Below, in pieces: positions 1-42,585 of a stretch of 42,585 bases of DNA (its first letter is position 1; the number at the start of each line of letters is the position of its first letter). The stretch is from Roseomonas sp. Its GTDB lineage: Bacteria > Pseudomonadota > Alphaproteobacteria > Acetobacterales > Acetobacteraceae. The DNA lies in the NCBI GenBank assembly GCA_020249125.1, contig JADCGG010000143.1, positions 1 through 42,585 of the forward strand, written 5' to 3'. The position numbers and the translations under genes are program-made. The notes beneath the pieces were generated by a model. The model did no database searches, was not told the DNA's origin, and was given only the letters and a program-made list of their open reading frames with translations.

Positions 1-110
1 AGCATTTTCAAGCCAAGTGGAATCACTTGGCGGCTCGGAAAATGCGACCAAACCAAGCATTTTCAAGCCAAGTGGAATCACTCGGCGACTCGGAAAATGC
101 GACCAAATCA
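1..110. repeat. Two tandem copies of a 55-bp nested palindromic repeat
   Basis: Positions 1-55 and 56-110 are direct copies that differ at only a few bases. Each copy is a nested inverted repeat. An outer pair, GCATTTTC / GAAAATGC, lies at 2-9/38-45 and 57-64/93-100. An inner pair, CCAAGTG / CACTTGG, lies at 13-19/24-30, and in copy 2 at 68-74/79-85. In copy 2 one inner-arm base has changed (T to C at 83). Read as minus-strand RNA this change gives a G-U pair and keeps the stem. The GAAT loop plus the first arm base makes GAATC, a GANTC methylation site, in both copies. The array touches the window edge, so the copy number is a minimum. Its function is unknown. Confidence 0.85.
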
Positions 111-127
111 ACTTCAGCCTTCTCCGC

Positions 128-180
128 CCGAAGCGCCGCTTGACCAAGGGGCGCTTCGGCGCGCATGAGCCCTCATGCGC
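128..180 (+). promoter_or_regulatory. Two consecutive leader hairpins, the second covering the zincin start codon
   Basis: CCGAAGCGCC (128-137) pairs perfectly with GGCGCTTCGG (150-159). Immediately after, GCGCATGA (161-168) pairs with TCATGCGC (173-180) across a 4-nt loop. The start codon chosen for the zincin gene (175-177) lies in the 3' arm of the second hairpin. The inverted repeats are plain in the sequence. A role in translation control is inference; the first hairpin could equally be a terminator-like element or part of the repeat region. Confidence 0.5.
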
Positions 181-567
181 TTTTCCACACCCCCCAGTGC
201 CGAAGACCTGATCGAGCTTGCCGAGGATGCGCTTGCCGCCATCCCGAAGCCGATGCGCGATCTACTGACGGGTGTTGCCATCCTGGTGGATGACATCGCT
301 GAGGAGGAGATTCTCCGCGAACTCGGCATCGAAAACCCCTATGAATTGACTGGGCTTTACCTTGGCGTGCCGCTGACCGAAAAAAGCAACGGCATGGTTT
401 CGGAAGAACCAGACCGCATTCTGCTGTTCCGGGAACCCATTCTGCTGGAATGGATCGAAAGCGGAGAAGACCTGTTCCGCCTGGTCCGTAACGTGCTGAT
501 CCACGAAATCGGCCATCATTTCGGCTTTTCGGATGAGGATATCGCGCGGCTGGAGGATGAGGATTAG
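175..567 (+). CDS. Zincin-like metallopeptidase family protein (DUF1025/Zincin_1)
   Basis: This is a 130-aa protein with no signal peptide and an acidic composition. Near the C-terminus it carries HEIGHHFGFSD at residues 110-120, an HExxHxxGxxD zinc motif in which His110, His114 and probably Asp120 would bind zinc and Glu111 would be the catalytic base. Length and motif position match the small bacterial Zincin_1 family (PF06262), whose substrates are not well established. The ATG at 175 is the only sensible in-frame start and lies inside a hairpin; the ATG at 165 is out of frame. It is followed 45 bp later by xdhA, with no evidence of functional linkage. Confidence 0.85.
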   Translation: MRFSTPPSAEDLIELAEDALAAIPKPMRDLLTGVAILVDDIAEEEILRELGIENPYELTGLYLGVPLTEKSNGMVSEEPDRILLFREPILLEWIESGEDLFRLVRNVLIHEIGHHFGFSDEDIARLEDED

Positions 568-612
568 CGCCACCCCTCGCCAGCAGCGCCCAGCTTTCCT
601 AAATAAACTTTC

Positions 613-2031
613 ATGTCCATCACCTTCACCCTGAATGGCGATTTGCGGCGCCTGCCCGCCGAAACGCCCCCGGCACAGACCATGCTCGATTGGCTGCGTG
701 CCGCTGGCCTGCCCGGCACCAAGGAGGGCTGCGCGGAAGGCGATTGCGGCGCCTGCACGGTCGTGATTGAGCACCCTGATGGCGCCCGCTCCCCCGTCAA
801 TGCCTGCCTGATGACGCTGGGTCAGGCGCATGGCTTGGCGCTGCGGAGTGTGGAGGGGCTTTCAGCACCTGATGGCGCGCCGCATCCCGTGCAAGCGGCG
901 ATGCTGGCGGCAGAAGCGACGCAATGCGGCTTTTGCACGCCGGGGATTGTCATGTCGCTTTACGCCCATGCGCGCATGGGCGGTGACGCGCATGAGGCTT
1001 TGGCCGGAAACCTCTGCCGCTGCACTGGCTATCGGCCTATTCTTGATGCGATGGCGGCCTTGCCGGCGGCGGAAGATGCCGCGCCGTCATGCCCCACCAC
1101 GGATGTCACCGCCTTCGGCCCGCCGGGGCATCGCTTTTTCCTGCCGCGCGGCTTGGATGAAACCCTTGCGCTGCGGCGTGCCCATCCCGACGCCTGGCTT
1201 CTGGCTGGCGGCACGGATTTGGGCCTGCGCTTTTCCGAACATCGGGAAAACCCCGCCGCCATCATCTGCCTGCGCGATGTCGCCGAATTGCGCGGCATTT
1301 CGGCGAGGCCGGATGGCATTTCGGTGGGCGCGGCGGAACCTTATGCCGCGCTGCTCGATCACATGGCGCATGATGCGGCTTTCGAAGGCTTCGCCGGGCT
1401 ATTGCGGCGCCTGGGTTCGCGGCAGATACGCGCGCTTGGCACGCTTGGCGGCAATCTCGGCACCGCAAGCCCGATTGGCGATGCGCTGCCGCCCTTGCTG
1501 GCACTGGGCGCGCGGCTTTCGCTGGTAGGGCCGGGCGGGGCGCGCGATCTGGCGGTTGAGGATTTCCTGCTCGGCTATCGGCGCAATGCCCTTAAGCCAG
1601 GCGAAGTGATTGCGCGGGTGTTCATCCCCAGGCCCACACCGGGCGCGATTTTCGCCGCCGAAAAACTCTCGCGCCGGCATGATCAGGATATCAGCGCCAT
1701 TGGCCTTGCGGTGCTGCTGGAACGCGATGGCGATGTGATCACGCGCGCACGCATCGCCCATGGTGGTTGCGGGCCGATGGCTGCGCGGGCGCCGGAAGCC
1801 GAAGCCGTGCTGGAAGCTGCGCCCTTCACCGAAGCGCAAGCGCGCGCGGCAGGGGATGCCTTGGCGCGCGCCATTACACCCATGGATGATTTGCGCGGCA
1901 GCGCCGAATATCGCCGCGTGGCAGCGCGCAATCTGCTGATAAGGCTTTACTGGCGCGTGGCGCGGCCAGAAGCCGCGACGGAAATCATGGCGCTGCCAAC
2001 GCCACACGCGCCGCGGTTCATCGCGCCATGA
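613..2031 (+). CDS. xdhA: Xanthine dehydrogenase small subunit (2Fe-2S and FAD domains)
   Basis: This 472-aa protein carries the electron-transfer half of xanthine dehydrogenase. Residues 1-150 hold two [2Fe-2S] clusters: Cys40, Cys45, Cys48 and Cys65 form the plant-ferredoxin-type site, and Cys105, Cys108, Cys135 and Cys137 the second site. After a linker, an FAD-binding domain of the molybdopterin dehydrogenase type starts near residue 175, with AGGTDLGL and a later LGGNLGTASP motif. This split Fe-S+FAD arrangement is the usual bacterial XdhA. Its stop overlaps the xdhB start (ATGA at 2028-2031), so the two are translationally coupled. Electrons from purine oxidation at XdhB would pass through it to NAD+. 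Confidence 0.93.
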   Translation: MSITFTLNGDLRRLPAETPPAQTMLDWLRAAGLPGTKEGCAEGDCGACTVVIEHPDGARSPVNACLMTLGQAHGLALRSVEGLSAPDGAPHPVQAAMLAAEATQCGFCTPGIVMSLYAHARMGGDAHEALAGNLCRCTGYRPILDAMAALPAAEDAAPSCPTTDVTAFGPPGHRFFLPRGLDETLALRRAHPDAWLLAGGTDLGLRFSEHRENPAAIICLRDVAELRGISARPDGISVGAAEPYAALLDHMAHDAAFEGFAGLLRRLGSRQIRALGTLGGNLGTASPIGDALPPLLALGARLSLVGPGGARDLAVEDFLLGYRRNALKPGEVIARVFIPRPTPGAIFAAEKLSRRHDQDISAIGLAVLLERDGDVITRARIAHGGCGPMAARAPEAEAVLEAAPFTEAQARAAGDALARAITPMDDLRGSAEYRRVAARNLLIRLYWRVARPEAATEIMALPTPHAPRFIAP

Positions 2032-4316
2032 ATGCGCCACTCGCCCAGGGGGCAGCGCTGGCCCATGATTCGGCGCTGGGCCATGTGACGGGGCGCGCGC
2101 CCTTCGCGGATGATGTACCGGAAGCGCCGGGCTTATTGCATGGCGCGCTATTGCTCTCACCCGTCGCGCATGGGCGGCTTGGGGCGCTGGATGTGGCGGC
2201 GGCGCGTGCCATGCCCGGTATTGTCGCGGTGCTGACCGCGCGGGATGTGCCGGGCGCGAATGATATCTCGCCTTCAGGTCGGGAAGTTGAACCGCTTTTC
2301 GCCGATGGCACGCTGCGCCATCACGGCCAGCCCATTGCGCTGGTGGTGGGGGAAACGCGCGATGCGGCACTCACTGCCCTTGCCGCGCTGAAGCCGGAGA
2401 TCGAGGCGCTACCCGCCATTCTTTCAATCGAAGAAGCCCTGGCCGCGGAAGCCTATTTGCTGCCGCCGCAGGAAATTGCGGTGGGCGATGCGGCGGGCGC
2501 GATTGCAACCGCACCGCTGAGCGCATCGGGCGAATTTCGCGCGGGTGGGCAGGAACATTTCTACCTGGAAGGCCAGATTGCCATCGCCGCGCCGGGCGAG
2601 GATGGGGATATTTCCATCACCTCCTCCACCCAGCACCCGACGGAAGTGCAGCATATCGCGGCGCGCGTGCTGGGATGCGATTTCAACCGCATCACCGTGC
2701 GCTGCCGGCGCATGGGTGGCGGCTTTGGCGGCAAGGAAAGCAATGCGTCCTGGGTGGCGGCGGCGGCGGCACTCGCCGCGCGCATCACTGGGCGGCCCGT
2801 GAAGCTCAGGCTCTCCCGCAAGGCGGATATGGCGGCCACCGGCAAGCGGCATCCGTTTTTGTATCGCTGGCGCGCAGGCTTTGACGCGACGGGGCGGATT
2901 ACGGGGCTGGAGGCGATGCTCGCCGCCGATGGCGGGCATAGTCTTGATCTGACGGGCGGCGTGGTGTTCCGCGCGCTGACCCATGCGCTGAATTGTTATG
3001 ATGTGTCGGCGGTGAAGCTGCGCGCCTTGTCGCTACGCACAAACATGGTCAGCCACACGGCGTTTCGCGGCTTTGGCGGGCCGCAAGGCGTGCTGCTGAT
3101 GGAAGATGTGCTGCGCGGTGTCGCCGCCGCGACGGGGCAGGATATGGAAGCGGTGCGCGCGCGCAATTTCGCGGGCGGCACCAATGGCAGCAAGGCGCCT
3201 TATGGCCAGGCTTTGGAAGGCGATTTGATTCGCCGCGTTTATGCCGAGGCCATGGAAGATGCCGGCTGGGCAGCGCGGCGGGCGGAGATTGCCGCCTTCA
3301 ACGCGCAGCACCCATTTCTGCGCCGCGGGCTTGGCAGTTTTGTGCTGGCCTTTGGTATTTCCTTTGGCCTCATGCATCTCAATCAGGCTGGCGCCTTGGT
3401 GCATGTCTATGCGGATGGGTCCATCCGGCTCAATCACGGCGGGACGGAAATGGGCCAGGGGCTCAATATCAAAATCGCGCAGGTGGTGGCGGATGCCTTT
3501 GGCGTGCCAATCTCGCGCATTCGCATCACACCCACCAGCACGGCAGAGGTACCCAATACCGCGCCCACCGCCGCTTCCACCGGTTCCGATTTGAATGGTT
3601 GGGCCGCGCATTTGGCCGCAAGCGCCATCCGTGAACGCATGGCCGCCGAAGCGGCGCGGCTTTGGGATGTGCCGGTGGAAGCGATTGGCTTCGCGGAAGG
3701 CCGCGTGTTTGTCGCACGCCCCGGCGATAATCGTGCCATGGGCTTTGGGGAACTTGCGCATCGCTGCTGGGTGCAGCGGATTTCGCTTTCCGCCACAGGG
3801 TTTTATCGCACGCCGGACATCCATTGGGATGCGAAATCCATGCGGGGTGAGCCGTTCTTTTACTTCTCCTACGGTGCGGCGGTGGTGGAAGTGGTGGTGG
3901 ATACCCTGACGGGCGAACACCGCGTCTTACGCGCTGATCTGGTGCAGGATTGCGGGCGTTCGCTCAATCCCGCGATTGATCGCGGGCAGATTGAAGGCGG
4001 CTTCGTGCAAGGGCTGGGCTGGCTCACCACCGAAAGCCTTTATTGGGACAAGGAAGGACGGCAACGCACGCTTGGCCCTTCCACCTACAAAATTCCAGGC
4101 AGCCGCGATGCGCCACCCGATTTCCGGCTGCGTTTGCTCGCCAATGCGCCAGCACGGGCGGAGACGATTTTCCGATCCAAAGGTGTCGGCGAACCGCCGC
4201 TGATGCTGGCGACCGCCGTTTGGAATGCGCTCTGCGACGCAACGGGCCTTACCGCGCTTGATTTGCCGGCAACGCCGGAGCGGGTGCTCATGGCGCTGGA
4301 AAAGCAGAGTAGCTGA
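2028..4316 (+). CDS. xdhB: Xanthine dehydrogenase molybdenum-binding subunit
   Basis: This 762-aa protein is the catalytic molybdopterin subunit that oxidises hypoxanthine and xanthine towards urate. Visible signatures are the N-terminal alpha/beta hammerhead region, GGGFGGKES, the substrate-site FRGFGGPQG near residue 346 (the Arg is typical of true xanthine dehydrogenases), GGTEMGQGLN for cofactor binding, and KGVGEPP with the catalytic Glu722. It starts in a 4-nt overlap with xdhA. The insertion chaperone gene xdhC, which commonly follows, is absent: only 5 bp separate the xdhB stop from the stop of the convergent aapM. XdhC would have to be encoded elsewhere. Confidence 0.93.
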   Translation: MNAPLAQGAALAHDSALGHVTGRAPFADDVPEAPGLLHGALLLSPVAHGRLGALDVAAARAMPGIVAVLTARDVPGANDISPSGREVEPLFADGTLRHHGQPIALVVGETRDAALTALAALKPEIEALPAILSIEEALAAEAYLLPPQEIAVGDAAGAIATAPLSASGEFRAGGQEHFYLEGQIAIAAPGEDGDISITSSTQHPTEVQHIAARVLGCDFNRITVRCRRMGGGFGGKESNASWVAAAAALAARITGRPVKLRLSRKADMAATGKRHPFLYRWRAGFDATGRITGLEAMLAADGGHSLDLTGGVVFRALTHALNCYDVSAVKLRALSLRTNMVSHTAFRGFGGPQGVLLMEDVLRGVAAATGQDMEAVRARNFAGGTNGSKAPYGQALEGDLIRRVYAEAMEDAGWAARRAEIAAFNAQHPFLRRGLGSFVLAFGISFGLMHLNQAGALVHVYADGSIRLNHGGTEMGQGLNIKIAQVVADAFGVPISRIRITPTSTAEVPNTAPTAASTGSDLNGWAAHLAASAIRERMAAEAARLWDVPVEAIGFAEGRVFVARPGDNRAMGFGELAHRCWVQRISLSATGFYRTPDIHWDAKSMRGEPFFYFSYGAAVVEVVVDTLTGEHRVLRADLVQDCGRSLNPAIDRGQIEGGFVQGLGWLTTESLYWDKEGRQRTLGPSTYKIPGSRDAPPDFRLRLLANAPARAETIFRSKGVGEPPLMLATAVWNALCDATGLTALDLPATPERVLMALEKQSS

Positions 4317-4321
4317 AAGGC

Positions 4322-5410
4322 TTATCGCGATTCAGGCCGCAAGGTTTTCTCCAAGGATTGCGAATAGCGGCTCATGGCAAAGCACAGCACAAAATAGACA
4401 AAGGCTGCGAAAAGATAGGCCTCGGTCGGGAAGCCGAGCCATTTCGGATCACCCAGGGCGGCGCGCAGCGTGGTGAAGAAGTCAAATACGCCAATCACCA
4501 CCACCAGCGTGGTATCCTTGAACAGTCCGATGAAGGTATTCACCTGCGCCGGGATGGTGATTGTCAGTGCCTGGGGCAGAATAATCAGCCGCATCTTCTG
4601 CCAGAAACTCAACCCAATCGCATCCGCCGCTTCATATTGCCCGCGCGGCATGGCTTGCAGCCCGCCGCGCACCACTTCCGCCATGTAAGCCGCGGTGAAT
4701 AGCGTATAGGCCACCAGCACGCGCATCAGCCGATCAATCGTGACCCCTTGCGGCATGAACAGCGGCAGCATGATCGCTGCCATGAACAGCAGCGAAATCA
4801 ACGGCACACCGCGGACGCATTCAATGACAGCGGTGGAAAACCAGCGCACCAGCCTCAATTCACTGCGCCGGCCAAGCGCCAGCAGGATCGCGAGCGGATA
4901 ACCAAGTGCCAGTCCATAAACCGCAATGATGCCGGTAATCGTCAGCCCGCCCCATTGCCGTGTTTGTACAAAGGAAAGCCCGAAAATGCCGCCTTGCATC
5001 AAGAACCACATGGCGGGCGCGGCAATCGCCCAGCCAATCAGCAGATTGCGCCCCCAGAAGCGCCTGATGGTGGAAAGCACCACCATGGCCACCAGAATCA
5101 CGATCATGGTCCCGGGGCGCCAGCGTTCCTCATAGGGGTAAAGCCCGAAGATGGAGAACCAGAATTTCTCCCGCACAAAGGCCCAACATGCGCCACCCGC
5201 CGCGCGGCAGGTATCGGCAGTGCCATTCCAGGTCGCATTGGTCACCGCCCAGGACCAGAAGGGCGGCACCGCAAAATACAGCACCGCCAGGCATGCCAGC
5301 GTGATCAGGCTATTGAGCGGCCCGGCGAAACAGGCCTTGACGAAAGCCTGCATGCGTTCCGCGAAACTTGGCCCGCGCGGCGCGGCCTGGGTGGAAATGG
5401 TCGCCGCCAT
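4322..5410 (-). CDS. aapM: General amino-acid ABC transporter permease AapM-like
   Basis: This 362-aa integral membrane protein has several hydrophobic segments from about residue 34 onward. It has an unusually long N-terminal half before the HisM-type permease domain, which is typical of the Aap/Bzt polar amino-acid importers. The EAA loop that docks the ATPase is recognisable as EAADAIGLSFWQKMRLIILP. It starts 4 bp after the aapQ stop, so the two permease subunits are probably made together. It is the last gene of the operon; the usual aapP ATPase gene does not follow, and xdhB abuts it convergently. Confidence 0.9.
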   Translation of the reverse strand: MAATISTQAAPRGPSFAERMQAFVKACFAGPLNSLITLACLAVLYFAVPPFWSWAVTNATWNGTADTCRAAGGACWAFVREKFWFSIFGLYPYEERWRPGTMIVILVAMVVLSTIRRFWGRNLLIGWAIAAPAMWFLMQGGIFGLSFVQTRQWGGLTITGIIAVYGLALGYPLAILLALGRRSELRLVRWFSTAVIECVRGVPLISLLFMAAIMLPLFMPQGVTIDRLMRVLVAYTLFTAAYMAEVVRGGLQAMPRGQYEAADAIGLSFWQKMRLIILPQALTITIPAQVNTFIGLFKDTTLVVVIGVFDFFTTLRAALGDPKWLGFPTEAYLFAAFVYFVLCFAMSRYSQSLEKTLRPESR

Positions 5411-5414
5411 CGGA

Positions 5415-6593
5415 TCAACGCTCCTTCAACAGGGCGACTTTGGCGTTATACCAATTCATGAGCCCAGACGTGATCAGGCTGATGATCAGATACACCGCCA
5501 TGAAAATCGAAATCACCTCAATCGCCTGCCCGGTCTGATTGATCGAGGTATTGGCGACACTCACCAGATCCGGATAGCCGATCACGATGGCGAGTGAGGA
5601 ATTCTTCGTCAGGTTCAGATATTGCGACGTCAGCGGCGGAATGATGACGCGTAGCGCCTGCGGCAGGATGACAAGGCGCATGATGCGCCCCGGCGGCAGG
5701 CCAAGCGCGCGCGCCGCTTCCCATTGTCCTTTATGGACGCTTTGAATGCCTGAACGCACAATCTCCGCAATGAAAGCCGAGGTATAGACAACAAGCCCCA
5801 CCAGCAGCGCGAAAAATTCTGGCGAAAGCGCCAACCCGCCTTCGACATTAAAGCCGGCCAATTCCGGCCATTCCACAATCGGCACGAAACCAAACGCCAT
5901 ACCAAGGGCCGGAAAGCCGAATAGCATCAGCAGCCCAGGCAATAGCGTCGCGCGCCGATCCCCGGTTGCGATCTGGCGCGCGCGTTCACGCCGCAGCAAG
6001 AACCACCAGCCAATCGCCCCCACCAACACCGCCAGCAGAAATACGAGCAAGGCCGTATCGGCCATCAGCCCGGGGATCTTCATGCCGCGCTGGGACAGGA
6101 ACACCCCTGGCAGCGGATTGAGCGCCTGACGCACGGAAGGCAGTTGCAACAATACCGCATGCCAAAAAACAAGCTGGAGCACGAGCGGCGTATTGCGAAT
6201 GACCTCAATATAGCCGCCCACCAGGCCGCGCAGCAGCGGGTTTGATGAAAGCCGCGCGAGGCCAAGCAGAATGCCAAAAACAGTGCAAAGCGCGATGCCG
6301 ACAATGGCCACACGCAGCGTATTCAACAGCCCAACCGTCAGCGCCCGGCGATAAGTATCGGCGGGCGCATAGGGGATCAGATGCTCACCAATTGGGATGC
6401 CGGCTGAACGATCCAGAAAGCCAAAGCCGAATTGCAAGCCGCGCGCCGCCATATTCGCCTGCGCATTGGACCAGAACCACCAGCCAAGCAGCACCACGGC
6501 GGCCAGCAACCCGGCCTGGATCAGCAGGCCGCGGCGCGTTCCCGGCAAGGGGATAATGCCCCGCGAAGGCGGTATGGCGGTGGATGAACTCAT
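5415..6593 (-). CDS. aapQ: General amino-acid ABC transporter permease AapQ-like
   Basis: This is the partner permease of AapM, about 392 aa from the ATG at 6593. An in-frame extension to 6656 exists, but it is basic, Cys/Arg-rich and unlike the family. The protein begins with a short cytoplasmic stretch and a first membrane segment, then a long insert before the HisM-type permease domain. The ATPase-docking loop includes EAARALGLPPGRIMRLVILP. The wide N-terminal region with a conserved GFGFLDRSAGIPIGE-type segment is characteristic of AapQ/BztB. It lies between aapJ, separated by a stable hairpin, and aapM. The transporter would import a broad range of L-amino acids. Confidence 0.9.
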   Translation of the reverse strand: MSSSTAIPPSRGIIPLPGTRRGLLIQAGLLAAVVLLGWWFWSNAQANMAARGLQFGFGFLDRSAGIPIGEHLIPYAPADTYRRALTVGLLNTLRVAIVGIALCTVFGILLGLARLSSNPLLRGLVGGYIEVIRNTPLVLQLVFWHAVLLQLPSVRQALNPLPGVFLSQRGMKIPGLMADTALLVFLLAVLVGAIGWWFLLRRERARQIATGDRRATLLPGLLMLFGFPALGMAFGFVPIVEWPELAGFNVEGGLALSPEFFALLVGLVVYTSAFIAEIVRSGIQSVHKGQWEAARALGLPPGRIMRLVILPQALRVIIPPLTSQYLNLTKNSSLAIVIGYPDLVSVANTSINQTGQAIEVISIFMAVYLIISLITSGLMNWYNAKVALLKER

Positions 6594-6667
6594 GCGGCGG
6601 ATTCCATCGGCGACATAAGGCGGGAAAGGGCGGCGGCAAGATGCGTCACCCGCCACCCCGCAAAATA

Positions 6668-6692
6668 GCCGCGCGCCATGACAGCGCGCGGC
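6668..6692 (-). terminator. Intercistronic hairpin between aapJ and aapQ
   Basis: GCCGCGCGC (6668-6676) and GCGCGCGGC (6684-6692) form a perfect 9-bp, all-GC stem with a 7-nt loop. On the minus strand it begins about 20 nt after the aapJ stop and is followed by the short T-rich stretch TATTTTG. Hairpins at this place in ABC-importer operons are known to protect the binding-protein mRNA or attenuate read-through, giving more binding protein than permease. That function is inferred here; the inverted repeat is directly visible. Confidence 0.65.
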
Positions 6693-6711
6693 CTGTTGTT
6701 ACGCCGAGGGA

Positions 6712-7743
6712 TCAGCGCGCCGGCGGCGCATAAAGCAGGCCGCCGCGGGTCCAGATATTGTTCATCCCGCGCTCCAGCCCCAGCGGCGTATTGGTGCCGA
6801 GGTGCCGTTCAAAAATCTCACCATAATTGCCGAAGGTGCGGATGATGACGCGCGCGTAATCGGCGCGGGCGGCACCGATGCTCTCACCCATATTGCCTTC
6901 AACGCCAAGCAGACGGCGGATCACCGGATTGGTCGCGGTGGTGGCGATCTGTTCCACATTGGCCTGGGTGATGCCCATTTCCTCGGCGTCAATCAGGGCG
7001 AAGGTGGTCCAGGCGACGATATTCGTCAGTTCTTCGTCACCCTGACGGATGGTGACCGCCAGCGGTTCCTTGGACAGGCGCTCCGGCAAAATCACGTGAT
7101 CAGCGGGGCGCGTCAGCAGGGTGCGCTGCGCGGCAAGGGCGGCGAAGTCATTGGTGAACACATCGCAGCGGCCGCTATCATAGGCGCGGCGGATTTCATC
7201 CAGATCGGCGATCACCACCGGGGTGAAGCGCAGATTATTGGCGCGGAAGAAATCAGAGATGTTCAGTTCCGTGGTGGTGCCCGGCTGCACGCAGACCGTG
7301 GCGCCATTCAATTGGCGCGCGCTGGTCACGTTCAGGCGGCGCGGCACCATGATGGCCTGGCCGTCATAGAAGGTGATGGCCGGGAAGTTGAAGCGGTTGA
7401 CATTGGAATCGCGCGTCAGAGTCCAGGTGGTATTGTTGGACAACACATCCACTTCGCCGGCGGAAAGCGCGGGGAAGCGGCTTTGCGTGGTGACGGGGAC
7501 GAATTCCACCTTGCTCGGGTCATTGAAGATGGTGATGGCAATGGCGCGGCAGACCTCGACATTGAAGCCGCCCCAGCGGCCCTGGCTATCCGGCACGCCG
7601 AAGCCTGGGTTTGACGGACCCTGCACGCCGCAGCGGAGCGTCCCGCGCTGGCGAATCTGATCCAGGTCGCGCCCGGCAAGGGCTTCGCCCACGCCAAAGA
7701 CCATGAAGGCCGCCGCGGCGGCGGCCAGAAATTTGAATTTCAT
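6712..7743 (-). CDS. aapJ: General amino-acid ABC transporter periplasmic binding protein AapJ-like
   Basis: This is a 343-aa periplasmic solute-binding protein. The ATG at 7743 is preceded by GGGAGAA and starts a classic Sec signal peptide: MKFKF, an alanine-rich hydrophobic core, and ALA before the likely cleavage near residue 23. A longer in-frame start at 7809 would bury the signal peptide and is rejected. The mature protein has the SBP_bac_3 fold signature RGTLRCGVQG, followed by GRWGGFNVEVCRAIA and later FTNDFAALAAQ. Its length is typical of AapJ/BztA rather than of the shorter HisJ group. It heads the aapJQM operon. Confidence 0.93.
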   Translation of the reverse strand: MKFKFLAAAAAAFMVFGVGEALAGRDLDQIRQRGTLRCGVQGPSNPGFGVPDSQGRWGGFNVEVCRAIAITIFNDPSKVEFVPVTTQSRFPALSAGEVDVLSNNTTWTLTRDSNVNRFNFPAITFYDGQAIMVPRRLNVTSARQLNGATVCVQPGTTTELNISDFFRANNLRFTPVVIADLDEIRRAYDSGRCDVFTNDFAALAAQRTLLTRPADHVILPERLSKEPLAVTIRQGDEELTNIVAWTTFALIDAEEMGITQANVEQIATTATNPVIRRLLGVEGNMGESIGAARADYARVIIRTFGNYGEIFERHLGTNTPLGLERGMNNIWTRGGLLYAPPAR

Positions 7744-7826
7744 GTGTTTCTCCCACTTCTCCCAGCGGACGAAGCCCGTCGCGCTTGGGGGCGGAGATTG
7801 CCCAGCCAAGATGAAATTACAAGGCA

Positions 7827-7855
7827 GTCACAATTCAGAAAAAAGACTTTGTGAC
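7827..7855. promoter_or_regulatory. Operator-like inverted repeat upstream of aapJ
   Basis: GTCACAA (7827-7833) and TTGTGAC (7849-7855) form a perfect 7-bp inverted repeat with an A-rich 15-bp spacer. The half-site centres are 22 bp apart, about two helical turns. It lies 84-112 bp upstream of the aapJ start, in a 227-bp gene-free gap that otherwise holds two GANTC sites (7856-7860 and 7878-7882) and no clear terminator. The geometry suits a dimeric regulator, but the regulator is unknown and a plain stem-loop is possible. Confidence 0.4.
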
Positions 7856-7970
7856 GATTCCAGACGCCGAATGCCCTGATTCGAGGCGGTTCACGTGTTC
7901 CCGCCGCAACTTGCGCAGGCTTTGGGCAGGTTTGGGGTCATATCACCTGCGCCGGCGGTCCTCGGCTGCC

Positions 7971-9053
7971 TCAGCCGCCCGCGACCTGCGCGCGCAATTC
8001 ATCCAAAACGCGCAGCCCACCACCGGTGCCTTCCACATGCCAAAACAGCCAGCCATTGCAGGAAGGCACTTCCTGCACCGCCGCCCCCACCTGATGAATG
8101 GACCCCGCTGCCTTGCCGCAGCGGAGCGTGCCATCCGCGCCCACTTCCGCGCGCCAGCGGCGGCGGGAATCCGTTAGCACGCTACCCGCCGGCACCAGCC
8201 CGCGTTCCACCAGCACACCGAAGGGGATGCGCGGCTGTTCGCGCCGCGATGGCAGGGCAAGCGCGGCTGATTCCGGCATGGGTTCCACCGCCGCCAGCCG
8301 AGCGCGGGCGCCTTTGGCGTAGCGTTCTTCGCGCTCAATGCCGATGAAGCGCCGGCCAAGCCGTTTCGCGACCGCTGCCGTGGTGCCGGAACCCAGAAAC
8401 GGGTCGAGTACGACCTCTCCTGGCTGGGTGCAAGACAGGATCACGCGATGCAGCAGTGCCTCGGGCTTTTGCGTGGGGTGCAGCTTGTCGCCATTGTCAT
8501 CCCGCAGCCGTTCGGCGCCCGTGCAAAGCGGGATGAACCAATCGCTCCGCATCTGCAAATCATCATTCAGCGCCTTCATGGCGGCGTAGTTGAAGCGGTA
8601 TTTGGATTCCTGCCCATGCGCTGCCCAGATCAGGGTTTCATGCGCATTGGTGAAGCGCCGGCCGCGGAAATTCGGCATGGGATTGGCCTTGCGCCAGATC
8701 ACATCATTCAGAATCCAAAAGCCAAGATCCTGCAACGCCACGCCCAGGCGAAACACATTGTGATAGGCGCCCATCACCCAGATGGTGCCATCCTTGCGCA
8801 GCACGCGGCGGCATTCGGTCAGCCAGGCGCGGGTGAAGGCATCATACGCAGCGAGATCGCGAAAACGGTCCCAGGCGTCATCCACGCCATCCACCACGCT
8901 TTCATCCGGGCGGCGCAATTCGCCCTTCAATTGGAGATTATAGGGCGGGTCAGCAAAAATCGCATGCACGCTGGCCGGCGGCAGGCGGCGCAGCATGGCA
9001 ATCGAATCCCCGACCAGAACCTGGTCCAAGAGCAGCTCTAGCTGCGTTCCCAC
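7971..9053 (-). CDS. ccrM: Adenine-specific DNA methyltransferase CcrM (GANTC)
   Basis: This 360-aa orphan methyltransferase is predicted to N6-methylate adenine in GANTC, as in the cell-cycle-regulated CcrM of alphaproteobacteria. The order is that of a beta-class enzyme: catalytic motif IV DPPYNL at residues 35-40 first, HPTQKPE at 192-198, then the AdoMet-binding DPFLGSGTT at 217-225. A C-terminal domain of about 85 residues (from about 275) corresponds to the DNA-recognition extension specific to CcrM. The start is GTG, with AAGGGA 7 nt upstream. No restriction endonuclease gene is nearby, which agrees with a solitary enzyme. It sits directly downstream of rnhB, as it does in Caulobacter. 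Confidence 0.94.
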
Positions 9054-9068
9054 CGTGAAATCCCTTGT

Positions 9069-9107
9069 GACTCAAACAAGAATCGCCCGTCCGAGTCGCG
9101 CGGTCAA
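9069..9107 (-). promoter_or_regulatory. Candidate ccrM promoter with three GANTC sites
   Basis: Three GANTC sites occur at 9069-9073, 9080-9084 and 9093-9097, just upstream of ccrM. On the minus strand a TTGACC hexamer (9102-9107) and GATTCT (9079-9084) are separated by exactly 17 bp, resembling a sigma-70 promoter that starts in the last codons of rnhB. One GANTC lies in its spacer, one forms the -10-like element and one lies downstream. Caulobacter ccrM is known to have GANTC sites in its promoter/leader and to respond to methylation; the same is inferred here. Confidence 0.5.
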
Positions 9108-9733
9108 GTCAGTTTCAAAACGGCCTGATCCACCGGGCCAAAACCGCGCCGGTGATGCGGCGATGGGCCGAGCCTTGCCAAAGCTTCCCGATGCGCGGCG
9201 GTTGGGTAGCCAGCATGACGCGCAAAGCCGTAGCCGGGCCAGCGCGGATCAAGCCTTCGCATGGCGCGATCCCTGAGCACCTTGGCAATGATCGAAGCAC
9301 CAGCAATGGAAAAGCTAAGCCCATCTCCGCCGACCACACACCTCACCGGGCAAGCCAGAGGCGGCGGCTGATTGCCATCCACCAGCGCGTGATCCGGCAC
9401 GCTTGGCAGCTTCGCCACCGCGCGGCGCATGGCCAGATGCGTGGCGCGCAGGATATTGACCCGCCCGATTTCGGTGGCCGAGGCCGCGCCGACGCCGATT
9501 TCAACCAGCCCCAGCGCTTGCGCTTGAAGGAGCGCCACAAAGGCAGCATCCCGCGCCGCTTCCTTGAGCTTCTTTGAATCCTGCAACAACCCCGCAAGGC
9601 TCTCAGCTGGGGGGGCCAGAAAAACCAGGGCAGCGGCCAGCACGGGACCAGCAAGGGGGCCGCGCCCGGCCTCATCCACCCCAGCAACGCGCCTGCCAAG
9701 CGCTGCTTCAAGGCTGAAATCGGGCCGCGCCAT
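9104..9733 (-). CDS. rnhB: Ribonuclease HII
   Basis: This 209-aa cytoplasmic enzyme cleaves RNA in RNA-DNA hybrids, especially single ribonucleotides in DNA. The family signature [16 protein letters not shown] near residues 16-31 supplies the first Asp-Glu metal ligands, followed by [10 protein letters not shown], and later ALVDGNQ with a further Asp and a [10 protein letters not shown] segment. Length is normal for the family. It starts in a 1-nt overlap with the upstream MFS gene stop and is followed 50 bp later by ccrM, whose candidate promoter overlaps its 3' end. Confidence 0.95.
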
Positions 9734-10959
9734 CAGGCTTTTGTCCGCGGCAGCAAAAGCCAGCCCGCCAGGCCCAGCAGCAGGCTGCCTGCCAATAGAG
9801 CGAAGCCGGCGCGATAGGCGGCCTCAGGCCGCGCGGCTTCCTCAATGGGGAAGAAGCCGATCACGAGCCCGACCAATAAAGGCAACAGAGAAGACCCCAG
9901 AACCTGCGCCATATTCACCGTGCTTGCCCCGCGCCCGACCAGATGATCCGGGAAAAGCATGCGCGCTTCCGTCACCAGCAGCACCGGGTAGCTGGAAAAC
10001 AGCACCAGCCCAACCAGCAGGCCAAGCGCCACAGCCAGGGGCGGCGCCGGCCAAAGGGCCAAGGCCAGCAGCATGGCAGCGGAAAGCACGGCCCCCGCGC
10101 TGATCATGGTGGCGCGCCGAAAAAAACGCCTCTCCAAGGGCCCCACCAGCAAAAGCCCGATGGGCATGGCAAGCCCCATCGCGGCCAAGGCCAGCCCGCG
10201 TTCATTGGCGTTCAGGCCATGCACATCGGCGAAATAAGGCCCGGCCCAAAGCCCGATCACGGTCGCGGCAGCGGCATAGGCCACCAGATGCAAGGCCAGG
10301 ACGCGCGCAAGGCCCGGCAGGCGCCAGATGGAAAACTGCCCGCGCAGGGCTTCCATTAGGCTTTCCGCCCGCCGCGTCGGCGCAGGGCGGTCTGGCGGGT
10401 CATTCTGCACCAGCCACCACCACGCCAGCGCCGCAAGCCCCGTGAGCAAGGCCGAAACCAGAAAGGCTTCCCGCCACCCTAGCCAGCCGGCAAGCCAGGC
10501 AAGCGGCGCGCCTGCCAGCAAAATCCCCATTTGGGAAAAGGCAAAAACGCGCGATAGCGCGAGTGTCATGTCGCCGCCCGCATACCAACGCGCGCAGAGC
10601 ACCACTGCGGACATGAAGGATGCGGCGCAGCCAATGCCGATCAAGGCGCGCGCCACAAGCAGCGTCGCGCCATCCGTGGCAAGGCTTTGCAGCACCAGGC
10701 CAAGCACGGCGATGGCACTCAGCCCCGCCACCACCAGGCGTGGACCCAGCCGATCCAGCGCGATGCCGACCGGAAGCTGCATGATCAAAAGCGCGGCGAA
10801 GAACATGCCATTCGCCGCCCCCAGCATGCTGGGCGTGAGTGCCAGGTCGGCACTCAGTTCCGGCGCAATCACCCCAAGCGCGCTGCGATGAAACTGACTG
10901 AGCCCGGTCAGCAGCGCCAGCGCCAATAGCAGCGCCACACCTGGGGAAACCCGGGCCAT
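9733..10959 (-). CDS. Major facilitator superfamily transporter
   Basis: This 408-aa protein has about 12 predicted membrane segments and no signal peptide. The loop between segments 2 and 3 reads DRLGPRLVV, the MFS motif-A region. N- and C-terminal halves are separated by a cytoplasmic loop near residues 190-215 rich in Arg and Glu. It lacks features that would identify a substrate. It lies 15 bp downstream of a Bug-type receptor gene and overlaps rnhB by one base, so it is probably transcribed with both. A link to the receptor's carboxylate ligand is only possible. It is similar in style to the second MFS gene at 18832-20016. Confidence 0.85.
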
Positions 10960-10974
10960 GAGGCCAGGAAGCGC

Positions 10975-11952
10975 CTATTCCGCCTTGGCGCCGGATTGGC
11001 GCACCGCATCCCGCCAGCGCTGGCTTTCGCCTGCGACAAAGCCTGGCAATGCGGCGCGCGGGATGGGCATGGGGTCAAAGGCGCGCTCGGCGAAAAGCTT
11101 GGCGATTTCGGGGCTGGCGAGCGCCCTGGCGGTTTCGGCTTCAATCCGCGCAAGAACGGGTTCAGGCGTGCCGCGCAGCGCAAAAAGCCCGGTCCAATTC
11201 ACCGACAGAAAGCCCGGCAGCACGCTGGCAATGGTTGGCACGCCGGGCAAAGCGGCATTGGGCGCGGCGGAGGCAACACCCAGCGCGCGAATAGCGCCAC
11301 CGCGAATTTGCGGTAGCGCCGTGCCAAGCCCATCAAACATCATCGGCACATTGCCGGCCACCAAATCCGTCATGGCCGGCGCACTGCCACGATAGGGGAT
11401 ATGGGTCATCTCCGCGCCAATGGCAGCACGAAACATCTCGCCCGTCAGATGCAGTTGAGACCCGGTGCCGGAAGACCCAAAAGCCACCTGGCCAGGCCGG
11501 GCGCGGATATTCGCGATCAGCGCTGGTAAGTCAGTGAAGGGCAAGGCGCGCGGATTGACCACCAGCACATTGGGCTGCTGCGCCAGCATGGCCATGGGCA
11601 GGAAATCCGTATCCGGATCGAAAGCCAGCCGCTGATACAGCGCCTTGTTGATGCAAATCAGCGAAGCCGTCGCGACCAGCAGCGCATGGCCATCGGGCTC
11701 AGACCGCGCAAAGGCTTCTCCGGCTACGGTGCCGCCGGCGCCGCCGCGATTATCAATCACCACAGGCTGGCCAAGGGCGGCGGAGAGCCTTTCGCCAAGC
11801 GCGCGGGCCAGAATGTCCGTGGTGCCGCCGGCGGCGAAGGGCACGAAAATCCGGATCGGGCGATTGGGAAAGGCGGGCCCTTGGGCCAAAGCGGGGGCGG
11901 CGAGCCCGGCGGCGAATAGGCCAAGGCTGGCGCGGCGGGTGATGGGGGGCAT
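10975..11952 (-). CDS. Bug-family tripartite tricarboxylate transporter receptor
   Basis: This is a 325-aa periplasmic binding protein of the Bug/TctC family. It begins with a twin-arginine-like signal, RRASLGLFAAG, ending in ALA near residue 23. The mature part opens with the family hallmark FPNRPIRIFVPFAAGGTTD and has HIPYRGSAPAMTDLVAGN in the middle, a ligand-loop sequence typical of these receptors. Bug proteins bind carboxylates or related small molecules. No TctA/TctB membrane genes are adjacent, so it is an orphan receptor, as is common in beta- and alphaproteobacteria that carry many of them. It is followed by an MFS gene on the same strand. Confidence 0.92.
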   Translation of the reverse strand: MPPITRRASLGLFAAGLAAPALAQGPAFPNRPIRIFVPFAAGGTTDILARALGERLSAALGQPVVIDNRGGAGGTVAGEAFARSEPDGHALLVATASLICINKALYQRLAFDPDTDFLPMAMLAQQPNVLVVNPRALPFTDLPALIANIRARPGQVAFGSSGTGSQLHLTGEMFRAAIGAEMTHIPYRGSAPAMTDLVAGNVPMMFDGLGTALPQIRGGAIRALGVASAAPNAALPGVPTIASVLPGFLSVNWTGLFALRGTPEPVLARIEAETARALASPEIAKLFAERAFDPMPIPRAALPGFVAGESQRWRDAVRQSGAKAE

Positions 11953-12062
11953 GGGGGTGGGCTCCTGCTGATGGGCCAGAAACTACGCCGAGCGGTGCCG
12001 GCGGGAAAGCTGCGGCTAGGCTGCTCTGGCTTCTACGTTGCATCACCGGTTAAAAGGCGGCC

Positions 12063-12506
12063 ATGAGCCAATCCGCTGAAACGGCGCTGCCTGAGCGCTT
12101 TGTCTTCGACGCTGCTTCCTACTTGCCTGAGTCTGGGCATTTCCACGCGCCCGAGGAAGGACCTGAGGGCAGTTTCCGTTGGACCGGGCCGGTGGCAGAG
12201 GCGGCTTTGACCATTTTGGTTGATCGCCGCTACCCGCTGCGCGCCTGGCTGGAATTGGCGGATTTCGGCCACCAGGCAAACCGGGATGAGCTTTCCCTGA
12301 TTGTGGATGGGGATATCTACCCGCTGCTGCGGCGCGGGCCCGGCAACAACCTGATCGCCGGCCCCATCCTGCCGCGCGACGGTGATGGCCCAACGCATTT
12401 GATTATCCGCGTGCCGCATTTGCACAGCCCGCCGCCTGAGCGCCACCGCGCGCCCCCCTTGCGCGGCATCGCGATCAAGCGGCTCAGCCTGACGCCGCCA
12501 GATTGA
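12063..12506 (+). CDS. Hypothetical protein
   Basis: This 147-aa protein is not recognised. It has no signal peptide or membrane segment. The middle (residues about 40-120) alternates hydrophobic and polar residues in short strands, including LTILVDRRYPLRAWLEL and THLIIRVPHLH, which suggests a beta-rich domain. The C-terminus is Pro/His/Arg-rich. The start follows an AAGG stretch at a suitable distance. It is transcribed divergently from the Bug receptor gene, with a 110-bp gap, and ends 212 bp before the sulfhydrylase gene. Coding is supported by its length, by its position and by the lack of a competing gene, but not by homology I can name. Confidence 0.6.
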   Translation: MSQSAETALPERFVFDAASYLPESGHFHAPEEGPEGSFRWTGPVAEAALTILVDRRYPLRAWLELADFGHQANRDELSLIVDGDIYPLLRRGPGNNLIAGPILPRDGDGPTHLIIRVPHLHSPPPERHRAPPLRGIAIKRLSLTPPD

Positions 12507-12538
12507 AGCTGGGCGGGGGCGAAATTTTCCCCATCCGG

Positions 12539-12554
12539 CGCTTCACGTGAAACG
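12539..12554. other. parS-like 16-bp palindrome
   Basis: CGCTTCACGTGAAACG matches 13 of 16 bases of the widely conserved chromosomal ParB site TGTTTCACGTGAAACA, and its core TTCACGTGAA is perfectly self-complementary. It lies between genes. parS sites cluster near the replication origin in most bacteria. A single imperfect copy could be chance, and no parA/parB or origin gene is in the window. Confidence 0.35.
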
Positions 12555-12625
12555 GGGGTCCTGCCTTGAGGTAATGCGGGGTGAAGCCCTTGCTTTTTGT
12601 GGAAAACTCTTTCGCAACCGGCGGT

Positions 12626-12678
12626 GGCGTGGCAGGTTTCGCGATGACGTGGTGAAAGCCACGCCCTGAACACAGCGC
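12626..12678 (+). promoter_or_regulatory. Possible SAM-II-like riboswitch leader
   Basis: GGCGTGGC (12626-12633) and GCCACGCC (12658-12665) form a perfect 8-bp stem around a 24-nt loop. The tail after the stem reads CTGAACACAGCGC, loosely resembling the SAM-II tail that follows its first stem (TTAAACAA..GCTAAA), and the loop begins AGGTTTCGC, loosely resembling GATTTG. SAM-II aptamers are typical in front of methionine-synthesis genes of alphaproteobacteria, including O-acetylhomoserine sulfhydrylases, which is the gene that follows. Several conserved positions do not match, so this may be a divergent aptamer, another structured leader or chance. Confidence 0.3.
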
Positions 12679-12705
12679 CCCGCGCGCCTGATACGCGCTT
12701 TGGGG
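12678..12705 (+). promoter_or_regulatory. Hairpin abutting the sulfhydrylase ribosome-binding site
   Basis: CCCCGCGCG (12678-12686) pairs with CGCGC (12694-12698) and GGGG (12702-12705), with TTT bulged. The stem ends two bases before GGGAG, the ribosome-binding site of the gene starting at 12719, so folding could limit ribosome access. It follows directly on the possible aptamer, which is the arrangement expected for translational control. The pairing is seen; the function is inferred. Confidence 0.4.
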
Positions 12706-12718
12706 ATGGGAGAATGTG

Positions 12719-15066
<2,348 letters not shown>

Positions 15067-15076
15067 GCGATCGGGC

Positions 15077-15673
15077 TTATGGTCCCGGCTTCGCTGGCTT
15101 GGCTCTTGGCTTTGGGGTCCATTTTTTCGCCAGAGCCTTCAATGCGAGCTTGATGAACGCCGTATCGGGTGTTTTGGGATCAAACGCGTCCAGGTCCATC
15201 CAATCCTCAAACTCCTGGCGCCGCTCATGCGTCGGATCCGCCTTGGCAGCAAGCAATTCCTCATAGCCGGGATAGCCGCCAACATCTTCCGGGGGGCAAT
15301 TTCCCTCAGCTTCAATCAGGCAGGGATATTCCTGGCCAGGCACCGATTCCAGAATTTTTTCGACAGCGATGGTGTGTTCCCAACAGTCGCCGAAATCATA
15401 GATATAGTCGAATTTCTTCTTGCCATACTCCGTCAGCAGCGTTGCCAGACTTGCCTTGCGCGCATCCTCTGCGTCATCTGGAAAGTCTCTATTCGGAATA
15501 CTCCAACCCGTCTCTCCAAGCCGAAATTCAAAAAGGTGACTATTGGTCCATCCCATGGCTACCTGGATGACCAGATGCAGCCGGTCGAGCCGAATGTCGA
15601 AAGGCACGTCAACCCGGCGCATCACCCGGGGTTCCACATCATCCAGCGTGATCTTGAGTCGGGCGATTTTCAT
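15077..15673 (-). CDS. Plasmid pRiA4b ORF-3 family protein
   Basis: This protein is 198 aa from the ATG at 15673, which has AGGAGA about 10 nt upstream; a 16-codon upstream extension is rejected. The fold family is PRiA4_ORF3 (PF07929): an opening LKITLDDVEPRVMRRVDVP, HLVIQVAMGWTNSHLFEF, then FDYIYDFGDCWEHTIAVEKI, and a Cys-containing PCLIEAEGNCPPEDVGGYPGY segment, all characteristic. Molecular function is not established for the family, although it occurs near mobile elements in some genomes. No transposase is present here. It ends convergently 10 bp from hemB and lies 32 bp downstream of a coiled-coil membrane protein gene. Confidence 0.88.
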   Translation of the reverse strand: MKIARLKITLDDVEPRVMRRVDVPFDIRLDRLHLVIQVAMGWTNSHLFEFRLGETGWSIPNRDFPDDAEDARKASLATLLTEYGKKKFDYIYDFGDCWEHTIAVEKILESVPGQEYPCLIEAEGNCPPEDVGGYPGYEELLAAKADPTHERRQEFEDWMDLDAFDPKTPDTAFIKLALKALAKKWTPKPRAKPAKPGP

Positions 15674-15705
15674 GATGGTGCTTCTCCTGTGTGGTGCCGG
15701 GTGTT

Positions 15706-16416
15706 TCAGCCCCGCGGGCAAGTGCTGAGGGCGGCCTGGGCAAAGCCGCGCATTTCGCTCGCGGTAATGCTGAGTTCCAACTCAAGATTGCCGAGCGTCA
15801 AGGGCAGGCGTTGCGGCAGGCCGGTAAGCGTTTCGGTGCGGCCATTCCAGACCGAGGTGACGCTGAGATTGGCAAGCCGCGCCACATCCTCCGCGCCGGC
15901 GGGCATGGCAGCGGTGATGCGGAGCAAGCCATCCATGAAGCTCGTGCCCTCATCGGCACTTGGCGTACCGCCAAAGCGAATGGCGAAGCGGCGAATGATT
16001 GGGCGGCCTTCACAACGACGCGGATTTTCCGCAAGGCGCAGCAGGTCCATCACCCGTTCAGGCGCAACCCCGGTAGCGATGCGCTGCATGGCGATGGCGA
16101 GCATATCGGTGAAGGGTGGGCGCGGTACTTCCTGTTCATGGCGCGTGCGCCAGGTGCTGGCTTCCGTGCGCGCTTCGGCAAGCTGAAGGGCGAGGCGGCC
16201 TTGTTCTGCCGCTGCGGTGCTTTCGCGTTCCGCTGCCTCGGCCAGCCGCGCCTCAAGCGCCGTTACTTCGGCACGCGCCACCTCCTCCGCCCCACGATAT
16301 GTCAGGATCGCAAAGCCCAGGAACACCAGCAGAATCATGACAGTCTGCGAAATACGCCACAGCCAGCGCGTGGCGCGCTGGCGGCGTTCCCGGCTGCGTT
16401 TTCTGCCAAGCGCCAT
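15706..16416 (-). CDS. Membrane-anchored coiled-coil hypothetical protein
   Basis: This 236-aa protein is not recognised by family. From the ATG at 16416 it has a very basic N-terminus (RKRSRERRQRATR), one membrane segment at about residues 17-37, then an Ala/Glu/Arg-rich stretch at about 44-85 with heptad character, predicted as a short coiled coil. The remaining 150 residues look globular and mostly non-cytoplasmic by the positive-inside rule, and include two cysteines, in RRCEGRP and near the C-terminus (STCPRG), that could pair. It starts 7 bp after the stop of the CoxL-like gene, so it is very likely in the same operon. A link to that oxidoreductase is inference. Confidence 0.75.
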   Translation of the reverse strand: MALGRKRSRERRQRATRWLWRISQTVMILLVFLGFAILTYRGAEEVARAEVTALEARLAEAAERESTAAAEQGRLALQLAEARTEASTWRTRHEQEVPRPPFTDMLAIAMQRIATGVAPERVMDLLRLAENPRRCEGRPIIRRFAIRFGGTPSADEGTSFMDGLLRITAAMPAGAEDVARLANLSVTSVWNGRTETLTGLPQRLPLTLGNLELELSITASEMRGFAQAALSTCPRG

Positions 16417-16423
16417 GGGCGTT

Positions 16424-18751
16424 TCAGCCTTGCAGCAAGGACCAGATGCGCGGCGGCGTGAGTGGCATTTGCACGCTATCCGCCACCGCGCCGCGCCCAT
16501 GCCGCGCGAGCGCATCCGATACGGCATTCACCAAAGCCGGCGTCGCGCCAATGGTGCCGAGTTCACCAACGCCCTTCACGCCCAAAGGATTGGTGCGGCA
16601 GGGAATGGATTGATCCAGCAGCGTGGTGGCGGTGGGCAGCATATCTGCGCGCGGCAGGGTGTAATCCATGAAGCTTGCCGTCAGCGGCTGGCCGGTGGAA
16701 GGATCATAGATCACCGCTTCACACAAAGCCTGACCAATGCCTTGCAGCGCACCGCCCACCACCTGGCCTTCCACAATCAGCGGGTTCACCACGCGCCCGG
16801 CATCATTGCTGGAAACATAAAGCGGAATGGCGATCTCACCCGTGTCAGGGTCAATTTCCACTTCCGCGATATGGCAGCCATTGGGCCAGGTGGGACCGGA
16901 AACCGCGCTGGTGGAATCAATGAATATCCGCCCTTCCGGCTGCTTCGCCGCCAATTCGAACAGCCCGATGCGGCGATCCGTGCCCGCTACCTGGAAAGCA
17001 CCGGCGAGGTATTCCAGATCAACAGATGCGACTTCCAAAGCATCGGCGGCCAGATCGCGCGCCTTGTCCACGGTTTTATCGGCGGCGACCTTCACCGCAG
17101 AACCGGCGGTAAAAAGCGAACGCGACCCCGCGCTGCCAAAGCCGCTGCCGCGATCCGAATCGCCCATGACGATTTTGATATTGTCGAGCGATACGCCAAA
17201 AACATCCACGGCAAGTTGCGCATAGCTGGTGGCAATACCCTGCCCCATGGCCTGCGTGGTGGCGTAGATCTCAATCTCACGATTCGCCTTCACCGCCACG
17301 GTCACGCGTTCTTCAAACACATTCCCGCCTGTCCATTCCAGGAAGGTCGCAATGCCGCGCCCACGGATCTTGCCCGCCTTGGCGGATTGCGCGGCGCGTG
17401 CGGCAAAGCCATTCCAATCCGCGGCAACAAGCGCCTGATCCATGATTTTCTCAAAGCTGCCGCTATCATAGCTTTGGCCCATGGCGTTCTTGTAGGGCAT
17501 TTGTTCCGGCTGGATCATGTTGCGGCGGCGCAATTCAGCGGGATCAAGCGCAAGCTTGCGCGCCGCCGCATCCATCAGGCGTTCGATGATGTAAATGGCT
17601 TCCGGCCGCCCAGCACCGCGATAAGGGCCAGTGGGCGCGGTATTGGTCAGCACAGCGGTGAATTGGAAATCAATATTCGTGATGTCGTAAATACTGGTGG
17701 AAACCCAAGGCCCGATCAGCAATTGAATGGCGACACCTGAATTGCGCGTATAGCCGCCCATATTGGCCAGCGTCCGCACGCGAAGGCCCAGCACCTTGCC
17801 ATCGGCATCCAGCGCCAATTCCACTTTGCTATCGGTATCGCGGCCATGCAGCGCGGCGAGGAAATCTTCCATCCGCTCCGCCGCCCAACGCACCGGGCGG
17901 CCAAGGCGCCGCGCAGCGAAGGCCACCACCGCATCTTCGGCGTAAAGCCCGGTTTTCATGCCAAAGCCGCCGCCCACATCGCCCACCAGCACGCGCACGC
18001 GATCGGTTGGAATATCCAGCACTTCCTTGCACAGCTGATCACGAAAGCCGGAGGGCATTTGCGTGCTCATGCGGATGGTGAAGCGATCGCTCGCGCTATC
18101 ATAATCCGCCAGCACCACGCGCGGTTCCATGGAAACCGGCGCCAGCCGTTGATTGACCAGATCGAGTGAAACCACATGCGCCGCCGTCTTGAAGGCAGCA
18201 TCCACCGCCGCCTGATCGCCATAACGGGTTTCAGCGACGATGTTATTGCCGGCAGCCGGCCAAAGCTGCGGCGCGCCGGGGGCGATGGCGGCGTGCAGAT
18301 TGGTCACGGCGGGCAATTCCTCGTAATCCACCATGATGGCTTCGGCTGCGTCACGCGCTGCCGCGGCGGTTTCAGCGATGATGGCGGCAACAGGTTCGCC
18401 CACAAAACGCACCAGCCCATGCGCCAGGATCGGGCGTGGCGGCGCGGCCAAATCCGACCCATCCGGACGCTTGAAGGGCAAAGCGACGCCAAGGGATTTC
18501 AGCCCCGCGGCGGCGACATCTTCCCCGGTCAGGATCGCGACCACACCCGGCAGGACGAGGGCGGCGCTGGTATCAACCGAGGCAATGCGCGCATGCGCGT
18601 GGGGGGAACGCAAAAACACCAGATGCGCCTGGCCCGGCAGGGCTTCGTCATTCGTGAAGCGACCCGTGCCGGCCAGAAGCGGCCCATCTTCCAACCGCCG
18701 CACCGCCTGGCCGCTGCCGAAACGCCCGATTGTCTTGTCCATGCCATCCAT
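16424..18751 (-). CDS. CoxL-like molybdopterin hydroxylase large subunit (form II type)
   Basis: This large xanthine-oxidase-family catalytic subunit is about 775 aa (in-frame starts at 18742, 18751 and 18769 are all possible, none with a strong ribosome-binding site). It shows GRFTNDEALPGQAHLVFLRS at the N-terminus, VGDVGGGFGMKTG, the active-site loop PYRGAGRPEA near residue 375, QAMGQGIATSYAQ, and KGVGELGTIGATP with the catalytic Glu. True CO dehydrogenase has AYRCSFR at the loop; PYRGAGR places this in the form II/other group, whose substrates are mostly unknown. No FAD (CoxM) or Fe-S (CoxS) subunit gene is adjacent, so its electron partner must be encoded elsewhere. Confidence 0.9.
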   Translation of the reverse strand: MDGMDKTIGRFGSGQAVRRLEDGPLLAGTGRFTNDEALPGQAHLVFLRSPHAHARIASVDTSAALVLPGVVAILTGEDVAAAGLKSLGVALPFKRPDGSDLAAPPRPILAHGLVRFVGEPVAAIIAETAAAARDAAEAIMVDYEELPAVTNLHAAIAPGAPQLWPAAGNNIVAETRYGDQAAVDAAFKTAAHVVSLDLVNQRLAPVSMEPRVVLADYDSASDRFTIRMSTQMPSGFRDQLCKEVLDIPTDRVRVLVGDVGGGFGMKTGLYAEDAVVAFAARRLGRPVRWAAERMEDFLAALHGRDTDSKVELALDADGKVLGLRVRTLANMGGYTRNSGVAIQLLIGPWVSTSIYDITNIDFQFTAVLTNTAPTGPYRGAGRPEAIYIIERLMDAAARKLALDPAELRRRNMIQPEQMPYKNAMGQSYDSGSFEKIMDQALVAADWNGFAARAAQSAKAGKIRGRGIATFLEWTGGNVFEERVTVAVKANREIEIYATTQAMGQGIATSYAQLAVDVFGVSLDNIKIVMGDSDRGSGFGSAGSRSLFTAGSAVKVAADKTVDKARDLAADALEVASVDLEYLAGAFQVAGTDRRIGLFELAAKQPEGRIFIDSTSAVSGPTWPNGCHIAEVEIDPDTGEIAIPLYVSSNDAGRVVNPLIVEGQVVGGALQGIGQALCEAVIYDPSTGQPLTASFMDYTLPRADMLPTATTLLDQSIPCRTNPLGVKGVGELGTIGATPALVNAVSDALARHGRGAVADSVQMPLTPPRIWSLLQG

Positions 18752-18831
18752 AGCGCTGCACCCATTCATCCCGGCGGGCGGGCTTGCCCGCGCCTTTTCA
18801 GGGCTTCATCTGCGACGGAAAGCCCGGCGCA

Positions 18832-20016
18832 TCAAGTCTCCCGCCTGCGCAGCAGGATGAACAGAATGGTGCAGATCAGCACCGCGACCACAAAGGTCAT
18901 CAGCGCCGCGCCAATCCCGCCAATGCTGGCCGCAACACCGGAAGCGGCCTGCATGATGGCGGCTCCGCCGAAAAAAGCGACATTCATGGCGGAAAGTGCT
19001 CGGCCCACGCGTTCCGGCGGTGTGGCGGCACGCACCAGGGCGAAGCAGATCACCTGGGTTGAGATCAGCAGGCCAAATAGCACCAGCAACACCGCATCCG
19101 CCGCCACCGGCCAGGAAAGCGCGCCGCCCAGGACCATCAGCGCAATGGCCGAAACCGCGCCGATATGCCCTGCCGCCAGAATGCCGCCGCGTTGCTTCTG
19201 AAAGCGCCGTTCCAGAATGCCGGCAAGCAACGGCCCGATAATCAGCGCAACGGTGCAAAGCAACAACACATGCCCCGCCTCCACGCGCGAAAGGCCGCGT
19301 TCTTCCATCAGCCAGGGCCCGCCCCACAAGCCGCGCACACCAAGCACCACGGCGAAGGAGGTCCAGGCCATGACAATCGGGGCGCGCAATTCGCGCGAAA
19401 AGCCAAGGCGGATCACATCACGCGCATCTTCTTTCAGGCTGCGCCGTGTGGCGGCATCGGGCGGGGTTTCACGCACGACAAAGGCAACGGCCAGCGCGGC
19501 AAAAACCGCGAGACCGGCGCAGGCAAGGAAGCCCGCGCGCCAGCCGGAATATTCCACCAGAAAGGCCAGGGGAGACGCAGAAATCACCATGCCGGTATTG
19601 CCCACGGCCTGCACAATCCCGCCCCACAGCCCGAAGCGCTGCGCCGGCATATTCTTGGCGGCATAGGTGATGGGGCACATCAACATGCCAGAACAGCCAA
19701 TGCCCAAGACCATTTGCGCGACCAGCATGGCAGCGGCGCCATCGGCATTGGCGGCCAGCACCGCGCCGCCCGCGGCAATCGTCAGCAGCAAAAGCGCGGT
19801 CGGCTTCACGCCCCAACGATCCAGCGCAACGCCCACCGGCAGCATCGCCAGCGCGAAGGTCGCCGGGAAGGCACCGGTCAGCGCGGCCAAACCATCGGCG
19901 GTGATGCCAAGATCACGTTGCAGCACATCCGCGGCAATCGCGGGCAGGGTGCGCACGGCATTGGAAAACACATGCCCCATCGTCAGCGCCATGATGGAAA
20001 GAGCGATGAGGTTCAT
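18832..20016 (-). CDS. Major facilitator superfamily transporter
   Basis: This 394-aa protein has about 12 hydrophobic segments, with DRWGVKPTALLLLT as the loop 2-3 motif and a charged central loop near residues 178-200. It has the layout of the small-molecule/organic-acid MFS carriers but no diagnostic substrate motif. It sits between the CoxL-like gene, 80 bp downstream, and an FAD-linked 2-hydroxyacid oxidase gene 16 bp upstream on the same strand. That context favours uptake of a carboxylate handled by these enzymes, which is inference. Confidence 0.85.
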   Translation of the reverse strand: MNLIALSIMALTMGHVFSNAVRTLPAIAADVLQRDLGITADGLAALTGAFPATFALAMLPVGVALDRWGVKPTALLLLTIAAGGAVLAANADGAAAMLVAQMVLGIGCSGMLMCPITYAAKNMPAQRFGLWGGIVQAVGNTGMVISASPLAFLVEYSGWRAGFLACAGLAVFAALAVAFVVRETPPDAATRRSLKEDARDVIRLGFSRELRAPIVMAWTSFAVVLGVRGLWGGPWLMEERGLSRVEAGHVLLLCTVALIIGPLLAGILERRFQKQRGGILAAGHIGAVSAIALMVLGGALSWPVAADAVLLVLFGLLISTQVICFALVRAATPPERVGRALSAMNVAFFGGAAIMQAASGVAASIGGIGAALMTFVVAVLICTILFILLRRRET

Positions 20017-20032
20017 GGGGCGGGTGCGCGCT

Positions 20033-21424
20033 TCAATTCCGGAACATCTTGCCGGGATTGAGAATGCCCTTGGGGTCCAGCGTGGCCTTCAGGCTGCGCA
20101 TCACGGCCAGCGCTTCCGCGCCATGTTCCTGTTCCAGAAATTCGCGCTTGCCAAGACCAATGCCGTGTTCGCCCGAACAGGTGCCGCCAAGCGCCAGGCC
20201 TTGCGCAACGATTTCTCGGTCAAGCGCCCAGGCTTTTTCCAAGGCTGCCTGATCATTATCCGGAAACAGGATCAGGCAATGGAAATTGCCATCACCCACA
20301 TGGCCGACGATGCAGCTTGTCTGCCCGGAAGCCTTGGCGGTTTCCTTCGCCTTCACCACCGCTTCCGCCAGGCGCGAGATTGGCACGCAAACATCGGTGG
20401 TAATGCCGCGATGGCCGGGCTTCAGTGCAATGGCGGCCCAATAGGCATCATGCCGTGCCTTCCAAAGCCGGTTGCGGGCTTCGGCATCGGTCGCGGATTC
20501 AAAGCTCGTGGCGCCGAAATCCCGCGCGACTGCTTCCACCGCTTGCGCCTGTTCCATCACACTGGCGGGCGAGCCATGGAATTCCAGAAACAGCGTCGTG
20601 GTGGCAGTAAAACCTTCCAGCTTGGAATAGCGGATGCAGGCTTCCATCTGATCCTCATCCAGCAATTCAATCCGCGCCACGGGAATACCGCTTTGCATCA
20701 CGGTGCTGACGGTTTCCACGGCGGCGGCAAGGCTTGGGAATTGGCAGACGGCGGCGCTGATGCCTTCAGGAATGCCATGCAGGCGCAGACGGATTTTGGT
20801 AATGACGCCAAGCGTGCCTTCTGATCCAATGAAAAGCCGCGTCAGATCATAGCCATTGGCGGCCTTGCGCGTGCGCCCGCCGGTTTGAATGACGCGCCCA
20901 TCCGCCAGCACCACTTCCAGCCCCAGCACGTTTTCGCGAATGGTGCCGTAGCGCACCGCATTGGTGCCGGAAGCGCGCGTGGCGCACATGCCGCCAATGC
21001 TGCAATGGCTGCCGGGGTCCACCGGAAAGAACAGCCCCTCGGCGCGCAGAAAATCATTCAAGGCTTGCCGCGTGACGCCGGGTTCAATCAGGCAATCCAT
21101 ATCCTCAGTATTCAGTTCCAACACCGCCGTCATTTGCGACAGATCGAGCGATATGCCGCCACGCACAGGATTGACATGGCCTTCCAGCGATGTGCCGGCG
21201 CCAAAGGGCACCACCGGCACGCCATGCTGGTGGCAAAGCGCCATGATGCGGCTGACTTCATCCGTGGTCTGCACGAAGGCGACAGCATCTGGCAGCGTGG
21301 GCGGCGTGGTATCTTCCCCCCGGCTATGCTGTTCGCGCATCGCCTGCGCGGTACTCAGCCTTTCCCCCAGAAAGCCGCGGATGCTGGCAATGACCTGTTC
21401 TATGGCGGTGGCGCTGGCATTCAT
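20033..21424 (-). CDS. FAD-binding 2-hydroxyacid oxidase/dehydrogenase (D-lactate dehydrogenase/GlcD type)
   Basis: This 463-aa flavoprotein has an N-terminal PCMH-type FAD domain, with VPFGAGTSLEGHVNPVRGG near residues 71-89, PGSHCSIGGMCATRASGTNA and GSEGTLGVITKIRL, and a C-terminal FAD-oxidase domain with VGHVGDGNFHCLILFP and CSGEHGIGLGKREFL. These His/Gly motifs bind the substrate carboxylate and an active-site metal in the D-lactate dehydrogenase (LDHD) branch. GlcE and GlcF partners are absent, which favours a single-subunit D-lactate/D-2-hydroxyacid dehydrogenase over glycolate oxidase. The start has GAGGAAA just upstream. It is divergent from the HpcH/HpaI aldolase gene across a 151-bp gap. 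Confidence 0.9.
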   Translation of the reverse strand: MNASATAIEQVIASIRGFLGERLSTAQAMREQHSRGEDTTPPTLPDAVAFVQTTDEVSRIMALCHQHGVPVVPFGAGTSLEGHVNPVRGGISLDLSQMTAVLELNTEDMDCLIEPGVTRQALNDFLRAEGLFFPVDPGSHCSIGGMCATRASGTNAVRYGTIRENVLGLEVVLADGRVIQTGGRTRKAANGYDLTRLFIGSEGTLGVITKIRLRLHGIPEGISAAVCQFPSLAAAVETVSTVMQSGIPVARIELLDEDQMEACIRYSKLEGFTATTTLFLEFHGSPASVMEQAQAVEAVARDFGATSFESATDAEARNRLWKARHDAYWAAIALKPGHRGITTDVCVPISRLAEAVVKAKETAKASGQTSCIVGHVGDGNFHCLILFPDNDQAALEKAWALDREIVAQGLALGGTCSGEHGIGLGKREFLEQEHGAEALAVMRSLKATLDPKGILNPGKMFRN

Positions 21425-21575
21425 GGTGTTTCCTCATGCCGGCGGCTTAAGGCGCGCGGCGGGTTGCACCCTTTTTGCCGCTTGCGGGGCGGCGCGTCCA
21501 GCGGGGCATCTTCCGGCCCGGAACAATCTGGCCTAGCCTCGTGCCCATCAGCGTCCCGAAGGAGGAAACAGGGCA

Positions 21576-22337
21576 ATGCCGAATAAGGTCAAGCAGATGT
21601 GGAAGGCCGGCCAGGCCGTGGCCAATGGGTGGCTTGCCATCCCGAATGCCTTTTCGGCGGAAATGTTCGCCCAATCCGGCTGGGACAGCATAACCGTGGA
21701 TATGCAGCATGGCGTGCAGGATTATCTTTCCTGTGTGGCCTGCTTCCAGGGCATGCACCCGCACCCCGTAACCCCCATGGTGCGCGTGCCATGGAATGAA
21801 CCGGGTATCATCGGCAAAGTTTTGGACGCCGGCGCCTATGGCGTGATCTGCCCCATGGTGAATACGCCGGAAGAAGCCCGCGCCCTGGTGCAATATTGCA
21901 AATACCCGCCCCACGGCACGCGTTCCAATGGCCCGATCCGCGCCGGGCTTTATGGTGAAGGCGGTTCCTATCAAAAGACCGCGAATGACGAAATCCTTGT
22001 CATTCCTATGATCGAAACCAAGCAGGCCATTGAAAATATCGCCGCCATCCTGGATGTGCCGGGCATTGATGGCATTTATGTTGGGCCTTCGGATCTTTCG
22101 TTCTCCTACGGCATGGAACCGAAGCTGGATGTGGAAGACCCCTTCATCCTGGGCATTTATGAAAAGCTGCTGGCGGAATGCGGCAAGCGCGGCATCGCCG
22201 CCGGGCTGCATTGCGGGTCGCCTGCCTATGCCAAGCGCATGATCAAGATGGGCTACAAGCTGGTGACCATCGCCAATGAAGTCGCCATCATGGTCAATGC
22301 CGCGAAGGCGATTGTGAAAGACATCAAATCCGCCTGA
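21576..22337 (+). CDS. HpcH/HpaI aldolase family protein
   Basis: This 253-aa TIM-barrel class II pyruvate-type aldolase or lyase resembles 2,4-dihydroxyhept-2-ene-dioate and 2-keto-3-deoxy-sugar aldolases. Visible landmarks are NGWLAIPNAFSAEM, the catalytic-loop His45 in VDMQHG, the metal-ligand Glu of PMIETKQAIENI and the Asp of YVGPSDLSFSYG. A perfect AAGGAGG lies just upstream of the ATG, so expression is probably strong. Its divergent neighbour makes or uses 2-hydroxyacids, and the product of such aldolases is pyruvate or another 2-oxoacid, so the two could belong to one catabolic route. The actual substrate is unknown. Confidence 0.9.
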   Translation: MPNKVKQMWKAGQAVANGWLAIPNAFSAEMFAQSGWDSITVDMQHGVQDYLSCVACFQGMHPHPVTPMVRVPWNEPGIIGKVLDAGAYGVICPMVNTPEEARALVQYCKYPPHGTRSNGPIRAGLYGEGGSYQKTANDEILVIPMIETKQAIENIAAILDVPGIDGIYVGPSDLSFSYGMEPKLDVEDPFILGIYEKLLAECGKRGIAAGLHCGSPAYAKRMIKMGYKLVTIANEVAIMVNAAKAIVKDIKSA

Positions 22338-22339
22338 CC

Positions 22340-22768
22340 ATGGAACGTAGCAGCTTTCGCTACTTCTTCCCCCTGAGTGTCCGCTACAATGAAGTGGATG
22401 CTCAGGGCATTGTCTTCAACGCGCATTACCTGACCTGGTATGATATGGCGGTATCCGCCTATATCCGTGCCGCCGGCTGGGATAATCGCGCTGAGATCAA
22501 GGCAAGTGGCGCGGATTTTCACGTTGTGCGCGCCTTGGTGGAATACAAGGTCGGCATCGGCCATGATGAGGAATTGGCAATTGGCGTGCGCACCACGCGG
22601 ATTGGCACTTCTTCCATCGCCTTTCAGCCGGCGATTTTTCATGCCGATGGCGAAAGGTTGCTCGCAACCGGCGAAATCATCTGGGTCTGGACGGATCAGG
22701 CCAGCAAGCGGCCCATCCCGGTGCCGGATCGGCTGCGCGCGCTGCTGACGCGCTTTGATGGCGGGTGA
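22340..22768 (+). CDS. Acyl-CoA thioesterase, 4-hydroxybenzoyl-CoA thioesterase/YbgC type
   Basis: This 142-aa single hotdog-fold enzyme hydrolyses acyl- or aroyl-CoA esters. The family active-site segment is VRYNEVDAQGIVFNAHYLTW, with catalytic Asp20 and the usual downstream Asn/His, followed by a long hydrophobic helix. The gene starts 2 bp after the aldolase stop, so it is in the same operon and probably acts on a CoA thioester of the same route. Membership of this family is clear; the acyl group is not. Confidence 0.88.
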   Translation: MERSSFRYFFPLSVRYNEVDAQGIVFNAHYLTWYDMAVSAYIRAAGWDNRAEIKASGADFHVVRALVEYKVGIGHDEELAIGVRTTRIGTSSIAFQPAIFHADGERLLATGEIIWVWTDQASKRPIPVPDRLRALLTRFDGG

Positions 22769-22840
22769 AGCGTTCGGGCTTTTCAACTGCTCTGAATGCG
22801 ATAGGCTGCCCGCCAAGGAAATGCCAAGGCGGATCAAGCG

Positions 22841-24625
22841 ATGAACCACATGAGCCATAGCGCCCTGAATGCGGCGCAAGATGACGCAGCGCTGGTGAGG
22901 GCGTGGTTGCAAGGCTTTGAAGCGGCGCTCAACACCGGTGATCAGGCGAGGCTCGCCGCGCTTTTCGCCCCTGAAAGCCATTGGCGCGATTTGCTCGCCT
23001 TCACCTGGAATATCACGCCGCATATGGGCGCGCAGGACATCGCGGCGGCGCTGGCAAAGGCGCAGCCTGCGATTGGCGCGCATGGCTTCGCCTTGGCCGA
23101 AACACGTACAGCGCCGCGCCGCGTGAAGCGGCTCGGGCTTGAGGTGATTGAAGCGATCTTTCATTTCGAAACGCGCCTTGGCCGCGGTGATGGCGTGCTG
23201 CGCCTGCCGCTGGATAATCCCGCGCAAGCCTGGGTGCTGCTGACCACGCTTGAAGAATTCAAGGGTTTTGAGGAAAAAACCGGCAAGCGCCGGCCCAGCG
23301 GTGAAGCCTATTCGCGCAATTTCGGCGGCGATAATTGGCAGGATCAGCGCGACAAGGCGCAGGCCTTCGCGGGCAGGGACCCGGTGGTGCTGGTGATTGG
23401 CGCGGGACAGGCTGGGCTTAGCATCGCGGCGCGGCTTGGCCAGCTTGGGCTGGATACGCTGGTTGTCGAAAAGCATGATCGCATCGGCGATAATTGGCGC
23501 AAGCGCTATCATTCACTCGCGCTGCATAACCAGGTGCATGTGAACCACCTGCCCTATATGCCATTTCCGCCGACCTGGCCGAAATATATTCCGAAGGACA
23601 TGCTGGCGAATTGGTTTGAACATTACGCCTGGGCGCTTGAGATCAATGTCTGGACCAGCACGGAATTCCTCGGCGGTTCTTATGATGAGAAGGCCGGACA
23701 TTGGCGCGTGCGGCTGCGGCGTGCCGATGGTTCCATCCGGGAAATGGCGCCGCGCCATGTGGTTTTTGCCAATGGCGTCAGCGGTATTCCGAAAGTGCCG
23801 CATTTGGCTGGACTGGATGCCTTCAAGGGTGATGTGATTCATTCCCATAGCTTCACCAGCGGCGCGGCCTGGCGCGGCAAGCGGGCGCTGGTGCTGGGCA
23901 CCGGCAATAGTGGGCATGATGTGGCGCAGGATCTGCACAGCCATGATGTCGCCACCAGCATCATCCAGCGCGGTTCCACCACAGTCGTCAGCATAGACCC
24001 GAGTGCGAAGATGAATTACGCGCTGTATGATGAAGGCCCGTCGCTGGAAGATTGCGATCTGATCGCCACTTCCGGCACGCCGCCGCTGATCATTCGCGGT
24101 TATCAAATGGCCGTGCAGCGCATGGCGGAATTGGACAAGGATTTGATCGCGGCCTTGAAGGCGCGCGGCTTCAAATATGACCTCGGCGAAGATGGCACCG
24201 GCCATCAGATGAAATATCGCAGGCGTGGCGGCGGCTATTACCTGGATGCGGGCTGTTCCGGCCTGATCATCAAGGGCGAGATCGGCCTGCTGCAATTTGA
24301 CGATATCGCTGAATTCGTCGCCGAAGGCGCGAAGATGAAGGATGGGCGGATCATTCCTGCTGATCTTCTGGTGCTCGCGACAGGCTATTACACGCAACAG
24401 GAATTGGTGCGTCGCCTGATGGGCGATGCCATCGCCGATAAGGTGGGCTCCATTTGGGGCATTGGTGAGGATGGCGAATTGGCCAATATGTGGAAGCCCA
24501 CGGCGCAAGAAGGGCTGTGGTTCATGGCCGGCAGCCTGGCGCAATGCCGTATCTATTCGAAATACCTGGCGCTTCAGATCAAGGCGCGGGAAGAAGGCAT
24601 GATCTCGCGCGGGGCGACCGGCTAA
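22841..24625 (+). CDS. Flavin-containing monooxygenase with N-terminal NTF2/SnoaL-like domain
   Basis: This 594-aa protein has two parts. Residues 13-145 look like an NTF2/SnoaL-type small domain (ALVRAWLQGFEAALNTGDQARLAALFAPESHWRDLL). From about residue 182 there is a flavoprotein monooxygenase with GAGQAG (187-192) for FAD, the FMO fingerprint FKGDVIHSHSF (328-338, FxGxxxHxxxF) and GTGNSG (353-358) for NADPH. The final Phe rather than Trp-Pro places it with FMO/YUC-type enzymes rather than Baeyer-Villiger monooxygenases. It would oxygenate a small nucleophile or carbonyl compound; the substrate is unknown. The stop overlaps by 4 nt that of the convergent dehydratase-like gene. Confidence 0.88.
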   Translation: MNHMSHSALNAAQDDAALVRAWLQGFEAALNTGDQARLAALFAPESHWRDLLAFTWNITPHMGAQDIAAALAKAQPAIGAHGFALAETRTAPRRVKRLGLEVIEAIFHFETRLGRGDGVLRLPLDNPAQAWVLLTTLEEFKGFEEKTGKRRPSGEAYSRNFGGDNWQDQRDKAQAFAGRDPVVLVIGAGQAGLSIAARLGQLGLDTLVVEKHDRIGDNWRKRYHSLALHNQVHVNHLPYMPFPPTWPKYIPKDMLANWFEHYAWALEINVWTSTEFLGGSYDEKAGHWRVRLRRADGSIREMAPRHVVFANGVSGIPKVPHLAGLDAFKGDVIHSHSFTSGAAWRGKRALVLGTGNSGHDVAQDLHSHDVATSIIQRGSTTVVSIDPSAKMNYALYDEGPSLEDCDLIATSGTPPLIIRGYQMAVQRMAELDKDLIAALKARGFKYDLGEDGTGHQMKYRRRGGGYYLDAGCSGLIIKGEIGLLQFDDIAEFVAEGAKMKDGRIIPADLLVLATGYYTQQELVRRLMGDAIADKVGSIWGIGEDGELANMWKPTAQEGLWFMAGSLAQCRIYSKYLALQIKAREEGMISRGATG

Positions 24626-25548
24626 ACTACGCCCGCCGGATCACAATTCGCTCCACAAAGCACAATGCCGATATGGGCGCCCGTCGGCGCGCGCCAAGCG
24701 CCCGAAAGTAGCGCGGCAAGTGCAGCCGCACCGCCCGGTTCGGCAACGATGCGGAGCTTCTCCCATAACCAACGCCGCGCAGCGATGATCGCCTCATCCG
24801 GCAGGGTCACGCATTCAGCGCGCGTGGCGCCCAGCACTTCAAAGGCCAAGCGCCCAGCGCGGCGCGCGCCCAGGCTATCGGCGGCAATGCCGCCCACCGG
24901 CACATCCACCGGCGCGCCCGCTTTTTGCGCCATGGTCAGCGTGGCGCAGGCTTCCGGTTCCACCACCACCAGCCCCGCACGCCCCGCATACCAGGCACCA
25001 ATGCCGCCAAACAGGCCGCCGCCCCCTGCCGCGATCAGCACATGCGTCACTTCCGGCGCATCCTGTTCCAATTCCAGTCCGATCGTGCCCTGGCCGGCCA
25101 ATACCTCGGCCTGGTCATAGGCATGGACCAGCATGGCGCCCACCTCCGCCGCGCGGGCTTCGGATGCGATGCGCGCTTCCTCATAGCTTGCGCCACCCAC
25201 AACCAACCGCGCGCCGAAGCCTTCAATGCGCGCGCGCTTCACGGCGGGGGTGGGTGCGGGGACGAAAATCTCGGCGGGCACGCCAAGGCTTTGCGCGGCA
25301 TAGGCCACCGCCGCGCCGTGATTGCCGCCGGATGCCGCAATAACCCCCGCCGCCGGCACCGCGCCGGATAGCAGCCGATTGAAGGCGCCGCGCGGCTTGA
25401 AGGACCCTGTCACTTGCAGGAATTCCAGCTTGAGCGTGACGGGGTGTTCCGTGCCCAGTTCATGCGGGGCAAGGCGCAGCACCGGGGTGCGGCGGATATG
25501 CGGGGCAATGCGCGCCATGGCGGCGCTGATGTCGCTGCGGTCTATCAT
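24622..25548 (-). CDS. Serine/threonine dehydratase-like PLP enzyme
   Basis: This is a 308-aa fold-type II PLP enzyme. The cofactor lysine is Lys51 in TGSFKPRGAFNRL, the substrate loop is ASGGNHGAAVAYAA (about 72-85), and the phosphate-binding loop is AAGGGGLFGGIG. No C-terminal ACT regulatory domain is present, so it resembles catabolic threonine dehydratase, serine racemase or hydroxyaspartate ammonia-lyase rather than IlvA. SFKPRG, where SFKxRGA is the rule, fits. It lies divergent from hprK with a 134-bp gap and convergent with the monooxygenase. The reaction is probably deamination of a hydroxy-amino acid; the exact substrate is undetermined. Confidence 0.88.
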   Translation of the reverse strand: MIDRSDISAAMARIAPHIRRTPVLRLAPHELGTEHPVTLKLEFLQVTGSFKPRGAFNRLLSGAVPAAGVIAASGGNHGAAVAYAAQSLGVPAEIFVPAPTPAVKRARIEGFGARLVVGGASYEEARIASEARAAEVGAMLVHAYDQAEVLAGQGTIGLELEQDAPEVTHVLIAAGGGGLFGGIGAWYAGRAGLVVVEPEACATLTMAQKAGAPVDVPVGGIAADSLGARRAGRLAFEVLGATRAECVTLPDEAIIAARRWLWEKLRIVAEPGGAAALAALLSGAWRAPTGAHIGIVLCGANCDPAGVV

Positions 25549-25682
25549 GGCCTCAAGCTGCCCCGCCTGCCCCGCCCCGGCAAGCGCTTCCCGCGCCGTG
25601 GCGTTTCTGGCATGATCGGCTCAGGAAAAGGCGCGCAAGGCGCCCATTCGGGAAGGGGCCGGCGCGAGGGTGCCGGCGGGCC

Positions 25683-26120
25683 ATGCTCATCCACGCAAGC
25701 GCCGCGGCGCTCGGTTCAGAAGCGGTTTTGCTGCGCGGCCCGGCAGGGTCGGGCAAATCCGATCTCGTGCTGCGCCTGATGGCGCGGGGCTGGCAATTGG
25801 TGGCGGATGATCAGGTGATGATCGAAGGCGCGCAGCTTGCCGCACCGCGCGCGCTCCGCGGCATGTTGGAAATTCGCGGCCTTGGCATTTTTGCAGCGCT
25901 GCCCGTCGCCCCCCGCGCGCGGCTTTGCCTGGTGGTGGATTTGGTGCCGCGCGCCGATGTGCCGCGCCTGCCGGAACCCGCTTTCTGGCAAGGCCCTGCC
26001 GGCGCCGTGCCGCGCGTGGCGCTACATGCTTTTGATGATTCCATCTGCGAAAAACTCACCTACGCCCTGGCCGCCGCTTCCGGCCGGCTACGCCAAAAAT
26101 CAGGAGCCTTCGCGGCATGA
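25683..26120 (+). CDS. hprK: HPr kinase/phosphorylase, short alphaproteobacterial form
   Basis: At 145 aa this is less than half of Firmicute HprK; only the C-terminal kinase domain is present, as is typical of alphaproteobacteria. The P-loop GPAGSGKS is at residues 19-26, VADDQVMIEG at 40-49, and the HprK signature LEIRGLGIF at 62-70. It would phosphorylate and dephosphorylate HPr on its regulatory serine. It is the first gene of a run of five overlapping genes. The two-component pair ChvG/ChvI, often found directly upstream in Rhizobiales and others, is not here: a divergent dehydratase-like gene takes its place. Confidence 0.92.
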   Translation: MLIHASAAALGSEAVLLRGPAGSGKSDLVLRLMARGWQLVADDQVMIEGAQLAAPRALRGMLEIRGLGIFAALPVAPRARLCLVVDLVPRADVPRLPEPAFWQGPAGAVPRVALHAFDDSICEKLTYALAAASGRLRQKSGAFAA

Positions 26121-27052
26121 GCAGCAGCGCGCGAGAGATCATTCTGGTCACCGGGCTTTCCGGCGCGGGTAAGGCTTCCATCCTGCGCGTTCTGGAAGAT
26201 CTGGGGTTTGAGACCGTGGACAACCCGCCCATTTCCATCCTGGAATCCTTGGTGGGTGATGGCGTTTTGCCATTGGCCGCCGGCATTGATGCGCGCACGC
26301 GGGATTTCGATGCGGCGGCGGTGCTGCGCGTTTTGGATCGGCTGCGGCTGCGTCCGGACATCAAGGTCTCGCTCATTTTCGCGACCGCCGAGGATGAGGC
26401 GCTGCTCCGCCGCTATACCGAATCGCGCCGCCGCCATCCTCTGGCGCCGGGCGGGCCGATGGGATCGCGCGTGCTGGATGGCATTGCGCGGGAAAAGGCG
26501 CTGCTGGAAGCGCTGCGGGATACGGCGGACCTGACGATTGATACATCCGACCTGCCGCTGGCTGATCTGCGACGGATGATTGAAGGGCGCTTCGCCCCGG
26601 ATGCGGCGGCGGGCTTGGCGGTTTCCGTGTTGTCCTTTGCCTATCCCAAGGGCCTGCCTCGGGAAGCCGATCTGGTTTTCGACGTAAGATTCTTGCGCAA
26701 CCCGCATTACGACCCGGTGCTGCGCCCCATGACCGGCCAGGCCGCGCCGGTGGCGGCCTGCATTGAAGCCGATCCGGATTTTTCGGCCTTTTGGCAGAGG
26801 TTACGGGAATTTCTTGAGCTTTTGCTGCCGCGCTACGCCGCCGAGGGCAAAAAATATTTCACGATTGCGGTAGGCTGCACCGGGGGCAAGCATCGGTCGG
26901 TCCTTGTCGCGGAACGCCTGGCAGGGCATCTTCATGAGGCTGGTTGGCGGGTTGATCTTGCCCATCGGGAATTGAAAATTGCTGGCGGACAGGTTAGCCC
27001 CGCCAGCACTTCGACCGCTCTGGGCCAGGAGGCCCTTTCGCAAGAATCATGA
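26117..27052 (+). CDS. rapZ: RNase adapter protein RapZ / P-loop nucleotide-binding protein
   Basis: This is a 311-aa member of the RapZ (YvcJ) family. The N-terminal P-loop domain has GLSGAGKAS at residues 13-21, followed by the family-typical LEDLGFETVDNPP. The C-terminal domain, which binds RNA or metabolites in E. coli RapZ, contains SFAYPKGLPREADLVFDVRFLRNPHY and GCTGGKHRSVLVAERLA. The residue after the P-loop Lys19 is Ala20 where Ser/Thr is usual, with Ser21 next; this may alter Mg/nucleotide handling or be a lineage variant. It overlaps hprK and the EIIA gene by ATGA at both ends. The C-terminus has an extra Ser/Thr/Gln-rich tail. Confidence 0.93.
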   Translation: MSSSAREIILVTGLSGAGKASILRVLEDLGFETVDNPPISILESLVGDGVLPLAAGIDARTRDFDAAAVLRVLDRLRLRPDIKVSLIFATAEDEALLRRYTESRRRHPLAPGGPMGSRVLDGIAREKALLEALRDTADLTIDTSDLPLADLRRMIEGRFAPDAAAGLAVSVLSFAYPKGLPREADLVFDVRFLRNPHYDPVLRPMTGQAAPVAACIEADPDFSAFWQRLREFLELLLPRYAAEGKKYFTIAVGCTGGKHRSVLVAERLAGHLHEAGWRVDLAHRELKIAGGQVSPASTSTALGQEALSQES

Positions 27053-27474
27053 TAGGTCTTGTTCTGGTTTCCCATGGCAGGCTGGCCGAGGAATTGCGGC
27101 TGGCGATGGAACATGTTGTCGGCCCTCAGCAGGCGGTAGCTACCGTCTGCATCGGCCCTGATGATGATATGGATATGCGCCGGCGTGAAATACGCGATTC
27201 CATCGCGCAAGTGGATCAGGGCGATGGCGTAGTGGTGCTGACCGATATGTATGGCGGCACGCCTTCCAACTTGGCGATGCAGATGGTGGAAAAGGGCAAG
27301 CCAGTGGAAGTGCTGGCGGGGGTGAACCTGCCTTTGCTGGTAAAGCTTGCGAAGGTGCGCGGCAGTGAACCGCTGCATGAAGCGCTGGACCACGCCAAGG
27401 CAGCGGGCCGGAAATATATTGCGCTGGCGCGCGATGTGGCGGGCGCCAAGCCCAATGGCAGCGCCAAGGAATGA
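27049..27474 (+). CDS. PTS EIIA component, mannose family, regulatory type
   Basis: This 141-aa single-domain EIIA-Man-like protein has its phosphorylatable His at residue 9 (LVLVSHGRLAEEL), the start of the active-site loop. VVVLTDMYGGTPSNLAMQM is the conserved second block. Length is that of free-standing EIIA rather than an EIIAB fusion. No EIIB, EIIC or EIID gene is near, so it probably ends a phosphorelay and regulates other proteins instead of importing sugar. It overlaps rapZ and ptsH by 4 nt each. Confidence 0.92.
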   Translation: MIGLVLVSHGRLAEELRLAMEHVVGPQQAVATVCIGPDDDMDMRRREIRDSIAQVDQGDGVVVLTDMYGGTPSNLAMQMVEKGKPVEVLAGVNLPLLVKLAKVRGSEPLHEALDHAKAAGRKYIALARDVAGAKPNGSAKE

Positions 27475-27776
27475 CAGAAGCCGCCCCGGCCCCTTCTTCC
27501 GGCGGCATGGTGCTGCGCCGTTCTGTTGTCATTCCCAATAGTCGCGGCCTGCATGCCCGCGCGGCGGCCAAGCTGGTGGCGTTGGCGGAACGCTATTCCG
27601 CCTGCGTGAATGTGCTGCGTGATGGGCAAAGCGTGCCCGCCGTTTCCATTATGGGGCTGATGATGCTGGGCGCGGGGCGCGGCGCCGAAATTGTGATCGA
27701 AGCCGAAGGCTGGGACGCCAAGGAAGCTTTGGACGCGGTGGCCGCCCTGGTGGAAGCAGGCTTCCATGAAGACTGA
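27471..27776 (+). CDS. ptsH: Phosphocarrier protein HPr
   Basis: This is a 101-aa HPr with a 13-residue N-terminal extension. His28 in NSRGLHARAAAKL is the residue phosphorylated by enzyme I, and Ser58 in VSIMGLMMLGAG is the equivalent of the HprK target serine. The presence of that serine agrees with hprK in the same operon. It overlaps the EIIA gene by 4 nt and ptsI by 11 nt. It would carry phosphate from EI to the mannose-type EIIA. Confidence 0.94.
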   Translation: MTEAAPAPSSGGMVLRRSVVIPNSRGLHARAAAKLVALAERYSACVNVLRDGQSVPAVSIMGLMMLGAGRGAEIVIEAEGWDAKEALDAVAALVEAGFHED

Positions 27777-29601
27777 AACGCCCGCCCGCCCGCGCGCGAC
27801 CAAAACGCCCAAGCGCCGGGAAACCCTGCTGCGTGGCATTGCGGTTTCACCGGGCATTGCGATTGGGCCGGCCTTCGATACCAGCGAAGCCCCCGCAGAA
27901 GCGCCACGCCGTCGTATCACCACGGAAGCGATTGAAGCCGAGCGCCTACGCCTGGCGGATGCGGTAGCGTTTTCGCGCAAGCAAGTCAGCAAGCTGAAAA
28001 CGCGCATCGGCATTTTGCCGGAAGAAGCACAGGAAGAAATCGCGCCGCTTCTGGATGCGCATTTGCTCATGCTTGGCAATTCGCGCCTGATCCGTGGCGC
28101 GCGCAAACGGATCGAGACCGAATTGCTTGCCGCCGAGACCGCCATTGCCGATGAGGCAGAAGCGATTGCGGAAGCGATTCTCGCTGCCAAGGATGATGAC
28201 CGCGCGGGCCTTACGCGACGCGCGACGGAAGTGCGCGATATTGCGCGGCGTGTGACGCGCAACCTGACCGCAACGCCCTTTCGCAGCCTGAAGAATCTGC
28301 CCGAAGGCTGCATTCTGATCGCCGAGGAACTGACACCATCGGACGCCGCGCTGCTGGACCCGGCGCGCATCGCCGGTGTGGCGACCGATGAAGGCGGCGC
28401 GGATGGCCATACCGCCATCATGCTGCGCGCGCTTGGCATTCCATCGGTTCTTGGTGTGCCGGGGCTGACCGAAACCGTGCGTCGCAATGACACGATTGCG
28501 CTGGATGGCGCGGCGGGGAGTGTTGCCATTCATCCGGAAGCCGCCACTCTGGCCGCTTCAAAGGAAAAGCTTGCTGCCTATGCGCGGGAACGCGCGCGGC
28601 TTGGGCGGTTGCGCCGCCTGCCTGCCATCACCACCGATGGCGAAGAAGTGGAATTGCAGGCCAATCTGGAAATCCCCCAGGAATTGCCGCTGATCGCGCA
28701 AGCAGGCGCGCAGGGGATTGGTCTGCTGCGCACCGAATTCCTGTTCATGAACCGCGAGGATTTGCCGGATGAGGAAGCGCAATGCGCCGCCTATCGGCAA
28801 ATCCTGGAAGCGATGGGCCAGGACCCGGTGACCATTCGCGTGCTGGATTGGGGTGGGGAAAAGGATATCGCAGCGCTGGCTGAGGGTATCGCGCCGATGC
28901 ATGCCGGCGCCAACCCGGCGCTTGGGCTGCGCGGCATAAGGCTATTGCTGCGCCGGCCGGAATTGCTGGAAGTGCAATTCGCCGCAGTGTTGCGCGTGGC
29001 GGCGGAAGTGCCGGATGGGCAGATACGGCTATTGCTGCCGATGGTGACCATTCCAGAAGAAATGAAGCAGGCGCGCGATATTTTTGATCGTGTGGCACGA
29101 AGGCTGCGCCGGCGAGGCGACAAACTGCCAGAAAAACTCCCGCTGCTGGGCGCCATGATCGAAACGCCAGGTGCGGCGCTGGCAGCGAACGCGATTGCGC
29201 TGGAAGCGGATTTCTTTTCCATCGGCAGCAATGATCTGGCGATGTATACGCTGGCCGTTGATCGCGGAGACGCGGAAGTGGCGCATCTTTATGATCCGCT
29301 GCACCCCGCCGTGCTGCGCCTGATGCAATTCGCGACCGAAGCCGCGCTACGGCTGCGTATGCCGGTTTCGATTTGCGGTGAAATGGCCGGCAATCCGCAG
29401 CTTATTCCTTTATTGCTCGGGCTTGGCATTCGCAGTTTTTCCATGAATGCCTCTGCCATTCCGCGCGTGAAGCAAGCGGTGCGCGGCTTGGATATCGGCG
29501 ATTGCGCGCGCTTCGCCCGCCGCGTGATGGAACAAAGCGACCCGGCGCGGATTCGCGAATTGGTGGCAGGTTTCGCGGCGGGGGCGGGTGAGAAGGCGTA
29601 G
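27766..29601 (+). CDS. ptsI: PTS enzyme I (phosphoenolpyruvate-protein phosphotransferase)
   Basis: At 611 aa this is slightly longer than the usual 570-580 because of a basic N-terminal tail. The phosphohistidine domain carries His215 in DEGGADGHTAIMLRALGIPS. The C-terminal PEP-binding TIM barrel has RTEFLFMNREDLPDEEAQ, FFSIGSNDLAMYTLAVDR and the catalytic Cys537 in SICGEMAGNP. No N-terminal GAF domain is present, so it is of the plain EI type and not the nitrogen PTS EI-Ntr. It is the last gene of the operon and would feed phosphate from PEP to HPr. It ends 9 bp from the convergent hypothetical gene, with no clear terminator. Confidence 0.94.
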   Translation: MKTETPARPRATKTPKRRETLLRGIAVSPGIAIGPAFDTSEAPAEAPRRRITTEAIEAERLRLADAVAFSRKQVSKLKTRIGILPEEAQEEIAPLLDAHLLMLGNSRLIRGARKRIETELLAAETAIADEAEAIAEAILAAKDDDRAGLTRRATEVRDIARRVTRNLTATPFRSLKNLPEGCILIAEELTPSDAALLDPARIAGVATDEGGADGHTAIMLRALGIPSVLGVPGLTETVRRNDTIALDGAAGSVAIHPEAATLAASKEKLAAYARERARLGRLRRLPAITTDGEEVELQANLEIPQELPLIAQAGAQGIGLLRTEFLFMNREDLPDEEAQCAAYRQILEAMGQDPVTIRVLDWGGEKDIAALAEGIAPMHAGANPALGLRGIRLLLRRPELLEVQFAAVLRVAAEVPDGQIRLLLPMVTIPEEMKQARDIFDRVARRLRRRGDKLPEKLPLLGAMIETPGAALAANAIALEADFFSIGSNDLAMYTLAVDRGDAEVAHLYDPLHPAVLRLMQFATEAALRLRMPVSICGEMAGNPQLIPLLLGLGIRSFSMNASAIPRVKQAVRGLDIGDCARFARRVMEQSDPARIRELVAGFAAGAGEKA

Positions 29602-29610
29602 CGCGCTGCG

Positions 29611-30438
29611 CTAGGGGTACTCGTCGTAAATCAGGACTGGATTGATGGTGTGCGATGGGCGCGGCCCGCCACGGATGGGGGGCACAGCCACTTCCGGGCC
29701 GCGCACAATGAAGGAATTCAGCAGCTGATCGAGCCCGTCGCGGATCCTGCGCCAATGGGCCAATTGGCGACGCTCCAAAGACGTCTGCACGACCAGGCCG
29801 CGAAACACGCGATACCATTGGCAGCTGATCGGCTGAAAGGGCGTCTCAGTCGGTTGCTGATCGAAACGCGGGCTCACATTGCAATCAAAGAATTCCGGCC
29901 ATTCCTCACCGGTTTCGGGATTGCGGGCCAGTTCGACCGGCTTGAAGATATCGCGCGGCAACGGGCGGGTTTCCGCCGCACTGCCGCGCGCCGGGAAATA
30001 GATCAGCCCATCGGGTGGCGGTGGGCCATTGGGGCCATCCAGGTGGGTGCTGGCCTCCTTGGTTTGCACTATGCCCCAGGTGTGGCGGTTCTGTAGGGTG
30101 CCGCTGACCTGCTCGGCTGCGCTGATATTCCAGGCGACACTCACGCGCACCCGCATGGCCTCACGCCAATATCGCTCGGGCGGCAGGCCAATCAGCCGGA
30201 TCGGGCTAAGGTCATCCACCCGCAGGCCCAGATCGAAGGACCCATCACCGTCCCGGATATGCAAATGCGCGCGCGGAATGCGGAACAGGATGCCACGCAC
30301 TTCTGTTTCCATCGCCACCCAGCGACGGTCCTGTGCAGCCACCGGCTGGAATGGCCACAGCATCACAAGCAGCAGCAACACCAGGCTTCCTGTAGCGGGC
30401 ATGCGTTGGGCGGTATCCCATGGCAAAACCGGCATCAT
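29611..30438 (-). CDS. Hypothetical secreted protein
   Basis: This protein is about 275 aa from the ATG at 30438, which overlaps the azlD stop (ATGA); a start at 30402 gives a cleaner signal peptide, MPATGS followed by a Leu/Val-rich core and AAQ. The family is not recognised. The mature part is beta-rich in appearance with many Trp, Pro and Arg residues (RRWVAMETEVRGILFRIPRAH, RLIGLPPERYWREA) and two cysteines (FFDCNVSP and PISCQWYRVF) that could form a disulfide. There is no lipobox. Coupling to azlD suggests cotranscription with the AzlCD exporter, but a shared function is not evident. Confidence 0.75.
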   Translation of the reverse strand: MMPVLPWDTAQRMPATGSLVLLLLVMLWPFQPVAAQDRRWVAMETEVRGILFRIPRAHLHIRDGDGSFDLGLRVDDLSPIRLIGLPPERYWREAMRVRVSVAWNISAAEQVSGTLQNRHTWGIVQTKEASTHLDGPNGPPPPDGLIYFPARGSAAETRPLPRDIFKPVELARNPETGEEWPEFFDCNVSPRFDQQPTETPFQPISCQWYRVFRGLVVQTSLERRQLAHWRRIRDGLDQLLNSFIVRGPEVAVPPIRGGPRPSHTINPVLIYDEYP

Positions 30439-30767
30439 GCTACCCCTGCCAGAATGGCGCGTAGCGCCAACATCGCGGCCACCCCCACCAATAGTGCCGG
30501 CAGCAAATTGCGCCCGAAGCCAAGGCACACCGCAACACCCACCCCAAGCCCGCCAAGCCGCGCCGCCAGCGGCACATCCGCCAAGGCCCCGGATGGCGCG
30601 ATGATGGCCAGCATGACAAAGGCCGAAAGCGTTGCCTGCGCGATCGCTGTCGCCCAGGCAATCACTGGATGATCCGCGCCGAGGCCGCCCGCCAGCCACA
30701 CGCCCGCACTGCGCAGCAGCAGGCAGGCAAGGGCAGTGAGCGCGAGTGCGATATCAGCCGCCTCCAC
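30435..30767 (-). CDS. azlD: Branched-chain amino-acid exporter small subunit AzlD
   Basis: This protein is about 110 aa from a GTG at 30767, placed inside the azlC 3' end; a longer frame to 30803 begins with unrelated residues. It consists almost entirely of three to four hydrophobic segments, with a conserved RSAGVWL near the start and ALLVGVAAMLALRAIL at the end, as in AzlD/YgaH. Together with AzlC it would export branched-chain amino acids or related compounds. It overlaps azlC by 14 nt and the following secreted-protein gene by 4 nt. Confidence 0.85.
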   Translation of the reverse strand: MEAADIALALTALACLLLRSAGVWLAGGLGADHPVIAWATAIAQATLSAFVMLAIIAPSGALADVPLAARLGGLGVGVAVCLGFGRNLLPALLVGVAAMLALRAILAGVA

Positions 30768-31467
30768 GCGCGCGCCCCCAGAAAAACGCGATGGTGCCGC
30801 CAATGATCCCCGCCGCCAAAAGCCCCATGGAGGATGGCAGGATGAAGGTCAGGCTGGCCGCCGCAGCGCCGCACAGAATCGCGCGGCGCGGCGCGGGCTT
30901 ATCCACATCCGCGGCCAGCAGCAGCGCATAGTAAAGCGGATTGACGAATAACAGCGCCGCGCGCGCGTGATCATCCAGCATCCCCGCGACATAAAACCCC
31001 GCGAGTGCCGCAAGCCCCGCCACCACCCAGCTTGTCAGCCCGAAACCTAGAAACCACGCAAGCCGCGCGCGTTCCGCGATTTCAGGAAAGGCGCGCATCG
31101 CCGCGGCCCAAGGTGTCACCGCGATGAAGGGAATGGCGGGGATCAGGCGCTTGCGCCCCGCCGTGCCGAATAGCGGCGTGATGGCAATCGCCATGGGCAG
31201 GAAACGCGCATTCACCGCAATGGCGCCCATGACTGCCGGCGCAATGCCGCCGACAAAACCCGTGCTGGCGGCCTGCACCAACACAAGCTGGCCAGGCATG
31301 CCGTAAATCGCCCAGCAGGCAATCAACGCCCAGCCTGGTGGCAGCCCGGCTTCGCGCACCGCGGCACCGAAGGCCAAGAAGGTCGCCGCCATGGCAACGC
31401 CTGCCGCGCCAATGGCATCCCGCGCGCCAAAAAACGCCGCACCGCGCGGAGAGGTTACGGCATTCAT
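30754..31467 (-). CDS. azlC: Branched-chain amino-acid exporter large subunit AzlC
   Basis: This 237-aa integral membrane protein shows the AzlC/YgaZ hallmarks: GARDAIGAAGVAMAATFLAFG at the N-terminus, AIYGMPGQLVLVQAAS and ATAVNARFLPM-like AIAVNARFLPMAIAI, with seven or so hydrophobic helices. It forms an exporter with AzlD. The start ATG lies 76 bp after the Hhe-like helicase stop and has only a weak upstream ribosome-binding match; a short 12-codon frame ends at the same ATGA but is not convincing. Confidence 0.9.
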   Translation of the reverse strand: MNAVTSPRGAAFFGARDAIGAAGVAMAATFLAFGAAVREAGLPPGWALIACWAIYGMPGQLVLVQAASTGFVGGIAPAVMGAIAVNARFLPMAIAITPLFGTAGRKRLIPAIPFIAVTPWAAAMRAFPEIAERARLAWFLGFGLTSWVVAGLAALAGFYVAGMLDDHARAALLFVNPLYYALLLAADVDKPAPRRAILCGAAAASLTFILPSSMGLLAAGIIGGTIAFFWGRARGGG

Positions 31468-31543
31468 GTAAGCGCCGTGCCGAGCAACGAAAAATCCTTC
31501 ATGCGCAAAGCCTGCGCGCGCTGCCCATGCAAGGCAAGCCGCT

Positions 31544-34500
31544 TCAGATTTTCACCACGCCAGCGCCAATCAAGGCTGCCAGGCGCGCCGCGATGGCGGT
31601 TTGCTGATTGGCATCCAAGCCCAATGCACGATGAATGCCGGCAGCGAGTTCCGCTTCCGTCGTGGCGGGGCGCAGCGCCAGAAGTTTTTCGGCGGCAGCA
31701 GCGATTTCGCGCGGTGATACGGAAGCGGCGCGGCGGAGATGCACGCCGGCATTGCGGCGATCTCGCGGGGCAATCACGCTGCCTTCCGCCAGCAGAAAAC
31801 CCTGTTCTTCCTTCACGCCGTGCAATTGTCGCGCAAGTTGCAGCGCCTGGCGCAAGGCATCGCGCGCGGGCGTGGGCAGCGCATCCAGCCCCCATAAAAG
31901 CCGGATACGTTCACCGAGGCTTTCAGTGGTGATGGGCGCTTCCACCGCGATGATTTCCGCAAGCAACCCGGCAAGTGCAGCGAAGGGCATATCGGCTATG
32001 GCGGTTTCTTTTGGCACTTCCGGCGCGGCTTCGCGGTAGGGTTCCGCCAACCCGGTTTCCGGTGCGGGCGCTGCTGCTTCAGGCGTGGTGGCGGGCGCGG
32101 CGCCGAGCAATGTGGCGATGCGCGCGGCCTCGGCCTCTGGCCGCCCATACCAGGAAAGCGACCAGGCACGCGCCAGCTTCCAGCCCATGGCTTGCAGTGC
32201 GCTGTCGCGGCCCCTTTCGCGGTCCCGCGCGCAACGCAGCGCGGCCCAATCCCCGGCATCCGCTTCAATGCCCAGCACGTAATTTCCGGAATCGCGCGCC
32301 GCGACATCCAGAAACAGGCCCGCCATGCCAACGCGCGGCACGGCTTCCTTGCCCGCGGCTTCAATCGCCTTACCAATCGCCGCTGCCAAAGGCGCAGCTT
32401 GGGCTTTGGCGACGCTGGTGCGGGATGCATCCCCAGCGGCGGCGAAGGCGAGGAAATTTTTGAGTGTCGCCACACCGCGCCCGGAAGCGCGCGCCAGATC
32501 AATGTCATCGGCGCTGATGGAAGAAAAAACAATGCAGCGCTTCTTGGCGCGCGTGATCAGCACATTCAGCCGGCGTTCACCGCCATCGGCGGAAAGCGGG
32601 CCGAAGCGCATGGCAAGCTTGCCATCAGCGCCGCGCCCATAGCCCACCGATATCATGATGGAATCACGTTCGTCGCCCTGCACGTTTTCCAGGTTTTTCA
32701 CGAAGAATGGCTCATCAGGATGGGCGCTGAAAAACGCTTCTGTATCCGGGTTTTCGCGCCGCGCCGCTTCAACCGCGTTCAGGATGGCATCGCGTTGACG
32801 GATGGAAAACGCCGCGACGCCAAGCGTATCGCCGGGCGTTTCCCGCGCATGGGCAATGACAGCTTCAGCCACTGCGCGCGCTTCTTCCGCATTGGTGCCA
32901 GTGCCGCCCGTATCAAACCGCCCGTCAACGCGGCGCAAGGACAAGCCCAGCGCGGCCGACCGTGCGCGCGGTGATGGCAGAATGAAAAGCCGATTGTCGT
33001 AAAATTCCGCGTTGGATGTGGCGATCAGGCTTTCATGCCGGCTGCGGTAATGCCAACGCAGCATGGCCGAAGGCAGGCCGCGCGCATTGTAGAGGCCCAG
33101 GATGCTTTCCACATCACGCGCCGCGACAACATCGCCGGTATTCTCAGCGGTTTCTTCGCCCTCCTCACCGGTCATGCGCTGAAAGAAGCGCGTGGGCGGC
33201 ATTTGCTTGTCATCGCCGACAACCACCACTTGCCGGCAACGCGCAATGGCGCCCAAGGCATCCACGGGTTCCACCTGGCTCGCTTCATCAATCACCAGCA
33301 AGCCAAAGGAAAGCCCAGGCTTCAAGCCATGCGGAGGCGCCAGGAATTGCGCCACCGAAAGCGGGCTCATCATGAAAATCGGCTTGGCTTTTTGCACCGC
33401 CTGGGAAGCGCGCAGCAGCAATTCGCGTACCGGCAAATGGCCGCGCTTCTTTTCCATCTCGCCACGCAATACCACCATGCCCGGCGCGCCATCACGCACT
33501 TCCTTCACGCGCAGCGCATGGGCGTAAGCGGCTTCGGCGCGCGTGAGTGTAATGCGCGCACGATCCGCTTCGCGGAAATCTGCCACCAGCCGATCCGCCG
33601 CCGCGCCATCAAAAGCAGCCAATTCCGGATGCTGCGCCATGGCGACGCGCAGCAAGCCTTCATGCAGCGCAAAGGAAAACACATCCTCTGCCGCTTCGGG
33701 CGCGACGCGACCATCGGCCAAGCGTTCAAGTAACGGTTCCAACCCCGGCGCCGAGGCAGCAGCGCGGCGCCAGCCAAGCCAAGCATCCAGCGCTTCCGGC
33801 GCCGCCGCCCAATCGCCAAGCCGCGCGGCAAGGGCGCTGAAGGAAGCTTCATCGCTGCCGAAAGCGCCACGCGCATCAAACCCTGTCGCCTGCTGTAATT
33901 CCTGCCAGGCATCAAGGGCTGCTCGAAGCGGGGCAGGCTCGGCAGGCTTGGCGCCATCGGCGAGCGCCGTCAGCGCCGCCACGCCATGGGTTTTGCGCCA
34001 CGCAAGCAAGGCGATAAGCGGCGCGGGGTCACTCGCCTCACCCTGCCAAAGATTACCAAAGGCTGCCCGGCCCAGCGCATCGTCCTTGCGCAATGCCTCA
34101 CGCGCGGCCTGTCCGGCAAGCACGGCATCCAACGCGGGCAAAGGGTTTTCCGCATCACGCGCAATACGCGCCGCCAGCGTTTTGGCATCACGCCGCGCGC
34201 CGGAAAGAAAACCGAAAACGCCACCGGCTTCCGCAAGCGTGGCGCGCGCTTCGGCAATGCCCGCCACATCCAAAGCGCCCGGCAAAAGCTGCGGATCAGC
34301 CTTGGCTTTCTGGAAAGCGTAGAGTGCTTGCACCAACGCTTCAAGCGGCGCCACATCGCCTGCCCAGGCTGGGTGTTTGATTGCCAGCGCATCATGCGCG
34401 GGTGCCGTCGCCAAGGCTGGGTTCAAGGCAAGTGCGCTTTCCGCTGCCTTCGGCCCAGCCTCTGCCCCCAGCGCCGCACCCGCCGCGGCAAAGGCGCGAA

Positions 34501-36055
34501 TCCATCCCGGCAATTTCGCCAGCAGCCTGTCCGCATCAGCAGGGCCGATATCCCCCATCACGCCGCGCCAGGGGCTCTGCGCGCCACCCGAGGCCGCGTA
34601 ATCCGCCAGAAGCTTCACCGCATCGCGCCGCGCTTCAATCGTTGCCGCATCCCATCCCGCCGCATCCAGGGAAAATTCTGGCGCCGCCACGCCGCGGCTC
34701 CGCAGCGCCACCAGCGCACCAATCACCTGATGCAGCGCCATGCCCGAACCACCGACTTCCGCGCGCATCGCCGCCGCATGGCGATTGATCCGTCCACGCA
34801 GCGACCCCAGGCGGCGCACCACCGCATCGCGATCCGGCTTGGGCGGCATGGGCAACGCAAGTGTTGCGCGAAGTTCATCCAGCACCGCGCGCTTGGATTG
34901 CTTTTCCGAATGCAATTCCAGGCAGGCGGCACCGAGGCCAATGCTTTCCAGCCGGCGCTTCACCACTTCAAGTGCCGCGAGTTTTTCCGCCACGAACAAG
35001 ACGCTTCTGCCATCCAGCACGGCCTGGGCAATGATATTGCTGATGGTCTGGCTTTTGCCGGTGCCTGGCGGACCTTGGATCACGACATGCCCGCCACGCC
35101 TGACGGCTTCCGCTGCCAGCGCCTGGCTGCCATCCACATCCATCACATGATCCAGCCGCTCCACCGGGATTTCGGCATCCACATCGGCGTCATCGGCAAA
35201 GACCGGCGGGATGGACAGCGCCTCTCCACCCACCAAGGCGCGCACCATGGGGTGATCGGCGAGGCCAGGATTTTCCTCAGGCCCAAGGTCGCGCCACATC
35301 AGGAATTTGGCGAAGGAAAAAAGCCCGATCGCCAGCGCATCTGCATCAACGCGCCAATTTGCGCGTTCCGTCACCAAGGCCGCGATGCTTTCCGCCCAGC
35401 CGGTTGGGGAATAGGTATCCGCATCGAAATCCGGCAGCACGGTCTTGAAATTCACCTTGAGCATTTCGCGCAAGGAAAGGTTTTCCGCGATATCGCCCAC
35501 CGCACCGCGCAGCTTGAAATGCTGCGAAACTCCTTCGCGTTCCAAAGCCACCGGCAGCAGCGCCAGCGGTGCGCGACGTTCGGTCTCGGGCGTGGCGGGA
35601 TCGCGCCAGATCAGCGCGCCAAGCGCCAAATAAAGCGTGGGCACGCCGGTTTCTTCGCGTGCGGTGCGCGCATCCTGCATGATATCGCGCAATCGGCGCA
35701 CCAAATCCGAAGCGGGCAATTGCACGCGCAGCTTGTCATCACGCTGATAGTCTTCCCGCGCCGCATCGGCTTTCGCGGTGCCAACCCCTTCCGCCTTCAC
35801 CTTCACACTGCGCGCACGGCGCGGCTTTCCGGGGCTTGCTTCCGCCGGCGCGGCTTCAGGCGCCGTAACTGAGGCTTCAAAGCCAAAGGCGCGGCCTGCT
35901 TGCAGCGCGCCAAGGACGAAATCCGCATCCTCATCATCAATGATCATAACGCCGCGCGATGCGCCGGGCTTGGGCAGGGAAAGCAGCCGATTGCGGGTGG
36001 AAAGATCAAGCAGGCCCCGGCGGGCTTCTTCCAAGGCGGTGTGAAGATCCGTCAT
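31544..36055 (-). CDS. DUF4011/SF1 helicase/Vsr-like nuclease/DUF3320 protein (Hhe-type defence)
   Basis: This is a 1503-aa cytoplasmic multidomain protein. Residues 5-250 are a DUF4011-type N-terminus (RRGLLDLSTRNRLLSL). An SF1 helicase follows, with Walker A GPPGTGKS at 328-335, a long insertion rich in Ala and Leu, Walker B VIDEASQ with Asp923-Glu924, NVQGDERDSIM near 1125 and NVLITRAKKR near 1165. At about 1245-1310 is a Vsr/MTES_1575-like nuclease with LFLDVAARD and GIEADAG (a PD-(D/E)xK-like Asp/Glu pair). A DUF3320-like domain spans about 1355-1503. This order matches the Hhe antiphage protein reported among DUF4011-helicase-Vsr-DUF3320 fusions. It starts 4 bp after a small membrane-protein gene. 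Motifs look intact. Confidence 0.9.
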   Translation of the reverse strand: MTDLHTALEEARRGLLDLSTRNRLLSLPKPGASRGVMIIDDEDADFVLGALQAGRAFGFEASVTAPEAAPAEASPGKPRRARSVKVKAEGVGTAKADAAREDYQRDDKLRVQLPASDLVRRLRDIMQDARTAREETGVPTLYLALGALIWRDPATPETERRAPLALLPVALEREGVSQHFKLRGAVGDIAENLSLREMLKVNFKTVLPDFDADTYSPTGWAESIAALVTERANWRVDADALAIGLFSFAKFLMWRDLGPEENPGLADHPMVRALVGGEALSIPPVFADDADVDAEIPVERLDHVMDVDGSQALAAEAVRRGGHVVIQGPPGTGKSQTISNIIAQAVLDGRSVLFVAEKLAALEVVKRRLESIGLGAACLELHSEKQSKRAVLDELRATLALPMPPKPDRDAVVRRLGSLRGRINRHAAAMRAEVGGSGMALHQVIGALVALRSRGVAAPEFSLDAAGWDAATIEARRDAVKLLADYAASGGAQSPWRGVMGDIGPADADRLLAKLPGWIRAFAAAGAALGAEAGPKAAESALALNPALATAPAHDALAIKHPAWAGDVAPLEALVQALYAFQKAKADPQLLPGALDVAGIAEARATLAEAGGVFGFLSGARRDAKTLAARIARDAENPLPALDAVLAGQAAREALRKDDALGRAAFGNLWQGEASDPAPLIALLAWRKTHGVAALTALADGAKPAEPAPLRAALDAWQELQQATGFDARGAFGSDEASFSALAARLGDWAAAPEALDAWLGWRRAAASAPGLEPLLERLADGRVAPEAAEDVFSFALHEGLLRVAMAQHPELAAFDGAAADRLVADFREADRARITLTRAEAAYAHALRVKEVRDGAPGMVVLRGEMEKKRGHLPVRELLLRASQAVQKAKPIFMMSPLSVAQFLAPPHGLKPGLSFGLLVIDEASQVEPVDALGAIARCRQVVVVGDDKQMPPTRFFQRMTGEEGEETAENTGDVVAARDVESILGLYNARGLPSAMLRWHYRSRHESLIATSNAEFYDNRLFILPSPRARSAALGLSLRRVDGRFDTGGTGTNAEEARAVAEAVIAHARETPGDTLGVAAFSIRQRDAILNAVEAARRENPDTEAFFSAHPDEPFFVKNLENVQGDERDSIMISVGYGRGADGKLAMRFGPLSADGGERRLNVLITRAKKRCIVFSSISADDIDLARASGRGVATLKNFLAFAAAGDASRTSVAKAQAAPLAAAIGKAIEAAGKEAVPRVGMAGLFLDVAARDSGNYVLGIEADAGDWAALRCARDRERGRDSALQAMGWKLARAWSLSWYGRPEAEAARIATLLGAAPATTPEAAAPAPETGLAEPYREAAPEVPKETAIADMPFAALAGLLAEIIAVEAPITTESLGERIRLLWGLDALPTPARDALRQALQLARQLHGVKEEQGFLLAEGSVIAPRDRRNAGVHLRRAASVSPREIAAAAEKLLALRPATTEAELAAGIHRALGLDANQQTAIAARLAALIGAGVVKI

Positions 36056-36059
36056 GCGG

Positions 36060-36221
36060 CTATTTTCTCCGCAAGGCGAAGGTAATCACCAGGACAATGC
36101 CGACCAGCACCAGAATGGCCATCATGCCCTGCACAACTTCAAAATTCGGGGAATCGCGATGGATGAAAATGGACGCAGCCGCGGCGCCCAGCATCATCAG
36201 GGTTTGTAGAATCCATTCCAT
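36060..36221 (-). CDS. Small membrane protein upstream of the Hhe-like helicase
   Basis: A 53-codon frame from the ATG at 36221 (GAGG 7 nt upstream) to TAG at 36060 encodes two hydrophobic segments. The first is at about residues 4-20 (ILQTLMMLGAAAASIF), then a polar turn IHRDSPNFEVVQ, a second at about 33-50 (MMAILVLVGIVLVITFAL), and a basic end RRK. The two-helix hairpin, the ribosome-binding site and the 4-bp spacing to the helicase start support a real gene cotranscribed with it. The family is not recognised. It might anchor or sense for the helicase-nuclease, or be a housekeeping membrane peptide; either is inference. Confidence 0.75.
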   Translation of the reverse strand: MEWILQTLMMLGAAAASIFIHRDSPNFEVVQGMMAILVLVGIVLVITFALRRK

Positions 36222-36300
36222 GCAAGCGCCTCATTGCCCTTTGACTGTCTCGGCCGTTTCGCAGTCTTGCATATCTCCCGCCCCTGTCGAAGGGTGATTT

Positions 36301-36825
36301 TCAGGTCTGCGGCGGGACGGCAGGCAGGATGCGGTTCTCCAGGCTTTCGATCCGCTCAAGCTGCGCTTTCAGCAGCGAAATCAATTCCGCCACCTGCTGT
36401 TCACGCAGCAAATCGATTTTTTCGTGCAGCAGGCTGATCTCGGCCTCGGCCCGGATATTCACCTGATAATCCGCGATGGACCGGATGCGATCTATATCAG
36501 CCTGCCTGTTCTGACTCATCATGATGATCGGCGCCGTATAGGCGGCCTGGAAGGACAGCATCAGGTTCAAAAGGATGAAGGGATAGGGGTCCCAGGCACC
36601 GCCGCCCAAAGCCACATTGGCGATCAGCCAGGCAACCAATAGCCCGGATTGGATCAGGATGAAGCGCCAGGAACCGACAATCGCGGCGACCAGATCGGAC
36701 AGTCTTTCGCCAAGGGTCAATTCTGGCGTTGGGCCATCGCCACGCCGCCTTTCGCGCGCGCGGGACAAGGCCGAGCGTAAATGCGTATGACGCCGGTGAT
36801 TGGGCTGATCGGAATGTGCGGCCAT
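36301..36825 (-). CDS. DUF1003 membrane protein
   Basis: This 174-aa protein has a basic N-terminal tail (HRRHTHLRSALSRARERRR), then the DUF1003 core: LSDLVAAIVGSWRFILIQ, two membrane segments at about 50-72 and 82-104, the signature DPYPFILLNLMLSFQAAYTAPIIMMSQNRQ, and a C-terminal helix rich in Glu and Leu (about 125-168) likely to form a coiled coil. The function of the family is not known. It lies 79 bp upstream of the small membrane-protein gene on the same strand; that gap has only a weak hairpin and no convincing promoter or terminator, so it could be part of the same transcript. Confidence 0.92.
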   Translation of the reverse strand: MAAHSDQPNHRRHTHLRSALSRARERRRGDGPTPELTLGERLSDLVAAIVGSWRFILIQSGLLVAWLIANVALGGGAWDPYPFILLNLMLSFQAAYTAPIIMMSQNRQADIDRIRSIADYQVNIRAEAEISLLHEKIDLLREQQVAELISLLKAQLERIESLENRILPAVPPQT

Positions 36826-36888
36826 GCTGGGTCTCCCCTCAGGAAGGCCCAGCCTGCACCTCTCATCCCGAAAAAGACATGATAAAAA

Positions 36889-38310
36889 TCAACTCCGCCC
36901 GTAAGTATCCTCAAAGCGCACAATGTCATCTTCGCCCAGGTAGGAACCGGACTGTACCTCAATCAGCGTCAGCGGAATCTTGCCGGGATTTTCCATGCGG
37001 TGGATGCAACCCAACGGCAGATAGACGCTTTCATTCTCCCGCAGCATGATTTCCTCACCATCGCGGCGGACAATGGCGGTGCCGGACACCACCACCCAAT
37101 GCTCCGCGCGGTGGAAATGCTTTTGCAGGGAAAGCTTGGCGCCGGGGCGAACTTCGATCTTCTTGACCTGGAAGCGATCACCCATGATCAGGCCTTCATA
37201 ATGGCCCCAGGGGCGATAGGCGCGGCGATGTTCGGTGGCTTCCTTGACGCCGCGCGCCTTCAGCCGGTCCAGCAGCTTTTTCACATCCTGCGCATGGTCG
37301 CGATGCATCGCCAGCACAGCATCATCCGTCACCACCACCACCGCATCCTTAAGGCCGATCACGCCGGTCAGCATGGCTTCGCTGCGCACATAGCAATTCT
37401 GCGTATCCACCAATTCCACCGGACCCAAAGTGGCATTGCCGGCGTTGTCCTTCGGCTGAATATCCCAAAGCGCGGCCCAGGAACCGATATCAGACCAGCC
37501 AATAGCCGCCGGCACCACGGCAGCCTTTTGCGTGCGTTCCATCACGGCATAGTCAATGCTGATCGAAGGTGTTGCGGTGAAGGCCGCCGCTTCCAGCCGA
37601 ATGAAATCGCCATCGCGCGTGGCGCCCGTGACAGCGGCGCGCACGCCCTTCAATACATCCGGCGCATGGGCTTCCATTTCCGCCAGCATCGTGGCGGCAG
37701 TGGCAACGAACATGCCGGAATTCCACAAATGCCGACCGGTTTTCAGAAACTCGGCCGCGCGCGCCGCATCGGGCTTTTCCACAAAGCGCGCAATGCGCTG
37801 CACCCCATCACTGCCCGGCAACGCATCGTCGGCTTCAATATAGCCATAGCCGGTCTCGGGCGCGGTGGGCTTCATGCCGAAGGTGACAATCGCCCCCGCT
37901 TGCGCCGCCGCTGCGGCCTTATGCAAAGCCGTTTGCAGCGCCGGCGCATCGCCAATCGCGGCATCGGCGGCCATGAACCACAGCACGGCGCCAGGCGCGG
38001 TTTCCTCGGCAATCAGGGCGGCAGCGGCGATGGCGGGCGCGCTATTGCGGCCCACCGGTTCCAGAACAATCGCCGCACCCTTGTCGCGCAATTGTTCGGC
38101 CACCAGGAAGCGATGCGCTTCATTGCACACCACCATGGGGGGCAAAAACCCCTCACCCGTCCCGCGCGCCGCGGTTTCCGCCAGCATGGTCTTGTCGGAA
38201 GCAAGCGGCCAGAATTGCTTCGGATAGCTTTCCCGCGACAGCGGCCAAAGCCTGGTGCCGGTGCCGCCGGACAGGATCACGGGCAGGATCGGGGGGGATT
38301 TGGTCGTCAT
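36889..38310 (-). CDS. manC: Mannose-1-phosphate guanylyltransferase / mannose-6-phosphate isomerase
   Basis: This is a 473-aa bifunctional enzyme of the AlgA/XanB/ManC type. The N-terminal nucleotidyltransferase domain has LSGGTGTRLWPLSRESYPKQ at residues 13-32 and FVEKPDAARAAEFL in the middle. The C-terminal cupin isomerase domain (about 350-473) has YRPWGHYEGL, KLSLQKHFHRAEHWVVVSG and LGCIHRMENPGKIPL. It makes GDP-mannose for exopolysaccharide, LPS or fucose-type sugars. The ATG at 38310, with GGAGAA about 10 nt upstream, is preferred to a TTG at 38328. No other polysaccharide genes are in the window. Confidence 0.94.
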   Translation of the reverse strand: MTTKSPPILPVILSGGTGTRLWPLSRESYPKQFWPLASDKTMLAETAARGTGEGFLPPMVVCNEAHRFLVAEQLRDKGAAIVLEPVGRNSAPAIAAAALIAEETAPGAVLWFMAADAAIGDAPALQTALHKAAAAAQAGAIVTFGMKPTAPETGYGYIEADDALPGSDGVQRIARFVEKPDAARAAEFLKTGRHLWNSGMFVATAATMLAEMEAHAPDVLKGVRAAVTGATRDGDFIRLEAAAFTATPSISIDYAVMERTQKAAVVPAAIGWSDIGSWAALWDIQPKDNAGNATLGPVELVDTQNCYVRSEAMLTGVIGLKDAVVVVTDDAVLAMHRDHAQDVKKLLDRLKARGVKEATEHRRAYRPWGHYEGLIMGDRFQVKKIEVRPGAKLSLQKHFHRAEHWVVVSGTAIVRRDGEEIMLRENESVYLPLGCIHRMENPGKIPLTLIEVQSGSYLGEDDIVRFEDTYGRS

Positions 38311-38444
38311 GGGCCAAGAATTCTCCAATTCCCCGGCGACTTAGGGGCAAAACCGGGCAAAGCCAAGGCAAAGGCGCGGGGCGTTTCGCGAATCCCGCTT
38401 CCGCATTAACTTCCCGCGCTGCGCAACCGGAAAGTCGCTTCGCC

Positions 38445-38891
38445 TTGGATCAACTTGCCTCCCCCGCCATTCCCAAGGGCTTCGTCCCCCGCCCCGCCGG
38501 CGGCCCCTTTCTGGAACCCATCGGCCCCATCATGATCCGGCAAGACCTGGGCCCCCTGGCCTTTGGGCTGCGCATTGAAAAGCGCCATTGCAACAGCAAG
38601 GACATGGCTCATGGGGGGATGCTCGCGACATTCGCCGACCTCGCCCTGGGTATTGGCGGCTTTCATTTGGCCGGGGTGAAGGGGTTCTTCACCACCATCA
38701 GCCTGAATTCGGATTATCTGGCCCCGGCGCTACTCGGCACCTGGCTGCAATGCGAACCCGTACTTCTGCGGCGCACCCGCACCCTGGTTTTTGCCCAGGG
38801 CGTTTGCATGGCCGATGGCAAGCCGGTGCTGCGCGCCAGCGGGGTTTTTGCCGTGCCGCGAGAGGCAGCGCCCCAGCCCCCCAGCGGCTAG
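38445..38891 (+). CDS. PaaI-type acyl-CoA thioesterase
   Basis: This 148-aa hotdog-fold protein has the PaaI signature HCNSKDMAHGGMLATFADLALG, containing the conserved His-Gly-Gly and Asp that activate water, and SLNSDYLAPALLGTWLQCEP after it. It would hydrolyse aryl- or acyl-CoA esters. The best start is a TTG at 38445, as the first in-frame ATG would remove the N-terminal strand; GGAAAG lies about 10 nt upstream. It is divergent from manC and ends 6 bp from the convergent basic hypothetical gene. Confidence 0.85.
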   Translation: MDQLASPAIPKGFVPRPAGGPFLEPIGPIMIRQDLGPLAFGLRIEKRHCNSKDMAHGGMLATFADLALGIGGFHLAGVKGFFTTISLNSDYLAPALLGTWLQCEPVLLRRTRTLVFAQGVCMADGKPVLRASGVFAVPREAAPQPPSG

Positions 38892-38897
38892 AAGGGG

Positions 38898-39410
38898 TTA
38901 CCCATCGCGGCGTGCCTGGGCGCGCTTGTTCTGGGCAGAGACGCTGCCAACCAGCGCGCCATGCACGTGGTTCCTGCCCCTCGCATTCCCCTTGTTCGGC
39001 ATGCCGGCGCTGGCACCGAAGCCGGCCGCGGGATGCTGCGCGCGCAGCGCCTGACGGCGGGCGAATGCTGCCTTGAGCGCCGCGCGGTGTTCTTCGCGGC
39101 GGCGTTCCTGCGTCAGTTCATCAAAACGGCTATTCACGCGCTTCAGCGCCGACGCATAAACCTGCTTGCGGCGGGTTGCCTTGCCGGCTTCCGCATTCGC
39201 TGCTGCGCGGGCATCGCCCTTGCCGCGCTTGGCGCGGTGGCCTTCCCGGATCAGGTCGCGCAGCTTTGCGTGTTCGGCGCGCAGCCTGGTGGCGATGGCG
39301 CGAAGCTCCTCAGGCGGCAGGGCGGCGATGGCCGGCTGATGGGTAGGCGCAATGAGGGAGAAGGCATCATGGCCCAGAAGCTCACGTTCTTCGCGCTGAG
39401 AAATCGCCAT
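38898..39410 (-). CDS. Basic, helical hypothetical protein
   Basis: This 170-aa protein is not recognised. Residues about 25-60 and 75-125 are Ala/Arg/Lys/Glu-rich helices with coiled-coil character (LPPEELRAIATRLRAEHAKL, RVNSRFDELTQERRREEHR). The protein is strongly basic, and the C-terminal 40 residues are Gly/Asn/Arg-rich and probably disordered. There are no membrane segments. A good ribosome-binding site (AAAGGA) precedes the ATG at 39410. A nucleic-acid-associated role is possible from composition only. It lies 105 bp downstream of the ketopantoate reductase-like gene on the same strand; that gap shows nothing more I can name. Confidence 0.65.
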   Translation of the reverse strand: MAISQREERELLGHDAFSLIAPTHQPAIAALPPEELRAIATRLRAEHAKLRDLIREGHRAKRGKGDARAAANAEAGKATRRKQVYASALKRVNSRFDELTQERRREEHRAALKAAFARRQALRAQHPAAGFGASAGMPNKGNARGRNHVHGALVGSVSAQNKRAQARRDG

Positions 39411-39515
39411 GGCATTTGGTCCTTTTTGTTGACGGTCATCCGTTGCTACCGGGCAGGGCGGGCCTGTCCATGGTGGATACGTCCCGAAGCTGTGCCCAGC
39501 GTGCAGGGCGTGGCG

Positions 39516-40496
39516 TCATCGATACAACCCCGCCGCCCGCGCGGCCTGGGTTGCCAGCGCAACCATCAGCGCGAAATGCGGCATGTGCACGCCCAAAGCC
39601 TGGCCAAGCTGCAAGGGCGCGGTAAACAGCGCATCAATTTCCATGGGCCGGCCCAATTCCAGATCCTGGAGGATGGAAGGCTTATGCGCGGTCTCCGCAA
39701 AGCGGCGCATCCGCACTTCGCCTGGCACTTTCAGATCATGCCCAAGGGCGCGGGCCAGGGCCGTGCCCTCATCGGAAATCTTGACGCCGGCTTCGAAAAT
39801 CGCTGGGTCAGCCAGTGTCGCCTGCATATCCTGGCGCGAGAGCAGGCAAAGCGGCCCCACCACCATATTGCCGAGCAATTTGCCCCAGATGCGGTGGCGG
39901 ATATTGGCAACCGCATCGGTTGGCATGCCGCCCGCGCTCAGCAGCGCCGCGAGTGCCTGAGCACGCGAGGAAACCACGCCATGTGGCTCCCCCAGAAACA
40001 GCTTCAGATCAGCATGTTCCGAGGTGACAATGCCCGGCGCCACCACCGCGCTCGCGGCATAGATCACGCCGCCCAGGCTGCGCTCTACGCCGATGGCGCG
40101 GCGGAGCGCATCGTCCGGGTCCAGCAGCGGCAGCCGCTTGCCTTCCAGGGCACCGCCAATGCCATCGAAATACCACCAGGGGATGCCATTCATGATGAAG
40201 ACAACCGGCGTATTGGGGCCAAGCAAAGGTGCAATCCCCGCCGCCACCGCAGGCAAGGCGGGCGCCTTTACCGTGACCAGCACGGCATCCACGGGGCCGA
40301 TCTCGGCGGCGCTTTCCGCGGCCTGCACTTGAAAGGTTTGATCGCCTTCAGCGGTGCGCAGCGTGATGCCCCGCGCCCGCATCGCGGCCAGATGCGCGCC
40401 GCGCGCAATGACACTAACCTCAGCCCCTGCCGCCGCGAGCCTTGCTGCCAGATGCGCGCCGATGGCGCCGGCGCCATAGACGCAAATGCGCTTCAC
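39516..40496 (-). CDS. 2-dehydropantoate 2-reductase-like oxidoreductase
   Basis: This is a 326-aa NADPH-dependent reductase of the ApbA/PanE family. The Rossmann GAGAIG motif sits at residues 7-12 of RICVYGAGAIGAHLAARLA, and the C-terminal helical domain has RHRIWGKLLGNMVVGPLCLLSR, with the catalytic-type lysine in WGKLLGN, and the family-typical KPSILQDLELGRPMEIDAL. The start is a GTG at 40496 in a 4-nt overlap (GTGA) with the creatininase gene stop; a longer frame to 40634 reads through that gene and is rejected. Its operon partners suggest it may act on a 2-oxo acid other than ketopantoate; no panB or panC is near. Confidence 0.88.
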   Translation of the reverse strand: MKRICVYGAGAIGAHLAARLAAAGAEVSVIARGAHLAAMRARGITLRTAEGDQTFQVQAAESAAEIGPVDAVLVTVKAPALPAVAAGIAPLLGPNTPVVFIMNGIPWWYFDGIGGALEGKRLPLLDPDDALRRAIGVERSLGGVIYAASAVVAPGIVTSEHADLKLFLGEPHGVVSSRAQALAALLSAGGMPTDAVANIRHRIWGKLLGNMVVGPLCLLSRQDMQATLADPAIFEAGVKISDEGTALARALGHDLKVPGEVRMRRFAETAHKPSILQDLELGRPMEIDALFTAPLQLGQALGVHMPHFALMVALATQAARAAGLYR

Positions 40497-41284
40497 GGCG
40501 CGTGGTCGCGGAGTTGCGCGCAGATCGCAGCCCCGGCGGCGACAAGCTGTTCCACCATGCGCGCCCCGTGAGTCGCATTGGCCCCGCGTGGATCGGGTGC
40601 GGCCACGCCGCCGGACGCCACTTCTTCCACCCACATCGGCACGGCGAATTCCACCCCATGGGCGCGAATGGCGCCAAAGCCGGTGGGCGGCACGCCAAGA
40701 TAAGGCCCCGTTGCTTCACGCGGGCGCGCCTTTTCCGGGCAGCATAATTCAGGCTTCAGCGCCATCGTCACAGATGCAACCGGGTCTCCGCCATGGCCGA
40801 AGGTGATGGGCTGCCCGCCCAATTCACCATGCAGCTTGCCGGCTTCCCGCCAAAGGTGCAGCGCCGGGATGATGACCCCATGCCGATGGCGCATGCTGCG
40901 CGCAGCCGCATCAGCGGGCGCGATGGTGCCAGCATGGCCATTCACGATCATGATGCGCCGCGTACCGATTTTGATGAAGGCTTCGGCCATTTCCTCGATC
41001 ACGGCGGTCAGGGTTGCGACCGAAAGGGTGATGCCACCGGCGACGCCGGCGAAGAAATCCTCACCACCAAAGGGAATGGCAGGGGCGACCAGCGCATCCG
41101 CGCCCTTGGCATAGGCGCTGGCGGCGATGCGGCAGGCGATTTCCTCGGCAACCAGATAATCGCCCATGGGCAAGGCCGGGCCATGGGTTTCCAGGCTGCC
41201 CATGGGCAGGATAGCAACCGCCCCGGCAGCGAAGCGGGAAGCGACTTCAGGCGCGGTCAATTCCGCGATGCGATGCGTGGTCAT
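40493..41284 (-). CDS. Creatininase family amidohydrolase
   Basis: This 263-aa metal-dependent amidohydrolase shows the creatininase opening LPMGSLETHGPALPMGDYL with metal ligands Glu32, His34 and Asp42, a second block MIVNGHAGTIAPADAAA, and ITFGHGGDPVASVTMAL, where the family normally has HAGEAETS-like residues; the third block is a variant. Substrates in this family include creatinine, 3-dehydro-carbapyrimidines and F420 precursors, so the exact amide is unknown. It overlaps the downstream reductase gene and the upstream M20 gene by 4 nt each, forming a tightly coupled three-gene unit. Confidence 0.88.
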   Translation of the reverse strand: MTTHRIAELTAPEVASRFAAGAVAILPMGSLETHGPALPMGDYLVAEEIACRIAASAYAKGADALVAPAIPFGGEDFFAGVAGGITLSVATLTAVIEEMAEAFIKIGTRRIMIVNGHAGTIAPADAAARSMRHRHGVIIPALHLWREAGKLHGELGGQPITFGHGGDPVASVTMALKPELCCPEKARPREATGPYLGVPPTGFGAIRAHGVEFAVPMWVEEVASGGVAAPDPRGANATHGARMVEQLVAAGAAICAQLRDHAP

Positions 41285-42471
41285 GCCAGCAAATCCAAGG
41301 CGGCGCGGGAAAGGGCCTGGACGCCAAGGCCGATGCTGCGCTCATCCGGTTGGTAGAAAGCATTATGCAGCCGGTCATCGCGGCCTGGTTGGCCGGAGCC
41401 GATGCGTAGCTGGAAGGAAGGCGCCACGGCGGCGAATTCCGCGAAATCCTCAGCGCCCATGGAGGCTTCGCCCTCGCTGATCACATCGCCCATTTGCCGG
41501 CGCACCGCGGCAATCACGGGGTCCAACACGCGATCATCATTCACCAGCGGCGGGACTTTGCGGACGTAATTCATCTCGGTCTTCACGCGCATGGAAACGC
41601 CAATACCCTCCGCAAGCCGGCGCAAGGCCGCTTCGGCGATATCGCGGCTTTCATGATGCAGCGTGCGCACCGTGCCCTTCAGATGCACGCGTTCGGGAAT
41701 GATGTTGTAGGTGGTGCCGCCCACAAACTGCCCGATGGTGACCACGGCGGGGTGGATGGGCTTGATTTCCCGGCTGACCACGGTTTGCGCTTCCTGCACA
41801 AAGGCCGCTGCCGCCACAATCGGGTCAATGGCCGCGTAGGGATGCGCGGCATGGCCGGATTTGCCCTGAATGATCAAATCAAAGCGGTCAGACGCCGCAA
41901 GGCAAGCGCCGCGCACATAGCCGAAGCTGCCCACGGGCATATCGGGATGGTTGTGAAAGCCAATCGCCATATCCACGCCATCCGCCGCGCCATCGGCGAT
42001 CATGGCCGCTGCCCCTTCCAGCACTTCTTCCGCCGGCTGGAAAATCAGCCGCACCGTGCCGGCCAGTTGCGGCGCCAAATCCTTCAGCACCGCCGCCACG
42101 CCAAGCAGGGTGGAGGTATGGATATCATGCCCGCAAGCATGCATTTGCCCCGCGATGTCACTCGCGAAGGGCAGTGCGGTTTCCTCATGAATCGGCAGCG
42201 CATCCATATCGGCGCGGATCGCGAGCATCGGCCCCGGGCGCCCGCCCTTGATATCGGTAATCACCCCGGTGCGCCCGATGCCGGTGCGCGGTGCCAGGCC
42301 AAGCCGCGTCAATTCAGCGGCCACAATCCCGGCGGTGCGGGTTTCCTGAAAAGCCAATTCCGGGTGGGTATGGATATCGCGGCGGATTTCGATCAGGCGG
42401 GGGGCGATGGCGTCTGTCGCTTCGCGGATGCGGGTTTCGGGGTCATTCGGCAGGCGATCGGCGGGCGGCAT
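41281..42471 (-). CDS. M20 family metallo-amidohydrolase (HipO/AbgB-like)
   Basis: This is a 396-aa zinc amidohydrolase of the hippurate/N-acyl-amino-acid type. The start is the ATG at 42471 with AAGGA 8 nt upstream, since further upstream codons lack a ribosome-binding site. HTHPELAFQE gives the N-terminal family mark, MHACGHDIHTSTLLGVAAVL the first metal ligands, QPAEEVLEGAAAMI the Glu dyad, IGFHNHPDMPVG a further His, and SMGAEDFAEFA the C-terminal ligand region. The small inserted dimerisation domain runs from about residue 185 to 295. It removes an acyl group from an amino acid or amide. The region 42472-42585 upstream holds no gene I can support. Confidence 0.92.
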   Translation of the reverse strand: MPPADRLPNDPETRIREATDAIAPRLIEIRRDIHTHPELAFQETRTAGIVAAELTRLGLAPRTGIGRTGVITDIKGGRPGPMLAIRADMDALPIHEETALPFASDIAGQMHACGHDIHTSTLLGVAAVLKDLAPQLAGTVRLIFQPAEEVLEGAAAMIADGAADGVDMAIGFHNHPDMPVGSFGYVRGACLAASDRFDLIIQGKSGHAAHPYAAIDPIVAAAAFVQEAQTVVSREIKPIHPAVVTIGQFVGGTTYNIIPERVHLKGTVRTLHHESRDIAEAALRRLAEGIGVSMRVKTEMNYVRKVPPLVNDDRVLDPVIAAVRRQMGDVISEGEASMGAEDFAEFAAVAPSFQLRIGSGQPGRDDRLHNAFYQPDERSIGLGVQALSRAALDLLA

Positions 42472-42585
42472 GGGGCTTGTCCTTCGTCGGTTCGTCATGA
42501 TGATTGGCGCAAGGTTCGGCCCTGGCAAGGCGGGGGTGTGGCCTCGCTTGCCGAGCCCTGGGAGCCATGTCATAGAATTCACCAA

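Follow-up and report, generated by a model that had tools for sequence, protein, structure and literature searches.

A conserved two-helix membrane protein gene beside a DUF4011 helicase gene in Roseomonas: a contact that is probably secondary

Introduction

When a short gene ends a few nucleotides before a large defence-type helicase gene, do the two products work together, or have the genes only come to lie side by side? The question is raised by a stretch of 42,585 nucleotides from Roseomonas sp. (contig JADCGG010000143.1), referred to here as the window. A sequence-only reading of this DNA had proposed that a small membrane protein gene is the overlooked half of an Hhe-like defence system, making it a two-component system at the envelope. 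The Hhe architecture consists of DUF4011, an SF1 helicase, a Vsr-like nuclease and DUF3320. We address the small gene and its family, its relation to the helicase gene and to its other neighbours, and the standing of the helicase itself. Genomes are named with G and loci with L, and many of the helicase loci with an L name come from genomes that also carry a G name.

The small gene and its product

The features that the argument needs are the following.

36060..36221, minus strand: gene of a 53-aa two-helix membrane protein (the small gene), with the loop DSPNFEVVQGM, from frame conservation and AlphaFold2
36229..36232, minus strand: GAGG, 7 nt ahead of the small-gene ATG and its likely ribosome-binding site
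36067..36070, minus strand: GGAG in the last codons of the small gene, possible ribosome-binding site of the helicase gene, 11 nt before its ATG
36056..36059, minus strand: 4-nt spacer from the stop of the small gene to the helicase ATG, constant in length and variable in sequence in 18/18 clade genomes
31544..36055, minus strand: 1503-aa protein with DUF4011, SF1 helicase, MTES_1575 (Vsr-like) nuclease and weak DUF3320 (the helicase), from Pfam
36301..36825, minus strand: DUF1003 gene (PF06210), 79 nt upstream of the small gene
36889..38328, minus strand: mannose-1-phosphate guanylyltransferase (ManC-like), upstream neighbour in the clade
30754..31467, minus strand: AzlC gene, downstream of the helicase gene, neighbour in the clade

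The frame from 36221 to 36060 on the minus strand encodes MEWILQTLMMLGAAAASIFIHRDSPNFEVVQGMMAILVLVGIVLVITFALRRK (53 codons). Its stop codon, TAG, occupies 36062-36060 and the helicase ATG begins at 36055, which leaves a gap of 4 nt. A hydropathy scan of the small protein gives two membrane segments, and AlphaFold2, run with 21 aligned members, places helices at residues 2-19 and 27-52 (mean pLDDT 82.3, pTM 0.53). The small protein is therefore modelled as a two-helix hairpin, predicted to span the membrane. In these respects the sequence-only reading was right, as coordinates, hydropathy scan and AlphaFold2 agree on a 53-aa two-helix frame ending 4 nt from the helicase start, and a likely counterpart of the ribosome-binding site claimed for the small gene is the GAGG at 36232-36229, 7 nt ahead of the ATG. 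An AGG- or GGG-bearing stretch lies at the same position in 18 clade flanks.

The clade of the window comprises 19 genomes, of which 18 were tested for frame conservation with one locus each; the nineteenth, G009, which is 78% complete, gave no small-gene match. The small frame is open, and keeps its length and its 4-nt gap, in 18/18 of the clade genomes tested. The same reading had proposed to look for synonymous-biased substitution, and the bias is there, with a pooled pN/pS of 0.26 over the 18 genomes. The conserved frame, length and gap together with this ratio make the small frame more than chance, and a chance open frame was ruled out on these grounds. The small gene is under purifying selection. 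The other five frames over the small gene have pN/pS values of 1.35, 1.67, 2.23, 2.44 and 0.29 in the same 18 genomes. The value of 0.29 belongs to one antisense frame, and an overlapping antisense gene was considered and rejected, since the ratio is tentatively ascribed to opposed third codon positions and the frame is interrupted by a stop in 1/18.

Among the neighbours, pN/pS is 0.12 for the helicase, 0.10 for AzlC and 0.24 for DUF1003 (13 sequences each); ManC was left out because its pooled value disagrees with its median. The small frame was also ranked against 328 overlapping 53-codon windows taken from the helicase and AzlC genes, and its pN/pS exceeds that of 319 of them. As only 9/328 reach its ratio, the small frame is constrained, yet less so than most of its neighbours.

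A family of short hairpin proteins

A single-protein search found the small gene in 34/35 genomes of the genus, window included, with the incomplete G009 as the exception. A 21-member profile matched, at E<=0.01, 60 of the 299 Acetobacteraceae genomes searched. Thirteen of these were dropped as having a weak match (E of 5.7e-4 or higher) that lies in a frame of 404-1081 codons, and 47 were kept, 7 of them within the genus. In a class-wide draw the same profile matched 5/240 genomes, one being the genome of the window itself and another, G431 (E 0.007), being set aside. Outside the genus, this makes 43 small-positive genomes (40 + 3). Forty small-gene loci were fetched, 38 from these 43 genomes and 2 from within the genus. 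The small frame measures 50-67 codons across them, and the loop pattern D-[AS]-x-N-F-x-V-[VIA] fits strictly in 27/40.

No convincing match to the family was found in Pfam and PADLOC (searched with the window protein), NCBIfam (21 members) or PHROGs (two members). The HGxxPAAW family (NF041681), a model of 55 positions, is weakly matched by 5/21 members, but the score of 20.3 bits is below the cut-off of 33. In PHROGs, no match was obtained for the window protein at E<=0.1, and its relative at L072 has one, at 0.036. A 56-aa relative searched against 72,556 plasmid records gave no match at E<=0.01. The best explanation of these searches is an unnamed family of putative inner-membrane hairpin proteins of about 50-67 aa, found among some Acetobacteraceae and seldom outside them. 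Almost every genome of one genus (34/35) carries a member of this family of short membrane proteins, to which no searched library assigns a name at cut-off.

The small gene and the helicase gene among relatives

If the small protein were the membrane component of a defence system, anchoring or triggering the DUF4011 helicase-nuclease at the membrane, the two genes should travel together. Within the genus they appear to do so. The helicase is matched in 35/35 genomes, some as fragments, so both genes are nearly universal; the 4-nt gap is constant in the 18 clade genomes tested, and the small gene also adjoins the helicase gene in G004 and G231. These points speak for two-component defence, although presence in all genomes of a genus is unlike a typical mobile defence gene.

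Joint conservation of the two genes over relatives was, however, not found. An orthologous helicase was defined as a match of at least 52% identity. Among the 43 small-positive genomes outside the genus, 10 have an orthologous helicase, 3 have a distant one only, and 30 have none at E<=1e-20, which leaves the small gene without an orthologous helicase in 33/43. In some genomes the helicase match is incomplete: that of G340 covers 90 residues at a contig end, and the helicases of G251 and G198 are in two pieces. The sequence-only reading had held that relatives keeping the helicase intact while lacking the small frame would refute a partnership, and such relatives were found. Orthologous helicases, 52-67% identical and in frames of 1439-1498 codons, are present in G069, G086 and G102, which the small-family profile does not match. 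Additionally, the loci L079 and L080 keep DUF1003, an antiporter gene and the helicase gene, with about 30-50 nt between DUF1003 and antiporter and no small gene at these loci. No co-occurrence signal was detected between small gene and helicase (10/43 small-positive genomes against 3/18 small-negative ones, Fisher p 0.74, the 18 small-negatives having been hand-picked).

The two genes can also be far apart. G316 carries both on one contig, DUF1003 and the small gene at C8:34504-35015 and the helicase gene at C8:484945-487941, about 450 kb away; at this helicase locus (L078) an antiporter gene ends 3 nt before the helicase gene. Likewise, G001 has the small gene and DUF1003 on contig 2, and antiporter and helicase on contig 1. 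No member of the small family was found at 35 helicase loci outside the Acetobacteraceae, the profile matches in L130 and L105 (E 0.16 and 0.55) being taken as chance. Some short hydrophobic frame lies within about 300 nt upstream in 9 of these 35 loci, with no evident common sequence.

The proposal of a two-component system thus divides in two. A real and conserved two-helix gene does abut the helicase gene, in 18/18 clade genomes, whereas its role as the membrane half of an Hhe system is spoken against by the antiporter gene lying between the two in relatives and by the 33/43 genomes without an orthologous helicase. The observation was correct; its interpretation as a two-component defence system seems, from the distribution of the genes, over-reaching and is not supported. 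We regard such a system as very unlikely.

A proposed loss of an intervening antiporter gene

How, then, did the small gene come to abut the helicase gene? The gene order in the clade of the window is ManC, DUF1003, small gene, helicase, AzlC, whereas in most of the rest of the genus it is DUF1003, small gene, Na+/H+ antiporter (PF00999), helicase. The antiporter is present at E<=1e-30 in 15/35 genomes of the genus and undetected at that threshold in the other 20/35, namely all 19 of the window clade and G004.

Forty-one helicase loci were compared within the Acetobacteraceae. In 17 the antiporter comes next upstream (gap 1-195 nt), and in another 17 it is the small gene, 4 nt away; L075 has the small gene with a 71-nt gap, L087 has neither, and 5 loci begin inside the helicase and are uninformative on its 5' side. 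For a defence-type helicase, a CPA1-type Na+/H+ antiporter is a surprising gene to find so regularly alongside. The antiporter-bearing loci are L070-L074, L076, L078-L081, L083, L084, L086, L092, L094, L098 and L126, and it lies within 20 nt of the DUF4011 helicase gene in 9/17 of them. At L203 and L173 there is a 4-nt overlap between the antiporter and helicase frames.

On a helicase tree of 40 rows, made with a quick method and with SH-aLRT values only and no bootstrap, the state in which the small gene abuts the helicase gene needs three changes: in the window clade, in N. alkaliterrae (L075) and in G231 (L175). L075 and L175 stand among antiporter-bearing rows, and the window clade is sister to such a group. 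The row of L175 is long, the rows of L202 and L203 are incomplete and have an unusual composition, and L202 is labelled as antiporter although its antiporter is a remnant. This remnant is the one short frame between small gene and helicase gene in G331 (L202). It joins counterparts of roughly residues 1-100 (94% identity) and 488-522 (86% identity) of the G302 antiporter, which has 522 residues; the middle is gone, and the frame looks like antiporter loss under way. G331, G302 and G231 are genus-mates. Between the small gene and the helicase gene of G231 (L175) there is a weak trace of an antiporter C-terminus (E 0.042).

We propose that the antiporter gene that separates the two genes in relatives was lost, and that the small gene would in this way have come against the helicase gene. 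No antiporter match was found at the outgroup helicase loci, so the choice of loss rather than gain is an argument of parsimony only. The contact with the helicase gene is probably secondary, produced by loss of the intervening gene, and the small protein is probably no partner of the helicase. Gene loss can, on this reading of the loci, produce a convincing and probably misleading operon with a defence-type gene.

DUF1003 and the other neighbours of the small gene

The neighbour upstream of the small gene scores 130.5 bits against PF06210, above the cut-off of 27.4 bits. Sixteen genomes of the genus lie outside the window clade, and 12 loci from these were examined for overlap with the small gene: the DUF1003 stop overlaps the small-gene start by 4 nt in 11/12, the twelfth being without DUF1003. 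In another genus, g120, 4/5 loci show the same 4-nt overlap and the fifth an overlap of 1 nt; L083 has a 3-nt gap. The gap is 79-89 nt in 17/18 loci of the window clade, a range from which L048 is excluded because its DUF1003 frame is broken, making the reading of 374 meaningless. In this genome (L089 3227-3743; L048, G026) DUF1003 is split across two frames, and the small gene and helicase gene are intact. In both genera, then, the small gene is directly preceded by a DUF1003 gene, usually with stop and start overlapping outside the window clade. Beyond the genus, DUF1003 stands beside the small gene in 5/38 loci, all of g120, and 29/40 small-positive genomes of the family have a DUF1003 somewhere. 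G004 keeps the small gene and no DUF1003 was found in it; in G231 DUF1003 is not next to the small gene. The 5/38 loci and these two genomes indicate that the partnership is not general.

Our preferred explanation, which we consider likely, is that the small protein belongs to an envelope hairpin family paired with DUF1003, that its contact with the helicase gene arose from antiporter loss, and that any link it has to the helicase would be one of expression, not of function. In the inner membrane the small protein would cooperate with the DUF1003 product, and it would be neither sensor nor effector of the helicase. As to what the pair does, a role in acid/ion or envelope stress is offered as a tentative best guess, by analogy: a DUF1003 protein of Group B Streptococcus is described as resembling an acid and multistress tolerance protein of Lactococcus (PMC4839699), and the presumed ancestral neighbour of the small gene is a Na+/H+ antiporter.

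That antiporter suggests a further possibility, namely that the Na+/H+ antiporter found nearby in many Acetobacteraceae has the small protein as an accessory subunit. An antiporter homologue lies downstream on the same strand in 15/40 loci, and starts 30-70 nt past the small gene in L178, L202 and L203, L202 being the remnant. The small gene is kept, however, in 19/20 genomes of the genus without a detected antiporter, and L079 and L080 retain the antiporter without a small gene at the locus. A subunit role is improbable on these counts, slightly less so than two-component defence.

Other genes recur around the family. By BLAST cluster, 17/40 loci, L170-L173 included, have a TctA-like tricarboxylate-transporter frame on the upstream side of the small gene, and it was confirmed by Pfam at L170. 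TctA was considered as a general partner and set aside, as there is none among the window proteins scanned by Pfam. In several genera the genes upstream are TctB-TctA, a short-chain dehydrogenase or an ABM-domain protein. In the window, the frames at 38961-40571 (plus strand, 536 aa) and 29611-30699 (minus strand, 362 aa) have no Pfam, NCBIfam or PADLOC match, and parts of them are retained in some clade loci.

The boundary between the small gene and the helicase gene

An explanation by expression directs attention to the boundary itself. In the window clade, the 4-nt gap may make translation of the helicase depend partly on translation of the small frame, and translational coupling of this kind is plausible. 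A partial dependence of this sort would make the link between the two genes one of expression and not of function. The boundary also prompts a stronger view, in which the small frame acts mainly in cis in this clade, termination and reinitiation feeding ribosomes to the helicase start. It fits with the stop 4 nt before the ATG in 18/18, with a spacer fixed in length and varying in sequence, and with the GGA plus A-run that relatives carry within the last codons of the small gene. Additionally, the synonymous divergence of the small frame is 0.255, lower than in 328/328 overlapping 53-codon windows of helicase and AzlC, a rank that is not a p-value because the windows overlap. Such low divergence may reflect a further role at the boundary with the helicase gene and hints at a signal overlapping the frame in 36060-36221. 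On the other hand, RNAalifold gave no covariation support at the boundary, with 2/62 pairs changed on both sides, and a conserved RNA structure there was rejected on this result. Moreover, the amino-acid sequence is conserved also where the small gene does not lie near the helicase gene, so the protein itself is selected. We judge a mainly cis-acting frame to be unlikely, though the least unlikely of the rivals weighed, and prefer the hairpin paired with DUF1003, with partial coupling in the window clade. A membrane-tethered genome-surveillance unit, into which the coupled pair would have turned after antiporter loss, the small protein reporting envelope stress to the helicase, is judged as improbable as the two-component system.

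No sigma-70 promoter was found in 35950-37000, where 0.5 were expected in shuffles, and the same 1051 bases hold 2 terminator-like sites against 1.0 expected. A terminator-like stem with a T-rich tail lies inside the small gene at 36170-36190, on the coding (minus) strand.

The standing of the helicase

The helicase passes the Pfam cut-offs for DUF4011, SF1 helicase (AAA_11/AAA_12) and MTES_1575, and DUF3320 scores 23.0 bits against a cut-off of 25. The domain order is like that of Hhe (NF042953 and the PADLOC Hhe model), with DUF3320 just under its cut-off. The Hhe-like label given earlier is a loose one: the protein scores 827.3 bits against NF042953, far from the curated cut-off of 2000, and the ProA and PDC-S37 models score higher. 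The NCBIfam ProA model (NF058533) gives 1191.4 bits, short of its cut-off of 1500. The top-scoring model is PADLOC PDC-S37 (PDLC05009), with 1449.1 bits and a nearly full-length match (residues 3-1493 on profile positions 5-1527 of 1550). The 40 helicase rows, gaps ignored, show no variation in the Walker A/B residues, in the RRLNVL-RA motif or in the nuclease positions D1250, E1264 and D1266. A difference from PDC-S37 and ProA appears in residues 1239-1314, where five outgroup rows have YH after the nuclease E-x-D and the six Acetobacteraceae rows shown have it replaced. The names of anti-phage models would in any case say nothing of the activity of the helicase here.

Plasmid records matching the helicase at E<=1e-50 number 325, all below 60% identity. 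Given these identities and the presence in 35/35 genomes of the genus, the helicase behaves as a core gene here. Its universal presence, and its position directly after an antiporter gene in relatives, raise the question of whether this branch belongs among defence genes. Our literature search found no paper pairing any two of DUF4011, Hhe and DUF3320, and none naming PDC-S37; DUF4011 is mentioned in three of the papers searched and DUF1003 in two.

A comparable arrangement is described in a study of Pseudomonas aeruginosa (PMC10250203), where a DUF4011 gene is likewise core, in every isolate studied, and where one flank of cDHS1 holds this large gene and a conserved small hypothetical gene. 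Those genes, by contrast, flank a defence hotspot, and the small genes are likened by position only.

Longer DUF4011 helicases (1628-2052 codons, 35-42% identical) occur in 3/35 genomes of the genus and in a few others (G003:C36, G014:C19, G026:C2, G046:C1, G094:C87, G121:C13 and G324:C12).
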